DNA of 64,000 bases from Halobacterium bonnevillei (GCF_009831555.1 NZ_WUUU01000001.1:62001-126000), one strand, 5' to 3'. Shown: positions 1-64,000, counted from the first letter of the stretch. Notes: a model not told the origin generated them from the sequence alone. Program-made: numbers and translations.

Positions 1-190
1 CCTCCAGAAGGTTGGCGAACAAGCGGACGTAGTCGAACTGGTTGCGGTCCAGAACAATGAGCATCTCCAAGTACGCGAATGGCGAGGTGACAACTTCCCG
101 CTCATCGAGGACGTCTTCGGCGCGCTCCTGAAGCCAGTCGTCTTCTTTGGCGATAGCGAGGAGGAAGTCGGTCTCAACGAAGACTGTCAT
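1..190 (-). CDS. VapC-type PIN-domain toxin, partial (3' end off the left edge)
   Basis: The N-terminal 63 residues of a PIN-domain ribonuclease are visible. The protein opens MTVFVETDFLLAIAKEDDW, with the first catalytic acidic residue in the V-E-T-D segment, as is usual for VapC toxins. The Glu in the AYLEML segment is the likely second metal ligand. The ATG at 188-190 overlaps the TGA of the upstream AbrB-type gene (ATGA), so the two are translationally coupled as a vapBC pair. VapC family members cleave RNA and are held inactive by their antitoxin. The C-terminal half lies outside the window, so the remaining catalytic residues cannot be checked. Confidence 0.85.
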   Translation of the reverse strand, partial: MTVFVETDFLLAIAKEDDWLQERAEDVLDEREVVTSPFAYLEMLIVLDRNQFDYVRLFANLLE

Positions 191-462
191 TCAGCCGCGT
201 CCCTCGCGTCTCGTTTCGCCTGTTCTAGGTCCGCTTCAGCTTCCTGTTTCGCTCGCTGGAGCGCTTCCGCCCGCAGCTCTTCTCTCGATTCCCCCTCCAG
301 TGAGTCCCCGATTTCATCCCGGACGGCCTCCAGCGGGTTCTCCTCAATCGGAATGAGTTCGATCCGATCCTCGTATTCGATTACGTGGAACCGCTCGCCG
401 TACTTGTCTCGGAGTTCTGCTGGGAGGTAGAGGCGTCCATGAGAGTCTGTTTCGACAGACAT
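187..462 (-). CDS. AbrB/SpoVT-type antitoxin (VapB)
   Basis: A 91-aa protein. The first ~45 residues form a swapped-hairpin AbrB DNA-binding domain: it begins MSVETDSHGRLYLPAELRDK, followed by a beta-rich stretch ending in ELIPI. The C-terminal half is a charged, Glu/Ala/Arg-rich helix that would wrap the PIN toxin. It lies directly upstream of the PIN gene and overlaps it by 4 nt. VapB antitoxins neutralise the toxin and autoregulate the operon. The AT-rich region upstream (463-540) would hold the promoter; a TTTATG element sits about 25 nt before the start. Confidence 0.85.
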   Translation of the reverse strand: MSVETDSHGRLYLPAELRDKYGERFHVIEYEDRIELIPIEENPLEAVRDEIGDSLEGESREELRAEALQRAKQEAEADLEQAKRDARDAAE

Positions 463-571
463 GCGATTCTATTAGTATGGCATAAACAAAGATGTTTTCC
501 CAAAAAATGAATGTTCCACCCATAGAGCAATCAGTATCAGTCCGATATTCAGGACGAACAGATGTTAGGTA

Positions 572-592
572 CCCACCCCCTGAAGGAGTGGG
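572..592. repeat. IS605-like terminal hairpin
   Basis: An imperfect stem-loop, left arm CCCACCCC, loop around TGAA, right arm GGAGTGGG. The sequence after it is shared with the copy at 8727, at the left of another repeat unit. GC-rich hairpins followed by CTTC-type sequence are typical right-end structures of haloarchaeal IS200/IS605 elements. Here it precedes copy A of the HNH-associated repeat unit. Confidence 0.5.
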
Positions 593-732
593 CTTCCGCG
601 CTGGACCGCTGTGAACCGGAGGGTTTCGCCTCGCTACTGCTGTAACGCTGGCGTAGTCGAGGAGCGGCAATCGAAGAGGTAGCGGGGGATGGTGCAGTTG
701 GATTTGTTTGTACCCCCCGGTGGTTGGGTGGA

Positions 733-752
733 GGGTGCGTGTGAACGCGCCC
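733..752 (+). promoter_or_regulatory. Leader hairpin of repeat unit A
   Basis: A 7-bp stem (GGGTGCG / CGCGCCC) closes 10 nt before the start codon of the 97-aa gene, followed by a GGTGA Shine-Dalgarno-like motif. The same position in copies B, C and D carries a stem with different bases but preserved pairing, so selection on the RNA structure is likely. The segment just upstream (CCCCCGNGGTTGGGTGGAG) is also conserved in all four copies. Confidence 0.6.
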
Positions 753-761
753 GGTGACAGA

Positions 762-1055
762 ATGCCTGCTGAGAATACGAAGAATGGTAATCAATCCACT
801 CAGAACAGTTGTACTACGCCGCAGAGCACCGCGACACCCACGCAACCGATGACACCAACGACTCGCTGCGAGGAACTCGTCGAGTTCACTGATCAATCGG
901 GGACGCGACGCCGCATCCGCTTTGTCCCCCAGTCGAACTCTAACGACCAGTGGCAGCGCATCGCGGAAGTCTGGGCTGACCAGGCGTGGCGGCTCGTCGG
1001 CCAGGACACTGTCAGCGATGTCGACCACTGGACGCGGCCAGTCAAGACACCCTGA
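762..1055 (+). CDS. 97-aa protein of the HNH-associated repeat family, copy A
   Basis: A small hypothetical protein, one of four copies in this window (762, 2408, 7640, 8885), all exactly 97 codons. The N-terminal ~35 residues are Ser/Thr/Gln-rich and probably disordered. The C-terminal ~60 residues are conserved, with TRRRIRFVPQS, WQRIAEVW and GQDTVSDVDHWTRPV motifs, and look like a compact beta-rich domain. The start is chosen by homology and the upstream GGTGA. No known family is recognised. In copies B and D it precedes an HNH nuclease. Copy A keeps only the first bases of that downstream part, near 1155-1175. Confidence 0.7.
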   Translation: MPAENTKNGNQSTQNSCTTPQSTATPTQPMTPTTRCEELVEFTDQSGTRRRIRFVPQSNSNDQWQRIAEVWADQAWRLVGQDTVSDVDHWTRPVKTP

Positions 1056-1180
1056 CCACCAACCGGAGACCACCCCAAGAACGCTCAAGCCCGCATACAG
1101 TGGACGAGAAATACAGTCAGCCAAGTAGCCTGATTCGATCCTTGAGTACATGTGCAGCAACCACAGCGCACGAAGAGTGC
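1056..1180 (+). other. Truncated downstream part of repeat unit A
   Basis: The ~95-nt spacer after the 97-aa gene is homologous to the spacers in copies B (2702-2797) and D (9179-9274). Homology runs through the start of the 92-codon frame (ATGTGCAGCAACCACAGC at about 1149) and then stops near 1175. The HNH part of the unit is therefore lost in this copy. Confidence 0.65.
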
Positions 1181-1220
1181 CGCCGAATTGTTTTAGCCAT
1201 CGGCTTGGTAGCGTGTATGT

Positions 1221-1823
1221 ATGAGTGGGATCCGGTTTCGGGACGGGGTTCTTGTTGTTGAGAGAGAGCCAAACCAACTTGACGAATTAGCGCTCTCGTT
1301 CTCGGCTGTTCTCAACCGAGTGGATATCGATCACGTCTTCATCGCGGGATATGTCGCAATCCTCGCTGGGCGCGCTCGATCAACTGAGGACGTCGACGTG
1401 CTCATTGAGGAAATCGACGAGGAAACCGCTAGTCGTCTTGCCACAGTACTTGAGGAGGAGGGGTTCTGGGGACCAGCCATGCCACTTGACTCAATGTCTG
1501 AGATGCTTGCGAACGGCGATAACATCTGGGTTGCTCCGGACGATCAGATCACGCCACACTTAGAAGTAAAGTTTGTTCGTGACGAATTCGACCGCGCATC
1601 GCTTGAGAATTCAGCGGCCGCTCGAATTGGTGATGAAACAATCCCGATCGGCCCATTGGAGCTTCAAATCGCGTACAAACTGTATCTTGGCGCACAGAAG
1701 GACCTGGAGGATGCAGTACATCTGTACTCCTTGTTCAAGGAAACGCTTAGTGGCGGCCGTCTCAAAGAATGGGTAACGCGACTCGGCGTCGAGGACGAAT
1801 ATGAACGACTCAAACGCGCCTGA
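1221..1823 (+). CDS. Nucleotidyltransferase-fold protein (DUF6036/AbiEii-like), probable toxin
   Basis: A 200-aa protein with the nucleotidyltransferase signature near residues 42-62: a glycine-containing stretch (AGYVAILAGRARSTEDVD), where the DVDVL acidic pair would bind metal. A third acidic residue probably lies in the LEVKFVRDEFD segment. Proteins of this type are common in AbiE/MenT-like toxin-antitoxin and abortive-infection modules. The 3' end overlaps the next gene by 23 nt, so the two are almost certainly co-translated. That neighbour is repeated at 5413 beside a PIN-type protein, which supports a TA role. The exact substrate is unknown. Confidence 0.75.
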   Translation: MSGIRFRDGVLVVEREPNQLDELALSFSAVLNRVDIDHVFIAGYVAILAGRARSTEDVDVLIEEIDEETASRLATVLEEEGFWGPAMPLDSMSEMLANGDNIWVAPDDQITPHLEVKFVRDEFDRASLENSAAARIGDETIPIGPLELQIAYKLYLGAQKDLEDAVHLYSLFKETLSGGRLKEWVTRLGVEDEYERLKRA

Positions 1824-2067
1824 AACTCTCGATGCGAAACACGAGCAGAACCGTCAGCGGCGCATTGAGGCGATCAAGCGCTGGGTTGAGTACATCAAGT
1901 CGGAACCACCTGAGAAGTGGGGGCCACAACAAAACATGGTTGTCAACGACCAACTGACGTCTGCACAGCACGTGCAAATATCAGCAAAACACCAGCAACA
2001 CATCAAAGATGTAGCCGACGAACTCGCTAACATTCAACGCGACGACAGCGAGACTCAGCGTGACTGA
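1801..2067 (+). CDS. Small basic/acidic protein, candidate antitoxin of the nucleotidyltransferase module
   Basis: An 88-aa protein predicted mostly helical, with a charged N-terminus, RWVEYIKSEPPEKWGPQQN in the middle and a C-terminal helix ending in DELANIQRDD. It starts inside the 3' end of the nucleotidyltransferase gene (23-nt overlap). A close paralogue at 5413 (roughly 87% identical DNA by eye) follows a PIN nuclease instead. No known domain is recognised. The conserved coupling to two different probable toxin enzymes suggests an antitoxin or accessory subunit. Confidence 0.7.
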   Translation: MNDSNAPETLDAKHEQNRQRRIEAIKRWVEYIKSEPPEKWGPQQNMVVNDQLTSAQHVQISAKHQQHIKDVADELANIQRDDSETQRD

Positions 2068-2377
2068 GCCCGGTAGTTGGTTCGTGCGTCTTCACGGACT
2101 GGTTTCTGTTCTCTAACAGCGAGAGAATCACGGCCTGTAGGCCGGGAGTGAATCGCGAAAGCTCCGTTTCACATACCGCGGCTTACTGAAATACAAGGAG
2201 AAAATCCCGCCCTTTACCGCGGGGAGGACGTCAACTGCTCGCCTCAACCAGCGACCAGCCGAAAACTTAGAAGATTGGAATGAAGCGGTCCGTTTCAAGG
2301 CAGGAAAGTTCATTTCTTCAGAGCTTGAGCAGGGGCCTGTGTAGGTGGATTTGTTTGTATCCCCCGGGGTTGGGTGG
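2068..2377. other. Intergenic region with an inverted IS605-like hairpin
   Basis: No gene is supported. A hairpin at 2205-2225 (CCCGC / GCGGG arms) and its flank read, on the minus strand, like the element at 8727-8770 (shared TTCTCC-TTGTATTTC-GTAA). The hairpin segment of copy B is therefore inverted relative to copy D. Positions 2335-2377 are the conserved leader of repeat unit B. Confidence 0.55.
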
Positions 2378-2399
2378 AGGGTACGTGTAAACGTACCTT
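2378..2399 (+). promoter_or_regulatory. Leader hairpin of repeat unit B
   Basis: A 9-bp stem (AGGGTACGT / ACGTACCTT, one G-U) lies immediately before the start of the copy-B small gene. Compared with copy A, several base pairs are changed on both sides of the stem (TGCG/CGCG to TACGT/ACGTA), which is compensatory change. Confidence 0.6.
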
Positions 2400-2407
2400 G
2401 TGAAAGA

Positions 2408-2701
2408 ATGCCTACTGAAAACACGAAAAGCAATAATCAATCCACTCAGAGCAGTTGAGCCGCGCCACAGAGTACCGTGACACCAACTCACCCAATGACA
2501 CCAACCACCTCTTGTGAGGGAATTGTTGAGCTCACCGGCCAATCTGTGACGCGACGCCGCATCCGGTTCGTTCCCCATTCCAACAACGGCGACCAGTGGC
2601 AGCGCATCGCGGAAGTCTGGGCCGACCAGGAGTGGCGGTTCGTCGGCCAGGACACCGTCAGCGACGTTGACCACTGGACGCGGCCAGTCCAGACACCCTG
2701 A
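2408..2701 (+). pseudogene. 97-codon repeat-family gene, copy B, with an in-frame stop
   Basis: Collinear with the 97-aa genes at 762, 7640 and 8885, but codon 16 is TGA where the other copies have TGT (Cys). The rest of the frame stays open to the conserved end (WTRPVQTP), and restart at the internal ATG at 2477 would give a 74-aa protein containing the whole conserved C-terminal domain. It may therefore be a shortened but functional gene or an early pseudogene. It lies 96 nt upstream of the 92-codon frame and the HNH gene. Confidence 0.7.
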
Positions 2702-2797
2702 ATACCAGCCGGGAACCGCTCCAAGATAGCTTAAACCGGCATGCAGCGGCCGAGAAACACAGCCAGCCGAGCAGCCTGATTTGATTCCGTAGTACAC

Positions 2798-3076
2798 ATG
2801 CAACAACCACAGCCAATGAGAAAGCAGTCTTGGGACCACAGTTCTCAGACCAGTCGCCGAATCGCAGTCCGTCGAAGCCTACAGAAGAACAGCACGCCAC
2901 AGAGACCCCCTCTGCGGCCCCATCAACAACGCCGCAGGAACGACCATCCACCGCATCAAGTCGTCTCCAGCGGGCTTTGCCGACGACTTGGGGCACAGCG
3001 AGACGGTATCAGGCCGGAGCAACACGGCGCCCGTGGGCGTCCGTCCAACGCCCAATTCGGGGTGGGGGTCCAATGA
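2798..3076 (+). CDS. Possible 92-aa arginine-rich protein before the HNH gene, copy B
   Basis: This frame begins MQQPQP and stays open for 92 codons. Its TGA overlaps the ATG of the HNH gene (ATGA). The copy at 9275 has the same length, start and overlap. The product is Arg/Gln/Pro-rich and basic, unusual for a haloarchaeon, which counts against it. The alternative is that the HNH frame itself extends upstream here (open from 2830, more typical Ser/Thr/Glu composition), but in the second copy that frame carries a TAG. Coding status is uncertain. Confidence 0.4.
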   Translation: MQQPQPMRKQSWDHSSQTSRRIAVRRSLQKNSTPQRPPLRPHQQRRRNDHPPHQVVSSGLCRRLGAQRDGIRPEQHGARGRPSNAQFGVGVQ

Positions 3077-3531
3077 GGCCCGACGGGCTGGAACAGGCAG
3101 TGTTCGACCGCTGGGGGAAGGCCTGTGTTGTCTGCGGACGGCGACCCGAAGAATGGCTTGAGACAGACTGTGGTGAGCGGCGTCAGGACAAACTCTCGTT
3201 GCATCACGTCAACGGCGACGACACCGATGACCGCGTCGAAAACGTGATCCCGCTGTGTCAAAGCTGTCACGTCCACATCCACCGCGTCGATGATCCTCCA
3301 TATCGGATGTGGCACCGCCAACTCCCCAGCGACCACCGCCACGCCTGGAACGGCCACTGCGAAGAGTCCTACGAAGGACCGCGGCTCACTCGTGACGAAG
3401 CAGTACGGCGGTTCAGTGAGGAAGAAGGCACCCCAGAGAGCGTCAAGTACCTCAAACACGAACGTGAGAACTTTGATCCAGACAATTTCACAACCAACGC
3501 CACACCCGGAACCAGCGACGATCTCGATTGA
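3073..3531 (+). CDS. HNH endonuclease, copy B
   Basis: A 152-aa HNH nuclease: a CVVCGRRP zinc knuckle at residues ~17-24, LHHVNGDDTDD carrying the catalytic histidine pair at ~43-53, and IPLCQSCHVHIHR completing the zinc site and the final His. The C-terminal ~60 residues are acidic (ending DNFTTNATPG). The ATG at 3073 is chosen because homology to the copy at 9550 begins exactly there, although this frame is open back to 2830. HNH proteins of this type nick or cut DNA. Its repeated association with the structured small-gene unit suggests part of a mobile element or homing-like cassette. Confidence 0.85.
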   Translation: MRPDGLEQAVFDRWGKACVVCGRRPEEWLETDCGERRQDKLSLHHVNGDDTDDRVENVIPLCQSCHVHIHRVDDPPYRMWHRQLPSDHRHAWNGHCEESYEGPRLTRDEAVRRFSEEEGTPESVKYLKHERENFDPDNFTTNATPGTSDDLD

Positions 3532-3532
3532 C

Positions 3533-3571
3533 ATCCTCCCCGCTCTAAAGGGCGAGGATTCCCCGAAGGGG
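3533..3571. repeat. Terminal hairpins after HNH copy B
   Basis: Two adjacent hairpins follow the HNH stop by 1 nt: ATCCTC / GAGGAT arms at 3533-3559, then CCCC-GAA-GGGG at 3561-3571. They resemble right-end structures of haloarchaeal IS605-type elements and could also act as a transcription terminator. The next gene starts only 10 nt later. Confidence 0.5.
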
Positions 3572-3580
3572 ATAGTAACC

Positions 3581-3808
3581 ATGATAGAGGCGGACGAGTT
3601 GATAGAGAGTGACCGAGAAATCCGCGATAAACTCCAGAATGGGCGGTGGACGCCTGCTGTTCTCGTGGAGTGGACGGGGCTGTCGAAGCAGCCCATTCAC
3701 AACCGTCTGAATGTTCTTGTCGCCGCTGGACACGTCGAAAATGCCCACGAGAGTGGCCTCTACGAACTGGTTGACGATTCGCGCGACGACTGGGCGACAG
3801 TTCTTTGA
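3581..3808 (+). CDS. Small winged-helix DNA-binding protein
   Basis: A 75-aa protein with a single winged-helix fold. The recognition segment is near WTGLSKQPIHNRLNVLVAAGHV, followed by a beta-wing ending GLYELVDD. It resembles the small PhiH1-repressor/MarR-like regulators common in haloarchaeal accessory DNA. It lies directly downstream of element hairpins and 23 nt upstream of an RHH/RelE-type module, so it may regulate that module. The ATG at 3581 is chosen because the longer frame upstream overlaps the HNH gene. Confidence 0.7.
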   Translation: MIEADELIESDREIRDKLQNGRWTPAVLVEWTGLSKQPIHNRLNVLVAAGHVENAHESGLYELVDDSRDDWATVL

Positions 3809-3831
3809 GTACCACCTGCGTACCACGGCGT

Positions 3832-4104
3832 ATGAGCACGGACGCGGGCGACAACGGCGACGGGGACATGGTGAAGTTGAACGTGAAGGTTCCGAAGCGG
3901 CTTCTGGAGGAGATCGATGAACTGGCGGAAGAACTGGAGTACACCAACCGTTCGGAGTTCATTCGTGAGGTGCTGCGCGACACCACGGAGCCGATTCTGA
4001 CGCCCGGTGCGCAGGAGGGCGTCTCGGAGGGCTACGCGGACGTTGCAGCGGGGCGGACGATGTCCACGGACGAAGCCCGCAAACGCCTCGGTATCGACGA
4101 CTGA
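3832..4104 (+). CDS. Ribbon-helix-helix antitoxin
   Basis: A 90-aa protein. The VKLNVKVPKRLLEEIDEL strand-helix and the YTNRSEFIREVLRD second helix are characteristic of an RHH (CopG/ParD-like) DNA-binding domain. The acidic C-terminus ends MSTDEARKRLGIDD and would contact the toxin. The ATG at 3832 is preferred over 3805 because the latter overlaps the preceding gene. The RelE/ParE-like toxin starts 10 nt after the stop. Confidence 0.8.
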   Translation: MSTDAGDNGDGDMVKLNVKVPKRLLEEIDELAEELEYTNRSEFIREVLRDTTEPILTPGAQEGVSEGYADVAAGRTMSTDEARKRLGIDD

Positions 4105-4114
4105 GGGCTCAACG

Positions 4115-4414
4115 GTGGGACACGAGATCGTTCTGACGGAGACGGTGGTCGAAACGCTGGAACAGTTCGAGACCGATGACGCCGAGCGAATCATCAACAA
4201 GCTGGAGGACATCGGCGACTTTCCGGACCATTTCCTTGACCGGTTGAAGAACCATCCTGGCTACAAGCTTCGCGTCGGCGACTTTCGCGTACTGATTGAT
4301 TGGGATAAGGACAACGAGACGCTGTACGCCATCGACGCCTTCGAGCGGAAGAAGGAGTACCGCGAACTCGGCAAGTACCGAGAAGTGTGGGGGAGCTGGA
4401 GAGACGACGAGTAG
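4115..4414 (+). CDS. RelE/ParE-family toxin
   Basis: A 99-aa protein starting at GTG (HEIVLTETVVETLEQF). The RelE/ParE fold is shown by an N-terminal strand, two helices (DDAERIINKLEDI), then GYKLRVGDFRVLIDWDKDNETLYAIDAFERKKEY, which matches the central beta-sheet with its Arg residues and the usual terminal helix. RelE relatives cut mRNA on the ribosome and ParE relatives poison gyrase; the sequence alone does not decide. It is paired with the RHH gene just upstream. Confidence 0.8.
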   Translation: MGHEIVLTETVVETLEQFETDDAERIINKLEDIGDFPDHFLDRLKNHPGYKLRVGDFRVLIDWDKDNETLYAIDAFERKKEYRELGKYREVWGSWRDDE

Positions 4415-4456
4415 GAGGTCAGGCTTCGCCTCGAATTGGTGACGCCACGCTTATTC

Positions 4457-4475
4457 ATGTGTAGGTCCTACACAT
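4457..4475. promoter_or_regulatory. Perfect palindromic operator candidate
   Basis: ATGTGTAGG-T-CCTACACAT is a perfect 9-bp inverted repeat around one base. It ends 5 nt before the GTG start of the RHH-like gene at 4481. RHH antitoxins typically bind such symmetric sites to repress their own operon. Confidence 0.65.
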
Positions 4476-4480
4476 AGAAT

Positions 4481-4858
4481 GTGACGTCGGAGGAAAAAAC
4501 GCGCGTCGACTTTAACGCGCCACAGTCGCTCGTCGAGCGTGCTGATCGGGCCGCCAACCTCCTCGATATCTCCCGAACACAACTGCTCATCGACGCCCTC
4601 CAGGACGAACTCGCGGAACTTACGAACAACGACGAGTTCCGGAGCCGCCTCAAGCAAGCCTACTACGACGGCCGAGCGGACTACCAGACGATCGAGGACC
4701 TCCTCGGAACGGAAGCGGCGATGCGGCTGAAACTCCTCCGTGACTCCATCGATCGCGCGCCACCCGAACCCGTCCTCGACGACGAGCTGCCCAGTGACAA
4801 CGAGTTCTACGACGGGGAGGTCGAGACGTGGTCGGACAGCGACGAGTCGGACACGTAA
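4481..4858 (+). CDS. RHH-type DNA-binding protein, probable antitoxin of the PIN module
   Basis: A 125-aa protein from a GTG start. Residues 8-45 (RVDFNAPQSLVERAD, then ISRTQLLIDALQDEL) form an RHH-like strand-helix-helix. The C-terminus is strongly acidic. It sits 3 nt upstream of a PIN-domain gene and just downstream of a perfect palindrome, as expected for an autoregulated antitoxin. The PIN and the small 5413 gene follow in the same operon. Confidence 0.7.
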   Translation: MTSEEKTRVDFNAPQSLVERADRAANLLDISRTQLLIDALQDELAELTNNDEFRSRLKQAYYDGRADYQTIEDLLGTEAAMRLKLLRDSIDRAPPEPVLDDELPSDNEFYDGEVETWSDSDESDT

Positions 4859-4861
4859 CCA

Positions 4862-5416
4862 ATGGCGCGCCAGTCGACGATTGTCATCGATGCGAATTCA
4901 CTGCTGAACCTCGCGACGGTCCGAGTCGACGCCAGCGACCGCGCGCCATCGGGAGCAGATCCACTCAAAGCACTGCTCGCGACGTATCAGGTCCACGTTC
5001 CGGACGTGGTGATGGAAGAGATTGGAGAGGCTGCTGTGGGCGACGACCTCCTCGCCAGGGCCGCCGACCTCGTGCTCCAGGCCGCCCACCACCTGACGAC
5101 CCACGATGTCGAAGCAGTACTCGACGCGCCGCTGACCTATGGACTTGACACAGGCGAATCACACGCGATCTGGCTCGCAAACGACCTCCAAGCCGCGATG
5201 TTTCTCACCGACGAATTCAACACCACGAACTATCTCCTCGTCTCTCTCGCCCTCGACGACCGAAACACGCTCTTCACTACACCGCACGTCCTCTGTGCGC
5301 TCGCACGTGATGGAATTCTCTCGACAGCCTACGTCGACGCCGTGCTGACGTACTTTGTTAGGACAAAACACTGGGACAAAGCCTACGTCGAGCGCCTCCG
5401 AGGCGAATACCTATGA
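4862..5416 (+). CDS. PIN-like nuclease, probable toxin
   Basis: A 184-aa protein with a PIN-like acidic constellation: IVIDANSLLNL near residue 9, VPDVVMEEIGEA near 50, GLDTGESHAIWLA near 98 and LTDEFNTTNY near 115. This is the usual order of PIN catalytic residues, although the chain is longer than a typical VapC (~130 aa). It is coupled upstream to an RHH gene (3-nt gap) and downstream, by an ATGA overlap, to a small gene whose paralogue at 1801 partners a nucleotidyltransferase. It is probably an RNase toxin; target unknown. Confidence 0.75.
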   Translation: MARQSTIVIDANSLLNLATVRVDASDRAPSGADPLKALLATYQVHVPDVVMEEIGEAAVGDDLLARAADLVLQAAHHLTTHDVEAVLDAPLTYGLDTGESHAIWLANDLQAAMFLTDEFNTTNYLLVSLALDDRNTLFTTPHVLCALARDGILSTAYVDAVLTYFVRTKHWDKAYVERLRGEYL

Positions 5417-5670
5417 GCGACTCAAACGCGCCTGACGCTCTCGATGCGAAACACGAGCAGAACCGTCAGCGGCGCATTAAGGCGATCAAGCGCTGGGTTG
5501 AGTACATCAAAACGGAGCCACCGGAGAACTGGGGGCCACAACAAAACATGGTTGTCAACGGCCAACTGACGTCTGCACAGCACGCCCACCTATCGGCGAA
5601 ACATCGACAACACGTCAAAGACGTCGCCGACGAACTCGCGGACATTCAAAACCACGACAACGAGGCTCAG
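5413..5670 (+). pseudogene. Second copy of the small TA-partner gene, 3' end lost
   Basis: Paralogue of the 1801-2067 gene, with near-identical N-terminus (SDSNAP, then LDAKHEQNRQRRI). The match holds to about 5670 (GAGGCTCAG), where the DNA abruptly becomes the 3' part of a truncated RelE-type gene on the opposite strand. The original stop is lost and the frame reads on antisense to 6090, so the tail is not native. It starts by ATGA overlap with the PIN gene. Nearly all of the conserved protein remains, so it may still function. Confidence 0.7.
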
Positions 5671-5812
5671 AGTAATCCGGCGGGTGGCGCCACGGCGAGG
5701 AGACGATTTCATCGAGCTTGTCGAGTATCCGGTCTTGGTCGGTGGGGGACAGTCCGTGAAGGTCGTCTTCGGCCGTCGAGGAGAGTTCCCACGTCCACCC
5801 GTCGTCACTCAT
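5668..5812 (-). pseudogene. RelE-family toxin, 3'-truncated
   Basis: The first ~48 residues match the RelE-type toxin at 8392 (WTWELSSTAEDDLHGL, DRILDKLDEIV, DYSEP). They then stop at the junction with the small gene near 5668, so the beta-sheet carrying the active residues is missing. The ATG at 5812 overlaps the end of the RHH antitoxin by 8 nt. The frame runs on to 5615 in unrelated sequence. Confidence 0.75.
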
Positions 5813-6086
5813 CGCTCGTGCCGAACCGCTCGCGGGCCTCCTCTGCGCTCGTCGTCCGACCCTCGCGGATGTCCTCCTCGGCTTTGAGGAGCGCAACGAG
5901 TTCATCACGGTCGAACGTCGGGAACTCGATGGCGTCTCGAAGCGTGTACCGGATGAACTCGCTCCGGCTGTTGAACCCCCGCCCCTGCCACGTGTCGTCT
6001 ATCTGCTCGAGGAACGACTCGGTGACTTTGAAGTTCACCGTGGCAATGTCGTCTTCGCCATCGTCGTTTGTAGCTGCTTCAGACAT
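5805..6086 (-). CDS. RHH antitoxin of the truncated RelE module
   Basis: A 93-aa protein. Residues 12-55 (IATVNFKVTESFLEQIDDTW, then NSRSEFIRYTLRDAI) form an RHH domain, and the C-terminus (TSAEEARERFGTSDE) is the toxin-binding tail. It is clearly related to the antitoxins at 8109 and 3832. The ATG at 6086 is preferred over the upstream 6143 because family members start there. The partner toxin is truncated, so this antitoxin is now an orphan. Confidence 0.8.
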   Translation of the reverse strand: MSEAATNDDGEDDIATVNFKVTESFLEQIDDTWQGRGFNSRSEFIRYTLRDAIEFPTFDRDELVALLKAEEDIREGRTTSAEEARERFGTSDE

Positions 6087-6226
6087 ATAGACGTAATACG
6101 CTGGTCTTACCAATAGGCGTTTCGGCGGAACCTCAATCGTCAAGTGTGCGTCGTAGACTATCGTATCGAGAAGGAATTTTTTCCTCGAATTCGGAGTGAA
6201 CCGACTGCTCAGTGGGTGTGCTGTAC

Positions 6227-6732
6227 TTAGCGGTAGTCGTCGATGGTGCGGTAGGGGACGTAGTATCCGTAGTCGTCGATCCAGGTCTGGAGGGAGTCGT
6301 TGGCGGTTGGTTCGTCGATGCGGCCGGCATTGAGCGCGGTGAGGAGAACGCCGACGGAACCGACTACAGTCATGCCCTGTTGTTTGGCGAACGTGCGGGC
6401 GTCGCCGTCGTCGGTCAGTAGTCGGCCGTCATGGGTGTCTGCGAGCGCAAAGGCCGCGGCTTCGCCTGGGTCAAGATGGCTACGGACGACCGCCTTACGG
6501 TTCGCTACCGTCTCGGAAACCGAGGGAACTGCGACTTTGTCGTGGAGTGCCTCGAGTGCAGGCTGCAGGTACGGATGGTCTGGACACCGTCTTCGAGTTC
6601 GCGTTCGACTTCGGGGACGGCGCAGATGCCAGCGAGGTCGGCGACAAGGTCAATGCGGTTGATGGCGGCGAAATTCGAGAGAACAGTGGTGTTCAGGACG
6701 CTCGGGTCGGTGGGAACTGTGTCCGCCGTCAT
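6227..6732 (-). pseudogene. DUF3368-like PIN-fold toxin, frameshifted
   Basis: The first ~50 residues (VLNTTVLSNFAAI, PEVERELEDGV) read in one frame. After about 6580 the reading continues in the -1 frame as a good PIN C-terminal part (HPYLQPALEAL, LDPGEAAAFALAD, LLTDDGDAR) to a stop at 6227. One base is missing near 6579-6584. DUF3368 proteins are PIN-like nucleases paired with UPF0175 antitoxins, and that partner lies directly upstream with an ATGA overlap. Either a recent inactivation or a sequence error. Confidence 0.75.
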
Positions 6733-7100
6733 TCGGTCTCCGAGTCCTCGTCGCCGTGGTCGTTCACGCCAGCGTAGTCGAGCTCTCGGGCGGCTTCGAC
6801 TTCGTACTCGGCGTCTGCTTCGTCAGTGAGACCGAGACGGAGTTCGACGCCGTGGTCGCGGAGAATGTCTTTCATTTCGAAGCGGTTGGCGCCGGCGAGG
6901 CGGGCGGCGTCGCCGAGCGTGATGGTTTCGCGTTCGTAGAGGGCGACGGCGGCGGCGATGCGTTCCTCGTCGTGGTCGTCGAAGTAGTCGCGGGCGAACT
7001 CGCGGAGGGCGTCGCTCTTGCCGGTGAAGACGCCGGCTTCGACGGTGCCCTCGATGAGCAGATCGAGGTCGTCGGGATACGAACCGGTGATGCGGGCCAT
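6729..7100 (-). CDS. UPF0175-family antitoxin
   Basis: A 123-aa protein. The N-terminus (MARITGSYPDDLDLLIEG, DALREFARDYF) is RHH-like. The middle (ALYERETITLGDAARLAGAN, FEMKDILRDHGVELRLG) is the UPF0175 signature helix-turn-helix segment. It overlaps the PIN-type gene by 4 nt. UPF0175 proteins act as antitoxins for DUF3368 toxins. The AT-rich stretch at 7101-7135 probably holds the promoter. Confidence 0.8.
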   Translation of the reverse strand: MARITGSYPDDLDLLIEGTVEAGVFTGKSDALREFARDYFDDHDEERIAAAVALYERETITLGDAARLAGANRFEMKDILRDHGVELRLGLTDEADAEYEVEAARELDYAGVNDHGDEDSETE

Positions 7101-7139
7101 CGGTCTGGCCGAAACTACGAATTCATACTATTTATGAAC

Positions 7140-7478
7140 CCGGTCGCCAGGTGAGTATCTGGATTTCGTCCCGGGGGTATCACGAGTCCCCTTCCCGCCC
7201 GCGTTCATCGTCGCACCGCACGACTCACAGACATACAACCCGCGCTCCACACGATTCGCCTCACGCTTCCGCCCACAACACGAACACGTTTTCGACGTGT
7301 CTCGCTCGCTTGTGCGGTCAACGAGGATTCCGTGTCCCTCCGCTTTGTATTCGAACAACATGGTGAACCGGTCGAACTCCCATCCGTGGAGTTTCTTGTT
7401 CCCACGCTTACCCCAGTTCTGCGGGTCACCGTTCTCGTCCTCACGAATCTCGCTCAAGTCACCGATAGGATGGAATAA
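7140..7478 (-). pseudogene. TnpB (IS200/IS605) C-terminal remnant
   Basis: On the minus strand the frame reads IGDLSEIRE, NWGKRGNKKLHGWEFDR, then ERDTSKTCSCCGRKR and YVCESCGATMNA. These are the RuvC-proximal segment and zinc ribbon (two CxxC pairs) of haloarchaeal TnpB RNA-guided nucleases. A TAA breaks the frame near 7478, and the expected Asp-Val-Asn after the second zinc knuckle is lost by a frameshift near 7190. Only about 100 codons of roughly 420 remain, so it is inactive. Confidence 0.8.
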
Positions 7479-7608
7479 TTAGGGAAGCTAGTTTGCTGGA
7501 CAGCCCGCGACAATCGGACAAGTCACGCACGGGGTGGTCCCGTTGTGGATTAGCGAATTTTTCAGGGCGCTACAGGTGGATTAGTTTGTATCCCCCGAGG
7601 TTGGTGGA

Positions 7609-7630
7609 GGGCGCCTGAAACACAGCGCCC
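7609..7630 (+). promoter_or_regulatory. Leader hairpin of repeat unit C
   Basis: A 6-bp perfect stem GGGCGC / GCGCCC with a longer loop, 9 nt before the start codon of the copy-C gene. The loop sequence differs from A, B and D while the pairing is kept. Confidence 0.55.
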
Positions 7631-7639
7631 GGTAACAGA

Positions 7640-7933
7640 ATGCCTGCTGAAAACACGAAAAGCGGTATTCAATCCGCCCAATCCAGTTGTACCACGCCAC
7701 AGAGCACCGCGACACCCACGCAACCGATGACCCCAGCAACTCGCTGTGAACAAATCCTCGAATTCACCGACCAAACGGAGACGCGACGCCGCATCCGCTT
7801 TGTCCCCCAATCCAACAACGGTGACGGGTGGCAGCGTATCGAGGAAGTCTGGACTGACCAGGACTGGCGGCTCGTCGGCCAGGATACTGTAAGCGATGTC
7901 AACCACTGGACGCGACCAGTCCAAACACCCTAA
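7640..7933 (+). CDS. 97-aa protein of the HNH-associated repeat family, copy C
   Basis: Intact 97-aa homologue of the gene at 762, with conserved TRRRIRFVPQSN, WQRIEEVW, QDTVSDVNHWTRPVQTP and the Cys in SSCTTPQ. Homology to the other copies ends exactly at its stop. No spacer, 92-codon frame or HNH follows; a different short remnant does. The leader and GGTAA(C)AGA motif before the ATG are conserved. Confidence 0.7.
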   Translation: MPAENTKSGIQSAQSSCTTPQSTATPTQPMTPATRCEQILEFTDQTETRRRIRFVPQSNNGDGWQRIEEVWTDQDWRLVGQDTVSDVNHWTRPVQTP

Positions 7934-8036
7934 AACGCTGAACTACCAGATCTCAAACTACTTCAGCCACGCCGAAGCAAACACCGTCGAAAATTGGCTG
8001 CAAGCGTTCGCCTTCGCATGGAACCAGCGTATCTGA
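7934..8036 (+). pseudogene. Possible transposase C-terminal remnant
   Basis: After copy C a short open stretch reads LNYQISNYFSHAEANTVENW and ends in NQRI with a stop near 8036. It has no start and looks like the end of a longer protein. I suspect a transposase, but the family is not recognised. Confidence 0.3.
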
Positions 8037-8098
8037 ACACTACCCGTGATGCAATATGTCTACGACACACCGACAACGCTTATGATAATACAGAGGTA

Positions 8099-8110
8099 AT
8101 ACATATGTAT
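8099..8110. promoter_or_regulatory. Palindrome overlapping the antitoxin start
   Basis: ATACATATGTAT is a perfect 12-bp palindrome whose last bases include the first two of the ATG at 8109. Its position fits a repressor site for the RHH antitoxin; TA-rich palindromes are also frequent by chance. Confidence 0.4.
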
Positions 8111-8405
8111 GTCCGACGCTGACGCAGGGGGCAACGACGACCCCAACATGACCACCATCACGCTCAAGATTCCCCAGGCGTTCCTTGACGACCTTGATGC
8201 GACCTGGCGGGCCGAAGACTTCCCGTCCCGTAGCGAGTTCATCCGGTGGGCGCTCCGTGACGCCGTGAAGCACCCCGCGTTCTCCCGGAAGGGCTGGAAG
8301 GACATCGCCGCCAGCGAACACCAGCTGTCGACCGATGAGGGACGAACGTACAGCAGCGACGAGATCCGAGCGCGTCTGAACGAAGACACGGATGCCGGCG
8401 AGTGA
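8109..8405 (+). CDS. RHH antitoxin
   Basis: A 98-aa protein. Residues 13-58 (NMTTITLKIPQAFLDDLDATW, then PSRSEFIRWALRDAV) are an RHH domain. The C-terminus (YSSDEIRARLNEDT) is the toxin-binding tail. It overlaps the RelE-type toxin by 14 nt. It is closely related to the orphan antitoxin at 5805. Confidence 0.85.
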   Translation: MSDADAGGNDDPNMTTITLKIPQAFLDDLDATWRAEDFPSRSEFIRWALRDAVKHPAFSRKGWKDIAASEHQLSTDEGRTYSSDEIRARLNEDTDAGE

Positions 8406-8682
8406 CGACGAATGGGACTGGAAACTCACTGATCCCGCAGAACGTGAGTACGAGAAGCTTCAGCCGCACGAACAGGAGCGCATCGTCTTGAAACTCGACG
8501 AGATCGTCACCGACCAGTGGCGTGATCCGAGCGACTACCTGGAACCGCTCACCGGCGCACCGCATTCGAAGCTCCGTATCGGTGCGTTTCGTCTCGGCTG
8601 TAAGGCAATCCAGGCTGACCAGATTCTGTGGGTCTACACCATCGAGAAGCGTCCAGGGGCCTACAAACCCGGCGACGACTAA
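8392..8682 (+). CDS. RelE-family toxin
   Basis: A 96-aa protein with the RelE arrangement: N-terminal WDWKLTDPAEREYEKL, helix HEQERIVLKLDEIV, then LRIGAFRLGCKAIQADQILWVYTIEKR for the beta-sheet and terminal segment. It is the intact counterpart of the truncated gene at 5812. It is probably a ribosome-dependent mRNA interferase neutralised by the overlapping RHH protein. Confidence 0.8.
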   Translation: MPASDDEWDWKLTDPAEREYEKLQPHEQERIVLKLDEIVTDQWRDPSDYLEPLTGAPHSKLRIGAFRLGCKAIQADQILWVYTIEKRPGAYKPGDD

Positions 8683-8726
8683 TCGGCCTGCCGAGAGCTA
8701 AATACATACGGAGTTGTCGGATTCAT

Positions 8727-8746
8727 CCCCGCCCTAAACGGCGGGG
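8727..8746. repeat. IS605-like terminal hairpin before repeat unit D
   Basis: A perfect 7-bp stem (CCCCGCC / GGCGGGG) with a 6-nt loop, followed by CTTCTCCTCGTATTTCCGTAA. The downstream sequence matches that at 630-670 in copy A and, inverted, 2175-2225 in copy B. Confidence 0.6.
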
Positions 8747-8854
8747 CCTTCTCCTCGTATTTCCGTAACGCCGGCGTACTCGAGGAGCGGCAGCCGAAGA
8801 GGTAGGTGAGGATGCTGCAGTTGGATCTGTTTGTATCCCCCGTGGTTGGGTGGA

Positions 8855-8875
8855 GGGTGCGTGTGGAGCGTGCCC
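8855..8875 (+). promoter_or_regulatory. Leader hairpin of repeat unit D
   Basis: Stem GGGTGCG / CGTGCCC (including G-U pairs) 9 nt before the TTG start of the copy-D gene, preceded by the conserved CCCCCGTGGTTGGG block and followed by GGTGA. Confidence 0.6.
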
Positions 8876-8884
8876 GGTGAAAGA

Positions 8885-9178
8885 TTGCCTGTTGAGAACA
8901 CGAAAAGCGGTCCGCAATCCGCCCAATCCAGTTGTACTACGCCGCAGAGCACCGCGACACCCACGCAACCAATGACCCCAACAACTCGCTGTGAGGAACT
9001 CGTCGAGTTCACCGATCAATCTGGGACGCGACGCCGCATCCGCTTTGTCCCCCAGTCCGGTAACTGCGACGAGTGGCAGCGGATCGAGGAAGTTTGGACT
9101 GACCAAGCGTGGCGGCTCGTCGGCCAGGATACCGTCAGCGATGTCAACCACTGGACGCGGCCAGTCCAGACAGCCTGA
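8885..9178 (+). CDS. 97-aa protein of the HNH-associated repeat family, copy D (TTG start)
   Basis: 97 codons collinear with the other copies, but the start codon is TTG where A, B and C have ATG. The GGTGA motif is retained 6 nt upstream, so initiation at TTG is plausible though weaker. It keeps the conserved TRRRIRFVPQS and QDTVSDVNHWTRPVQT segments. It is followed by the same 96-nt spacer as copy B, then the 92-codon frame and HNH gene. Confidence 0.65.
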   Translation: MPVENTKSGPQSAQSSCTTPQSTATPTQPMTPTTRCEELVEFTDQSGTRRRIRFVPQSGNCDEWQRIEEVWTDQAWRLVGQDTVSDVNHWTRPVQTA

Positions 9179-9274
9179 ATATCAGCTGGAAACCGCTCCA
9201 AGATAGCGTACACCAGCATGCAGCGGCCGAGAAACACAGTCAATCGAGCAGCCTGGTTCGACCCCGGAGTACAT

Positions 9275-9553
9275 ATGCAGCAACCTCAGCCACCGAGTAA
9301 GCAGCCTTGGGAGCATAGCTCGCAGACCAGTCGCCAGATCGCAGTCCGCCGACGCCGACAGATGAAACGCACGCCACAAAGACCCCCTCTGCGCCCCCAT
9401 CAACAACGCCGCAGGAACGACTATCCACCGCGTCAAGTCGTCTCCAGTGGACTTAGCCGACGACTTGGGGCACAGCGAGACAGTATCGAGCCGGAGCAAT
9501 GCGGTGCCCGACAAGGAGCGTCGACCGCCCAATTGCAGGTGGACGCCCAATGA
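9275..9553 (+). CDS. Possible 92-aa arginine-rich protein before the HNH gene, copy D
   Basis: Same length, start (MQQPQP) and ATGA overlap with the HNH gene as the copy at 2798. Between the two copies, the substitutions I could align fall somewhat more often at the third position of this frame than of the HNH frame (about 7 versus 4). That weakly favours coding. In this copy the HNH frame upstream is interrupted by TAG (near 9316 and again near 9456), so the longer HNH reading seen at 2830 is not possible here. Confidence 0.4.
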   Translation: MQQPQPPSKQPWEHSSQTSRQIAVRRRRQMKRTPQRPPLRPHQQRRRNDYPPRQVVSSGLSRRLGAQRDSIEPEQCGARQGASTAQLQVDAQ

Positions 9554-10008
9554 GGCCGGACGGGCTGGAGCAGGCAGTGATCGAACGCTGGGGGAAGGCC
9601 TGTGTTGTCTGCGGTCGTCGGCCCGAGGAATGGCTTGAAACGGAGCTCGGTGAGCGGCGTCAGGACAAGCTGTCGTTCCATCACGTCAACGGCGACGACA
9701 CCGACGACCGCGTCGAAAACGTGATCCCGCTGTGTCAGAGTTGTCACGTCCACATCCACCGGGTCGACGATCCTCCATATCGGATGTGGCATCGCCAACT
9801 CCCCAGCGAACACCGCCACGCCTGGAACGGCCACTACGATGAGTACTACGAAGGACCCCGGCTCACTCGTGAAGAAGCAACACGCCGGTTCAGTGAGGAA
9901 GAAGGCACGCCAGAGAGCGCGAAGTACCTCGAACACGAACGTGAGAACTTCGACCCGGACAACTTCACAACCAACGCAACACCGGGAACCAGCTACGACC
10001 TCGACTAA
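9550..10008 (+). CDS. HNH endonuclease, copy D
   Basis: A 152-aa paralogue of the HNH protein at 3073, about 90% identical by eye. CVVCGRRP, FHHVNGDD and LCQSCHVHIHR supply the zinc-binding and catalytic positions, all intact. The conserved C-terminal half (SEEEGTPESAKYLEHERENF) is unique to this pair. The start is fixed by the match to copy B. An IS605-like end follows. Confidence 0.85.
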   Translation: MRPDGLEQAVIERWGKACVVCGRRPEEWLETELGERRQDKLSFHHVNGDDTDDRVENVIPLCQSCHVHIHRVDDPPYRMWHRQLPSEHRHAWNGHYDEYYEGPRLTREEATRRFSEEEGTPESAKYLEHERENFDPDNFTTNATPGTSYDLD

Positions 10009-10070
10009 CCTCCCGGCGTTTTGTTTCGCAGAACCGCGTGGATTGTCGCACCGGGCTTACGCGATTCACG

Positions 10071-10088
10071 CCCGCCGTGAAGGGCGGG
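10071..10088. repeat. Terminal hairpin of repeat unit D
   Basis: A 6-bp stem CCCGCC / GGCGGG with loop GTGAA, about 60 nt after the HNH stop. It is preceded by GATTCACG and followed by CTCTCGCTGAATCAAG, in the style of IS605 right ends. The sequence to its right (10108 on) is the N-terminus of an integrase gene, so the element end interrupts that gene. Confidence 0.6.
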
Positions 10089-10107
10089 GACTCTCTCGCT
10101 GAATCAA

Positions 10108-10207
10108 GATAGTTCCCACCGTCGCCACCGCGGCCTTTCCCCTTGTCTTGGAGGTAGCGTTCGAAGGAACTCGTGGGTGACTGATCAGCGCGTTCTCGGG
10201 GTGTCAT
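10108..10207 (-). pseudogene. Tyrosine-type integrase, N-terminal stub
   Basis: On the minus strand the frame reads MTPRERADQSPTSSF, FERYLQDKGKGRGGDGGNY, the usual start of haloarchaeal phage-type integrases. Homology stops after about 33 codons at the end of repeat unit D. The catalytic domain is gone. The ATG overlaps the stop of the gene upstream (ATGA), so it once belonged to the DUF7342 operon. Confidence 0.65.
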
Positions 10208-10662
10208 GGTTCCTCGTTCGCGTACTGGTAGGTCGGACGGACGTCCTCAAGGAGCTCTTCGACGATTTCCCAGAGAATCAGGGAGGGAGTCTCGTGTTCG
10301 AATGTGATCCCCCAGCGGTCCTCCGTATCGGCGATTGAGTACTGGAAATGCGTCCGTCCCAGATCGGGATGGTCTTCGTCCTGGTGCCAGCCGGCGTGAA
10401 AACCCGTGTTCGGGTCGGTGTAGTTGATGCGGAACCAATCGTGTGGGTCCTGTCGATACCACTAGACGGTCAGTTCCGGCGAATCAGGGCCTGTCGGGGG
10501 ATCCAGGCGGGCCGGATCGAAAGTTGCCCGCAGCTGCTTTGCCTCGATATCGTCAGGAACGTACTCGACGGCCGTGATCTGTGGAACACGGTCAAGGACG
10601 TCTCGGTTCAGCTGGGCGTAGAGGTTCGCGTTCGGATCACCACCCGGATGTGGGACCGACAT
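10204..10662 (-). pseudogene. TumE-like small protein with an internal amber codon
   Basis: A 153-codon frame beginning MSVPHPGGDPNANLY, interrupted by TAG at 10462-10464 directly before WYRQDPHDWFRINYTDPNTG. The rest is open to a TGA that overlaps the integrase start. The WxRIxYTDPNTG...HxD layout resembles TumE-type toxins, but I am not sure of the family. The upstream DUF7342 regulator (3-nt gap) supports a regulator/toxin operon. The stop splits the protein into 66 and 85 residues. Confidence 0.55.
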
Positions 10663-10665
10663 CCG

Positions 10666-11205
10666 TTAGCGGCTGGCCTCAGCGGGCTCTGTCGTCGGCG
10701 CGAGGAAGTCCCATTCGCGGATGGCGAAGCCGACGATCTGGATACGCCGTTGGAGGTGCTCCCACTCGCGGGCGATCTCACGGCGCTGATCTTCCTCATC
10801 AGCGGCAAGGGACTCGTCAGCGAGCGTCCCACGAAGCTGGTTCGGTGACTCAACGCCGAATTCGTCCTCCCAGTCGCGAATCTGCGTCTTCATATCGGCG
10901 AGACGGTCCGTGAGCTCCTCGACAGTGTGTCCGCTGTCTCGAAGCCGCATCGCCTCCTGCATCGCCTGACGTCGGTAATCGGGGTAGTACGTCGTGTGAG
11001 TACCGCTTTCGTCACGGTGGAGGATGCCATCGTCGACGAGGCGTTCGAGGACGCGTTTGGTCGGCTCGTGTGACCAGTCCGCTTCGGAGGCGATCCAGTT
11101 GGCTGTCCGCGGCTCCGACAATTGTCGGGCAGTCATCCTCACGCGGTCTTCACCCGTGGTCTGGCGTTTCATCAGGCCCTCGGAGCTCGATTCTCCTTCG
11201 GTCAT
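10666..11205 (-). CDS. DUF7342-type winged-helix regulator
   Basis: A 179-aa protein. Residues ~20-75 form a winged helix (RTANWIASEADWSHEPTKRV, VDDGILHRDE, YYPDYRR). The C-terminal half is a long helical region (LADMKTQIRDWEDEF, REWEHLQRRIQIVGFA). It resembles DUF7342 proteins of haloarchaea, which act as DNA-binding partners of TumE-like or integrase genes. The ATG at 11205 is chosen because the additional upstream residues to 11286 are not family-like. It leads the operon with the two broken genes downstream. Confidence 0.7.
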   Translation of the reverse strand: MTEGESSSEGLMKRQTTGEDRVRMTARQLSEPRTANWIASEADWSHEPTKRVLERLVDDGILHRDESGTHTTYYPDYRRQAMQEAMRLRDSGHTVEELTDRLADMKTQIRDWEDEFGVESPNQLRGTLADESLAADEEDQRREIAREWEHLQRRIQIVGFAIREWDFLAPTTEPAEASR

Positions 11206-11791
11206 ACAACATCCTTCGGGCTTTGTCTTAATATCGGTTGAGGGCATTAGTCCTATATCGAACATACTTCTTCGGCGTCGCTTCAATCTCAGCTGAGGGG
11301 AGCCAGAGCAAACTCGGAGCCCGGTCTTGGCGGCTCTACCCCGGGGAAGAGCCGTTGTGAGGCAGTTATAGCATTCGTGCTTTACCGACGGCGGCGGGGT
11401 ACTTCAAAATGGTCGTGATTACGGGCATAATCAGTGCCATTTAGTGTATTCGCCCCATCGGGGGAATTCGGGGTTCTGGAGTCTCTTAGCGGCGGAAATC
11501 CGAACTACAAAAATTATTCATATATATCGCTATACAAAATCTCGAGCCTCGTTCTCCCAACTTCGCAGTTTGGATTTCTACAAATCAAACGTTAGGTGAC
11601 AAGTCTAAGTTGGAGGTAAACAGCGGTGACACCGATGTCTCTCTCAGCTTTTGGACGTGCTGGTGCTCGGTTACCACTCTCAGCATCGGAAGTAGGATGC
11701 AGTGAACGAGAAACGCGCAGCTCTGTTGCTCTTCACTATGACTTGGACTACTTGGCAGGTGCCAGGAAGCGACCCGCCATCCGACAACGAC
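11206..11791. other. AT-richer intergenic stretch without a supported gene
   Basis: Base composition drops below that of the neighbours (for example the run around 11500-11540). Short open frames here have no convincing composition or homologue. It marks the end of the accessory island. Confidence 0.5.
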
Positions 11792-11989
11792 TTACCCGCT
11801 TCGACGGCTCACGAAGTTACGGTTTGGCTCCCACCACCACCGCCACTTCCACACCCACAATATTGCGCCAATAATCAGTGAATACGTGACTAGTGTGATC
11901 TGGTTCGAGTACAGTCCATAGATGGGGAAAACAATCGTCAACAGAAGGAGTAGGAGGAGCCGGTTCGAGATGAACTGAGAGCGAGTCAC
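11792..11989 (-). CDS. Possible small two-helix membrane protein
   Basis: A 65-codon frame with two hydrophobic segments (NRLLLLLLLTIVFPIYGLY and VTYSLIIGAILWVWKW) separated by a short loop, then a basic/Trp-rich tail. The pattern fits a small integral membrane protein. There is no recognised family and the surrounding region is poor in genes, so it could be spurious. Confidence 0.35.
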   Translation of the reverse strand: MTRSQFISNRLLLLLLLTIVFPIYGLYSNQITLVTYSLIIGAILWVWKWRWWWEPNRNFVSRRSG

Positions 11990-12316
11990 GAATGCGTAAT
12001 GGTTGAGCCGCCAACCCGTAAATCAATTCGGTGAGAACCCACACCGGTGCGGGAGCAGCTTCGGTCAGTACAGGAGACTCACGTATCGATCTTCTTTTGG
12101 ACTTAAGCGGCTTCTATCAAGAATGCCGTGCGAGATATAGCGGATTTATTCAGCACGAAGCATGGGTTTGTTACATAATGGGTTCGCTGGGATTGATGAT
12201 GAGTGACATCTCAAGGCGGTTGAATTGTAGAGTATCGGCTAACGAGGATTATCCCCTTCTCCCGGACGAATTTCTGGTTTGGAAATTTTTATTTGTGGTT
12301 AATTCAGTTATCCCGT
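11990..12316. other. Intergenic stretch without a supported gene
   Basis: The only frame (12031 on the plus strand) has unremarkable composition and overlaps the start of the membrane-protein gene; I see no ribosome site or family match. Confidence 0.45.
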
Positions 12317-12916
12317 ATGACAGATACTGGGGCCACAAAAGGCAGTGAAACTGGAACCGGTTATATGACGCATCTTCAGGGCGGAAGTAAACATGGCGTG
12401 TTCAGTTGGCTTGTGGGAGTCATTATATCATTTGTCTTATTCCAAAGTCCCTCGCTAAACCCTGGTCAGGGTATCGCAGATGCGAATATTGATATTGTTC
12501 TCCAAGATGTCCCGAATTGGAAACTCTCATCGTACACGTACTATGGGGGGCACTTTGTTGAAGTCACACCCGAGGATTTGATGTACTCCTCGACGAATAT
12601 TGCCACTTATCTCGGCGGGATACACCTACTCGCATTTGTCATCCCAGGGGTGATTCTCGTAATCGCTGGGTATCATTATACTAGAACGCAGAACCCGAGT
12701 TCGCTTACAGATGCACGCGTCTACGGCGCCAGCATTGTTGGTGGATATGCGGTACTGATGCTTCTCGGCGTCTTCCTGTTTAATCATAGCCAGGCGGACG
12801 GCTACGGGAACCAGTGGGCACTGACGCTTTCAATGGGGCGCTCACTATTTGCCGGGATACTATACCCACTTGTGTTTGGGGCAATCGGTGGCCAACTAGC
12901 GTACAATAATACGTAA
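12317..12916 (+). CDS. Predicted four-helix membrane protein
   Basis: A 199-aa protein with about four transmembrane segments: FSWLVGVIISFVLF near residue 30, an extended extracellular loop (DIVLQDVPNWKLSSYTYYGG), then LLAFVIPGVILVIAGY, IVGGYAVLMLLGVFLF and LFAGILYPLVFGAIGG. The ATG at 12317 is preferred over 12293 because it begins a natural soluble N-terminus (MTDTGATKG). No family is recognised. The lipoprotein gene follows after 3 nt, so the two form an operon and probably act together at the membrane. Confidence 0.75.
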   Translation: MTDTGATKGSETGTGYMTHLQGGSKHGVFSWLVGVIISFVLFQSPSLNPGQGIADANIDIVLQDVPNWKLSSYTYYGGHFVEVTPEDLMYSSTNIATYLGGIHLLAFVIPGVILVIAGYHYTRTQNPSSLTDARVYGASIVGGYAVLMLLGVFLFNHSQADGYGNQWALTLSMGRSLFAGILYPLVFGAIGGQLAYNNT

Positions 12917-12919
12917 AAG

Positions 12920-13405
12920 ATGAATGAAGAAGCCTCTCAGCGTCTCACACGCCGTCGCGCAATGGCCTTAGGTGGCATTTCTGTCCTGGTTTCGGGTTCC
13001 GGCTGCTTGGACACGGTCTCAAGTATGATCTCCGGTAGTCCGCCGATTGACCAGGTTGATGTCCGGTTTCAGGATATACGGAAGCCCAGCATTGGCGTCT
13101 CCAGCATCACCCTTCCAGTATTAATTGAATTACACAACTCAGCACAGGATCCTATCCCGAATCCAGCACTTGAGGCAGATGCTTTCATCTTGGACGAACA
13201 AATTGCTACAAGCGAAACCACATTAACCACGCTCGATCCCGGGGAAGAAGCAACGACATCGCTTGACGTTATCATCAAGGGAGCGGACATGTCCCAATCA
13301 ATTATTGATGCCATCCGATCAGGGGAATTCAGCATGCGCTTGGAAGGTGAACTCTCCTCGAAAGGCGCATCCAATTCCTTCTCCGTCTCGATGACACCTA
13401 ATTGA
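12920..13405 (+). CDS. Tat lipoprotein with LEA14/WHy-like domain
   Basis: A 161-aa protein. The N-terminus (LTRRRAMALGGISVLVSGSGC) combines a twin-arginine motif with a lipobox ending in Cys near residue 30, so it is a Tat-exported lipoprotein. The body (VDVRFQDIRKPSIGVSSITL, LIELHNSAQDPIPNPAL, TLDPGEEATTSLDVIIKG) matches the late-embryogenesis-abundant type-2 (WHy) beta sandwich. Function is unknown beyond surface location. It is in an operon with the membrane protein upstream. Confidence 0.75.
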   Translation: MNEEASQRLTRRRAMALGGISVLVSGSGCLDTVSSMISGSPPIDQVDVRFQDIRKPSIGVSSITLPVLIELHNSAQDPIPNPALEADAFILDEQIATSETTLTTLDPGEEATTSLDVIIKGADMSQSIIDAIRSGEFSMRLEGELSSKGASNSFSVSMTPN

Positions 13406-13835
13406 TGGGTGCAGTGTACTGACCGACTCCACCTGAGTGAATTGAGAGACAATTCTGTGCGAGATTCGCTCCCCGTACTCGACACGAACCATTGAACCTC
13501 AACACAATCCGACAGAATCCCCCTCGATACATTCCCAACCCTACTGAGCGGCTGTTTCAATTTAAATAGGCTGGTGAGAACCAGTGCTAGTGTGAGAGTG
13601 GCTTCGGTGAGTGTGAATACTGATTCGGGTCGTCTGCGGATTAGCCGGCGCTGTCCGTGAACTCGATTCTCGTGGAGTGGATGTCGATACTAAGAGGGGC
13701 AACCTACCACTCCGATTCGTTCGGCTCCGGGAATCTTGAACCGATTCGCCGGCGGAGTACCGAGTTTAGGAGTAGCGTGCTATTCGCCCGCACTCCAGTA
13801 TGTTTTGAACAAACTGTTTTCACGGAGAAATGTGG
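13406..13835. other. Intergenic stretch without a supported gene
   Basis: Between convergent genes; contains a short AT-rich patch at 13556-13570 but no convincing open frame or repeat. Confidence 0.5.
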
Positions 13836-14666
13836 CTACTGAGTCCTCGCCGACTCGAATTCGTCCGCCACGGTGGCTACCGCCGTGGTCTGTCGGGCCA
13901 GTTCCTCGCTGTCCAGAATCAGTCCGTTCGTCTCGGCCCGGACGGTTCCGGCGTCGCCGGCTAGCTCTTCCTGGAGTTTCTGTTCGATGCCGTCGGTGAG
14001 CTTTCCCGCGAGGAAGCCGTCGCTGTCGGGGACCGCTTCCAGAAGGACGTCGGATGCGTTCCCCACGAGGACCGAATCGAGCAGGGCGGGCTCGCGGAGT
14101 TCGTTCCTGGCTCGGGTAGTGAGTGTTTCCCGTGCGAGTTCGTCCGAGGTCCCGACGACGGCGAACCCCTCGACTGCCTCCGCCTCGATGTCGACGGGCA
14201 CGTCGCTGAGTCCGGGGACGTCGCCATCTCCGGCGCCGATGACGAGACCGTCGGTCGCGTGGTCGTCCAGGTCCGCCTCGATGACCGTGAACGTGGACTT
14301 GTTCGAGCCGCCTTCGCCTCCGCTTCCGGTGCGCCGTTTGATCGTGCGCGCCCGGACGGGGCGGTCGTTGACGGTGCCGGCGAGCGTGGGCGTTCCGAAT
14401 ACCCCGCCGCCCTCCGGCGTGAGGTCTGCTCGTCGGCCGGCGTGGCGCCACGCTCGCCGCTTCAAAAGGGCAATCACGAGGCTGCCGGCGAGGAGGGGGA
14501 CGGCCGCGAACGCGAACATGCCAAACGGGCCGTCCAGCGGGAGCATGTCCGGCGTTACAGTCGGGGCGGCCCGGCCGGAGAAGACGGCGACCGTCGCTCC
14601 GAACACCACCAGCCCCCACGCGAACAGTGCAATCGTGTATACTGACTTTTTTCGCAACATATTCAT
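13836..14666 (-). CDS. Haloarchaeal membrane protein of unknown function
   Basis: A 276-aa protein with two hydrophobic segments: SVYTIALFAWGLVVFGATVA near residue 8 and FGMFAFAAVPLLAGSLVIAL near 48. It then has a long soluble acidic domain with an N-terminal strand-rich part (VFGTPTLAGTVNDRPVRART) and a helical C-terminus. The layout recalls conserved haloarchaeal proteins with a cytoplasmic or external domain anchored by two helices, but I do not recognise the family. It stands alone. Confidence 0.7.
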   Translation of the reverse strand: MNMLRKKSVYTIALFAWGLVVFGATVAVFSGRAAPTVTPDMLPLDGPFGMFAFAAVPLLAGSLVIALLKRRAWRHAGRRADLTPEGGGVFGTPTLAGTVNDRPVRARTIKRRTGSGGEGGSNKSTFTVIEADLDDHATDGLVIGAGDGDVPGLSDVPVDIEAEAVEGFAVVGTSDELARETLTTRARNELREPALLDSVLVGNASDVLLEAVPDSDGFLAGKLTDGIEQKLQEELAGDAGTVRAETNGLILDSEELARQTTAVATVADEFESARTQ

Positions 14667-15070
14667 TCACGTTTGGCGAGGGTTTCAGCACTCGACGATT
14701 TAATTCTATTCCCTGTCAGACCCTCGGGCGCGGACACAGAACGGGGGATTGGGACGCGGGCGCGCCACAATGCCGCGCGTTGCGTCGGTGCGTACGCGTG
14801 CTGTATTACCGCCCGGCTGACAAAAATCGGAGATTCGTGCTCGAGCGACGGATCGAATCTCGTTCGCAGAACGAACTCGCGACGCAGCGATTCAGTGGAT
14901 TTCGCGGGCCCACATCGGGACAGACGTTTCGGTCCAAGCCCGACGGTTTCGAGAGCCTCAATGCCAGGCGCGTGGTGCCACTACGCTCGGACTTGGGGCG
15001 CCGCCGATGTGAGCCGGACGCGTCCACCGAACTCGCAGTGCGAATGGACGAATGGGAGCCCAGGGCCGTT
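14667..15070. other. Intergenic region upstream of the 13836 gene and downstream of gdhB
   Basis: GC-rich; open frames are shadows and no RNA gene or repeat is seen. Confidence 0.5.
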
Positions 15071-16375
15071 CTACGGCCAGAGGCCGCGCGTGTCGTGGGC
15101 GTCCGCGATTCGTGATAGCGCGACGATGTATGCTGCGTCGCGCCAGGTCACGTCGTGGGCCTCGAATTCCGTTCGGACGTCCGCCCAGGCGGCCAGCATC
15201 TCCGTCTCCAGTTCGTCGTTGACGCGTTCCAGCGACCACGCGCGGCGGTTGATGTCCTGGAGCCACTCGAAGTAGCTCACCGTCACGCCGCCGGCGTTCG
15301 CCAGGATGTCCGGAATCACGGGGACGTCGCGTTCGGCGAAGATCGCGCTCGCCGTACTCGTCGTCGGGCCGTTCGCGCCCTCGATGACGATGTCTGCGGT
15401 GATGTCGTCCGCGTTGTCTTCCGTGAGGACGTTCCCGATTGCGGCGGGAATCACGACGTCGACGTCGAGTTCCAGTAGTTCGTCGTTGGTCACCGTTTCC
15501 GGCGCCTCGTGGGTCATCACGGCCTCGGGCTCCTCGTCGTGGGGCGGAATGGCGTGCGTGTCCAGGCCGTTCGGGTCGTAGATGCCGCCGTTGACGTCGC
15601 TGACGGCGACGACGTTCGCGCCCCAGTCGTCGAGGAGTTTCGCGGCGTTGGAGCCGACGCTCCCGAAGCCCTGGACGGCGATCGAGGTTTCCTTGATGTT
15701 CTTGTCGTAGTAGTCGATTGCTTCTCGGGTGATGATGGCGACGCTCCGGCCGGGTGCGCCGTCGCGGCCTTTGCTGCCGCCGACGATGGGTGGTTTGCCG
15801 GTGACGACCCCCGGGATGGTTTCGCCTTCCTGCATGGAGTAGGCGTCCATCAGCCAGGCCATGGTCTGGGGGTCGGTTCCCATGTCGGGGGCGGGGATGT
15901 CTTTGGTCGGGCCGATGACGGCCCGGATTTCGTCGGTGAAGCGGCGCGTCAGTTGTTCTTTCTCGTCGTCGCTGAGGTCCTTGGGGTTGACCGCGATGCC
16001 GCCTTTCGCGCCGCCGAACGGGATGTCCATGACGGCGCACTTCCAGGTCATCCACATACCGAGGCCGACGCACTCCTCGCGCGTGACGTCGGGATGGTAG
16101 CGGAGGCCGCCCTTGAATGGGCCGCGGACGCTGTCGTGTTGCGCTCGGTAGCCGGTGTAGACCTCGACGTCGCCGTTGTCTCGCTCGATGGGGACGGCGA
16201 CTTCGTGGACTTTCTTCGGGTGTTTGAGCCGTTCGACGATGTTCTGGTCGATGTCGAGTTGCTCGGCGGCGTGTTGGAGTTGCCGGCGAGCGGTCTCGAG
16301 CGCCGATTCCGGTTCTTCGGATTCTGCGTTCGTCGTCTCGTCGGCGTCGTGGGTGGAGTCAGGTGTCGAGGCCAT
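15071..16375 (-). CDS. gdhB: Glutamate dehydrogenase
   Basis: A 434-aa Glu/Leu/Phe/Val dehydrogenase that interconverts glutamate and 2-oxoglutarate plus ammonia, in the cytoplasm. Visible family motifs: [20 protein letters not shown] (substrate-binding Lys), [18 protein letters not shown] with the catalytic Lys, [10 protein letters not shown], and the NAD(P) fold starting [15 protein letters not shown]. The ~35-residue acidic N-terminal extension is typical of haloarchaeal forms. Length is normal. A 47-aa zinc-ribbon gene sits 1 nt upstream. NAD versus NADP preference cannot be read from sequence alone. Confidence 0.95.
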
Positions 16376-16376
16376 G

Positions 16377-16520
16377 TTATTCGAGCGGCGTTCTGCGATT
16401 CCGCATCGCGCTCCCGCAGTCGGGACACGTTCCGGGGTTCGTCTCTTCGAGTACGACGTTGCCGCACTCGAAGCACTCGTAGGGGGATTCTTCGTCCGAA
16501 TGTTGGTCTACGTCTCTCAT
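16377..16520 (-). CDS. 47-aa rubrerythrin-like zinc ribbon protein
   Basis: A short gene (47 codons plus stop) encoding [33 protein letters not shown]. The two CxxC pairs (CFEC, CPDC) form a rubredoxin-like zinc ribbon of the DUF7129 type often annotated as rubrerythrin-like in haloarchaea. It ends 1 nt before the gdhB start and is probably co-transcribed with it. The role of these zinc micro-proteins is largely unknown. Confidence 0.75.
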
Positions 16521-16741
16521 TGCTGATCGAGAGTACCGGCAGTGACCCGAGGGGTACTCTACGAAACCGTATTAGGGATACAAGGGAGTATTCGGTAGTT
16601 GACCATCGAACCGCGAAACGAAGACGGGGGTTTACTGTTCAACGACACGCCGAACGCGGGGGCGTATGACAGTCTCGCGTGCTCGTTTCGAGGTGGAGAA
16701 CGGAGGTAGCGGCTGCCGGGACGGGGCTGGGATGGATTGGT

Positions 16742-19614
16742 TCAGTCGGCGCGCTGGCTGGCGACGGGCGTGTGGTCGTCGATGAGTGCCGCGAACAGTT
16801 TGCGTTGGGCGGTTCGTACGTGCTGGTAGAACGCCTGCGGTGAGATGTCGAGGGAGTCGGCGACGGCTTCGCCGGTCGCCTTGCGTGGTGATTCGAAGAA
16901 GCCGCTGTAGTACGCCGTCTCCAGGACTTCGAGTTGCCTGTCAGTCAGGCGTTCGAGGACTGACGCGTAGAATCCGTGTTCGGAGGCCTGTTCGCGGGTC
17001 TGCTTGGACGTGAGTTCGACGTCGCCGAAGCGTTCGCTGACGAGTTCTGTGACGTGTCTGGCATCGCCGGCCCCCGGGACGTCGATGACCAGCGTCGTGG
17101 TGGCCTGTGTCGCCGTCGCAGACTGGAGGACGGCGCCGTGGTCGGCCAGCTCGGTTGCGAGGAACGGCTCGGAGAGCTGGAGGCGGAGCACGCCACCGGT
17201 GTCGCCGCCGCGAATCCGCTGGACGCCCTCGAAGACTGCGAGGCCGTCCGCGGCCGCGACGACGGCGTCGAGTGGCGCGTCTTCGACGGTGACGAAGACG
17301 TGGTTGCCGCTGGCGGTCTGCTGGACGCCGCCCTCGTAGGTGACCGTGCAGTCGGCGGCCCCGGCCAGCTGCGTGAGCACGAACGAGGGCGCGGTGACCG
17401 CGTACTCGACGCGCGTCATCGACGTCGTGAGGAGCGCGCGCTTGCGTTCGCTGGCGCTGATGGCGGCGGCGATGGTCTCGCCGAGTTCCGCGAGCACGGT
17501 CTGGATGGTTTCGTCGAAGGCGTCGGGGGTGTCCGCGTATACTGTCAGGACGCCGTACGAGAGGTCGTTGTACACCAGGGGGATGCTCAACACGGAGAGG
17601 AAGTCCCGCGAGATGGCGTCCTTCCGCCAGGCGGCCGCACGGAGGTCGGCGGCGACGTTCGACACCAGTGTCACGTCGCCGGTGGCCGCGGTGCGGCCCG
17701 CCGGCTCGACGCCGTTCGGGGACACGGGGAACGATTGGGTGTCGACGTAGCCCTGGTCGGTCCCGGCCCAGGCCTGTGGCGAGAGCGTCTCGTTCGCGGA
17801 GTCGACGCTGCCGATCCAGGCGAACTGGAAGCGGCCGTCGGCGGTGAGGCGTTCGCAGACGGTGTGGTCGATCTCCTCGCGGGTCTCGGACTGGACGAGC
17901 GCCTGGTCGATCTCCCGGATGGTGCGGTTGATGTGGTTGAGCGTGGTGAGCTGGTCGTTCTGGCGTTGCAGCTCGCGGTCCTGCTCGCGGAGCTGGGACT
18001 CGCGGCTGACGCGGTCGAGGGCCGCCTCCGCGGTTGCGGCGAGCAGGTCGGCGAGCTCTCGGGTCACGTCGTCGAACGCGTCGACGTCGGTGGAGCCGGC
18101 GATGAACACGCCGTGGTTGCCGAGGGGGATGTACGCCGCGCTGCGGAGGTCCGTCGCGGGATTCGTGAGGCGGTCTGCGTCGTGGACGTCCGCGAGGAAC
18201 AGCGCCTCGTTCTCCACGAAACTGTGGCTGGTGAGGTCGCGGCCGTCCGCGTGCACGGACGGGAGGGGGCCGTGTGCGTTCCGCATTCCCTGCGAGTGGG
18301 CGGCGGGCTGGAGGTGGTTCTCGTCGGCGTCGAAGAGGTAGACAGCGCTGGCGTCGAGCCCGAGGACTGCCGGCGTATCCTCGACGACGTGTTGGGCGAT
18401 CTCCTGGTGGGTTTCGGCGTACAGGAAGTCGCGTGCGGTCTCCTGGAGGGTGGCCAGCGCCTGCTCGCGTTGCTTGCGTTTCGTGATGTCCCGACAGCTG
18501 TAGAGGACTGTGCCCTCCTGGATTGCGACCTCGCGGACGTTCACGAGGAGGGTGTGTTCGCGGCCCGCTTTGTCCGTGGCCGTCGTCTCGATGTTCTTCA
18601 GGACACCCTCTTCGGCGAGCTCCTCGCGGTCGAAGAGGTCCTTGCCGAGCAGGTCGTCGATGGTTCCCATGTCGCGGATTTCGTCGGCGGTGTAGCCGAA
18701 GATGAAGTGGACGTTCGGGCAGACGTACGTGTAGTCGTCGTCCTCGTCGGTGATGAGGACGGTGTCGGTCATGTTGTTGAGCGTGACGCGGTGCAGTTCC
18801 TCGGACTGCCGGAGTTCCCGTTCGAGTTCGACGCGGTCGGTGATGTCGACGCTGTCGACGATGATGGAGACGAGGTCGCCGCGTTCGTCCGTGACCGGCT
18901 GGACGGACAGTTCGAGGACGTGATCGCCGGCGACACCGGATTGGGTGACGACCGCGTGGCCAAACTCGCCGTTGGTGGCAGTGTCGACGAGATTGCGGAC
19001 GTCGGCCCGTGCTTGCTGGTCGTCCGGCCACCAGGGGAGCGTCCAGAACTGGTCGCCCACGACGGCGTCGGCGTCCGCGTCGACCATGTCGCGGGCGGTC
19101 TGGTTGACGCGCACGAGCGCCCGCCGGGGTCGAGCACCCAGGTCGCGGTCCGGGTGTCGTGGAACGTGGCGTCGAACTGGCGGGCGCGCTCGCGCTGTGT
19201 CGCCGACCGCTGGGCGGCCCGGAGCGCCTCCTCGGTTCTCCGACGGGCGTCCTCGACGGTGGCGTCGAGTGCGCCCGAAACTGCGAGGTAGTCGGTGACG
19301 CCTGCTTCGATTGCTTCGCTGGCGATCTGTTCGCTGCCGTCGGCCGTCCCGAGAAGAATCGGCAACGTCACAGTGGTCTCACGGAGTTGCTCGACGAGGT
19401 CGACACCAGTCGATTCCGGGAGACTGTATTCGGCGACGACGCAATCCGGGTTCGTCTGATGGATGGTGTCGGCGGCGGCTGCTGTGTCCGGTGCGCTGTG
19501 GACGGTCGCGTTCGTCTGGGCTCGCAGCGAGTCCGCGTACGCAATTATCCACGCCGAATCGCCGACTGTGACGACGGTGGAATCGTCGAGAATGCTAGTT
19601 GCTGTGGAAACCAT
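16742..19614 (-). pseudogene. Sensor/regulator with receiver, PAS, GAF and bacterio-opsin-activator HTH-10 domains, frameshifted
   Basis: Read 5' to 3' on the minus strand: an N-terminal receiver-like domain (~residues 1-130, VVTVGDSAWIIAY, CVVAEYSLPESTGVDLV), PAS segments (ATWVLDPGG; TVLITDEDDDYTYV), two GAF domains (LGLDASAVYLFDAD; FQFAWIGSVDSANETL), a Bat-type domain and a C-terminal HTH-10 (LTDRQLEVLETAYYSGFF, QAFYQHVRTAQRKL). These proteins regulate transcription in response to redox, light or small molecules. A one-base loss in a G-rich run near 19120-19126 puts the receiver in a different frame from the rest. The ORF after the break is open for 790 codons, so the change is recent or an error. 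Confidence 0.8.
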
Positions 19615-20013
19615 GGACGAGAGTGGGAACCCCTCGGTTCGACGGTGAATGAAGGACGCTGTGGGGCATCGTTGTTTGCCTTCTATCCGTCGGACGCGCA
19701 AAACCCCTATTGTTTACTATTCAACCATGATCGCCCCAGCCCCCTTCTATATCAACCGGAAAATAGTGAGACGGTGCTCTTTGGAGGTGGTAGTTTGGTT
19801 TCGGTGGCGCAACACCAACGAAGAACTCGGTCATTCATTGTCACAGGAGATCGCAGGGGCCAGTTAGCGTCAGGAGATATCATGTGGTATTGGCGGATTT
19901 TGGGTTAGAGTGGCTCTATTGAAATCCTATTGGTCAGATACGATCTGCTGTGAGACAGCCGGTAAGTGGGGTTGGGAACGTAACAGGTTTGTCGGACAGA
20001 GGCTCTTTATGAG
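19615..20013. other. Intergenic stretch without a supported gene
   Basis: It contains the upstream region of the regulator and an AT-rich patch near 19700-19780. The open frame at 19159-19908 is antisense to the regulator and not credible. Confidence 0.5.
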
Positions 20014-20238
20014 ATGTCGCCTGTGAAACACCTCTACAATCGGGTTGATACGTGGCTACGAGAGCTCCCCCCAGGAGCGTACGCCGTCTTCTACGGGGCA
20101 GCGGGCGGCGTCGGAGTGCTCCTCGTAGGTCTCCTGCTCAGTCAAGAACTGCTCGTCGTGCAGGCGCTCATGATGGCTCTCGTGCTCTTCAGCTTGGAGT
20201 TGGTATTTGGAATCAACCAACCGACGACGGAGGACTGA
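20014..20238 (+). CDS. Small membrane protein
   Basis: A 74-aa protein with two adjacent hydrophobic helices (AYAVFYGAAGGVGVLLVGLL and LLVVQALMMALVLFSLELVF), a charged N-terminus and a short acidic C-terminus. It resembles small haloarchaeal membrane proteins of unknown function. Confidence 0.6.
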   Translation: MSPVKHLYNRVDTWLRELPPGAYAVFYGAAGGVGVLLVGLLLSQELLVVQALMMALVLFSLELVFGINQPTTED

Positions 20239-20338
20239 ACGTCGTCTTCTCTGCAGTACTCCCTCTATCCCCTGTACTGACCACTGTCCGCGGAGCGGCA
20301 TCGCTACAGTTTTCAGAATCGCATCAGAAATCTAATCG

Positions 20339-20620
20339 ATGCCCTCCAACAAAGCGACAGCCGCGGCCCCGATAGTAACTGGCGTCCTTCTCGCCGGGAC
20401 GGCTACACGAGAAGTCACACAGAACGGACTCGAAATCTGGACGACGCTGGCCCTCGTCGGTGGCTTCTCCGCGATCGCTGTCGGCCTCGGCGTTCTGACC
20501 GGTCTCAGTGGCTTCGACTCCGACGACGACCTCAATGGACACTACGACCGGACAACAGTCGCGCTCGCGGGCCTCGCACTGACGAGTATCGCCCTCGGTG
20601 CCGGGATCGCGTTGTCGTAG
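20339..20620 (+). CDS. Small membrane protein
   Basis: A 93-aa protein with about three hydrophobic segments (AAAPIVTGVLLAGTAT, TLALVGGFSAIAVGLGVLTGL, TVALAGLALTSIALGAGIAL). No cofactor motif is visible. It is in the same orientation as the membrane gene at 20014, with a 100-nt gap. Confidence 0.55.
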   Translation: MPSNKATAAAPIVTGVLLAGTATREVTQNGLEIWTTLALVGGFSAIAVGLGVLTGLSGFDSDDDLNGHYDRTTVALAGLALTSIALGAGIALS

Positions 20621-20729
20621 ACGACACCAACCGACCTGCATCCACGCTGTGTCCGATACTTGCTTGACGTGTGCTGTCATTCGAGGCACGCAACCGTGCG
20701 CGCCACCGCCGTTGTTCAGTGGATAGCCT

Positions 20730-21050
20730 CTACGTAGCGATTCTTCCCCACATGGGTGCATCCGAACACGGACCATCCACCCCAGTCACTCGTTCTTTGG
20801 TGGCGACGTATTCCCTGACCGTGAACTCCGCTACCACCTCGGCGTGCAGGCCTGGTACCGCCTCGAAGAGCTGGCCGTACTCGTCGCGAATCCCGTCGCG
20901 ACTCACCGCGATGACCTCGATCTCGCCGAACGTCGTGATCTCCGCTTCCTTGGCGTAATAGGAGGCGAACGCAGCAATATCTCCGTCGTTGTAAGATTCC
21001 GTCTGCCGTTGAACGACCGTCTCCGGTGCCGAATGTGAGCCATCTGCCAT
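20730..21050 (-). pseudogene. SnoaL/NTF2-like protein, probably 3'-truncated
   Basis: The NTF2/SnoaL-like start is present: VVQRQTESYNDGDIAAFASYYA, then EIEVIAVSRDGIRDEYGQLF, LHAEVVAEFTV, ATKERVTGVDG. After this point the sequence becomes unrelated (CSDAPMWGRIAT) and stops, where relatives have two further strands. It may therefore be a truncated cone-fold protein. Catalytic role unknown. Confidence 0.5.
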
Positions 21051-21119
21051 GTGACTCAAGCCCGCACCACAGCCCCTAATAGTGTTGTTTCAAGCCAAGT
21101 TCTCCCGCTGTACCAGCGG

Positions 21120-21294
21120 CAGAGGTGCTGCGGGGGAAATCGTCGAACAGATTCTTCCCGGCGGTCCGTATCCCGATGGGACCGTCGCCTTTGTCACAGC
21201 TGTCGACCGGACGCTGAATGCGCCAGTCGTATCCTGTGACCGCGAACTGACCTACTCGGAGACGAGTACGCTGATCGACGTCGAAGAATACTGA
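21120..21294 (+). pseudogene. PIN-domain C-terminal remnant
   Basis: The frame ending at 21294 reads GGPYPDGTVAFVTAVDRT, NAPVVSCDRELTYSETSTL. This resembles the last third of a PIN-domain nuclease, with the typical Ala-rich helix and SxDREL segment. There is no N-terminal half. Confidence 0.4.
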
Positions 21295-21363
21295 CGACAA
21301 GCCCCCTGTTGTCTGAAAGACTAGCCAACTGGAAGGTAGGTCTCAGAGGCGGCGTTAGCTTCG

Positions 21364-22113
21364 TCAGCGGAGGACAACGAGTGCCACTCCGAGCAGGCTC
21401 AAGAGCGTTACCGCGACACCGAACCCGGGCGTGCTCGTCCCCGATTCCGTTGTACTATCATCCGTCGCCGTCGCGGGCGTTTCCGTCGGCGCTGTCGTCG
21501 TCAGCGTCTCCGTCACCGGGGTGGTCGTTTCAGTCGGCGTCACTGTCGTCGTCGGTAGGGCCTGGGTGCTGGCTCCCTGCACTGCGAACACGGAGAGCCC
21601 GGGCGAGTCCCCTCGGAAGGTCGCGTGGGTCGCATCGTCGCCAACCCGGCTGGTCGGGACAGCGGACTGCACACCGTGACCGTGTCGGGTGAGGTTCACG
21701 TTCGCCGGGTCGATGGCTACAGCTTCGATGGTCGTCTTGCTGATCCGGAACGTGAACTGCACGGCGTTGAGTTCAGAATCGAGGACCGAGTGCCTGACCT
21801 CGAAGTATCCGAGTGTCGCCTGACCGACAGGGAGGCTGAACGTGGCGTTCCCGGACGGGGTGTCGGTGCTCGTAACGGTGATCGTGTAGTCCCGGTCGGT
21901 GATGGTCGTGACAGACACGCCCGAGATTGCGATGCTCGCATCCGGCGCGAACGGGAGCGAACAGTCCACCGGAACGCCGGCACGGGCCTTCTGCACGTCC
22001 AGTTGCACTCCGCTCTCAGCCGTGGAGACGTCCGAGGACGTCTCCGCCGGTGGGACCGATCCAGTGGTTATCGGCGTGGAAGTGCGTGACTGCGTGGAGG
22101 TCCCGAACTATTG
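21364..22113 (-). pseudogene. PGF-pre-PGF / PGF-CTERM surface protein, N-terminally truncated
   Basis: The frame is open from a TAG at 22113; GTG at 22008 is the only early start. The middle (ATLGYFEVRHSVLDSELNAVQFTFRISKTTIEAV, in parts) matches the PGF-pre-PGF domain of the cohesin protein at 35883. A Thr-rich linker and a C-terminal STPGFGVAVTLLSLLGVAL, then an Arg, form a PGF-CTERM sorting signal. Full-length relatives carry an exported N-terminal signal and adhesion domains, absent here. It meets another truncated gene head-to-head near 22115. Confidence 0.65.
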
Positions 22114-22116
22114 CTA

Positions 22117-22651
22117 GGGTGTCAGCGCCGCGAGCCACCTCCAGCCGTTCCTGAACACCATCTCTGATCTGCCCGCTGATTTCGACGTCGGACTGTTTGA
22201 AGCCGCCAGTCTCTCGGAGACGAGTCAAAAGAACCCCTACGCGCCGATCATGTATTTCATGACCCTGCTGCGCAACTCCGAGACGCTTCGCGTCTCCGAC
22301 ACGTCGCGAGTCAACCTCATTTTTGTCGACGAGATCCACGACCAAATTCGTAGCGGGATGGCCTCGGACGCCATCTACCCGCCGGCCGTCGTGGAGGACA
22401 TCACGTCGACGTATCCCGACGCCACCGAGTCCTTGCTCGAAAGCGGACAGCTCACACTCTCGACGCACGATGCCTTCCCGTTCGGACTCGCAATCTTCGA
22501 CGACCGGATCGGGCTCGGCGGATACGACCCAGACTCTGGGTTGCTCAGCGCGTTCGTCGACACCGACGACCCGGACGCCAGAGCCTGGGCGCTCGCACTC
22601 TTCGACCCGTACCGAGCCTCTGCCGCGCCAGTGCCGACTCCCCGGGGCTGA
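22117..22651 (+). pseudogene. Transcriptional regulator C-terminal domain, HTH lost
   Basis: From a TAG at about 22114 to 22651 the frame encodes the sensor half of a haloarchaeal winged-helix regulator (AASHLQPFLNTISDLPADFD, RVNLIFVDEIHDQI, THDAFPFGLAIFDDRIGLGG, DTDDPDARAWALALFDPY). The N-terminal DNA-binding domain and a start codon are missing (first ATG at 22250). The C-terminal domain is a DUF1724-like ligand-binding part. Likely a remnant of an ancient rearrangement. Confidence 0.6.
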
Positions 22652-22766
22652 AATGTATCGCCTCGGAGTCACACCCCGAGGCTCTCGGCCGACTACGCTG
22701 GTAGATTGTTCGGTTGTTTCGGCCCCCTCGGGTCTGGTTAAGCCGGTTTAAAAGGATGAAGGCGGC

Positions 22767-23063
22767 CTATGTTTCCGAATGGTTAGCACGATGTGTTTCG
22801 ATGAGAGCTTCAAAATCGTCTGTGTCCTCGTAGTCCTCACGAAGGACTAGTGCCGCTCGGCCACGATCGGTAATTGCGTAGAGGCCGCTTTGTTCGCTGG
22901 GACCAATCTTGTCGACGAGGTTGTGGTCCGAGAGTTCGGGTAGCCGAGTATTGATGTAGTCCCGGTTTTTGTCGAGTTCCACGGCCAAGTTGGCTGCGTT
23001 GTTCCGCTTTCCGTCCGCGAGAGCGTCCAGAATCTCGAAATCAGTCGGATTTACCAGTCGCAT
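22767..23063 (-). CDS. PhiH1-repressor-like winged-helix regulator
   Basis: A 98-aa protein starting MRLVNPTDFEILDALADGKR, with NNAANLAVELDKNRDYINTRL forming the helix-turn-helix and GLYAITDRGRAALVLRED the wing. It belongs to the small archaeal winged-helix repressors that autoregulate or control nearby accessory genes. The ATG at 23063 is preferred over 23075. It stands alone, upstream of an AT-rich promoter-like region. Confidence 0.75.
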   Translation of the reverse strand: MRLVNPTDFEILDALADGKRNNAANLAVELDKNRDYINTRLPELSDHNLVDKIGPSEQSGLYAITDRGRAALVLREDYEDTDDFEALIETHRANHSET

Positions 23064-23398
23064 ATACGGAGCCAATATCGTTTGAGTATTAACAGTTTGG
23101 TCTGGCTGTATCTAACGGAACAGTGGCGATGGGGGAGAGAAAACCGACAATAAGGTTACCCTATCAAGGGGAATTGGGGTAACCAACGGCAGGGGGTGGA
23201 TTTAACCGGATGCTTAACATCCATCGGCCTCTCCCCAGTTGACCTTCTCTCGTTTCAAATATAAATGAAACGATATCATGCCAAATTCACTTCCAGTTAC
23301 TTTGTACAGACAGAGTCCTGAATGAATCCCAACCTATACTTCGTTGGGGATTGAGTACAAGTCCGGAAGCCGAGAACGCTTAGAATCGAAAGATGTCG
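23064..23398. other. Intergenic region
   Basis: AT-rich patches and repeated TTAA-like motifs are consistent with promoters of the 22767 gene and with the end of the 23399 gene. No gene is supported. Confidence 0.5.
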
Positions 23399-24406
23399 TC
23401 AACGATCTCGCATCGCAAGTACGCCACCCGCGAGTACCGCAACAACCGCAATACCGGCTCCGAATCCAGGTACCGATGTCGACGTTGGCTCCGTGCCGGT
23501 CGGAGAGGCAATTGAACCCTGGGGTGTGGTTGTGGGACCGCCAGTTGTCTCACCGCCGGATGCAACGGTCGTTGTCTCTGTTCCCTTGACGGTACTGGTC
23601 GTTGACGTCTGTCGTGTTGTTTGAGTCGTCGTACTTGAACCGGTTTTTGGTTGAGTTGTTGTTGGTACGCTCGTCGTCGTAGCAGCAGTTGTTTCCGTAG
23701 TGTTGTCGCCACTCGTTGTGGTGTCACTGCCCCCGCCTGCACCATCATTGTTGCCGCCCCCACCGGTGTCTGATTGCTCAACAGTTACCGTTCTGCTGGC
23801 TTGGTCTGAATTACCCGCTGCGTCAGTGACTGTCAGAACAACCTCCATTGTGCCAGCTTGCTCGAACGTGTGATTGGTTGTTTCGCCAGTTGCGTCAGTC
23901 GACCCGTCATTGTCGAAGTCCCACGCGTACCTGAGGAATGCCCCGTTGTCGGTTGAGTCAGTCGCGTCAAATTGAACCGATTCGCCGACAGACACGGTTG
24001 TATCAGTCCCCACAGCTGCAGTCGGTGACTGGGTGTCCGTTAGCGTAAGGTTTAGTTCAGTGACCTCACCGGGATCAACCGAATCAGTTTGTCCGGTATC
24101 TAGTCCCGCAACACGGAACTGGACAGTGTCGTCCTCAGTAGCATTCACAGCAAGTTTCTGGTCGAAAGCCCCCGGTCCTCCGTAGGAACCACCGGTGACC
24201 TCGAGTTTGTCCTTGACTTCGCCGTCGACGATGGCGGTGACCACAACGCCATCGGGGGCAGGGTCACCGTTGATTGTCACGGTCCCGTAGTAGGACTCCG
24301 GTGGTGACGGTTGGGTAGCGCTCGCGGTCGCCACGCCCGCTGCAGTAACGACAATGAAGGCCAAGAAGATAGATCGGAGTCTTGCACCCTCGAAATTGAC
24401 ATCCAT
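23399..24406 (-). CDS. Surface protein with carboxypeptidase-like N-domain, PKD domain and PGF-CTERM
   Basis: A 335-aa exported protein: a signal peptide (LRSIFLAFIVVTAAGVATASA), an N-terminal beta-domain (PESYYGTVTINGDPAPDG) shared with the giant protein at 28915, a PKD domain (YAWDFDNDGSTDATGETTNH), a Thr-rich linker and a C-terminal STSVPGFGAGIAVVAVLAGG, then basic residues. That last part is a PGF-CTERM signal for archaeosortase-linked lipid anchoring. The ATG at 24406 gives the best signal peptide. It is probably an S-layer-associated adhesin or structural protein and is encoded downstream of the subtilase. Confidence 0.85.
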   Translation of the reverse strand: MDVNFEGARLRSIFLAFIVVTAAGVATASATQPSPPESYYGTVTINGDPAPDGVVVTAIVDGEVKDKLEVTGGSYGGPGAFDQKLAVNATEDDTVQFRVAGLDTGQTDSVDPGEVTELNLTLTDTQSPTAAVGTDTTVSVGESVQFDATDSTDNGAFLRYAWDFDNDGSTDATGETTNHTFEQAGTMEVVLTVTDAAGNSDQASRTVTVEQSDTGGGGNNDGAGGGSDTTTSGDNTTETTAATTTSVPTTTQPKTGSSTTTQTTRQTSTTSTVKGTETTTVASGGETTGGPTTTPQGSIASPTGTEPTSTSVPGFGAGIAVVAVLAGGVLAMRDR

Positions 24407-24499
24407 AAGGTTAGCCAGGCAGTGGTACGTCAAAAGTTTGTATGGTTCTCCGTACTCCGGAAGGGGGCTACGCAGGTCTGATTACGTGACCCGATCTCA

Positions 24500-27400
24500 T
24501 CAATACGTGTTGATGGATTCTATGAATCGCTCGATGGAAATCCCCCTGGGGATGTTCGCGGCGATCGTACCGTTGTCCTCTGCGTACACGAAGTACCCGG
24601 AGAATGCGCTAACCTCCGGTGCGGTTTGAGTGCTCCCCATCGTGTACACCGTCCAGTAATCATCACTGTACGAGATTTGACTGAACGGGTCCTCGTAGAC
24701 GTTCACGACACGTGCGGGATCAGCCGACGACGCCGCAAAGGCATCCTCGGCGTTTCCGTATTGAGGTGCCCCGACGAAGTTCCAGCCTTCGTGCATGTCA
24801 CGAGCGGCGGGGACTTTCGTCGGGTCGTCGCTGTCTTCGAAGTCGATGACAGCCCGTGCGGTCGTGTCCGGCACGACGAGGAGTGCATCAAGCGCGTCAA
24901 GCTGTTCGTCGTTGCCGGGCGTAATCTGATACCAGGCCTGGCTCTCAGCGTCAAAGCCATAGATTACGCCGTTGAAGTCGTTGAACATCTGGCTGAGGTT
25001 CCCTTCCGTTGGGCCAGGAACGGCGAAGCTGTATGCTTGGCCGGGTTCCATCACGACGTCCGTTGCGAACGCCTGAGTTCCGATGCCTTGCTCGCTTTCA
25101 CCGCCCTCAGTTGAGAGATTGGCTTCGGCCGGTGGCGCAGTAAGGAATGGGTCGTATTCGATGTCACTTACGATCGCGCCACCTGTGGATTCGACGGTGG
25201 TGCTCGGACCGCGGACGTCGCCGTACCAGTTCATCCGCGCTGAGCTTTCATACCCATCGAGGGCTTGTATGGCGAGGGACGTATCCTCGAAGTTGTTATA
25301 CTGTGCGTAGGTTTCCTCGGCGAGGATGCCGACTGCGGAATTGAACTCACTGCGGTAGGAGTCACTGTAGGGTTGCGTAATGCCGTAGTGAGTCGTGTTG
25401 AACACGCTCCGGTAGGCGTTAGCGGATCCTCCGAATCCGGTCATACCGGTTTTACCCTCAAAGTTGACGCGTTCGGCGTACGTTCCGCCGAAGTATTCTC
25501 CGGCGTAGGTTTCAATGCCTGTGGTGGCGACGATTGACGAATCCCTCACAGTAACGTACGACCCGTAGTTGTAGATGCCAGCTTCGTAGCTGACATCGCC
25601 CGCCGTCGGGTTGATGTAGCTGTCCTCGATGTAGACGTCCGACTGCGCGGCGTAGACGCCCCACTTGGAGTACGAGGAGTCTGTAACTGACGTGTTCTGC
25701 ATCCGAAGGTCAGCGTCGAGGGCGATTACGGGGGCGTACTCGCCGGTGACTGTGCTATCTTGGAGTTGAAGCGACTGGTGGGTGAAGGTGCTGACCTCCT
25801 GGGTTGCGCTCTGGAGCGCTTCAATGTCTTCCCGGGAGATGTCAGAAAGCGTCTCGTTCGCGTATTCGACCCGCTCGGTTGCATTCATCTCCTGGATGGC
25901 CGAGCTGGCCATATCAACGGACTGAGCGGCGATGTCGTCAGCACCCGTCTGGTTTGTGATTCCGGACAGTGCGTGGTACTCGTCAGCTGAGAGGTGCTGG
26001 AGGTTGTGGACCGTGACGGTCTGGCCCGCAACTTCGGTGGTGTGTTCGGTCGCTGTCGCATCGAGGAGGGTATCGAGGGTGTCCGACGAGACGGAGTACC
26101 CGGTCGCCTCAGCGAAGACGGTTCCGGTTACGCCCGCGGAGACGTTCGACCCCTCAAGCGTGGTGTTTCTAACGACCGTTTCACTTGCACCGAGCGTCCG
26201 CAGAGCGCTACCAGCTTCAGATGTCAGCGACGACTCTCGGATTATCGTCTCATCTGTTCCGATGAGTTCGACTGCGTCTGCCGCAGCGGAAATACCATCG
26301 GGCGCGTCAGCCAACACGGACGTATCGGTGATTGTCGTCCCGACACTGTTTCTGACCAACATCCCGGTCGCATTCCGGTTGTTGGAAGAGGCGATGCTCG
26401 TCCCCGCGATAGTCGTATCCGCTACGTTATTTAGTGCAACACCGATTGGGAACTCTGCGTCACCAGCTGACGTCGTCGAGATCGACAGCTGGCGGAGTTC
26501 AATATCGTCTGCGAACAGGCCGTAGACGCCGTATGCGGTTTTCGAGATACGGACGTTCTCAACAGTCGTTGATTTCCAGCGGCGACAACCCCAGTATCGT
26601 CCGTTGTGGAGTAGTTCCCCTCAACAGCGACATCGGCCAGGGTGGCTCCGTCGTTGAGAACCACGGCTTCCGTGGCCTCGCTGTCAAAGACGACGTTCGC
26701 GGAGCTGTTGCTCTCGATGCGGAGTTCAGAGGGAACCTGCAGTGTGTTATTGAGTGTGTACGTTCCTCCTTCGAAGCGAACTGTGGTGCCTGGTGCAGCG
26801 AATGAGAGGACGTTGTTGATCTCGGACTCGTTTGCGGTGTCCTCCACGATTAGCGGGTCGGGGTGGACTTTCAGCTGTTGGGTCGCCGTCAGGGAGTCAC
26901 CGCTAGAGTGATTCTCGAACGTAACGTCGAATGCGGGCGTGGCCCGTTGTTCGTCGACCGCGATGCTGACCGTGAAGTCGTCCGTCGAAGCGGTCGGGCT
27001 GACGCTCAGGTTGGCCGGCAGTCCGGATCCTGACGAGACTCCGTTGACGTAGACGGTCACACTCGATTGGTCTGCCAGTTGGTGGTTCGAGTAACTCGAG
27101 TTGAGCGTCACGTTAACCGAGTCAACGTTGGACACCCGGAGGTTCGCAGTGAAGTTCTCTCCCGGCTCAAGGTACGGCTCGGATAGGTCGTTGACCCGTA
27201 CACTGACGTTTTGGTCAGTCACGACGCGGTCCGCTGCCGCAAGCGCGTCGATAATGCCATCACCATACCGTGTCGGGTCGGCCCCAGCTGGTGCATTGGC
27301 TGTCTCCTGCAGCGATGACTTCAGGAGGTCTGCAGACGGATTATTGTTGGCTGCGGACACCAGAAGGGCTGCAGCGCCGGAGACGTATGGCGCTGACATG

Positions 27401-28689
27401 CTCGTTCCGGAAATCCGAGCGTAGTCATCGTCTGGAGCCGAGCTGAGGACGCTCACGCCAGGTGCGACGACGTCCGGGACAGTGTAACTACTTGGCCACG
27501 ATGGTGGCGGACTACTGAAGTTCGATTTGTAGACGACTTCGCCACTTGAGAACGAGGCGATCTCTCCGTTGGCGTCTGTTGCACCGACGGACAGTGTTTC
27601 GTAGATGTTCCCGGGTGAGCCACTAGTTCCAGGACCAGCGTTTCCGACAGAGGCGACGACGACGGTCCCGGCCCGTTCGGAGTTGCGCACTGGGGCGATA
27701 AATTCATCGAAGTGGCCGGTCGCACCCAGACTCATACTGGTAACGTCCGCGTCGTTGGCAACGGCCCACTGCATGCCGGCGACGATCTGGGCGAACGTCC
27801 CGCTGCCTCCGTCTAACACCAGGCCGTGGTAGAGGGTTGCGTTCGGCGCTGCGCCGATGTATTCACCATTACTGTTGTCCCCGACAACGATGCCGCTCGT
27901 GTGCGTACCGTGCCCACCGGTGTCGTGTGCTTCATCTACACCTGAAGCCGTGATGTCACCGGTCGGACCGAATTCAGCGAATTTTTCGAGTGATTCTTCG
28001 ATTGCTGGGTGGTCACCGTCAACGCCGGTGTCGAGAACGGCTACTTTGGCCCCTTCCCCCATCGTGCCGTACTGGTCCCAAACTGCTGTCGCGTTAATTT
28101 GTTCAGGACCATAGGTCGCGTTATACCCGGTCTGGGTTGCGGTGACGTCGGTGCTGGAAACGTCTGAAGACGTTCCTGGATCACCGGGGAGGGATACTTC
28201 GAAATTATCTCGAATCTCAGTTACGCCGTCTGCTGCTGCCAGTTGAGAGATGTCCGCGCCTGGCTGTACTTCTACGACGATTGCGTTCGTGAGCCAGAGG
28301 CGTTGTTTGATGGACATGCCCGCGTTGTTTGATGCCACACTCGCGGCAGCTTGCTGTGTCTGTTTTGCGTGGTCTTTGAGCAAGCGTTGGGCCTCTGCAG
28401 GCGGTGTCCCCTCAGGGATGTTCGCCTCGGTTAACTTGACGATAATCGTGTCGGTTGTGTCACTATTGAGGTTAGCGCGTATCGGTGCGGCGTCGCCGTC
28501 CGCGGATGAGATTTGGTTGGTTACCTCCCCATTAACAGAGAGTGCTGTTTCCCCCGTTGCAGTCTCAGTGGTCACCGATGCACCGGCAGCCATCCCGATA
28601 CTGGCTGCCGACACAACGAGCAAGAGCACCTGAAAGACCGCCAATGCAGTTCTACGCGAAGCCATACGGATGAATGCATTAGTGGACAT
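24500..28689 (-). pseudogene. Subtilisin-like protease fused to a parallel beta-helix domain, frameshifted
   Basis: The 5' frame (26431-28689) has a signal peptide (LAVFQVLLLVVSAASIGMAA), an I9-like propeptide (TIIVKLTEANI, LTNAIVVEVQPGADI) and an S8 domain. The catalytic triad is intact: VAVLDTGVDGDHP (Asp), GGHGTHTSG (His) and ISGTSMSAPYVSG (Ser), with ASVGNAGPG for the oxyanion Asn. A CARDB-like domain and the start of a beta-helix follow. The reading frame shifts near 26569-26577. The next frame (to 24500) continues the beta-helix (NosD-like repeats) and ends in a C-terminal domain. The full protein would be about 1390 aa. It is divergent from the giant dockerin gene. Confidence 0.8.
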
Positions 28690-28914
28690 TAATAATTCTT
28701 TACTGAAATTTTCATCCCCTTGACCCCATGTCAATAACTTTATTGAAATGGTGGTTAGGACAGTATTAAACCCTGTTAGGATTGCGTTAAAGAGAATGTA
28801 TACTAAAACATCCAATGATTTTATCCTGATTGCCGATTCTGACTGTAACTATGTCTATCCAGTGGCAAAAGCTAACTATTGGGGGCTTAGAGCGACGGAC
28901 TCGATTCGGGGAGG
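28690..28914. promoter_or_regulatory. Divergent promoter region between subtilase and giant dockerin gene
   Basis: A 225-bp AT-rich spacer (TTAATAATTCTTTA near 28690; several TTAAA/TTTATC motifs) separates the two head-to-head genes. It must contain both promoters; a TATA-like AAAGCTAACTATT lies 35-45 nt before the 28915 start. Joint control of the two genes is plausible. Confidence 0.5.
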
Positions 28915-31900
28915 ATGGCTAACATGACGCGACACTGGCAAACAATCGGTGCGGTCATGTTCGCGATCATCCTCATCGCCGCGCCAGTTAGCGGCGCCGC
29001 CACAACTCCCTCAGTGATAACAACTAACACACAGGTACAGGACCCATCTCTACAAACCGATACGAATGCAACGGACGACGACCCGCCTGATGCACCTGAA
29101 TCCTACTACGGCAACGTGACAATCGACGGCCAGCCCGCGCCAGCGGGGACGGTTATTACGGCCCTAATCGACGGTGAGGTCAAAGGTCAAATCACCGTCG
29201 ATACCCCTGGCTCATATGGCGGGCCGAAAGTATCTGATGAGAAACTCGTGGTCAACGCCAGCGAGAACGGCAGCACAGTTCGGTTCTTCGTCGGCAGCCT
29301 CGAAGCGAACACGACCGATGAGTTCCAATCTGGAACGAACTCCGAACTCGATCTCGCGTTCGACGATACGGAATCGCCGACCGCTAACGCCGGCTCCAAC
29401 TACCAAACCCTCGAAAACGAACCGGTCACATTCGACGGATCCGAATCCACCGACGACGGACAACTAATCACCTACGAATGGGACTTCGGTGACAACACCG
29501 AAAACGCCACCGGCGTCTCTCCGACTCACGAGTACAGCGAAAACGGGACTTACACAGTCACGCTGACAGTCACTGACGCCGCGGGCAAAACTGATACTGA
29601 TACAGCGACAGTCACTGTAGGCGCAGTCGAAAACCCCCCGGAAGCTGACTTCACAGCCACACCTACGAATCCCGAAGCTGGCCAAGAAATTACCTTCGAG
29701 AATCAAAGCACCGACAACGGAACCATCGAACGCGTTGAATGGGACTTCGATGGTGACGGAGAGACTGACGCCGAGGGCGATACCGTAACTCACCGATTCG
29801 GCGTCCCAAGAACGTACAACGTCACACTCACCGTTACGGATGACAGCGGATTCCAAGACACCCACGCAAAACGCATTACCGTTTCACAAACTGAGCGCGA
29901 TCTCGCCGCGTCGCCCACAACTGGCTACGTGAACGCCACAACTGTCGACTTCGAGTTACCCAACACGGACAACCTTCACGTTGATGAATACGAATGGCAC
30001 TTCGATGACGGAACACCTCTCGATAGTACCTCGTCACCGACCACTGCCCACGTATACAATCAGGATGGTGCGTTCAACGTTACAGTCACCGGCTACAACA
30101 ACGGGACAACCGTCGTCACTGGCAACGAGACGGTAACCGTTGAAACCGTCAGCGGCACACTAGACTCCAGCCAGACTCAAGCGGTCGTGAACTGGACGAC
30201 ACTGGATCTCTCTGCAGAAGCGTCGGAACCGGTCAATCAGTCCGCACTCACTTACGAGTGGGACTTCGGGAACGGACAGACAGAGACCACCGACGCAAAC
30301 GAAACAAGTTATGTGTATCCCAGCGCAGAGAACTTTACAATCACAGTCACGGCACGCGGTGATGGTGGACCGGTATTCACCGATACGATCGATATCTCAG
30401 TCGAGCGGGCAAAAGGGTCGCTCTCCGCGTCACCGGACACCGCGTACACGAACGTGACAGCGGTGAATTACACTGCGACCACCGACACCGACGGAATCAC
30501 TCCGACGGCGTACGAGTGGGACTTCGATGGCGACGGTGTTTTTGAAAGAACGACGACGAGCAATGAAGCCGCCCACGTCTTCACCCAAAGCGGTTCGTTC
30601 ACTTCGACGGTTTCAGTGAAGAGCCAGCACGGCCGCCTGTTCAAAGCAGAGACACCAGTCACGGTCCAACAACCGGCTGGCGATCTAACGGCGACTCCCA
30701 CAAGTGGGTTTGCTAACTCGACGACGGTATCGCTCGAATTAGCGAACGTTTCGGAATCGGTACGGTCGAATATCGATCACTACCAGTGGGACTTCGGCGA
30801 TGGAACAACCCGCGAGACGGCTTCGAATTCGACAACGCGTGTCTACGCTGAAACCGGCGAACACGAGGTAATCGCATACGGGATTGATAGTGACAGTGAT
30901 ATCATTGTCTCCGCCGTGACGACGGTTACCATCGAGCGGGCAACCGGCCAGGTAACGACCGAACCGGCTCCGATTCGCGCTAACGTCACGGAAATGAACG
31001 CCACGGTGACGGATGTCACGCCAGAAGTCAGTGACGACATTGAGCACTACGAGTGGGCGTTCGGTGATGGAACGACGGAGACAACAACTTCAAACGCGAC
31101 CACCCACACCTACTCGCAGTCCGGCAGCTACACACTCACCGCGACGGCGGTCACCAACACCGGGGACGTCCTCTTCGATACGCAAACCACCATTGACGTA
31201 CTCGAGGAAGGCCGCCCCACGGCAGCATTCACCTGGACTCCGACCCAGCCAACGGTCGGCGAAACGGTCACATTCAACGCGTCCGCAAGCACTGATAACG
31301 ACCCGCTTGCGAGCTACGAGTGGGACTTTGATAGCGACGGCACCACGGACGACAAGGGCGAGACTACACAGCACACGTTCACTGAGTTCGTCGGCGAGCG
31401 GAACGTCACACTCACTGTCACCGACCAAGACGGGCTCACCGAGTCGACACAGCACACCGTTACTGTCGTTCGCGCCAACGGTGACCTCGTTGCAGATCCG
31501 ACTACGGGGTACGCTAACTACACGGCGATCGGTTTCCAATTGACAAATGTCACTGCCGACATCGACGCGGCGGAATACGAATGGACATTCGGTGACGGCA
31601 ACAACATTACGACGATTGGAAACACGACGACGTTTACCTATACCGAGCCAGGCGACTACGAAGCAACCGTCACCGCACTAAACGACCAAGGGGAGACGCT
31701 CGTCGTAGAATCCGAAACTGTCTCTATCACGCGCGCTAGCGGCGATGCAACAGCAACGCCGAACGATCCATACGCTAACTGGACCGACGTCAACTTCGAA
31801 GTCGAGAACGTCACGCCGGGCGTCACTCCAGCCGCCTACGAATGGGACTTCGGCAACGGTGACAGCGACGTCACCAGTAGCAATGCGACAACATACACGT

Positions 31901-34900
31901 ATAGCCAACCTGGCGAGTACGAAGCAACCGTCACCGCACTCAGCAGTGATGAAACCGTTCTCTTCACGCGCACGATTACCATATCCGTCCAGCGAGCGGA
32001 CGGTGAGCTTGCCGCTTCCCCCTCACCAGCGTTGACGAACGTAACCGAAGTAACTCTAACCGCCACCACCACCTCCCCAGGTGTCGACCCAGTTGCCTAC
32101 CAGTGGTCGTTCGGTGACGGATCGACGAGAGTTACAACGGCGAACACTACGACACATCTCTACTCATCCGCCGGCAACTACACTACAGAAGTCCGTGCTC
32201 TGAACGGGGACGGCCAACCCCTGTTCACGAGAACAGCTACCGTTGAGGTAGTCGACGGTGATATCTCAGTAAGTATCAACACGCCAGCTGAACAGCGCAT
32301 CCAAGATGGCGTGCTGATGAACGTCACCGTTACCAACGAGCGAGGAATCAAAACCCCCGGCGTGAACGTGTCAGTAGAGGCCCAGGGCGACTACTATTAC
32401 ACCCGCGACGAACAGACGTCAGCAACGCTCGGCCCAGTGACGCTGAACGCGTCGGAATCGAAGACCCTCACCTGGAACATCACAACCTGGGCAGACCAGG
32501 AACTGGACCCATCCAGTTACTACAACGGCCGCATTGACTTGCGTGCCACTGCCGATCCCGGCGACGAGATCCCAGAGGCCAACGAAAGGAACAACCGCGA
32601 CGCCGCCGACACCGTCGCGACCTTCACTGACATCGAGACGTACGTGTACTCGTACTATCGGGGCGTGATCGGCGATCAGCATGAAGTGGATGTAACAATT
32701 GAGAATGAGGGCTCAGCAGGTGCTAAACAGCCCCACAACGTCACTGTCTCGATGGGTGATGGAACAACGAAGGAGATCAACCTCTCCGCGGCCGAACTTG
32801 GGGCGGGTGAGCGGAACTACCAGACAATCGAATACACCTACAGCGAACGTGGTGACTACCAAATCAACGCCACCGTACTCACTGATCCGCAGTACCCCGA
32901 GAACAACCGGTCCACGGATTCAGTCAGAATCCGGCCGTTCGAGCTCTCAATGGACTATGTCAACGCACCATATGAGGTCGAAAACGGGAGTACGTTCACG
33001 GTCTACGGCAGCTACGACACGAACACGGAGACAGAGGTTAACCTCTCAATCGAACTGCCAGATGGCCTTGAGCTAGCGGATGGGGAGTCACGCACAAAGA
33101 CCGATCAGTCGAGTCGTTGGGGCGGATCCGAGCGTTGGACAGTCAAAGCGACAACCCCCAGTGACGACTACCAGATCAACGTAACGGCTACCGCGCGCAA
33201 TGAGTCGGAGACGAACTCCGACACGACAACGGTCATCATTCCGAAAATCCGGGTTACCGACGAAGCAGCAGCGGTCGTCTCTGGCGGCGATTCGAACTCA
33301 TCAACCGGAGAACTCATCGTCCGGAATGAGAGCACCTTCGACCACGAGATTACCCTCTCCGTGCAAGCCGGCTTCGAAGGACGGACCTTAGAAGGTCTCG
33401 AGTACCTCTTCAGCTATCCGTATGGGTGCGTCGAGCAGACCACGTCACCGATGCTCGCCGCACTTCACACCGACCAGTATTACCGTGACCGCATCTCCCC
33501 GGGCGACTACGACCGTGACCGCGTGAATAAGTCAGTCGCAATCGGGATGGAGCGACTGTCAAGCGGCGATAACGCTCAACATGACAATGGAGCGTGGAGC
33601 ATGTGGGGCAACAGTCCCAGCGGAGACCGGTTCTACACGATGTACGCGCTGTTCGGGTCCGCATCAGTCCGAAACGACGAAGCGTACGGCACGAACTCGG
33701 GAACTGCATCAACTGCGAGTGCGGTCTCCCCGTACGCCCAGGACATCTCGACGAGCATCGACGCAATCGATTACAACCAGACGATCCACTGGATTCGAGA
33801 CATCCAGACCGACGACGGTGCAATCGAGAGTGACGGGTACTTCCTGGACGACGATCCGGCTATGACCGGCTATACGCTCGTTACGATCGAGAAAGCGGAG
33901 CCGTTCAACGAGTCCACCCAGTCGGTCGCAACAGCGGTGCGCCGCAATGCGACCCAGTATCTCCTCGAGACACAGGAAGACAACGGATCGTGGAATGACG
34001 ACAACGCAAAATCGACCGCAATTGCAGTCTGGGGTCTCCAGACGGCCGTCGAATCCGGCCTGGATAATCAAACGCTCAGTACCCGCGCGAACGAATCTAT
34101 CGACGACGGCGTCGAATACCTGCTCCAGACCCAAGCACCAACTGGCAAATGGGTTGAAGATCGGTCTTCGTACTGGAGTTCAACGGGTACCACCAGTCAG
34201 GCAACCGCGTACGCGCTACTCGCGCTCAACAGCACCGGCTACACTGCCGATAACCGAACCATCCAGAAGGGCGGCGAGTATCTCGTCGGCGTCTACGACG
34301 ATGAAGGGTCGTGGGGCTTCACCGAAGCCACCGCGATCTCCATCCGTGCACTCCAAGAAATCGGGCAAGGGCTCGGCACCGTCGATAGAACGGTTACCAT
34401 TGACATCAACTACGAGAACGGTACGACCGCCTTGACAAAGGAAGTCACCGTCAACGAATCGAACTCGGTTGCGCGCATCTCACTAACAGCTGACGAACGG
34501 AAGAAACTCCGGCAAGGGTCGGTGACGAAGACAGTCACCGTCAATGCGACGGGGACCGGGACGGTCGTTACCGCAATCCGAAACGAACAGCTCGTCAACC
34601 GGGAAGAATACGAGGACACCGAGCAAGCACGGAGTGGCACCTCGCAGTCACTGGCGACGCTCGAAAGCACCGCCCTCGACACGGGCGGGAATAGCATTGG
34701 CACGCAGGCACCACCGTTCTCAGTGTCGGTGGCAAGCGACGACGAGCTCAGTGCCCGCAATGATCAGACGATGGCTGTCACCGTCACCAACAACGGTGAG
34801 TCGAACATGTTGAGCCCGATAGTCGAGATCCCCATCAGAGGCGGGTTCAACGCCTCCGCAACGCTTGATGCTACCGCGTACGCCGGAACGGAGACGGTAA

Positions 34901-35883
34901 GCGAGAACCGGCTAGGGACTCGCCTCTCGGAAGTCAATACCAGCACCCTCACCGATGGCGATTCCATTTACGTCTTCGCACGCGACGTCCCTGCGGGGTC
35001 GAGTCGCACCTACACCGTCGACGTTGATGTGGGGTCACCTGGCGACATCGACGTGACCGCAGACATCCGTCCGATGTACAATGAGTCGTTCAACGTCCGC
35101 ACCAGCCAAACGCTGACCGCGACTGGACTCGGCGACGTCAACATTGATGTCGTCGACGAGCAGGCATCACCGGTGGCCGCTGATATCAGCATCGATGGGA
35201 CGCAGGTCGCGACAAACACCGCATCGACAAGCACGGAGCTGTCAACCGGTGACCACGAAATTTCGGTGGTTAGCGGAGACACCGCTCGGAGCCTGAACGT
35301 GTCACTTGCGAACTTCGAGACTGCGAACGTCACGTTTGTCCAGCCGGACACCGTGACTGAACCGATGGTCGTTGCGCGGACGGGCGACGAGATGGCCGTG
35401 AAGTCAGGAACCCCGGCCCGAATCGTCGAGCAGACAGCAAACGCAACTGCCGCCGAAGAAATCCGGCGGACGTTCGACATCGCGTCCTCGGGTGGCACGA
35501 TGATTGTTGCGTTCAACGAGACGACCGAACGGGCAGTTCAAGCGGGTGCCGAACCGTCCATCACAGTAGACGGTGCGGATACGTCCAACTGGACGTACAC
35601 AGCCGGTGAAAATGGTGGCCCATCGACGATCAAAATCAAATCCGATGGCGACGTCCAGGTGAACATTACGTACGACGGTAAGAAACTGGGTGAAGTGACC
35701 GGCGACAACTCGGTCACCGCTGACGACGCGGCCGCAATCGCCGACGCAATCGCGAACAACGAGGCTGTCTCGAGCTACGGGGACGTCAACAATGATGGCG
35801 AGGTCACAGTCGTTGACGCCATGATGATCGCCCAATACGCCGACGGAGCGCGTGATGCGGACTATCAGGAGGGTGATGCCTGA
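28915..35883 (+). CDS. Giant exported protein: PKD repeats, alpha-2-macroglobulin-like thioester domain, C-terminal dockerin
   Basis: 2322 aa. It has a signal peptide (AVMFAIILIAAPVSGA; start at 28915 or the ATG at 28924), the N-terminal domain shared with the protein at 23399 (PESYYGNVTIDGQPAPAG, ~60-150), about ten PKD-type repeats (~155-1115, repeated YEWDFG), then CARDB-like domains (~1115-1480). Next is an A2M/complement thioester domain: SYPYGCVEQTTS at ~1500, with Cys1505 and Gln1508 as the thioester pair, followed by an alpha/alpha toroid with repeated QxxxGxW (QEDNGSW, QAPTGKW, DDEGSW) to ~1830. Further beta domains follow, and finally a dockerin (2263-2322; VTADDAAAIADAI and DVNNDGEVTVVDAMMIA, with EF-hand-like Asp/Asn). 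The stop overlaps the next start (TGATG). Thioester domains covalently attach to nucleophiles or trap proteases. Confidence 0.9.
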   Translation: MANMTRHWQTIGAVMFAIILIAAPVSGAATTPSVITTNTQVQDPSLQTDTNATDDDPPDAPESYYGNVTIDGQPAPAGTVITALIDGEVKGQITVDTPGSYGGPKVSDEKLVVNASENGSTVRFFVGSLEANTTDEFQSGTNSELDLAFDDTESPTANAGSNYQTLENEPVTFDGSESTDDGQLITYEWDFGDNTENATGVSPTHEYSENGTYTVTLTVTDAAGKTDTDTATVTVGAVENPPEADFTATPTNPEAGQEITFENQSTDNGTIERVEWDFDGDGETDAEGDTVTHRFGVPRTYNVTLTVTDDSGFQDTHAKRITVSQTERDLAASPTTGYVNATTVDFELPNTDNLHVDEYEWHFDDGTPLDSTSSPTTAHVYNQDGAFNVTVTGYNNGTTVVTGNETVTVETVSGTLDSSQTQAVVNWTTLDLSAEASEPVNQSALTYEWDFGNGQTETTDANETSYVYPSAENFTITVTARGDGGPVFTDTIDISVERAKGSLSASPDTAYTNVTAVNYTATTDTDGITPTAYEWDFDGDGVFERTTTSNEAAHVFTQSGSFTSTVSVKSQHGRLFKAETPVTVQQPAGDLTATPTSGFANSTTVSLELANVSESVRSNIDHYQWDFGDGTTRETASNSTTRVYAETGEHEVIAYGIDSDSDIIVSAVTTVTIERATGQVTTEPAPIRANVTEMNATVTDVTPEVSDDIEHYEWAFGDGTTETTTSNATTHTYSQSGSYTLTATAVTNTGDVLFDTQTTIDVLEEGRPTAAFTWTPTQPTVGETVTFNASASTDNDPLASYEWDFDSDGTTDDKGETTQHTFTEFVGERNVTLTVTDQDGLTESTQHTVTVVRANGDLVADPTTGYANYTAIGFQLTNVTADIDAAEYEWTFGDGNNITTIGNTTTFTYTEPGDYEATVTALNDQGETLVVESETVSITRASGDATATPNDPYANWTDVNFEVENVTPGVTPAAYEWDFGNGDSDVTSSNATTYTYSQPGEYEATVTALSSDETVLFTRTITISVQRADGELAASPSPALTNVTEVTLTATTTSPGVDPVAYQWSFGDGSTRVTTANTTTHLYSSAGNYTTEVRALNGDGQPLFTRTATVEVVDGDISVSINTPAEQRIQDGVLMNVTVTNERGIKTPGVNVSVEAQGDYYYTRDEQTSATLGPVTLNASESKTLTWNITTWADQELDPSSYYNGRIDLRATADPGDEIPEANERNNRDAADTVATFTDIETYVYSYYRGVIGDQHEVDVTIENEGSAGAKQPHNVTVSMGDGTTKEINLSAAELGAGERNYQTIEYTYSERGDYQINATVLTDPQYPENNRSTDSVRIRPFELSMDYVNAPYEVENGSTFTVYGSYDTNTETEVNLSIELPDGLELADGESRTKTDQSSRWGGSERWTVKATTPSDDYQINVTATARNESETNSDTTTVIIPKIRVTDEAAAVVSGGDSNSSTGELIVRNESTFDHEITLSVQAGFEGRTLEGLEYLFSYPYGCVEQTTSPMLAALHTDQYYRDRISPGDYDRDRVNKSVAIGMERLSSGDNAQHDNGAWSMWGNSPSGDRFYTMYALFGSASVRNDEAYGTNSGTASTASAVSPYAQDISTSIDAIDYNQTIHWIRDIQTDDGAIESDGYFLDDDPAMTGYTLVTIEKAEPFNESTQSVATAVRRNATQYLLETQEDNGSWNDDNAKSTAIAVWGLQTAVESGLDNQTLSTRANESIDDGVEYLLQTQAPTGKWVEDRSSYWSSTGTTSQATAYALLALNSTGYTADNRTIQKGGEYLVGVYDDEGSWGFTEATAISIRALQEIGQGLGTVDRTVTIDINYENGTTALTKEVTVNESNSVARISLTADERKKLRQGSVTKTVTVNATGTGTVVTAIRNEQLVNREEYEDTEQARSGTSQSLATLESTALDTGGNSIGTQAPPFSVSVASDDELSARNDQTMAVTVTNNGESNMLSPIVEIPIRGGFNASATLDATAYAGTETVSENRLGTRLSEVNTSTLTDGDSIYVFARDVPAGSSRTYTVDVDVGSPGDIDVTADIRPMYNESFNVRTSQTLTATGLGDVNIDVVDEQASPVAADISIDGTQVATNTASTSTELSTGDHEISVVSGDTARSLNVSLANFETANVTFVQPDTVTEPMVVARTGDEMAVKSGTPARIVEQTANATAAEEIRRTFDIASSGGTMIVAFNETTERAVQAGAEPSITVDGADTSNWTYTAGENGGPSTIKIKSDGDVQVNITYDGKKLGEVTGDNSVTADDAAAIADAIANNEAVSSYGDVNNDGEVTVVDAMMIAQYADGARDADYQEGDA

Positions 35884-37250
35884 TGCGCGCTCGCTTGAGG
35901 AGTGTACTAACGGTCTGTGTTGTGCTTGCGGTAGTGGCCGCACCAAGTGTTGCGTTCGTTGTGCCAACGGCGGCCCAAAGCACGCCGACGGTGAGTATTG
36001 ACGCCCCGGACACTGTTGAGAATGGCGTCACTGCGAATGGCCCACTCGTTGTCGAAAATGTCGCTGCTGGAGACGACATTGGGGCGTTCAAAATCAACAT
36101 CACGTACAATGCCAGTGCTGTCTCGATTGACGCATCTGACACCGACCACTTCACCGTCTCGACGTCGACACCAGAGAGTGGGACACTGACAGTCGTCGGC
36201 TACACGAGTGAGACAGACACGCCAGACGGGGCGCTCGCACTCGCAGCACTAGATATAACTGGTGAACAGCCCACTGACGCGACTGCGATGTCGATGGATG
36301 TGGAGACGCTATCGGATACTGATGGGAATTCGGTGCCACATTCAAGCCGTGCTGAGACGCTCACAGTAACGGAATCATCGACCGAAGATGGTGATGGTGA
36401 TGACGGGTCCGACGGCGGCACCGGACCTGGTGGCGGCGGCACCGGACCTGGTGGCGGCGGCACCGGACCTGGTGGCGGCGGCACCGGACCTGGTGGCGGT
36501 GGTGGTGGCGCCGGAGAGGGTGACACCGAGAAACCGACTGGGCCGCTGCAAACAACAGTCTCGCAGCCGTCACCCAACCAGGTCGCCATCAGCATCACAA
36601 ACCTGTCAGCGAACACGCCGACCGACGTGACCCTGCCTCGGACAGACGTAGATAACTCAACAGGCACGCAGCTCTCAGGTGTCTCCGTGAACGCTCGGAT
36701 TGCGACAAACGTGAGTGTCTCCATCGATCGGAGTGAACAGGTTCCAGAAGGGACGCCTGCGATCGAAGAGAGTCAACAGGCGGCTTCGCTTGGATACTTC
36801 ACAATTACAGCTGATGTCCAAGACCCGGACCTCAACGAAGTGACGTACACGTTCGAGGTATCCAAATCCCGCATCGAGGAAGCTGAGATAACCCCGAGAG
36901 GTGTTCGCCTCTTCCGGTTGGATGAAGGGGACTCTGAATGGACGACGCTTGCAACAACGGTTCGCGAAGAGCGTGAGGACACTTACGTCTTTACAGCCTC
37001 TAGCCCCGGCTTCTCGGTGTACGCGATCGGGTATAATACCGCTCAAGAACCGAAAACCACATCCCAAACCACCACGGCGCCAGTTGAGACGACGGACATG
37101 GACTCTGAAGAAACCACCGAGGAGGCCACAACCGTGATACCGACAACTCCCGGGTCGTCCAGCGACGGGTTCCCCACGAACTTAGTCGCAGGGGGTGTCG
37201 TGATACTGGTAGTCGCTGCATTACTGTACTATTCGCGTCGAGGGAGCTAA
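35883..37250 (+). CDS. Cohesin-domain surface protein with PGF-pre-PGF domain
   Basis: 455 aa. It has a signal peptide (VLTVCVVLAVVAAPSVAFVV), then a cohesin domain (~35-165: ENGVTANGPLVVENVAAGDD, IGAFKINITYNASAVSID, GTLTVVGYTSETDTPDGALA), and a Gly-rich linker of four exact GGTGPGG units. A PGF-pre-PGF domain (~220-385, ASLGYFTITADVQDPDLNEV) and a Thr-rich stretch follow, then a C-terminal membrane helix (VAGGVVILVVAALLYY, then SRRGS). The classic PGF motif is not present; GFPTN stands in its place. Its start overlaps the dockerin gene stop, so the two are co-translated. The cohesin is the natural partner for that dockerin. Confidence 0.85.
   Translation: MRARLRSVLTVCVVLAVVAAPSVAFVVPTAAQSTPTVSIDAPDTVENGVTANGPLVVENVAAGDDIGAFKINITYNASAVSIDASDTDHFTVSTSTPESGTLTVVGYTSETDTPDGALALAALDITGEQPTDATAMSMDVETLSDTDGNSVPHSSRAETLTVTESSTEDGDGDDGSDGGTGPGGGGTGPGGGGTGPGGGGTGPGGGGGGAGEGDTEKPTGPLQTTVSQPSPNQVAISITNLSANTPTDVTLPRTDVDNSTGTQLSGVSVNARIATNVSVSIDRSEQVPEGTPAIEESQQAASLGYFTITADVQDPDLNEVTYTFEVSKSRIEEAEITPRGVRLFRLDEGDSEWTTLATTVREEREDTYVFTASSPGFSVYAIGYNTAQEPKTTSQTTTAPVETTDMDSEETTEEATTVIPTTPGSSSDGFPTNLVAGGVVILVVAALLYYSRRGS
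36414..36497 (+). repeat. Four 21-nt tandem repeats in the cohesin linker
   Basis: GGCGGCACCGGACCTGGTGGC occurs four times head-to-tail, encoding GGTGPGG each time. It is a spacer that can change length by slippage. Confidence 0.85.
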
Positions 37251-37267
37251 CTAGCTTCCTACGGACT

Positions 37268-37792
37268 TCATTTTTCGGTTGATGTTCTAATTGGTTCGAG
37301 TGTATCCAGAACCCGGAACGAGAGATCTTCGGCCTCTATTTCCCCGTCCTGGTACGCTTCGAACCAGGCCGTTTCAGCGTGCCACGTAGCAGTCGGGTCC
37401 GCGTTCGGCGTCAAAATCGTGGCGTTGAGTCGATCCATCGACCACCCATTCGAGATTTGGCGGAAATATCCACCAGCGATCGTTCCGACTTCCGCACCAA
37501 TGTCCTCGTACCCCGTTTGGTCCGTAATATATCGGAGCGTTACGACGTTCGCATCTTTGTCAACCGTAAGAGTGTCAACCTCCGCGGAGGAGGCAGCCAG
37601 AAAAGCCATAAACGCACTGCGATAGGAGTCAATTCCGGCTTTGGTTTCAGACGGAGTTTCATCGGTGGTTGCTGAAGTCGGGGTCGGTGATTGCGTTTGG
37701 CGGGCTGTCGTTTCACTCCCAGTCGTCGTGCAGCCGGCCAACAATTGTGAAAGAAGTCCGCCACCAGCGAGCAATGCCCTCCGTCGCTTCAT
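37268..37792 (-). CDS. Lipoprotein of unknown function
   Basis: A 174-aa protein. The MKRRRALLAGGGLLSQLLAGC start is a Tat-type signal with lipobox Cys near residue 21. A Thr/Ser-rich linker follows, then a small alpha/beta domain (VDTLTVDKDANVVTLRYI, TIAGGYFRQISNGWSMDRL, ATWHAETAWFEAYQDGEI). The start at 37792 is chosen because it gives the canonical signal. Convergent with the cohesin gene (17-nt gap). Confidence 0.75.
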   Translation of the reverse strand: MKRRRALLAGGGLLSQLLAGCTTTGSETTARQTQSPTPTSATTDETPSETKAGIDSYRSAFMAFLAASSAEVDTLTVDKDANVVTLRYITDQTGYEDIGAEVGTIAGGYFRQISNGWSMDRLNATILTPNADPTATWHAETAWFEAYQDGEIEAEDLSFRVLDTLEPIRTSTEK

Positions 37793-38094
37793 TAGTCTAA
37801 TACGTGTGGTTCCGGGTGTTAAGCTTTGGTCTCGGTCATTGTATTGTTCGACGCCCGACCTCAAGGACGTAGATTTGGAACAGCAGTCGACGGGAGGTAA
37901 CCCGTCAACTGGCGAGGGATACGGGGAAATTGGGAGTGCGAGTTCGCTAGTATTGGATGGAAGCTTCAGGGAGCAGAAAGCGGGACGAAAACTTCGCGTG
38001 AAAGAACGTATTGAACGCTGTCTTGGAGTTTCATCTCGAAATCCCCAACTATCAACAAAACCATTACATACTCGTGGATATGTTATTTATCTCA

Positions 38095-38322
38095 ATGGTT
38101 ACACAGCGTGACCGGATTTGGGACACAACTCTTCGGGTAGGCAAAGCCAACAAACACGACATCACGGTCGAGACGGTTCAAACCGAACTCAGCGATCCCC
38201 CCTCTGGTGATATGATCGACCAGACGCTCCAAGCGATGTGGGAGCTTGGAACGCTGCGCTGTCAAGGAGGGGGAGGACGGAACACCGGTATATATCGACT
38301 CAACCCCGGTGTGTTTGACTAG
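38095..38322 (+). CDS. Small winged-helix protein
   Basis: A 75-aa protein: MVTQRDRIWDTTLRVGKANK, HDITVETVQTEL (helix-turn-helix), MWELGTLRCQGGGGRNTGIY (wing). It resembles haloarchaeal one-domain DNA-binding proteins. The ATG at 38095 is preferred to 38011 because the upstream part has no family-like content. Confidence 0.6.
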   Translation: MVTQRDRIWDTTLRVGKANKHDITVETVQTELSDPPSGDMIDQTLQAMWELGTLRCQGGGGRNTGIYRLNPGVFD

Positions 38323-38726
38323 CTCCGTAACCAAGTTTTCCGACAATCCGAAGAGACGACTTGATTCATCTCGTAGGTATTTGTCCGTCCCAGCCATCGA
38401 AAGAAATCAACTGCTAGCAACGGTCGGCAAGTTTCGAACCGTCAACTGGCACGGTCCTAAACACCGGCTTATCGTTCGACGTTAATGTCATGTGGGATAC
38501 TAAAAAAGATGGAGTATGATGTAATCGGCTCGGAGAGGCAAATTGATTTTAACACGCTTTCCACCATTGATCGGCCTTCTTAAGACGCTCGAAACCACGG
38601 TGATAAGCGACTGCTGAACTAGTATATTGGGGTAAGGCAATGAGCACAGGGATATAGCTGTACGATGACCGACCCCCCGACATTGCGCATAATAACATTT
38701 AATTAGATGGCTGGCGAGGACCCTGT
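38323..38726. other. Intergenic stretch without a supported gene
   Basis: Mixed composition with AT-rich patches near 38480-38560 and 38690-38720; the latter may hold the promoter of the RHH/DUF2061 operon. Confidence 0.5.
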
Positions 38727-38927
38727 ATGTCGGATTACACGACTATATCGCTGAAGAAGGACTTCGTCACCGACGTCGAGGCGTACATCGAAGACGAACC
38801 GTTCAGTTCGCCCAAAGAGTTCATCAAGCACCTCGTTCTGCGCGAAATGGAGGACGACACCGAAATATCCGAGCAGGAAGCCAAACGCATCGGCCAGCAA
38901 CTCAAAGAACTCGGCTACGTCGAGTGA
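38727..38927 (+). CDS. Small RHH-like protein
   Basis: A 66-aa protein: SDYTTISLKKDFVTDVEAYI (strand and helix 1), SSPKEFIKHLVLREM (helix 2), acidic tail (QQLKELGYVE). The pattern fits a ribbon-helix-helix DNA-binding protein. It is followed after 6 nt by a DUF2061 membrane gene. Confidence 0.65.
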   Translation: MSDYTTISLKKDFVTDVEAYIEDEPFSSPKEFIKHLVLREMEDDTEISEQEAKRIGQQLKELGYVE

Positions 38928-38933
38928 CCACCG

Positions 38934-39146
38934 ATGACGGAGGCTCACTACCGATCCCTCGCCAAAGCGGGCTCCTACCGCGTGTTCGCCACCTCACTCG
39001 TCTTCGCAATCGCGTTCCTCTACACCGGGACGTTCGACGCCGCCGCAAAAATCGGCATCACCGCCGCCGTCGGCAAAACACTATTGTACTACGTCTGGGA
39101 ACGCATCTGGAACAACATCACCTGGGGACGTCACAGTCCGAATTGA
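38934..39146 (+). CDS. DUF2061 membrane protein
   Basis: A 70-aa protein matching DUF2061: YRSLAKAGSYRVFATSLVFAIAF (first helix after a conserved R-S-L-x-K start), TGTFDAAAKIGITAAVGKTLLYYVWERIWNNI (second helix with K and the WERIWN motif) and a terminal WG. Function is not established. Its pairing with an RHH protein is unusual. Confidence 0.8.
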   Translation: MTEAHYRSLAKAGSYRVFATSLVFAIAFLYTGTFDAAAKIGITAAVGKTLLYYVWERIWNNITWGRHSPN

Positions 39147-39368
39147 ACGCCTCAACCCGGCCACGCTGCCCACCGATTGGCAGTAGCGAATTCCCCGACA
39201 CTTCGAATTGCTGAGTGCGAGAGACGTGTTTGACGACGACGGCCCGGCAATAATTGTAGGAATTCTAACTTCAGGACGCGTCCTGCGTCGAGAGAGCCGG
39301 CACACTCTGTCAGTCGCAAACATATATGCTTCCAGTAGAATTTTAATCACAACTACACATCGGCCCCT

Positions 39369-41624
39369 ATGGACGGTTACTTCAGGAATCGCACATCTCT
39401 GCTCCTGCTATCGCTCGGAATCGCACTCGCGAGCGTCGCTGTGCTCGTTACACTTTCCGCGGGGCCAGTCAGCGGCGCTGCCACCCCAGCAGACGTCCAG
39501 GTCTCCAACCAGTCCGCCACTGTCCAGGAATCCGGAACCATCAGCGTCAACGTGAGTGCCGGCGACGGCCCGATAGACGCCTACGTGAGGGTGATCCAGG
39601 ACGGCAACAGCGTCGCATCGGGAAGTGCGGGCGCCGACGGCTCAATATCGTTCGACGTCTCCGCGGGCGACTACACAGTCGTTGCACAGAGCGCAAACTC
39701 GGTTCGCAAGAACGTCTCGGTCTCGCAGGGCGGCTCGACGCCGGTGTCACTCACGTTCGCGACCCTGGAGATAGACGCCGAGGCCGGGGAGGGCGCGATC
39801 GAACCGTACGCCAACGTCTACGACACGAACGGGAATCGAATCTCTGGCAAGACAATTCCGGCCGACGACGTCGCCACCTTCCACCTGGCGCCCGGAACCT
39901 ACCAGGCCGCGGCGTCCGAAGCGAACGCCGTCACCAAAGACGTCTCACTGACCGCCGGCACGACCACGCCGGTCACGATGACGTTCGCCACCGTCGAGGT
40001 TGCGGCTGACTCCGGAAACGGCCGGATCGAATCGTACGCCAACATCTACGACGACGGCAACCGCATCGACGGCAAAACCATCCCCAAAGACGGCGTCGCC
40101 ACCTTCCACCTCGACCCGGGCACCTACGTGGCGGCCGCCCAGCAGGCCAACGCCGTCACCCGAGAGATCTCCGTCTCCGGGGGTGAAACCCGCGCGCTCA
40201 CACTGACGTTCGCGACAGTCGAGATTGCGGCTGAGGCCGGTGAGGGCCAGATCGAGTCGTACGCCAACATCTACGAGAACGGCAACCGCATCGACGGCAA
40301 GACCGTGCCCGCGGACGGCGTCGCGACCTTCCATCTCGCCCCCGGCACGTACGAGGGCGCGGTCCAAGAAGCGAATGCGGTCACCAAGGACCTCTCGCTC
40401 ACTGCAGGCGCGACGCAGGCAGAAACGTACACCTTCGGCACGCTGACGGTGCGAGCTGAAGTCGGAAACCGCCAGATCGAATCCTACTCGAACATCTACG
40501 ACGACGGCAACCGCATCGACGGCAAAACCGTCCCCAAAGACGGCGTCGCCACCTTCCACCTCAGACCCGACACCTACGAGGCGGTGGCTACCGAGGCGAA
40601 CGGCATTTCCAGAGAGGTGTCCGTGACGGCCGGGGAAACCGAGCCCGAAACGATGACGTTTGCACAGTTGAACGTCGAGGTCGACGCCGGCGGCGGGTAC
40701 GCCAACGTATACAATACCGACGGCGACCGCGTGGACGGAAAGACAGTACCTGGAGAAGGGGACGCTGAGTTCCACCTGAACCCCGGGCCCTACGACCTCA
40801 AGGTGAACGCTGAAGACAGCGACGCGACAGCGACCGGCGGATTCACGCTCTCCGCCAGCGAGCGGACGTACGCAACGGCGCAGTTCAATCCGGAGAACAT
40901 CAGCGTCCGCACCGAGGCGCTGGAGGACGCCCGCTTCGAGTTCTCGGAGTTGACGCCGTCGGCGACGGAGCTGTCAGCAGGGTCGTCGCTCAGCGTCTCC
41001 GCAACCGTCACGAACGTCGGGGACACCCCAGGCAGCTATACGGCCGAGTTCGTCATCAACGACGAGGTCGTGTCGACGAAGAGCGGATCGCTGGGCGTCG
41101 ACGAACAGGCCACAGTGACGTTCTCGACGGTCCTCGACGAAGCGGGAGCGTACGACGTCTCTATTTCGGGCCTCTCCGCGAAAACAGTCGCCGTGACGTC
41201 GAACTCGGAGTCGACCACGACCACTGAATCAGCGACGACGACGGCCCAGACGACAGCGACGACGACAGAGACGGCGACGCCAACGACGACAACGGAAGTG
41301 TCCGGGACGACAACTGCCGAAGCGGCGACGACAGACGCGAACAGCGCAACGACGGCAGCGTCTGGGACCACTACCGCGGCCGAGGGGACGACGAATTCGC
41401 AGTCGACGGAACGCACACGGACCACCGAGCAGGACAGCGACGGCGATGGCGTCGCCGACTCGAACGATTACGCGCCGGACGATCCGGCCGTGCAGGACAA
41501 AAGCGACGTTCTGGGCGACGGCTCGGACTCCGAAACGGGCGGCGTCCCGGTTCCAGGGTTCGGGGCCGGCATTACGCTCGTCACAGTCTCGATAGGCGCA
41601 GGGATTGCAGCACTCCGGGATTAA
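39369..41624 (+). CDS. Repeat-rich PGF-CTERM surface protein
   Basis: 751 aa. It has a signal peptide (TSLLLLSLGIALASVAVLV), an N-terminal beta domain, then four repeats of about 75 aa (~130-430; unit contains GRIESYANIYDDGNRIDGKT and VATFHLxPGTY) and a shorter fifth. These look like carboxypeptidase-regulatory-type beta sandwiches. Next come a CARDB-like domain (~515-600), a Ser/Thr-rich linker, a calcium-binding DSDGDGVADSNDYAPDDP loop (thrombospondin type-3 like), and VPGFGAGITLVTVSIGAGIA, then an Arg-Asp end. That last part is the PGF-CTERM signal for lipid anchoring by an archaeosortase. Probably an S-layer or adhesin component. Confidence 0.85.
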   Translation: MDGYFRNRTSLLLLSLGIALASVAVLVTLSAGPVSGAATPADVQVSNQSATVQESGTISVNVSAGDGPIDAYVRVIQDGNSVASGSAGADGSISFDVSAGDYTVVAQSANSVRKNVSVSQGGSTPVSLTFATLEIDAEAGEGAIEPYANVYDTNGNRISGKTIPADDVATFHLAPGTYQAAASEANAVTKDVSLTAGTTTPVTMTFATVEVAADSGNGRIESYANIYDDGNRIDGKTIPKDGVATFHLDPGTYVAAAQQANAVTREISVSGGETRALTLTFATVEIAAEAGEGQIESYANIYENGNRIDGKTVPADGVATFHLAPGTYEGAVQEANAVTKDLSLTAGATQAETYTFGTLTVRAEVGNRQIESYSNIYDDGNRIDGKTVPKDGVATFHLRPDTYEAVATEANGISREVSVTAGETEPETMTFAQLNVEVDAGGGYANVYNTDGDRVDGKTVPGEGDAEFHLNPGPYDLKVNAEDSDATATGGFTLSASERTYATAQFNPENISVRTEALEDARFEFSELTPSATELSAGSSLSVSATVTNVGDTPGSYTAEFVINDEVVSTKSGSLGVDEQATVTFSTVLDEAGAYDVSISGLSAKTVAVTSNSESTTTTESATTTAQTTATTTETATPTTTTEVSGTTTAEAATTDANSATTAASGTTTAAEGTTNSQSTERTRTTEQDSDGDGVADSNDYAPDDPAVQDKSDVLGDGSDSETGGVPVPGFGAGITLVTVSIGAGIAALRD

Positions 41625-41872
41625 CGTGGGATTTAAAGAGCGTCGGGTTTCGGAGTAATTCCCAAACGATGGCGGCCGAACAGTCGGCTTCCTTCGAAAC
41701 CACTCAATACCGAATCTGTGTTAGCTACCAAACTTTCTGAGGACAGTAAAGAAGCGAGTAAAGAGAGAACCAGAGACCCGCAATTGGCTAAGAAAATTGT
41801 GATCGTATTATCGAAGGTAAGGAAATAGAAAAGGCCCGAATTATTTTATATGGGGAAATCAAATATAATTTC

Positions 41873-42286
41873 ATGGGATTTGAAAAATTCGACGAGGCCG
41901 GGAGCGGTCGGGGACGACCCGCGGAAACAGATCCGATGATTTCGATCCGGAAATCCGGCTCGATCGGCGTGAACCAGGCCGCCATCGACGACCACTTCGC
42001 GGACGACGACGGCGCAGTCATGTACTACGACGGAGAGACGAACCGCGTCGGCATCGAACCGGTCGAAGACAAGGACGCAGACGAGGGCGCGTACACCGTT
42101 TCGAAGACCGACTCAGGCGGCACAATCGCCGCCCAGGCGTTCCTCGAGCGCTACGACCTCCTGCCGGACGTCACAACCCAATATTCGCCCGAATGGGACG
42201 ACGAACAGGACCTCATCACGGTCGACCTCGACTCGCCGCAGAAGACCTACGGCTCGGAACCGGACGAAGAAACCGACTCTGAGTGA
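41873..42286 (+). CDS. Conserved haloarchaeal acidic protein
   Basis: A 137-aa soluble, very acidic protein (MISIRKSGSIGVNQAAIDDHF, GAVMYYDGETNRVGIEPVED, TIAAQAFLERYDLL). It lacks any recognised domain, and its size and charge are typical of haloarchaeal accessory genes. It could bind nucleic acid through the basic N-terminal strand (SIRKSGS), but that is a guess. Confidence 0.55.
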   Translation: MGFEKFDEAGSGRGRPAETDPMISIRKSGSIGVNQAAIDDHFADDDGAVMYYDGETNRVGIEPVEDKDADEGAYTVSKTDSGGTIAAQAFLERYDLLPDVTTQYSPEWDDEQDLITVDLDSPQKTYGSEPDEETDSE

Positions 42287-42387
42287 AACGGTGCTCGAGA
42301 CCCTAGAGAGCGCAGTTTCCGCAGGAGCGGATTCGGGCAAAATATCCGGCGGCAGTGTCGACCGCCCTCCAACCGAGTGGGAGCCGA

Positions 42388-42759
42388 CTAGTCGACGGAA
42401 TCCCTCGCGCGGGCGTCCCCCAGCGAATTACCAGCGAACACGGGCTGAGGGTCTGTGTGCTGGGTTCCGTCACAGATCCGAATTCGACCGTCGGACCGCA
42501 CGAACACGTTCCACGAATTCACTGTAAATCCGAGAACCATTTCTCGTTTTGGCTGATTGTCCCGCTGTTCGAGTAAGCTCTCAATCATGTCGGGGTCTAC
42601 AAACTCGTACAGCGGTGGCATTTCCACCGGGCTGGAATTGTTGGCCTCTGCGATCGCATCGACGAGAACTTTCGTCGGTAACTCCGGGCTTTGCTCGTCG
42701 TACGTAACATCCACAACTGGGGTACACGTCCGATACACCTGCAACGCTCCCTTTGCCAT
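42388..42759 (-). CDS. HalOD1 (halobacterial output domain) protein
   Basis: A 123-aa protein. Residues ~28-95 match HalOD1: LPTKVLVDAIAEANNSSPVE, MPPLYEFVDPDMIESLL, VLGFTVNSWNVFVRSDGRIRI. HalOD1 is found as an output domain in haloarchaeal signalling proteins. Here it is alone, so its input is unknown. Confidence 0.75.
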   Translation of the reverse strand: MAKGALQVYRTCTPVVDVTYDEQSPELPTKVLVDAIAEANNSSPVEMPPLYEFVDPDMIESLLEQRDNQPKREMVLGFTVNSWNVFVRSDGRIRICDGTQHTDPQPVFAGNSLGDARARDSVD

Positions 42760-42977
42760 ACGGTAGTAAGAGAAATAACAGATGATTAAATTATTGTTTC
42801 ATATCAAATAATCACCGCTCCAAATTACCGGGGCTATTCGTTAAACTTAGCCAAAAACATAGATTGTTGTGCCCACCGCCCAATATCAATATATCAAATA
42901 ACTAATGCGAATGGGTTCGTCCCCTCCGCATCGGCCGCTTTGCAACGCGAGGGATGGAGCAACCAATGGCAGCAGAA

Positions 42978-44261
42978 TTACGCGGACGTCCAATTGATCG
43001 TTTCGCGTTGATAGAGATACAGTGCTCCCGCGACGATGGAGAGCCACGGTATCAAGGATACGAGAACGAGCAGGACCGTTGCTTTCGGACGAACGAGCAA
43101 AACTCTGGTTTGTATCGCGTCGGCCACGATCCCAAGCGGCAGTCCAATCCAAATAGTCACCAGCAACACGGTGAACAGACGCCCGCTCACACTCGCCGGT
43201 GCAAGCAACAACCCCCCGAGTCCCATCCACCCCACAACCCCGCCAGCGATGACATACCGCAACGTCGGGTCTTTCACGTCACCGTTCTCTCCAGCAGATC
43301 GTTTCCGCACCACCGCCTGTTCGACTGACTCGTGAATACGGTCCACGATCGACTGAACTCGCAACGCTGCCGCGCCGGTGCTCGCCAGCCAGGCGTCGTC
43401 AGGAACGTCGCGCCGAATCATCCCAGCCACGCGGCCCTGCGGCCGCCCAACAATCGCGGCCCTGGGTGCGTATTCAGTGAGATCCGCTACAAAGAGCACG
43501 GAATCTCGCGTCAGATGGAGGTCGTCCCGCATGAACGCCAGTTCCTGTTTGTGTTCTTCGAAGGCGTCGACGACGTCCCACTGGATCCCATCGAACACAC
43601 CCAACTCGGCAGCATCGCTCGGATTAAGCTCCACCGTCGTCGCCGCTCGCTCCAACGCCTGCTGGGCGGTGTACTCCGGTGCCTCCTGATACGTTCCAAA
43701 GTCCCGGGTACGTGACGGGGCGGGCCCTTGTCTGCCCTCGATGGAGCGGCTCCGGCGGTAGGTCGTGTCTGGAGCTGAAGGCACCGACGCGGCCGACTCA
43801 CCAGCGTCACCCCCGTTTCCCTTCTCCACGTAGTGGTCGACGATATCGTATCCCGAGATTGTCTCGACGAGCGCCACCAGGTCTTCGCCATCGATGAGTG
43901 TCACATTTTCCGCACGCGCACGAGACCTGGCTGCATCCGTCGCCTCGAGCAGGGTTACGATGATTGCCTCGTCTGTACTCGGTTCAATCCGTTTGAGCGA
44001 CGCCAGCTCGTCGATAGCCGAAACCCCCACTGGTGAGTTCTCGGTTGCCGGGACAATCTGGATGAGTCCTTTCTTCGGATAGGGTGTCGTCTTCGTCACA
44101 CGGATGTCTGCCTCGGTTGGCTTGTCGCTGACCTCGACTGACCATCCCTGCCGGTGCCAGAGGTCAGCGACGAGTTGCGTGAACGCCCGGTCTGGCAAGG
44201 CCTCCAGGTGCTCGCGAAGTTCAGCGGCACTCCACCGCCTCGCACCCCCATCCCTAGGCAC
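42978..44261 (-). CDS. Mrr-like restriction endonuclease domain with C-terminal membrane helices
   Basis: 427 aa. Residues ~10-130 form a Mrr_cat/PD-(D/E)xK-like domain: AFTQLVADLWHRQGWSVEV, EADIRVTKTTPYPKKGLIQIV, with the Asp and the Gln-Ile-Val strand as the catalytic core. A conserved DUIVTLLEA-type strand follows (EAIIVTLLEATDAARSRA). A linker leads to three C-terminal membrane helices (VIAGGVVGWMGLGGLLLA, FTVLLVTIWIGLPLGIVA, ATVLLVLVSLIPWLSIVAG). A nuclease tethered to the membrane could attack incoming DNA, but restriction activity is not shown. No methylase neighbours it. Confidence 0.7.
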   Translation of the reverse strand: MPRDGGARRWSAAELREHLEALPDRAFTQLVADLWHRQGWSVEVSDKPTEADIRVTKTTPYPKKGLIQIVPATENSPVGVSAIDELASLKRIEPSTDEAIIVTLLEATDAARSRARAENVTLIDGEDLVALVETISGYDIVDHYVEKGNGGDAGESAASVPSAPDTTYRRSRSIEGRQGPAPSRTRDFGTYQEAPEYTAQQALERAATTVELNPSDAAELGVFDGIQWDVVDAFEEHKQELAFMRDDLHLTRDSVLFVADLTEYAPRAAIVGRPQGRVAGMIRRDVPDDAWLASTGAAALRVQSIVDRIHESVEQAVVRKRSAGENGDVKDPTLRYVIAGGVVGWMGLGGLLLAPASVSGRLFTVLLVTIWIGLPLGIVADAIQTRVLLVRPKATVLLVLVSLIPWLSIVAGALYLYQRETINWTSA

Positions 44262-44373
44262 GTTATAACGGGGCGAGTGTCAACCGTAAAATCCTTTCTA
44301 AACTATCCAAACCCGGAAATTTCACTAAATGAGTGAAATACAGTTGGCCGTATTAATCGACGGTTGGATTCGG

Positions 44374-44595
44374 TTACTGCCCTGATCCACGGTTCAAGTA
44401 TTCGGCAAACCCCACAGAGACGACGGCCGCCACGACGACCCACAGCGCGTACTCGACCCACATCTCGCCGTACATGTCGATGGCGATCGTGATCCGCCCC
44501 CCGTTCAAGAACGCCTGCATCCAGACGAAGTGCAGAATCACTGAAAGCGCGAACATCATAAACACCGCAAACACCTCGACGGCCGAGCGAGTCAT
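44374..44595 (-). CDS. Small two-helix membrane protein
   Basis: A 73-aa protein with hydrophobic helices VEVFAVFMMFALSVILHFVW and MWVEYALWVVVAAVVSVGFA, separated by a short charged loop. No family is recognised. Confidence 0.6.
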   Translation of the reverse strand: MTRSAVEVFAVFMMFALSVILHFVWMQAFLNGGRITIAIDMYGEMWVEYALWVVVAAVVSVGFAEYLNRGSGQ

Positions 44596-45108
44596 CCGTC
44601 CGCAAACCTCCGCTCAGAGAGCCCGCAAAGCCCGGGTCTCGAACCATTGACCCACCTCTTCGCGGACCCACGCGGAATCGCATCGTCGGTTGACGGACGT
44701 TCGAGCGCCACCGTAGTATCTAAAAAAGGCGACGAACGGCTGTAGTAACTAACTCGCTAATCCCCACAAGCACGTCTTAAGGCCCGAGAACCCCGGAACC
44801 CCGGCACGAGACCAATGTGCGAGGAGATGAGTAACCCCATTCATACGGTAACTCTATCACGACCCGTTCAAGTCGCAGTCCACGCCACTTCGCTCCGCGT
44901 TGGAGTGTATCGCACGGAGAGCCACGATTACGGCTGACTGGAACCCTCCCACCCAGAACCGTCGCAACGAGTACCTAGGTCGTTGACTAACCGGGGTCCC
45001 GTCCGTTATCGTCGTTCCGGCGGGGCCTGCCAGACCCCCGAAAACGTAGATTAAGTAACCATTAACTAAGGTGTGGTTTCCCCATCATGTTCATGGCGAG
45101 AGAAAAAT
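44596..45108. other. Intergenic region without a supported gene
   Basis: The region contains GC-rich palindrome-like blocks but no RNA gene I can identify (not SRP, RNase P or tRNA). The last 60 bases hold a TTAAGTAACC/TTAACTAAGG patch that may be a promoter for the gene at 45109. Confidence 0.45.
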
Positions 45109-45240
45109 ATGGGCGAGGACCCCGCTGAGACGAAATACTGTCCGATTTGCGACACCGAAAGCACTGTCAAGAAAACCGTCCCCTGGCAAGACGACGTCTG
45201 CACCACCTGCGCGAACCCGATTCCCGAAAACACCAATTGA
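45109..45240 (+). CDS. 43-aa zinc-finger micro-protein
   Basis: A 43-codon gene: MGEDPAETKYCPICD, then KKTVPWQDDVCTTCANPI. Two CxxC pairs (CPIC and CTTC) spaced as in haloarchaeal small zinc-finger proteins. It starts after an A-rich tract (GAGAAAAAT). Confidence 0.6.
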   Translation: MGEDPAETKYCPICDTESTVKKTVPWQDDVCTTCANPIPENTN

Positions 45241-45627
45241 CCGATAGCCAGACGGCGGCAAAGCCCCTCCAGACGCCGGTCTCCAGCGATCTAGATTCGA
45301 CCCTCCCACGTCAACGTGTACACCGACTCGGGGACTGCTACTCACTGAAGCGAAGCCGTCCGGTAGTCCGGTAATCCGGAGATTCCGGCCGACACCGACG
45401 CGTCGGGATGCATAGACGAACTGACCGCACGACCAAGGGAGAACACTTCGTCAGCCGCGACAATTTCGCCGACGCGACCTCGAATTCCGCTCGTCCCGAA
45501 CGCACACCTACGACCTTGACAGCACACGGACCAACATCGTTCCGAGCGTCTCCGGTCCGGTTCTGTCGGTCCTGAATCCGAGGGCGCGTAATCCGCGTAC
45601 GGAGGGGGGCTGCGCACCCGGTGTCGG
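45241..45627. other. Intergenic region without a supported gene
   Basis: GC-rich; only shadow frames. No repeat or RNA gene recognised. Confidence 0.45.
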
Positions 45628-46197
45628 TTAGCTCGGCTCCGAGCGGCCCACCAGTCGTGAGACTGCGCTCAGTCCGGGTGTGCCACTCCGGACCCAGACG
45701 GCCAGTGCAACACCGGAGAGGCCGAACTGGAACAGCACGTACGGGTCAACTGCGAACGCCGCGAAATGCGCGAGGAACGAGGAGTCTGACTGGTATGGCG
45801 GCACCTCGAGGAGTGGCCAGAAGAGGTAGGTCGTCCACTCGAGTTGGCTGCCGTCCCCACGCAGCAGCCCCCAGACTACGTCCGGGCCGAGGTCGGCGAG
45901 ACTGTGCGTTACGTACCCGATGGCGAACGCGACAGCGGTGTCCTCGTGGTGCCACCGTCTGCTCATCTGGTAAACGACGAGGACGATGATTCCCGCCGTC
46001 AGCAACGAGTGGGCGAACGACCGACCGGACGGCAGTATCGCGAACGTCCACGCCAGCGGTTTGTCGACGAGGTCTGGGAACTGTGACCCGATGGCGACAG
46101 CTGCGACGGTGAACGTGGTTTGAGCGCTACGGTCGCTGTACTGCGTGTAGAGCACGAAACAGAGGTATCCCACCGCAAGATGTCCCCATGGCCACAT
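45628..46197 (-). CDS. Membrane-bound metal-dependent hydrolase-like protein (DUF457/YdjM type)
   Basis: A 189-aa protein with several hydrophobic segments: MWPWGHLAVGYLCFVLYTQ, then VAAVAIGSQFPDLVDKPLAW (His and Asp metal ligands typical of the family), SFAHSLLTAGIIVLVV (conserved SxxHS) and VTHSLADLGPDVVWG. The last has the conserved H-S-x-x-D used by the LexA-binding inner-membrane hydrolase family. Substrate unknown. Confidence 0.75.
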   Translation of the reverse strand: MWPWGHLAVGYLCFVLYTQYSDRSAQTTFTVAAVAIGSQFPDLVDKPLAWTFAILPSGRSFAHSLLTAGIIVLVVYQMSRRWHHEDTAVAFAIGYVTHSLADLGPDVVWGLLRGDGSQLEWTTYLFWPLLEVPPYQSDSSFLAHFAAFAVDPYVLFQFGLSGVALAVWVRSGTPGLSAVSRLVGRSEPS

Positions 46198-46389
46198 TGA
46201 ATCGGTGTTGACGCCCGATTCTTGAGAACCTTCCCATCCCGAGAGCGGTCCACCGTTCTCTGGTAGTACAGCTCCGTTCGGTACGTGGCCGGACGTGGCT
46301 TCGAGTAAACCACGCGAGTTGAGGCCTCGAAAGCCTTGCCACGGGCACAGTATCCGAAAGAGAGCGAGGAGTAGACCGCAGGGACGCCG

Positions 46390-47358
46390 CTACGGATTGG
46401 GCGCTTTCGCGTCGAGTTCGCTCGGCGTCTCCACGTCGACCAGCGCGTCCTCCAGGACGTCCTCGACGGTCAACTCACTCAGGCCCGCGTCGGTACTGAG
46501 AACGAGGCGGTGGCTCAAGATCGGTTCCAGCATCGCATTGACGTCGTCCGGAATGACGTACTCGCGGCCGTGGATTGCGGCTCGGGCCTTCCCGGCGTGG
46601 AGGAACGCGAGACTCGCGCGCGGCGACGCCCCGACGTCGACGTACGTACTCTCGCGGACGGCCGCCACGATGTCGAGAATGTACTCCTTGACCGGGTCTG
46701 CGACGTGAATCGCCCGAACGTCCTCCCGGAGGTCCAGGACGTCCGACGGGGAGAGAACCGGCGATATCGCATCCGGGCCCAGCGTCGCATCGTCGTTGAA
46801 TCGGTCGAGGATCTCGCGCTCGTCGTCGCGCTCCGGGATCTCCACGGTCAACTTGAACTGGAAGCGGTCCCGCTGGGCTTCCGGCAACTCGAAGGTCCCC
46901 TCCATCTCGATCGGGTTCTGCGTCGCAATCACCATGAACGGCTGCGGCAGGGCCAGGGTTTCGCCCTCGATCGTGACCGTCCCCTCCTCCATCGCCTCCA
47001 GCAGCGCGGACTGCGTTTTCGGCGTTGCGCGATTGACTTCGTCGGCGACCACCAGGTTCGAGAAAATCGGCCCTCGCTCCAGTTCGAACGCGCCCGTCGA
47101 CTCCCGATAGACGTGCGTGCCCGTGATGTCCGCGGGGAGAATGTCGGGCGTCATCTGGATACGCGTGAAGTCCAACCCGATCGCGCGAGCGAACACGTTC
47201 GCGGCCGTCGTCTTCGCGACGCCGGGAACGCCCTCGACGAGGACGTGCCCGCCGGTCAACAGCGAAATCGTGAACCGCTCGATCACGTCCTCGTTCCCCA
47301 CGAGCACCGTGGAGATCTCGTCTCGGATGTCGGCATACGCCCCAGCCGGATCAGTCAT
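46390..47358 (-). CDS. MoxR-type AAA+ ATPase
   Basis: A 322-aa AAA+ ATPase: Walker A GGHVLVEGVPGVAKTT, Walker B NLVVADEVNRATPK, sensor 1 MVIATQNPIEMEGT, and the GASPRASLAFLHAGKA segment with the sensor-2 Arg near the C-terminus. MoxR proteins act as chaperones that insert cofactors or mature partner proteins, often encoded with DUF58 or DUF4350 genes. The ATG at 47358 is preferred over the 47604 frame, which overlaps the DUF4350 gene. The DUF4350 gene lies upstream and overlaps by 8 nt. Confidence 0.9.
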   Translation of the reverse strand: MTDPAGAYADIRDEISTVLVGNEDVIERFTISLLTGGHVLVEGVPGVAKTTAANVFARAIGLDFTRIQMTPDILPADITGTHVYRESTGAFELERGPIFSNLVVADEVNRATPKTQSALLEAMEEGTVTIEGETLALPQPFMVIATQNPIEMEGTFELPEAQRDRFQFKLTVEIPERDDEREILDRFNDDATLGPDAISPVLSPSDVLDLREDVRAIHVADPVKEYILDIVAAVRESTYVDVGASPRASLAFLHAGKARAAIHGREYVIPDDVNAMLEPILSHRLVLSTDAGLSELTVEDVLEDALVDVETPSELDAKAPNP

Positions 47359-48421
47359 CTTGGTCTTCTTTCGGCGCGTCCGGCATAATACCTCTTGCGA
47401 CACGTTCGACCCGCGACTCGTCCCATTCCGGGTGTCGAGCAGTGACGCGGTCCAGAAGCTCGGTCTCGGACGGACCGACCTCACCAATCTCCGGACTCGA
47501 GGAATCCCTCCACGGCAGGGGGATACGGGTCGAGCGCCAGAGCGCGGCGCTGACGACCACCAGCATGGCGATGCTGAGGAACTGGAGCAGCGGGGAGTCA
47601 GCAATCGTCAAGACGACCGCAACCACGGGCGGAATCCCGGACCGGTGGGAATAATCGAACAACACCGTCTCGTCGTTGACGAGATTTTGAGCGAACGCGC
47701 GGTTGTCCGAGACGTCGAGCATCGAGTTGATGAAGATGCTCGGGTCGCTCACCGCGACGACCGTCCCCTCGCCGACGGATTCGCGGACCACTACCGGGCG
47801 TTCGCCGAGCTCCTCGGCGTCGTCGAGTGCGCCGTTCCGGTTCGCGTCGAAGTACGCGTACCCGGACGTGTTCACAACGATCGTACTGTTCGCTCCGGGG
47901 TCGATTGCCGTCCCGTGGTTGAGTGTGAGTCGTGAGACGTCAGTTGTCAATTCGGTGTCGTCGACGTTCGGCGCGACGGCCAGTGCGGGACTGCGGTAGT
48001 ACCGCCGTTCGTCGCGAATCAACCGACCGTCGAATCGTGCGGTCACCCCGAGGTCGGCGAGCAGCGGGTTCGTCTGGTCGTCGAAATCAGAGGCGACGAC
48101 AAGTGTGCCCCCGCTCCGGACGAAGGCCGCGATGCGTTCGCTGTCCCGGTCGGAATAGGCCTCGGTGGGTGACACGACGAGCGCGGTCGTCGCGGCCCCG
48201 GACTGGTCGGCGTATGCTCGAGTGTCGCGGACGATTTCCGTCTGCGCACCCGTGTTCCCCGCCAGGGTACGGACCTCGCTTGCGCCGTCCCAGGCCGGAT
48301 TATAGGAGCCGAACGCCGTTTCGGAAGTGGTCAGCCCGACGAACCCCGACGAGATGACGACAACGACGAGTGCCGCCAACAGCAGCCGTGGGTAGGTTAG
48401 TTCGTAGCCTCTGACCCGCAT
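47351..48421 (-). CDS. DUF4350 membrane protein
   Basis: 356 aa. An N-terminal membrane helix (LLLAALVVVVISSGFVGL), an external alpha/beta domain (ATTALVVSPTEAYSDRDSERI, GGTLVVASDFDDQTNPLLADL, GTVVAVSDPSIFINSML), then a second helix (LLQFLSIAMLVVVSAALW) and a cytoplasmic tail. DUF4350 proteins are standard partners of MoxR ATPases. The upstream small membrane gene is part of the same cluster. Confidence 0.85.
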   Translation of the reverse strand: MRVRGYELTYPRLLLAALVVVVISSGFVGLTTSETAFGSYNPAWDGASEVRTLAGNTGAQTEIVRDTRAYADQSGAATTALVVSPTEAYSDRDSERIAAFVRSGGTLVVASDFDDQTNPLLADLGVTARFDGRLIRDERRYYRSPALAVAPNVDDTELTTDVSRLTLNHGTAIDPGANSTIVVNTSGYAYFDANRNGALDDAEELGERPVVVRESVGEGTVVAVSDPSIFINSMLDVSDNRAFAQNLVNDETVLFDYSHRSGIPPVVAVVLTIADSPLLQFLSIAMLVVVSAALWRSTRIPLPWRDSSSPEIGEVGPSETELLDRVTARHPEWDESRVERVARGIMPDAPKEDQDD

Positions 48422-48424
48422 CGG

Positions 48425-48700
48425 TTAGATCACTCCCGGGGGAAGGATGGCGAGAATCCGACGGACGACGATCGCCCCGAACACGACCAAACCGAGCAGA
48501 ATGAGCCAGCGGAGGCGCCGTCGCCAGTCCGGACGCACGTTGAGCGGTGCTGTCAACTCGATCACGACGAGGAAGCCGATGAGCGAGACGACGAAGACCA
48601 GTTCGTAGCTGAGCGCGTCGAGGAGGACCAACACGAGCGTGCTCGCGAGAATCCACGCGAGGGTGGCGTGCACGAACCGTGTCCGTCGACGCGTTGCCAT
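48425..48700 (-). CDS. Small membrane protein of the MoxR cluster
   Basis: A 91-aa protein with hydrophobic helices (HATLAWILASTLVLVLL, LVFVVSLIGFLVVIEL, LILLGLVVFGAIVV). It ends 3 nt before the DUF4350 start, so it is probably co-transcribed. The ATG at 48700 is preferred because the extra residues to 48742 are not hydrophobic and start from an isolated codon. Confidence 0.65.
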   Translation of the reverse strand: MATRRRTRFVHATLAWILASTLVLVLLDALSYELVFVVSLIGFLVVIELTAPLNVRPDWRRRLRWLILLGLVVFGAIVVRRILAILPPGVI

Positions 48701-48922
48701 TGACGTGTAGTTGCTGATGCGGGGGTTAGAAGGTGTCGCCACGCGGTGACGCTACGTCGGGCGCCCCGCATACTGCCACGACGGACGCCCGCGGAGCCGT
48801 ATCCTCCCGCATCGACAGAGACGCCTGGGTTCCACTGGGCTGCCGTGCTAACCTTCATTTTTATTACACGGTTCGGTACGGCCACCAGTCGCACGCCGCC
48901 CCCTCGATCTGAAACTCGCGCT

Positions 48923-49108
48923 CTACCACTCGGTCTCGGCAAGCGTTTTGACACCGAAGAGCACGAGTAACAGACCGACGCCAGCGGCCGAGATCGTGGT
49001 TTCCTCGTACTGATTGGCCGCTGGCAGCTGAACCACGACGAGCAAGCCCGCGACGATTCCGACCACCCCGACCCCGATCACTGCCGTCCTCGACAGGTCT
49101 CGACCCAT
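48923..49108 (-). CDS. Small two-helix membrane protein
   Basis: A 61-aa protein: MGRDLSRTAVIGVGVVGIVAG, LLVVVQLPAANQY, TISAAGVGLLLVLFGVKTL. Start at 49108 by composition. Function unknown. Confidence 0.5.
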   Translation of the reverse strand: MGRDLSRTAVIGVGVVGIVAGLLVVVQLPAANQYEETTISAAGVGLLLVLFGVKTLAETEW

Positions 49109-49279
49109 ACGTGGTGCTACAAGCAGGTGGCCTAATAGGCGCGGTGGAGACGAAAATTCCATTCGTACTTTGACACTCGCCACCATCCAGAAAACCACGG
49201 GAGCGAATGGCAGTCCGCCGCGTTTGCCGACTCTAACACGACAATCGAACCCCGTTTTCCACTCCCACTACCTCCCGTC

Positions 49280-49714
49280 TCAGAATAATTCGTTCGTCGC
49301 TACGAGGTAGAACCGACCGATGGCGACTGCCGCGACGAGGAAGCCGACGACGATAGCGAGAACGGCCGGCAGATCTAACTGAACGAGGAAATAGAGGGCG
49401 CCTGCGAGTGCGATGGCAAGCGCTAGCAGCCCCGCGATGAATATTCCCTGTTGCCTTCGGGGCGCATCGGTGAGGCCCGTTTTCTCCATACGGAGAACTC
49501 CGCAGGCCACGGAGATAGTAGTCCCGACGAACAGTTCGATTTTGGCGACGCGATTCGGCGGCGCGTACCCAGCCGCACCTGATTCCAGCAGCCGTAGCTG
49601 ACCGCGATAGAGCCCGCCCGACTCGCCCGGCTCCATCTCCTCGTCTGCGAACAGGAGCGGTGACAGTACCTGGATGATTGCTTGACGTAGTAGAACGCCC
49701 CCATCCACACCCAT
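49280..49714 (-). CDS. Membrane protein of unknown function
   Basis: A 144-aa protein with a soluble N-terminus (MGVDGGVLLRQAIIQVLSP, FADEEMEPGESGGLYRGQ), one hydrophobic segment at IELFVGTTISVACGVLR and two near the end (GIFIAGLLALAIALAGALYF, LPAVLAIVVGFLVAAVAIG). The ATG at 49714 is chosen because the upstream part of the 49837 frame is tRNA-like remnant DNA. Confidence 0.6.
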   Translation of the reverse strand: MGVDGGVLLRQAIIQVLSPLLFADEEMEPGESGGLYRGQLRLLESGAAGYAPPNRVAKIELFVGTTISVACGVLRMEKTGLTDAPRRQQGIFIAGLLALAIALAGALYFLVQLDLPAVLAIVVGFLVAAVAIGRFYLVATNELF

Positions 49715-49772
49715 CTCATTCGTCCAATTGTTGGGATAGCGTCGGCTGAAGATGGACTGACACCGTAGAAGT

Positions 49773-49803
49773 ACTCCGACCGGGAATTTGAACCCGGGCC
49801 ACC
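49773..49803 (-). pseudogene. tRNA-like 3' fragment
   Basis: The T-arm sequence CCCGGGTTCAAATTCCCGG and following bases match the 3' end of tRNA-Gly at 51903, with one inserted T. Homology continues past the tRNA end (TACTTCTACGG versus CACTTCTACGG). The 5' half is missing, so it is not a tRNA gene; it may mark an old integration site. Confidence 0.55.
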
Positions 49804-49890
49804 GGAAGACGCGCTTCGCTCCTCTTTGAGGTCGCAACCCTCCGCTGAGCTCAGGGTCGCTCCCATGAGCTTGGGGGCTCTGAGACTCAC

Positions 49891-50244
49891 TAATTCGACT
49901 TCAATACATAGCAGTGGTTGGGTTCATTGACTCCCACAAACGTTGACTCACTCTGCTCGAACGGCTACAACTCATCAGTTCTCCTGCGGAGGGGGTTTTC
50001 CGTCTGAGTAGTTCCGTTCGAAGTACCACTGTTAGACCGTATTTTGGTGAAACAGCTGGTAAGTGAGTAGGCACGCTAACTGTTGCCCCTAACCCACAGG
50101 TGGACTATGATGGTCTGGTGGAAACAGTTATCCCGACCAGCGACTAAATCCAACTGAACCGACTCTCGCTCGTTTTGGGCGATAAAAGCCGTCGCCGGAA
50201 TCTTCTGGCGAGTAAATAAATCCCACAGTCGCAGCCCACAGGTA
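49891..50244. other. Intergenic stretch without a supported gene
   Basis: No open frame is convincing. It lies between the tRNA-like remnant and the stress-protein gene. Confidence 0.45.
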
Positions 50245-50814
50245 ATGCCAGCCTTTCCGAACGAACAGCACGCAGCCAGCACCACTCTGAACAGACTCAC
50301 GATGCCGCTAACCCGCGTCCAGCACCGGGATCGCTACAGTAGCGACGCAGTCGTCCGCCAGGAGTTCGGGCTCTCCGGCTTGGACGAGCTCGAGGACGTG
50401 ACGATCAACCACTACGGGCCGGGCGCCACTCAGGCGATCACCTCGGTTCTCGTCCCCGTCGCGGGGGGCCCGCACAGCGGTGCCGCCGTGGCGCTGGCCG
50501 ACACAATCGCCGCGGAGTGGGGCGCGGCACTCACGTTGCTGACCGTCATCCCTGAGACTTCGACGGATGCAGACGCACGTGCCGCCAGTGAACGACTCGA
50601 CGAGTACACCGACACGGTGAGTGAAAGTCCCGTTGAGACGGCTGTCGTTCGCAGCGGCGACGTCGTCGCGACGATTGTCCAGGAGAGCAACGCCCACGAA
50701 CTGCTGGTCATCGGTGCGTCCGAGCGCTCGCTGTTCAAGCGACTGTTCCGTGGGTCGCTACCCAGCACACTGGGGCGCGAAACACGCGCCCCGATCTTCG
50801 TCGTCAGTCAGTGA
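50245..50814 (+). CDS. Universal stress protein-like domain, possibly detached from a permease
   Basis: A 189-aa protein. Residues ~65-189 form a UspA-like alpha/beta fold (AITSVLVPVAGGPHSGAAV, ALTLLTVIPETS, HELLVIGASERSLFKRLFRG, with the G-x-S ATP-loop end). The N-terminal 60 residues (VQHRDRYSSDAVVRQEFGLS) resemble the linker just before the C-terminal USP domain of haloarchaeal amino-acid permeases. The permease part is absent, so it may be a broken fusion or an independent gene. Confidence 0.65.
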   Translation: MPAFPNEQHAASTTLNRLTMPLTRVQHRDRYSSDAVVRQEFGLSGLDELEDVTINHYGPGATQAITSVLVPVAGGPHSGAAVALADTIAAEWGAALTLLTVIPETSTDADARAASERLDEYTDTVSESPVETAVVRSGDVVATIVQESNAHELLVIGASERSLFKRLFRGSLPSTLGRETRAPIFVVSQ

Positions 50815-50933
50815 GACCGCAGTAACCTCGTCATCCCTCCTCACTCTCCGAGGTGCGTCGTAGAGCACTGGAATACTCGAACGTTCTGTTGCGAGAATCA
50901 GCCGCTGAGTGAGTGTTCGAACCAACCAAATGC

Positions 50934-51602
50934 TCAGGGTGACTCGACGGTAACGGTGGTTCCCAACAGTTCTTCTGGCACGTCGTCTGATGTGGCTCCC
51001 CAGAAGGCGAAGGAGTACGTGCCGGGTTCGAGTGGGGAGCAGACGTGATAGCCGACGCCGGCCGGCGGGTGATTTCGCTCCAGTCCTTGCTGGCTGAAGG
51101 TGAATGGCCAGTCGTATCCAGCACCCGGAAGCAGGGTCTCTACGTCGTCGAGCCACGCTTTCTCTGGCGTCTGGAAGATTGGCTCCCAGCCCCCGTCCGT
51201 CTGGCGCCTGATATTGTACTTGTGGATGTTCCCGACTTCCACAGGCTCATCGCTGACGTTCCTGAGCGAGAACGTAATCTCTTCGCCGATGGCTATCGTC
51301 TCTGCTGAGGCGGTCAGTTTCAACCCGGAGTGTCGTTGGACGTGGGGGCCGGACGGTCGTTGGATGTACTCAAGCGTCTCGTCGCCGCATTCGGCATCCG
51401 TTTCTGGTGGCTCCATTGGGAATTCTTCGACGCCCTGAAGTCCTCGCGTGGATGGACTGGTGATTGATTGATCGGCTGTCCTGGTTTCCGTCGAGTCTGT
51501 GGTGGTCGTATTTGCGTCACCTGTGAGACCGCCAAGACAGCCAGATATAGCCGCGAGCGCGGCTGTTATCGAGATATTACGGAGAACGTGGCGTCGTTTC
51601 AT
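50934..51602 (-). CDS. Tat-type lipoprotein of unknown function
   Basis: A 222-aa protein starting MKRRHVLRNISITAALAAIS, then GC at the lipobox. A Thr/Ser-rich linker follows, then a beta-rich domain (GEEITFSLRNVSDEPVEVGN, GYDWPFTFSQQGL, LEPGTYSFAFWGA) of the kind seen in haloarchaeal lipoproteins of the intracellular-proteinase-inhibitor type. Start at 51602 by signal sequence. It ends just upstream of the region homologous to the tRNA-Gly flank. Confidence 0.7.
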   Translation of the reverse strand: MKRRHVLRNISITAALAAISGCLGGLTGDANTTTTDSTETRTADQSITSPSTRGLQGVEEFPMEPPETDAECGDETLEYIQRPSGPHVQRHSGLKLTASAETIAIGEEITFSLRNVSDEPVEVGNIHKYNIRRQTDGGWEPIFQTPEKAWLDDVETLLPGAGYDWPFTFSQQGLERNHPPAGVGYHVCSPLEPGTYSFAFWGATSDDVPEELLGTTVTVESP

Positions 51603-51902
51603 ATACTTGCATATAATGATGTAAGTAAGTGCTTTCTGCCTCAGGGGGTACATAATCCGTCAGAAGTATCGACCCACTGGTCAGCACTTTTCCTGTACTT
51701 ACTGATCCACGCCAGATTCCGGTAGCTGTCGAGAAGTTCGAAGAGCCGTCTGAACATCGCTGATTCAACCCTGTCTCTATTCAATAGTTCTGACCATTCT
51801 TGGTGAGTGGCTGAATTTAGTACAACCACGGCATTCACACCTATATTCTTCCGTACAATCGGTACGATAGAATTGGCCATAGACGGAGAGAGGCCGTAGA
51901 AG

Positions 51903-51974
51903 TGCACCGACCGGGATTTGAACCCGGGCCATGAGCTTGGAAGGCTCAGGTCCTAGCCACTAGACCATCGGTGC
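51903..51974 (-). tRNA. tRNA-Gly (anticodon TCC)
   Basis: On the minus strand the sequence folds as a 72-nt tRNA: acceptor GCACCGA / TCGGTGC plus discriminator A, D-arm with CTAGTGG, anticodon stem TGAGC / GCTCA around CTTCCAA (anticodon TCC), and T-arm CCGGG-TTCAAAT-CCCGG. No intron and no encoded CCA. Confidence 0.9.
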
Positions 51975-52110
51975 GCTGCGCTTCGCTTGCACACCGGGGC
52001 TCGCAAACCCGCCGGGTTTGCTCACCATCGGTGCTCGGTCCACTCGCACCGGCAGCGGCGAACCTCGTTCGCCCCAATGTCGGTGCTCATCCATACTTCC
52101 CTGCCGTCGT

Positions 52111-52821
52111 TTATGGGCGTTTCCCTTCGGGGTGGACGACAGCGTAACAGTTCCCACTCGAGACGAATGAGTCTTCGACCGCGAGCGCGCTGGTCTGGAG
52201 GTCCGCGCGGAACTCCTCGGGGTGGTAGATGTGGTAGAACCGCGGGACGGTATCGCCACCGGGGAGCGTCCAGTCGACGGTCGTGTCGAACCCGATGGTC
52301 GCTGACTCGCCGCCTGCGCCCGCTCGACTGCTCGAGGAACGCTGCGCGTCGCTCTCGAAGCGGTCGTGCTCGGTGCTCCACGCGCTCACGAGGCCGGCGC
52401 CGCCCGGAGCGAGGACGCGTGCGAGTTCGTCGAGGCTGGCGACGCGGTCGGCTCGCGTCCGGAGGTGGTGGATCGTCGCGACGTACACCGCGAGGTCTGC
52501 GACGTCGTCCCGCAGGGGGAGGCGAGCGGCGTCTCCGGCGACGAGGCTGGCGTCGAACCCACGCTCGGCGGCGCGGTCACGGGCTTCCGCGAGAAGGCCG
52601 CGGCTCGCGTCGACGCCGACCGTCCGGTTCGCGTGCGCGGCGAGAATCTCCGTGTGACGGCCGTTCCCGCAACCGACGTCCACGGCGAGGCCAGCGCTCC
52701 GGTCAGTGAGGAAGTCCTCGACCTCCGGCCACGCGTACTCCCTGGTCTGCGAGAAGTGCTCGGCGATGCGGTCGTACGTCCGGTGGACGGCGCCGCCGGC
52801 CTGGTCAAGGTGTTCGGTCAT
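52111..52821 (-). CDS. Trm9-like SAM-dependent methyltransferase
   Basis: A 236-aa class I methyltransferase. The start VHRTYDRIAEHFSQTREYAWPEV is characteristic of the Trm9/ABH8 family. LAVDVGCGNGRH (~46) binds SAM, VGVDASRGLLAEAR gives the acidic ribose contact, and VYVATIHHLRTRADR is the conserved post-motif. Trm9 homologues methylate the wobble uridine side-chain in tRNA; in Archaea the exact substrate is less certain. A type II/IV secretion gene ends 4 nt before this gene on the same strand. Confidence 0.8.
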   Translation of the reverse strand: MTEHLDQAGGAVHRTYDRIAEHFSQTREYAWPEVEDFLTDRSAGLAVDVGCGNGRHTEILAAHANRTVGVDASRGLLAEARDRAAERGFDASLVAGDAARLPLRDDVADLAVYVATIHHLRTRADRVASLDELARVLAPGGAGLVSAWSTEHDRFESDAQRSSSSRAGAGGESATIGFDTTVDWTLPGGDTVPRFYHIYHPEEFRADLQTSALAVEDSFVSSGNCYAVVHPEGKRP

Positions 52822-52825
52822 CGAA

Positions 52826-54964
52826 TCACCCGAGGAAGAGGAACGTGCCGTACGCGATGAGCAACATCACCGTCGCGTGCTTCGCGCCGGCCTTGATCGT
52901 GCCCTCGCCCATCTGGCCGGCGACCAGCCCCGAGCAGACAGCCTGCACGAGCCCCGTGTGGAAGAACACGAGGCTGTACGCGTCCTTCTGCGCCTGGGTG
53001 AGTTGCGACGCGCGGTCGAACGGCCCCGTCGACACGTCGCCCGCCGCCTGCCCGGCAGTCGGGTCCGTCGGCGCCGACGCCGCCGCTTCCACCGTCGGGA
53101 TGTTCGGGATGAAGATGACGTCCAGCGAGACGACGATGGCGAGGAACACGAAGAACGCGATGTAGATGACGACGAGGTACGTCAGCAGTTCGCTGCGGCG
53201 GTCGCGCTCCAGGCGACGGGTCGCCTTCGCTTCATTCGCGGCGATCCGCAACACCGGCCCGAGGTCGCCGCTCGCGCGCATCGCGTTCGTCGTCAGTGTC
53301 ACCACGCGAGAGATGGCCGGCGTACGGATGCGTTTCTGGAACCGATGGAGCGCGTGCTCGATGCGCGCGCCCCAGTTGATGTCGGTCCACGTGCGCTCCA
53401 GTTCCGTGGTGAGCGCGCCGAGTTCGCTCCCGACCACCCGCCCGAAACTCTCCACGACGGGCATCCCGGCCTCGTTCGTGGACGCGAACCGGTCGAGGAA
53501 GTCCGGAACGCTCGCCTCCACGGCTTTCAAGCGGCGGCGGTGGGCCTCGTACGCGACGGCGAACGTCCCCAGGACGAAGATGGCGGCGTGCACGAGCGGG
53601 TCGTCGTAGGCGGTGAAATCGGTCACGCCACCGAGTACCAGCGGCCAGTACTGCACCAGGAGGTACAGCCCGGCAATCGGACCCGTCGCCCAGAACAGCA
53701 CTCTCGGAGACTGCAGCACTACCTCCAGAGGGTGGCGGAGACGGTACAGAACCGGGCGAAGCGTCTCGTGGGTGTCGAAGCGCTTCCTGTTCTCTGCCGT
53801 CGACGAGCTGCCCGCGACGGCGTGGCCGCCGTCCGTCCGCGCAGTCGCCGCCGGCGTCTCGATGGACTGGAACCGCGACAGCGACTCCGACTCGTCCGGT
53901 GGCTCCCCCGTCGCGCCGCCCGTCGCCGTCTGGGTGATGCTATCCAGGTAGACGACGAACCCGGCCGTCGCCAGCGGAATCAGCAGGTACGCGGTGACCC
54001 GGAGGAAGTTCTTCGTGTCCGACAGCGTCAGCCCGATGATGACGAGGATCGTAATCAGGAACAGCGGACCGGCGACGAACAGCGTCACGTACGCCTCTGC
54101 GAGCGTCGCCAGCAGTTCGAGGAACTGCTCTTGCTTCGCCTCGGCTTCGTCGGCGTAGTAGTCGTACTCGCGTTTCAGGAACCCCGGGAGATTCCGGCCG
54201 CTCTGGAGGACGCTCGTGAGGTTCTCCGCGAACTCCCCGAGTTCCTCACTGGGCGTACGCTGGCCGAGCCGCTGGAGCGCGCGCAGGATGTCCGACCCGA
54301 ACATGTCGATGTCCTTCACGACGATTGCCATCTCGCGCGCGCTCTCGCCGTAGACGTCCTGGTTCCGGGCGAGAATCCGCAACACTTCCGGGAGCGCCAT
54401 CCCACTCCGGGAGAGCGCGTACATGAACGCGACGGTGCGCTCCATGGACACGTCGATGCGTCGCGCGCGCTCCCCGGCGGTGTACGTCGGGAGCGACCAC
54501 CGCACCTTGTAGGTCGCGAACCCGGCGAGCACCCCGAGCGTCGCGCCTGACCCCAGGAACAGCACGAACAGTTCCGCGACGGTGAACTCGGCCGGGCCGC
54601 TGGCGAACGCCGACTGCACGAACGCCGGAAACTGGGACTGGAGGCTCTCCGAGGCGTTCCCGAGGAACACCAGCACGCCGGACCCGAGGTAGACGCCGAG
54701 GATGCTCCCAGACAGCGCCGCGACAGTCGCGTAGAAGTACGTGCGGGCCGCGTACACGCGGTACGTTTGCGGGACGTGTGCGCCGCGCAAGGCGTCGACC
54801 TGCCCGGGATTGAGGTCGCGGCGGGACTGCGCGAACCCGCCGAACGTCGCGAGCGCGACCCGCGAGACAAGCCGGTCGATGGCCGGTACGAGCGGCGCGG
54901 CGGCCAGCGCCCCCACCGCGGCGAACACGACGACCAGCGGCAGGAAGAGCAGCGACGACGCCAT
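52826..54964 (-). CDS. pilC: Type IV pilus/archaellum-type membrane platform protein (PilC/ArlJ/TadC-like)
   Basis: 712 aa from MASSLLFLPLVVVFAAVG, with about seven to nine hydrophobic segments in two related GspF-like halves. Typical segments are MERTVAFMYALSRSGMALPEVL, GSDILRALQRLGQRTPSEEL, EYDYYADEAEAKQEQFLELL and VESFGRVVGSELGALTTELE, with helical bundles between membrane spans. These proteins anchor the pilin assembly ATPase to the membrane. The preceding PilB gene ends 1 nt before this start. Length exceeds the usual single-domain platform and fits haloarchaeal fused forms. Confidence 0.85.
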   Translation of the reverse strand: MASSLLFLPLVVVFAAVGALAAAPLVPAIDRLVSRVALATFGGFAQSRRDLNPGQVDALRGAHVPQTYRVYAARTYFYATVAALSGSILGVYLGSGVLVFLGNASESLQSQFPAFVQSAFASGPAEFTVAELFVLFLGSGATLGVLAGFATYKVRWSLPTYTAGERARRIDVSMERTVAFMYALSRSGMALPEVLRILARNQDVYGESAREMAIVVKDIDMFGSDILRALQRLGQRTPSEELGEFAENLTSVLQSGRNLPGFLKREYDYYADEAEAKQEQFLELLATLAEAYVTLFVAGPLFLITILVIIGLTLSDTKNFLRVTAYLLIPLATAGFVVYLDSITQTATGGATGEPPDESESLSRFQSIETPAATARTDGGHAVAGSSSTAENRKRFDTHETLRPVLYRLRHPLEVVLQSPRVLFWATGPIAGLYLLVQYWPLVLGGVTDFTAYDDPLVHAAIFVLGTFAVAYEAHRRRLKAVEASVPDFLDRFASTNEAGMPVVESFGRVVGSELGALTTELERTWTDINWGARIEHALHRFQKRIRTPAISRVVTLTTNAMRASGDLGPVLRIAANEAKATRRLERDRRSELLTYLVVIYIAFFVFLAIVVSLDVIFIPNIPTVEAAASAPTDPTAGQAAGDVSTGPFDRASQLTQAQKDAYSLVFFHTGLVQAVCSGLVAGQMGEGTIKAGAKHATVMLLIAYGTFLFLG

Positions 54965-54965
54965 C

Positions 54966-56615
54966 TTACTCGCTGACACCCGGCGCGTCCACGACTACGT
55001 CCTCGTCGAGTTCCGACCGGACGCGGTCGACGACGCGCTGCGGGTCGGCGTAGTACTCGTTGATGACCGCGGTGAACCGGCGGTAGTCCGTCACGTCCTG
55101 CTGGGTGAGGTACTGGAGGACGCGCTTGCGGTTCCGGAGTTCGCGGAGGAGTTCGCTCCGGCTCCAGCCGCGCTCCTCGCGGATGTCGTCGAGGACGACG
55201 GAGTCCCGCTGGTCGAACTCGTCCGCGACTGGCTGCCACTCGAACGCGGTGGAGTAATCGAGGTCGCCGGTCCGCTGGTCGATCCCCTCGATTTCGGCGA
55301 TGACGCGGTTCCGTCGCACGCGCTCCTTGCCGACGTGCGTCAGCGTCTGCACGCAGAGGATGTCGAGGCTCTGGATCATCGCGCGCGGCACGTTGATGGG
55401 GTCGTTCTCCAGGCGGTTGATGACCGTCTGCACGCTGTCCGCGTGCATCGTCGAGTACGTCGTGTGACCGGTGTTCATCGCCTGGAAGAGCGTCATCGCT
55501 TCGTCCCCGCGCACCTCCCCGACGACGATGTACTCGGGGCGATGCCGGAGCGCAGACCGCAGGAGGTCGTACATCGTGATGTCCTCGCCTTCGCCGATGG
55601 ACTCCCGAGTGACCGAGGACAGCCAGTTCTCGTGGAACAGCGTCAGCTCGCGGGTGTCCTCGATTGTGAGGACTTTCGACCGCGGCGGGATGAACATCGA
55701 GATGGCGTTCATCGACGTCGTCTTCCCCGAGGCCGTGCCGCCCGCGAACAGCAGGCTCTTGTTCGACTCGATGGCGAGCCAGAGGTACGCCATCTGGTCG
55801 AGGTCGAACGTGTTGTAGTCCACGAGCGTCGCCGGCGTGAACGGGTCCTCGCTGTACTTCCGGATGGTGAACGCCGAACCCCGGGGCGTGACTTCTTCCC
55901 CGAGCGCGAGCTCCGCGCGCGACCCGTCCGGCAGCGTCGTCTCCGTCACGGGGTCCCCGATCGAGATGTGGCGCCCGGAGGACTGCGCGAGGCGGACGAC
56001 GAAGCCGTCGAGTTCCTCCTGTTCGTAGGTCACGTTCGTCTCGATGTCGGTGTAGTCGTCGTGGTAGACGAACAGCGGGATGCCGTACCCGTCGCAGGAG
56101 ACGTCCTCGATGTGGGGGTCCTGCATGATGGGGTCGAGCTTCTCGAAGCCCTCGAACGCGCGGTTGAGGTAGTAGAACAGCCGGTAGAACGCGTTCATGT
56201 CGACGTCCAACCCGTACTCCTCGAGGAGCGTCTTCATCTGCTGCTTGAGCACGGCCTCCGGGTTCTGTGGGTCGTACTCTGCCTCGTAGATGAGCGCGTC
56301 ACGGATGTCGTCGTACAGCGTCTCCAGCAACTCCTGCTCGAAGTCGTCGAGCGCGGGCTCGACGACGTGGTAGCGGCGTTCGTCGTTCTCGGGGTCGAAC
56401 CCGATGAACACGAACGCGTACGGCGCGTTCACCCAGTACCGGTCGACTTCCTCGTAGCCGTCGAGGCCGTCGAAGGACAACAGCGGTCCGTGCGCGCTGG
56501 GGTCGTACTCAGTCACGGTGATCGAGGACCCACGGAGCACCCCGGCGACCCGGCGCGCCCGCTCTCGGACGTCGTCGAGTTGCCGTTCCAGGTCGGCGAG
56601 GAAGTCGTTGGGCAT
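54966..56615 (-). CDS. pilB: Type IV pilus assembly ATPase (PilB-type, GspE family)
   Basis: A 549-aa secretion ATPase. The N-terminal domain is soluble (residues 1-230). Walker A is SLLFAGGTASGKTTSMNAIS (~313), Asp box EDTRELTLFHENW, Walker B EYIVVGEVRGDEAMTLF (~390), and the His box GHTTYSTMHADSVQTV follows. It provides the energy to assemble archaeal pili, acting with the platform protein encoded directly downstream. No pilin gene is in view nearby. Confidence 0.9.
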   Translation of the reverse strand: MPNDFLADLERQLDDVRERARRVAGVLRGSSITVTEYDPSAHGPLLSFDGLDGYEEVDRYWVNAPYAFVFIGFDPENDERRYHVVEPALDDFEQELLETLYDDIRDALIYEAEYDPQNPEAVLKQQMKTLLEEYGLDVDMNAFYRLFYYLNRAFEGFEKLDPIMQDPHIEDVSCDGYGIPLFVYHDDYTDIETNVTYEQEELDGFVVRLAQSSGRHISIGDPVTETTLPDGSRAELALGEEVTPRGSAFTIRKYSEDPFTPATLVDYNTFDLDQMAYLWLAIESNKSLLFAGGTASGKTTSMNAISMFIPPRSKVLTIEDTRELTLFHENWLSSVTRESIGEGEDITMYDLLRSALRHRPEYIVVGEVRGDEAMTLFQAMNTGHTTYSTMHADSVQTVINRLENDPINVPRAMIQSLDILCVQTLTHVGKERVRRNRVIAEIEGIDQRTGDLDYSTAFEWQPVADEFDQRDSVVLDDIREERGWSRSELLRELRNRKRVLQYLTQQDVTDYRRFTAVINEYYADPQRVVDRVRSELDEDVVVDAPGVSE

Positions 56616-56694
56616 CGATTACTACCTCCATCTTCTCCCGCGTGAACTTAAAGTTGGCCGGGCCGGGTGTCGACGCGCGGCCGGAGCCGTCGGA

Positions 56695-57621
56695 CTACAC
56701 GACGAGGTTCGCGAGCCGGTCACCGGATGCCAGCCGCCGGACGTTCTCCCGGACGAGCGTCGCCATCCGCTCGGGGTAGTCGCGGTTCGCGGCGGCGGCG
56801 TGCGGGGTGACGATGACCTCGTCCATCTCCCACAGCGGCGAGTCCGCGGGCAGCGGCTCGGTCTCGAAGACGTCGAGCGCTGCGCCGGCGAGACGGCCGT
56901 CTCGGAGCCCGTCGACGAGCGCGTCCTGGTCGACGACGTCGCCGCGCGCCACGTTCACGAGCACCGCGTCGTCGCGCATCGCGTCGAGTTCCGCCGGCCC
57001 GATCAGGTGCCTGGTGTCGTCGGTCAACGGCACGGCGAGCGCGACGAACTTCGCGTCCGCGATCGCTTCGTGGAGGTCCGTAGCGGGATAGACCTCGTTG
57101 ACGTGGTCGACGGGGAGCGGCGTCCGCTTCACGCCGACGACGTCCACACCGAGGGCGTCGGCGCGCATCGCGATGCCGCGACCGAGCGTGCCGAGCCCGA
57201 CCACGCACAGCGACGAGCCGTCGACCGTGAACGGCGCGTCGTGTGCAGGCCAGGCCCACTCGCCGCGAGTTTGCTTGCCGCGGTGTTCGTGCAGCCGGCG
57301 CGCGAACGAGAGCATGTACCCGGCGACCGTTTCGCCGACGCTGTCGCCGTGCGTGCCGGTGCTGTTCGTGAGTCGGATCCCGGCGGCGTCCAATTCGTCG
57401 AGTGGGAACCTGTCGACGCCGGCCTGTACCGAGTGAATCCACTCGAGGCCCGCGTCGCGGAACGCGTCCTCGTACACGAACGTCACGAGCGCGTCGACGG
57501 CCGCGAGGTCGTCGCTCGTCACGACGCGAACGTCCGGTTCGACGTCCGCGAGTGATTCGCGGAGCGCGTTCGCAGGGAAGATCGCCTCGACGGACTCGTG
57601 AATACCGATGCGCGACACCAT
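56695..57621 (-). CDS. D-2-hydroxyacid dehydrogenase (2-oxoacid ketoreductase type)
   Basis: A 308-aa protein. The NAD(P)-binding glycine motif is SLCVVGLGTLGRGIAMRADA (~148), with the substrate/catalytic residues in VLVNVARGDVVDQDALV (Arg), DVFETEPLPADSPLW (Glu) and VIVTPHAAAANRDYPERM (His). This order is that of the D-isomer-specific 2-hydroxyacid dehydrogenases, including the haloarchaeal D2-HDH. Natural substrate unknown. Complete and of normal length. Confidence 0.9.
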   Translation of the reverse strand: MVSRIGIHESVEAIFPANALRESLADVEPDVRVVTSDDLAAVDALVTFVYEDAFRDAGLEWIHSVQAGVDRFPLDELDAAGIRLTNSTGTHGDSVGETVAGYMLSFARRLHEHRGKQTRGEWAWPAHDAPFTVDGSSLCVVGLGTLGRGIAMRADALGVDVVGVKRTPLPVDHVNEVYPATDLHEAIADAKFVALAVPLTDDTRHLIGPAELDAMRDDAVLVNVARGDVVDQDALVDGLRDGRLAGAALDVFETEPLPADSPLWEMDEVIVTPHAAAANRDYPERMATLVRENVRRLASGDRLANLVV

Positions 57622-57734
57622 GACAGCCGGACGTTCTGTGCCCCACGTCTACAGTCTGTCGGCTCACTCTGACTGCACGCTACCCGGAAACGTTTCGACG
57701 CCGATACGCATGCGGTCGCGGGGGTTCACGCGGC

Positions 57735-57950
57735 CTAGGCGGTCATGAGATACGTCACCGAGAACAACACGATGGCCAGCGTCGCAACGTTCACGGTAGA
57801 GTACTCGACGACGCCGAGTATCGACAGCCCCCAGACCACGAACGCCGCGAAGGCGGCCGACAGCACAGCGTTCAGCGCGAATACGACCTTCGGGTCGCCC
57901 TCGGAGCGCGTCGCGGCCTCGCTGAACCCGTCGCGTTCGTCCTCGCTCAT
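57735..57950 (-). CDS. Small two-helix membrane protein
   Basis: A 71-aa protein (MSEDERDGFSEAATRSEGDP, then VVFALNAVLSAAFAAFVVWGL and VNVATLAIVLFSVTYLMTA). The start at 57950 gives the compact form; the longer frame is a shadow. Conserved in haloarchaea, function unknown. Confidence 0.65.
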   Translation of the reverse strand: MSEDERDGFSEAATRSEGDPKVVFALNAVLSAAFAAFVVWGLSILGVVEYSTVNVATLAIVLFSVTYLMTA

Positions 57951-58089
57951 GCGTCGAACCCGGGGAGAGCGCCACTTAGCTCTTTGCAGTGTCCGACCGG
58001 TCACCCTCCTCAACCGGGTCCTGGGCGGGCCCCGCGGCGACCGTGTGGCGGCAGTGACAACTAAGTTCCTCGGGCCGAACCAACCCCGC

Positions 58090-58329
58090 ATGGGCATCAT
58101 TGACACGGTATCGTCGGCGCTGTCGTCGAACGCGGCCAGCGACGATGGCGACGATTCGAGGCGGAACTCGGAGGGGGCGTACTGGTGCGACGACTGCGAC
58201 GTGCGCGTCCGCGACGTCGCCGTCGACGCCGAGGACCTGGCTCGCGATGCGGACGGCACGCCGCTGTGTCCGGACTGCGGGGCGGCGATGCGGTTCGAGC
58301 GCAGCCACGCGGACGGCTGCGCGTGCTGA
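58090..58329 (+). CDS. Small zinc-ribbon protein
   Basis: A 79-aa protein from ATG at 58090 (MGIIDTVSSALSS). C-terminal knuckles WCDDCDVRVRDVAV and LCPDCGAAMRFER form a zinc ribbon, and the end HADGCAC carries more Cys/His. Role unknown, possibly RNA or protein binding. Confidence 0.65.
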   Translation: MGIIDTVSSALSSNAASDDGDDSRRNSEGAYWCDDCDVRVRDVAVDAEDLARDADGTPLCPDCGAAMRFERSHADGCAC

Positions 58330-58344
58330 CGCGGGTCGCTGCGG

Positions 58345-59595
58345 TTACTGCTCCGCGCCCGGAGCCGGCTCCCGGAGAACGCACTCGTCGCCGGCGTCCG
58401 CCGGGAACGGCCCGCTTGGGAGGGAGGCGACGTCCTCCCACTCGTCGTCCGTGACGAGTGCGTCGTCGAACCGGTCCCGGAGCGCGCCCTCGTCGACGTC
58501 AGTGCCGATGACCACGAACTCGGTGCGCCGGTCACCGTGGTCGTCGTCCCACGCCAGGTTCGGGCGGTTTGACCGGTAGAGGTCGCGCTCCACCTCCGGC
58601 AGCGAGGCGATCCAGGGCCCGCTGGCGGTGACTCGCACGGAGGGGCCCGCCTGGCCGACAGACTGCCGGAACTCGTTGCCCGCGACCCACAGCATCCCCT
58701 TCGAGCGCACCACGCCGTCCGGGAGATCACGCAGGACGGCTGCAATTCGCTCCGGGTGGAACGGACGACGGCGGCGGTACGTGAACGACGAAACGCCGTA
58801 GACCTCGTCGGGGTGACGGTGACCGTGGTGGTCGTCGTGGTCGTGGTCGTCGGTGCCGCCGTGGTCGACGGCTTCGTGGTCGTCGTCATCGAGTGCGCGC
58901 TTCCACCCCGGGAGGTCGTCCATCGCGTCCGGGTCGAAGCGGGCGGCGTCGGACAGCCAGTCCGGGTCCACCGCGGAGAACTCCGTGCGGACTGTCTCCG
59001 CGTCGGGCTGGAGCGCGCCGACGAGTTCCTCGGCGGTCTCCAGTTCGGTCCGCGTACAGATGTCGGCCTTGTTGAGGACGACGACGTTCGACACTTCGAT
59101 CTGCTCGACGAGGAGGTCGGACAGCGGCCGGCCGTCCTCGTCGGTGCCGCGCCGCTGTGGAACGCCGTCGCCGCCGAAGGAGTCTACGAGCAGCCGCGTG
59201 TCGACGACGGTCACAAGCGACTGGACGCGGTACTGCGCCGCGACCCGCGACTCAGTGGTGAACAGTCGAGCGACTGGCGCGGGCTCGGAGATGCCCGAGG
59301 ACTCCACGACGAGGTGGTCGAAGTCGCGGTCGCCCGCGAGCCGCACGACCGCCGTCTCCAGGTCGTCCTGGAGCTCACAGCAGATGCAGCCGTTCGACAG
59401 CTCCGCGACTCCGTCCTCGACGTCCAGTTCCGACCCCTCAGCGACGAGTTCCGCGTCGACGTTCACGTCGCCCATGTCGTTGACGAGTACGGCAATGTCG
59501 CGGTCGCCGGTATTCGCGAGAACGTGGTTCAACAGCGTCGTCTTCCCCGCTCCGAGACTCCCCGAGAGGACCGTCACCGGAATCCGTTCGCCCAT
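58345..59595 (-). CDS. CobW-family GTPase (COG0523 metallochaperone)
   Basis: A 416-aa protein. Walker A is [20 protein letters not shown] (~7), [16 protein letters not shown] the switch, [20 protein letters not shown] the CxCC metal site (~70), and [20 protein letters not shown] the NKxD. A His-rich linker ([16 protein letters not shown], ~265-285) is suited to metal binding. The C-terminal CobW_C domain follows. These proteins deliver metals (Zn, Co or Ni) to client enzymes or cope with metal limitation. The start at 59595 is chosen because upstream residues are not family-like. Confidence 0.9.
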
Positions 59596-59710
59596 AGGTG
59601 TCCGTAGGTGGGCGAATCCTTCAACGCCCGGTTTCCCGGGCTCGCCTGGCGCCCGGGGCCGGTCCGGCGCCGCGACACACTTTACCGGGGGAAGCCGTAG
59701 TGTGTACACG

Positions 59711-60007
59711 ATGAACGTCGCCGAACGGATTGCGGCCTACCGGGAGGTCGTCGAGGAGTGGCTGCGCGGCCTCTACCACGGGATGATAACGCACCCGGCG
59801 TACGAGAAGATCGAGAAGGAGGCCGAGGACATCGAGGACGCGTTCATGCTGGCGTGCTTCCCGGATGCCTTCGGAGTGCCGTCGCCGGTCTCGTACTACA
59901 CGTCCGAACTGCTGCCGTACCTCGAAGACGAGTTCGAGGCCTGGGAGCGCCGGCTCTGGGACCGCGGAACGTACATCGAACGAAAGGGACAGCAGTACCA
60001 CTTCTGA
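59711..60007 (+). CDS. Conserved haloarchaeal small protein next to an ArsA-like ATPase
   Basis: A 98-aa soluble protein ([60 protein letters not shown]). Mostly helical, no known domain. The 91-nt gap to the ATPase gene makes co-transcription plausible. Function unknown. Confidence 0.6.
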
Positions 60008-60098
60008 TGATTCGGAACGCACGACACCACACGGACGACGAGCCAGAGACGCGGGCGCGGTCGCCGCGGCACCGACAGCGACGCCCGGGGGGCCCGCA

Positions 60099-61073
60099 GT
60101 GAAGCCGTTCGTGTTCTTCGGCGGGAAGGGCGGCGTCGGGAAGACGACCGTCTCGTGTGCGTACGCCCTCAAGAGCGCGCGAGCGGGCGTGGAGACGCTG
60201 GTGGTTTCGACGGACCCCGCCCACTCCGTCTCGGACGTCTTCGACCAGCAGTTCGACGACACGCCACAGCCGGTGGCGGGCGTCGACGGACTGTCGGCGC
60301 TGGAGATCGACCCCGAATCGGAGGTCACCGAGCACTTCGACGAGATCCGGGCGCGCCTCTCCGACCACGTGTCTGCCTCGATGGTCAACGAGATCAACCG
60401 CCAACTGGAGATGGCCCACCAGACGCCGGGCGCCTACGAGGCCGCGCTGTTCGACCGGTTCGTCGACGTGATGCGCGAGAGCGACCCCTACGACCGCGTG
60501 GTCTTCGACACCGCACCGACCGGGTCGACGCTGCGGCTGCTCACCCTCCCGGAGTTCCTCGAGTCGTGGGTCGACAGGCTGCTGTACAAGCGCAAGAAGA
60601 GCATCGACCTCTTCGAGAAAGGCGCCGTCGGCGACCGGGAGCCGCGTCGCGTGATGGACGGCGACCCCGTCGTCGAGCACCTTCAGGACCGCAAGGAGTT
60701 CTTCGAGTTCGCGGGCGGCGCGCTCCGGAACGACGCCGCGTTCTTCCTGGTTCTGAACCCCGACCAGCTTTCGCTCAACGAGACCGAACGCTCCATCGCG
60801 GACATGGACGAAGAGGGGCTGGAGGTCAGCGGGCTCGTCGCGAACAAACTGACGCCGTCGCCGGACCCCGACGAGGACGGCCGGGGTGCCCGGTACCTCC
60901 GGGACCGTATCGAGACCGAGCGAGAGCGCCTGGACCGCGTCCGCGAGACCTTCGACCCGCCGCTGGTCGCGGAGATCGAGACCCGGACGCGGGAAGTGAA
61001 AGGCGACCTGCTCGACGACGTCGCCGAGGAGCTCGCCGTAGACCCCACCCCCGAGGAACCGGTTTTCGTCTGA
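60099..61073 (+). CDS. ArsA/Get3-family ATPase
   Basis: A 324-aa P-loop ATPase from a GTG start: KPFVFFGGKGGVGKTTVSCA (deviant Walker A with two Lys), TLVVSTDPAHSVSDVFDQQF (switch I, signature STDPAHS), VVFDTAPTGSTLRLLTLPEF (switch II, DTAPTG), and LVLNPDQLSLNETERSIAD. No Cys metal site is evident, so targeting of tail-anchored proteins or a related cargo is as likely as arsenite handling. Adjacent to the 98-aa gene. Confidence 0.9.
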   Translation: MKPFVFFGGKGGVGKTTVSCAYALKSARAGVETLVVSTDPAHSVSDVFDQQFDDTPQPVAGVDGLSALEIDPESEVTEHFDEIRARLSDHVSASMVNEINRQLEMAHQTPGAYEAALFDRFVDVMRESDPYDRVVFDTAPTGSTLRLLTLPEFLESWVDRLLYKRKKSIDLFEKGAVGDREPRRVMDGDPVVEHLQDRKEFFEFAGGALRNDAAFFLVLNPDQLSLNETERSIADMDEEGLEVSGLVANKLTPSPDPDEDGRGARYLRDRIETERERLDRVRETFDPPLVAEIETRTREVKGDLLDDVAEELAVDPTPEEPVFV

Positions 61074-61316
61074 TGGCACCGCCGGCGCCCGCGGACAGGT
61101 GCCGTGGGCACCGCACCCCGGGATGCGGTGACCGACTCCAGTTCCCGGTAGTGCTCGGACGTCGTCTATTCGTGGACGAGAACAGGTCTTGCCTCCGTCC
61201 GCTGGAAGAAATTAAACCGGATCGCCCGTACATTTCATTCCATCAATCGAACAATGAATTTTGATGGGAACGTTTAACTACCCCCCTGTAAGTTTTCCCC
61301 ATGAGCCTGGGAAACC

Positions 61317-63170
61317 ATGACACAGATAATTTGGATCGTGGCGGCAGTACTCGTGACCTTCACCGTCGGGTACGTAGGGTACTCGCGGTACCTCTCGAGG
61401 TTCGTCGAACTCGACGACTCACGAGAGACGCCAGCGCACAAGTACGAAGACGGCCAGGAGTACGTTCCATCGAAGAAACCAGTGTTGCTCGGGCACCACT
61501 TCTCGAGCATCGCCGGCGGCGCGCCCATCGTCGGCCCGATTACCGCCGGCGCAATCTGGGGGTGGGCGCCCGCCCTCGCGTGGGTCGCCATCGGCAACCC
61601 GCTGATGGGTGCAGTCCACGACTTCATCTCGCTGTCCGGGTCGCTGCGACACGAGGGGAAGTCGATCGGCTACATCATCGGCGAGTACGTCGGCGAACGC
61701 GGGAAGGACATGCTGCTGTGGTTCGCGTTCCTCACCATCATCCTCGTCGTGGCGGTGTTCGCGCTCGTCGTGGGCATCGTTCTGAACGCGTTCCCGTCGG
61801 CAGCGACTGCGAGCTTCGTGTACATCGCACTCGCGGTCGTGTTCGGCGTCTACCTCTACCAGTTCGACGCGCCCCTCGTTCCCGGGACCATCGTGTTCGT
61901 CGCGGGCGTGTTCGCGGGCGTCTGGATCGGCATCCAGTACCCGTTCGCGCTGTTCGAACTGGCGGGCGACGCAGCCCACCCCGCAGGCACGTTCGTGCTC
62001 TTCGACAGCACGGGCTCGTGGGTGCCCGGCGCTGACGCTCTCGGCGGGAACACCGCCGGCTGGGTGCCAGTGATTCTCGTGTACGCCGCGGTGGCCAGCG
62101 CACTCCCGGTGTGGACGCTGCTCCAGCCCCGCGACTACCTCTCGTCGTTCCTGCTGTACGCGGGCGTCGGCGGAGCGCTGCTCGCAATCATCGTCGGCAC
62201 CATCTTCGGCACGTCCAGCGAACCGCTCGTCATCGCGGACAGCATCGAACCGTTCACCGGCTTCCTCGGCGTCGATGCGGTGTCGCCGTTCCCGCTGTTC
62301 CCGATGCTATTCGTCACAATCGCGTGCGGGACAATCAGTGGATTCCACTCCCTGGTGTCCTCGGGGACGACGGCGAAGCAACTGAACAAGGAGAGCGACG
62401 CCCGCCTCATCGGCTACGGCGGGATGCTCGGCGAGGGCCTGCTCGCCGCCACCGCGCTGTCGACGCTCGCCATCGCCGGCTTCGCGTCCGACGCTGCGGC
62501 GGGTGGCATCGGTGGCGCGCTCCCGAACTTCGCGACCGGCGGCGGCGTCATCCTCACGAGCCTCGGCATCTCGGCCGAGTACGGCGCGCCCTTCATGGCG
62601 CTCGTGCTCGTGAGCTTCCTGCTCACGTCCACTGACACGGCCGCGCGGCTCGGCCGCTACATGATGGAGGAGATCGTCGGCACGCCGGGCAGCGGCAGCG
62701 AAACCGGCTTCGGTGGCGGCATCGGTTCGTTCGCCCGCGGCCGGTACACGAACCCGCTCGTCCAGATCGGGCTCGCGTACTTGCTCGTCGTCTCCGGCGA
62801 GTGGGCGACGCTGTGGACGCTGTTCGGTGGCGCAAACCAGCTGCTGGCGGCGCTCGCGCTGCTGACCGGCACGGTCTGGCTCGCCAACTGGAAGGAGTCC
62901 AAGCAGCTCATCAGCACGGGCGTTCCGATGGCGATCATGGTCGTCGTCACGGTGCTCGGCTTGTCGTGGGTCGCGTTCAAAGAACAGCTCTACGACCAGC
63001 TGATCCAGGGCGGTGCGAGCGGCCTCGGTGCGCAGGTGTCGGCGTCGATCCGCGTCCTGCTCGCTGTGGTCCTCATCTACCTGGCGCTGTCCCTGGTTCG
63101 CCTCGGCTACCAGAACATCGGTCGGGTTCGCCAGCGCGGCGGTGCCGCGGCGGAGCCGAGCGACGACTGA
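61317..63170 (+). CDS. cstA: CstA family transporter (carbon starvation protein)
   Basis: 617 aa with many membrane helices, spanning the family core: FSSIAGGAPIVGPITAGAIW, NPLMGAVHDFISLSGSLRHE, LPVWTLLQPRDYLSSFLLY, TIACGTISGFHSLVSSGTTA, VLVSFLLTSTDTAARLGRYM, SGEWATLWTLFGGANQLLAA. CstA-type proteins transport pyruvate or peptides, especially under carbon limitation. The upstream AT-rich region at 61200-61290 fits a promoter. Confidence 0.9.
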   Translation: MTQIIWIVAAVLVTFTVGYVGYSRYLSRFVELDDSRETPAHKYEDGQEYVPSKKPVLLGHHFSSIAGGAPIVGPITAGAIWGWAPALAWVAIGNPLMGAVHDFISLSGSLRHEGKSIGYIIGEYVGERGKDMLLWFAFLTIILVVAVFALVVGIVLNAFPSAATASFVYIALAVVFGVYLYQFDAPLVPGTIVFVAGVFAGVWIGIQYPFALFELAGDAAHPAGTFVLFDSTGSWVPGADALGGNTAGWVPVILVYAAVASALPVWTLLQPRDYLSSFLLYAGVGGALLAIIVGTIFGTSSEPLVIADSIEPFTGFLGVDAVSPFPLFPMLFVTIACGTISGFHSLVSSGTTAKQLNKESDARLIGYGGMLGEGLLAATALSTLAIAGFASDAAAGGIGGALPNFATGGGVILTSLGISAEYGAPFMALVLVSFLLTSTDTAARLGRYMMEEIVGTPGSGSETGFGGGIGSFARGRYTNPLVQIGLAYLLVVSGEWATLWTLFGGANQLLAALALLTGTVWLANWKESKQLISTGVPMAIMVVVTVLGLSWVAFKEQLYDQLIQGGASGLGAQVSASIRVLLAVVLIYLALSLVRLGYQNIGRVRQRGGAAAEPSDD

Positions 63171-63258
63171 CGCGACGCGATCGACCGCTCACGGTCCCCT
63201 CGTGTTTTCCCCTCCCTCACGAACCCGACACAGCGGCGGGTACCGCCGTCCAGTGGTG

Positions 63259-63876
63259 TCAGGTCCAGAAGCGCTTCGCGAGCCGCGAGAAGAAACCCTC
63301 GGAGGGCTGCTCGACGTCCCCCCAGAGGGCGAAGGCGTCGAGGAGTTCGGCCTCCCGGCTCTCGACGCCCGCCTCGTCGTCCGGCGCCACGACGACGAGG
63401 TGTACCTCGTAGTGCCCGTAGTATCCGAACTTGAGGAGCGTGCGGTCGCGGAACCCTGCGACGAACTCCCGGACGTCGTCGGGGAGGTCGTCGGCGACAA
63501 GCACGAACGTGAAGTTCGTCTCGTAGTGCTCCTCGTCGGCGTCCACCCAGTCGTCGGCGAGGTCGTGGCCGAGGTCCGTGAGCGCTTCGAGTTCCGAGAC
63601 CGTCGGCTCGTCGGTCCGGCGCGCGAACACGTACTCCTCGGTCTCGTGGTCGGCGTAACTCAGTGCGGGGTGGAGGAACTGCTTCTGGCTGACCATCCGG
63701 AGTTCGCCGTAGAGCTCGAACGACTCGCCGCGGACCGAGTAGTCACGTTCGAGGTCGTAGCTGTACATCAACCGGTCGCTCACGCGGTCGAAGTACTCGT
63801 CGTCCCACGCGGGGACGTTCTCGCGGATCTCCGCGGGGAGTTCAGCGGGCTCCCGGGTGGCGTTCCCGTCAGTCAT
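63259..63876 (-). CDS. Conserved haloarchaeal protein of unknown function
   Basis: A 205-aa soluble acidic protein (DDEYFDRVSDRLMYSYDLER, GESFELYGELRMVSQKQFLH, DVREFVAGFRDRTLLKFGYY, GHYEVHLVVVAPD). No known domain is recognised. The start at 63876 overlaps the end of the next gene upstream by 8 nt, so the two are co-transcribed. Confidence 0.7.
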   Translation of the reverse strand: MTDGNATREPAELPAEIRENVPAWDDEYFDRVSDRLMYSYDLERDYSVRGESFELYGELRMVSQKQFLHPALSYADHETEEYVFARRTDEPTVSELEALTDLGHDLADDWVDADEEHYETNFTFVLVADDLPDDVREFVAGFRDRTLLKFGYYGHYEVHLVVVAPDDEAGVESREAELLDAFALWGDVEQPSEGFFSRLAKRFWT

Positions 63877-64000
63877 CCTCGGACGGATCCGACGACGGGT
63901 CGCCGGGTTCGTACGCGACCGCGTCGTCGGACGCCGGCGGCGCGCCCACCGCGAGTAGTTCGACGGTTTCGTCGGCAGTTTCGGGGTTGTGCGCTCGATG
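63869..64000 (-). CDS. Cupin-like protein, C-terminal end only
   Basis: The last 43 residues of a gene that continues off the right edge (HRAHNPETADETVELLAVG, PPASDDAVAYEPGDPSS, then EDD and stop). The VELLAVGAPP strand resembles the end of a cupin barrel, but the metal-binding His motif would lie outside the window. Confidence 0.5.
   Translation of the reverse strand, partial: HRAHNPETADETVELLAVGAPPASDDAVAYEPGDPSSDPSEDD

Follow-up and report, generated by a model that had tools for sequence, protein, structure and literature searches.

Thioester proteins form the covalent arm of animal innate immunity. In the superfamily of complement components and alpha-2-macroglobulin (A2M), proteolysis exposes a buried thioester, which then bonds to a nearby nucleophile (PMC4498604). 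Archaeal homologues of A2M and of the thioester-containing proteins (TEPs) have been described with a CxEQ motif from Halobacteria and Methanomicrobia, one of them in Haloferax gibbonsii; some of their neighbourhoods contain endoproteases, an uncharacterised gene often follows the TEP homologue, and roles in immunity or conflict were proposed (Makarova et al., 2021; PMC8416519). The text of the same study mentions neither cohesins nor dockerins (PMC8416519). These docking modules are known from cellulosomes and from non-cellulosomal cohesins (Archaeoglobus, PDB 2xdh; C. perfringens, 2vo8/2jh2), systems with a type I dockerin, a cohesin partner and a cohesin that anchors to the surface.

The locus described here lies in a 64,000-nucleotide stretch of Halobacterium bonnevillei DNA (the window), and its features are listed in Table 1. 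It shares the type of protein, the clades, the CxEQ motif, the H. gibbonsii example and the nearby endoproteases with the homologues described in 2021, whereas the text of that paper contains no fused protein of thioester domain (TED) and dockerin, no cohesin anchor and no dockerin-mediated protease linkage (Makarova et al., 2021; PMC8416519). The sequence-only reading of the window had proposed an exported giant of 2322 aa with PKD repeats, a YGCVEQ thioester motif, QxxxGxW and a C-terminal dockerin. Overlapping the stop codon of this giant was the start codon of a cohesin protein, described with a Gly linker and, at its C-terminus, a membrane helix. Open reading frames and Pfam matches bear out the architecture of the giant, both reading frames and their TGATG junction are present in the sequence, and the second protein agrees with its description, the cohesin being marginal in Pfam and confident as a predicted fold. 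Cys1505 of the YGCVEQ motif is the sole cysteine of the giant, and QxxxGxW occurs three times.

Table 1. Features of the thioester locus, in positions of the window
Feature	Position	Strand	Basis
PKD and PGF-CTERM protein with the N-terminal ESYYG domain of the giant	23399..24433	-	paralogous start module
Frame-shifted S8 continuation, right-handed beta-helix region	24500..26620	-	frames read; Pfam Beta_helix E 2.9e-7
S8 subtilisin-like protease gene, divergent from the giant	26431..28815	-	Pfam Peptidase_S8 E 6e-45; frame break near 26560-26620
Exported giant, 2322 aa	28915..35883	+	signal peptide, PKD repeats, CARDB, CUB-like/TED, MG-like region, dockerin
About 11 PKD repeats, stalk of the giant	29371..32244	+	Pfam PKD_4, 11 stretches, E 4e-116
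CARDB domain of the giant	32263..32598	+	Pfam CARDB E 3.9e-7
Beta domain, TED and returning beta strands (CUB-TED-CUB-like unit)	32977..34629	+	AlphaFold2 pLDDT 85.5; Foldseek
Thioester domain TED_complement, aa 1492-1815	33388..34359	+	Pfam PF07678 E 3.5e-12, above cut-off
Thioester motif CVEQ, Cys1505-Gln1508	33427..33438	+	translation
MG-like region of the giant	34702..35694	+	alignment to Haloferax/G101 proteins, 31-38% identity
Type I dockerin, C-terminal, aa 2261-2308	35695..35838	+	Pfam Dockerin_1; archaeal dockerin profile matches solved dockerins
TGATG stop/start overlap, giant/anchor	35881..35885	+	sequence GCC TGATG CGC, one-base overlap
Cohesin surface anchor, 455 aa	35883..37250	+	ORF, Pfam, alignment to relatives
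Cohesin domain	35982..36368	+	Pfam 24.7 bits isolated; model pLDDT 90.1; PDB matches are cohesins including archaeal 2xdh
Acidic, then Gly-rich linker (TGPGGGG repeats)	36369..36524	+	translation
PGF_pre_PGF domain	36828..37028	+	TIGR04213 E 2e-12
C-terminal membrane helix, then RRGS	37179..37235	+	translation; aligns with PGF-CTERM tails of relatives

For the 551-residue TED unit, AlphaFold2 predicts a beta domain, an alpha/alpha toroid and further beta strands, and the best PDB matches of this model in Foldseek are complement C5, A2M, CD109, C3 and TEP1 (E about 1e-18 to 3.5e-22). Over the whole unit of TED and beta domain the TM-scores are about 0.55, which probably reflects that the domain orientation is not fixed in the model. 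Compared with the PDB, the archaeal TED sequence profile matches E. coli YfhM, CD109 and TEP1, and C3 more weakly. Matches to prenyltransferase/squalene-cyclase enzymes in NCBIfam and the PDB cover only the shared alpha/alpha repeats, and an enzyme of this kind was rejected, as the motif region and the fold match complement TEDs. By its helical TED profile and its CxEQ motif, the giant belongs to the TED superfamily (PF07678), the thioester itself being predicted. Pfam returned no MG2 or A2M match in the giant, and the macroglobulin ring with its bait region, the hallmark of alpha-2-macroglobulin proper, was not detected; PKD repeats are found instead. The giant thus has the TED fold and the position of the TED between CUB-like beta strands in common with complement C3/C4/C5, insect TEP1, CD109 and animal A2M, as well as the CxEQ thioester motif with those members that keep it, and it differs from them in the undetected ring and bait region, in its PKD stalk, in its dockerin/cohesin tether and in being archaeal. 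The bacterial A2M YfhM of E. coli (4ziu/5a42) likewise has CxEQ and a helical TED but, unlike the giant, is a lipoprotein linked to pbp1C (PMC4498604), neither dockerin-anchored nor encoded beside a subtilase.

Every archaeal cassette member that we read has an intact CxEQ; at the methanogen loci L148 and L149 it has the form CPEQ and is not lost. The thioester cysteine is the only cysteine in the TED proteins of the window and of Haloferax when residues within two assembly scars are set aside, and the methanogen members have several cysteines each. The scars lie in the middle of the TED genes of the Haloferax loci L014 and L015, where runs of N are flanked by CLLYTS/LSLIHIS-like peptides that are probably adapter remnants from assembly and give rise to false cysteines.

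Profile searches place the dockerin, the cohesin (as an isolated domain) and the TED above their cut-offs. Dockerin_1 (PF00404) scores 28.8 bits (E 1.4e-6) with the whole giant and 46.3 bits (E 5e-12) with the isolated domain, at a cut-off of 22.9; the second loop is a canonical D-N-D...D and the first is degenerate, and the profile of the archaeal dockerin proteins matches the solved dockerins 2ccl, 1ohz and 1daq in the PDB. The cohesin (PF00963) reaches 24.7 bits against a cut-off of 24.1 (E 2.9e-5) with the isolated domain only, and the Pfam search with the whole 455-aa anchor did not report it. A profile from 19 aligned archaeal cohesin domains has a single significant PDB match, 2xdh (E 0.0014), which is the non-cellulosomal cohesin of Archaeoglobus fulgidus, and for the AlphaFold2 model of the anchor domain (pLDDT 90.1) nearly all of the top 30 PDB matches in Foldseek are solved cohesins, with TM-scores up to 0.83. 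Leave-one-out profiles built without the window score 59.7 bits for the dockerin, 106.0 for the cohesin and 569.6 for the TED, far above the best shuffles at 14.5, 9.5 and 7.6; therefore, neither chance nor acidic composition explains these calls. The anchor also carries a PGF_pre_PGF surface domain, absent from the features listed by the sequence-only reading. Before its C-terminal helix it reads DGFPTN in place of the PGF motif of PGF-CTERM/archaeosortase substrates, where the relatives have PGFG. The anchor is the one recognisable cohesin of the genome, and its two dockerins are those of the TED giant and of a second S8 protease on contig C22. The proteins searched from the window and the cassettes contain no glycoside hydrolase domain; the cargo of the cassette is a thioester protein and proteases, whereas that of cellulosomes is glycoside hydrolases.

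A survey for the gene pair recovered the combination of TED, dockerin and cohesin in haloarchaea and also in methanogens: the three are adjacent in Haloferax (L014-L020), in the haloarchaeon G101 (L021), in Methanogenium marinum (L024) and in 17 sampled methanogen genomes, as mostly overlapping or touching genes, and the domains are either fused in a single protein or spread over separate thioester, dockerin and cohesin genes. In the window's order, 7 of 293 genomes have the TED, and strong TED matches (E < 1e-42) in the phylum come from 3 haloarchaeal and 17 methanogen genomes; none was found in the sampled members of the window's own genus. The cassette is thus conserved across haloarchaea and methanogens, yet rare. 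In Haloferax and G101 it consists of three genes, which encode a TED giant, an MG-like protein of about 400 aa that ends in a dockerin, and a cohesin protein whose tail is of the PGF-CTERM type, with 4-base overlaps between the dockerin and cohesin genes at L014 and L021, and the alignment shows the first two of these genes joined in one polypeptide in the window. Ranked by decreasing identity to the window, the relatives come in a similar order (L014/L015, L016, L021) for the anchor, dockerin and TED modules, which is consistent with inheritance as a unit. Methanogen TED proteins often begin with a cohesin and usually end with a dockerin, and downstream of them follow a cohesin of about 250 aa with a membrane helix and then a membrane-anchored protein of about 1050-1360 aa. 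Profile-profile comparison identifies the divergent methanogen anchors, too, as cohesins (98.1%, E 6.6e-14); for the anchor at L142 this identity could not be shown. The TED tree unites the 25 archaeal cassette members in one clade (100/99) and the haloarchaeal ones in another (100/99), in which the window is the first branch with modest support (86/89). Since the window has the fused form and branches first, the fused form may be older than the split one. Plasmid-borne relatives were not found for the TED, and for the anchor only matches in the PGF_pre_PGF region were seen.

Some of these loci have further neighbours. A gene for a DUF1616 membrane protein adjoins the cassette in Haloferax and in some methanogens (L016:12225-13250, L024:18006-19040, L145:18346-19329); it is absent from the window and was rejected as a universal partner. 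The DUF1616 protein of H. volcanii is an N-glycoprotein encoded in a surface-protein cluster (PMC8241124). In Haloferax, a second dockerin/cohesin pair (L160:1828-6361) consists of a 5'-nucleotidase-type dockerin protein followed by a 336-aa cohesin-like PGF-CTERM protein.

The most informative partner is the adjacent subtilisin-like protease, which the sequence-only reading had not listed. An S8 gene lies within about 15 kb of the TED in 15 of the 18 genomes checked, where 0.46 would be expected from the numbers of S8 genes; the product over one genome per family is 2e-13, a value that assumes independent genomes, though they are related, and that is to be read as "not chance" and not as an exact figure. 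In six methanogens (G601, G530, G564, G556, G425 and G305), the sole S8 gene of the genome sits at the cassette. The S8 protein at the cassette usually bears a dockerin. In M. marinum and most methanogens, the S8 gene opens the operon, and cohesin and/or dockerin modules lie at its end; the cassette S8 protein of Haloferax has a dockerin, and in G101 S8 is fused to the TED polypeptide. No S8 gene was seen in the stretch read at the methanogen loci L136, L148 and L149, nor in the flanks read of the second Haloferax copy (L014 type). The S8 gene of the window is apparently broken by a frameshift near 26560-26620, which may be a sequencing error or mark a pseudogene, and no dockerin was seen on it.

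Dockerin-bearing subtilases also occur apart from the cassette. The S8 protease on contig C22 of the window's genome (L022:10881-12605) is a subtilase with a C-terminal dockerin, and its neighbours are a giant repeat protein and a PGF-CTERM protein whose linker is a long poly-Gly stretch. In G101, five tandem subtilases with C-terminal dockerins (L161 and L162; C1:466500-494000) adjoin a PGF-CTERM-like protein of 1257 aa in which Pfam finds eight cohesins; the array is a haloarchaeal scaffold of the cellulosome-like kind, with proteases on it.

With modest confidence, we favour the reading that the locus encodes a surface-tethered, protease-linked covalent-capture complex. Conservation of the pair as a cassette in both haloarchaea and methanogens supports a thioester protein that docks on the surface. 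The giant would be exported and form a hidden internal thioester in its complement/A2M-type TED, carried on the PKD stalk; its C-terminal dockerin would plug into the cohesin of the anchor translated with it, and the C-terminal helix of this anchor would hold the complex in the membrane or S-layer. The subtilisin-like protease, encoded next door in the window and in the same operon or polypeptide in relatives, would cleave or otherwise activate the TED protein (or its targets), and the exposed thioester would then form a bond with an amine or hydroxyl group of whichever molecule or cell is nearest. The latter would thereby be fixed to the surface of the archaeon, in defence or as a means of attachment. 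The domains and their folds, the conserved CxEQ motif, the conserved cassette and the protease linkage are established by the analysis, and for the pairing of dockerin with cohesin it gives adjacent genes and co-occurrence; we infer the dockerin–cohesin binding, the formation of the thioester, its proteolytic triggering and the target. Against this reading we count the undetected ring and bait region, the apparently broken S8 gene on which no dockerin was seen, the degenerate first dockerin loop, the rarity of the cassette, the loci at which no S8 was seen in the stretches read (L136, L148, L149 and the L014 type) and the TM-scores of about 0.55. A bolder version, which we put forward tentatively as a possibility, is a self-contained complement-like device of archaea, in which a dedicated surface subtilase would act as convertase on the docked thioester protein, and this protein would covalently tag viruses, competitors or proteases at the cell surface, the whole being assembled by cohesin–dockerin plugs.

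The main rival is protease restraint, in which an A2M-like TED protein would be cut by the archaeon's own docked subtilase or by foreign proteases and trap them covalently, so that the S-layer is protected. Bacterial A2M, to which this mode of action is attributed (PMC4498604), and CD109 are among the PDB relatives of the TED, and the TED gene does adjoin an S8 protease. The cage, however, needs the macroglobulin ring and bait region that Pfam did not detect, a dedicated and often sole S8 in the same operon or, in G101, in the same chain fits an activator at least equally well, and bacterial A2M genes are linked to pbp1C and not to a protease (PMC4498604); we consider restraint unlikely.

The cassette could also belong to a nutritional protease complex akin to a cellulosome, in which the TED protein and dockerin-bearing subtilases would dock together to hold and digest proteins. 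The G101 array of dockerin proteases beside an eight-cohesin protein would suit this, as would the one cohesin and two dockerins (TED giant and S8 protease) of the window's genome, but several of the cassette-bearing methanogens have a single S8 gene, methanogens as a group do not live on protein digestion, and a covalent bond would use up the TED each time, so that we regard this as very improbable. Less far-fetched, though still quite improbable, is a covalent adhesin or matrix cross-linker, whose thioester would tie cells to neighbours, mineral or biofilm matrix while the protease only matures proteins. In its favour, surface proteins of archaea typically have PKD/CARDB stalks and PGF-type anchors, but the domain is a complement/A2M TED and not the SfbI-type domain of Gram-positive bacteria, which we take to be a different family. 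Also in its favour, the SfbI-type adhesins are surface proteins that use an internal thioester for covalent attachment, as proposed for the giant, and they bind the host covalently (PMC4450167). Against an adhesin also speak the thioester of the complement/A2M superfamily, which is normally released by proteolysis (PMC4498604), and the Pfam search of the giant, in which no carbohydrate- or mineral-binding domain was found.

The sequence-only reading was not aware of thioester and cohesin/dockerin modules joined in one archaeal operon. Because archaeal A2M/TEP-like proteins were published in 2021, only the cohesin–dockerin coupling looks new, and a search of the openly available literature found no archaeal thioester protein joined to a cohesin or dockerin. 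New, too, are the docking modules as such, the occurrence of one cassette in a fused and a split form, the recognition of the anchor as a cohesin protein and the link to module-sharing subtilases, here put into numbers. Archaeal relatives of complement thioester proteins have been known since 2021, but no mechanism came with them. With a conserved cassette in which such a protein is tied to one specific protease and one specific surface socket, the mechanism becomes testable, namely which protease triggers the protein, to what it bonds and whether the cell is defended by it. The cassette also extends cohesin–dockerin assembly past polysaccharide digestion and provides a clear example of dockerin-borne proteases in archaea.
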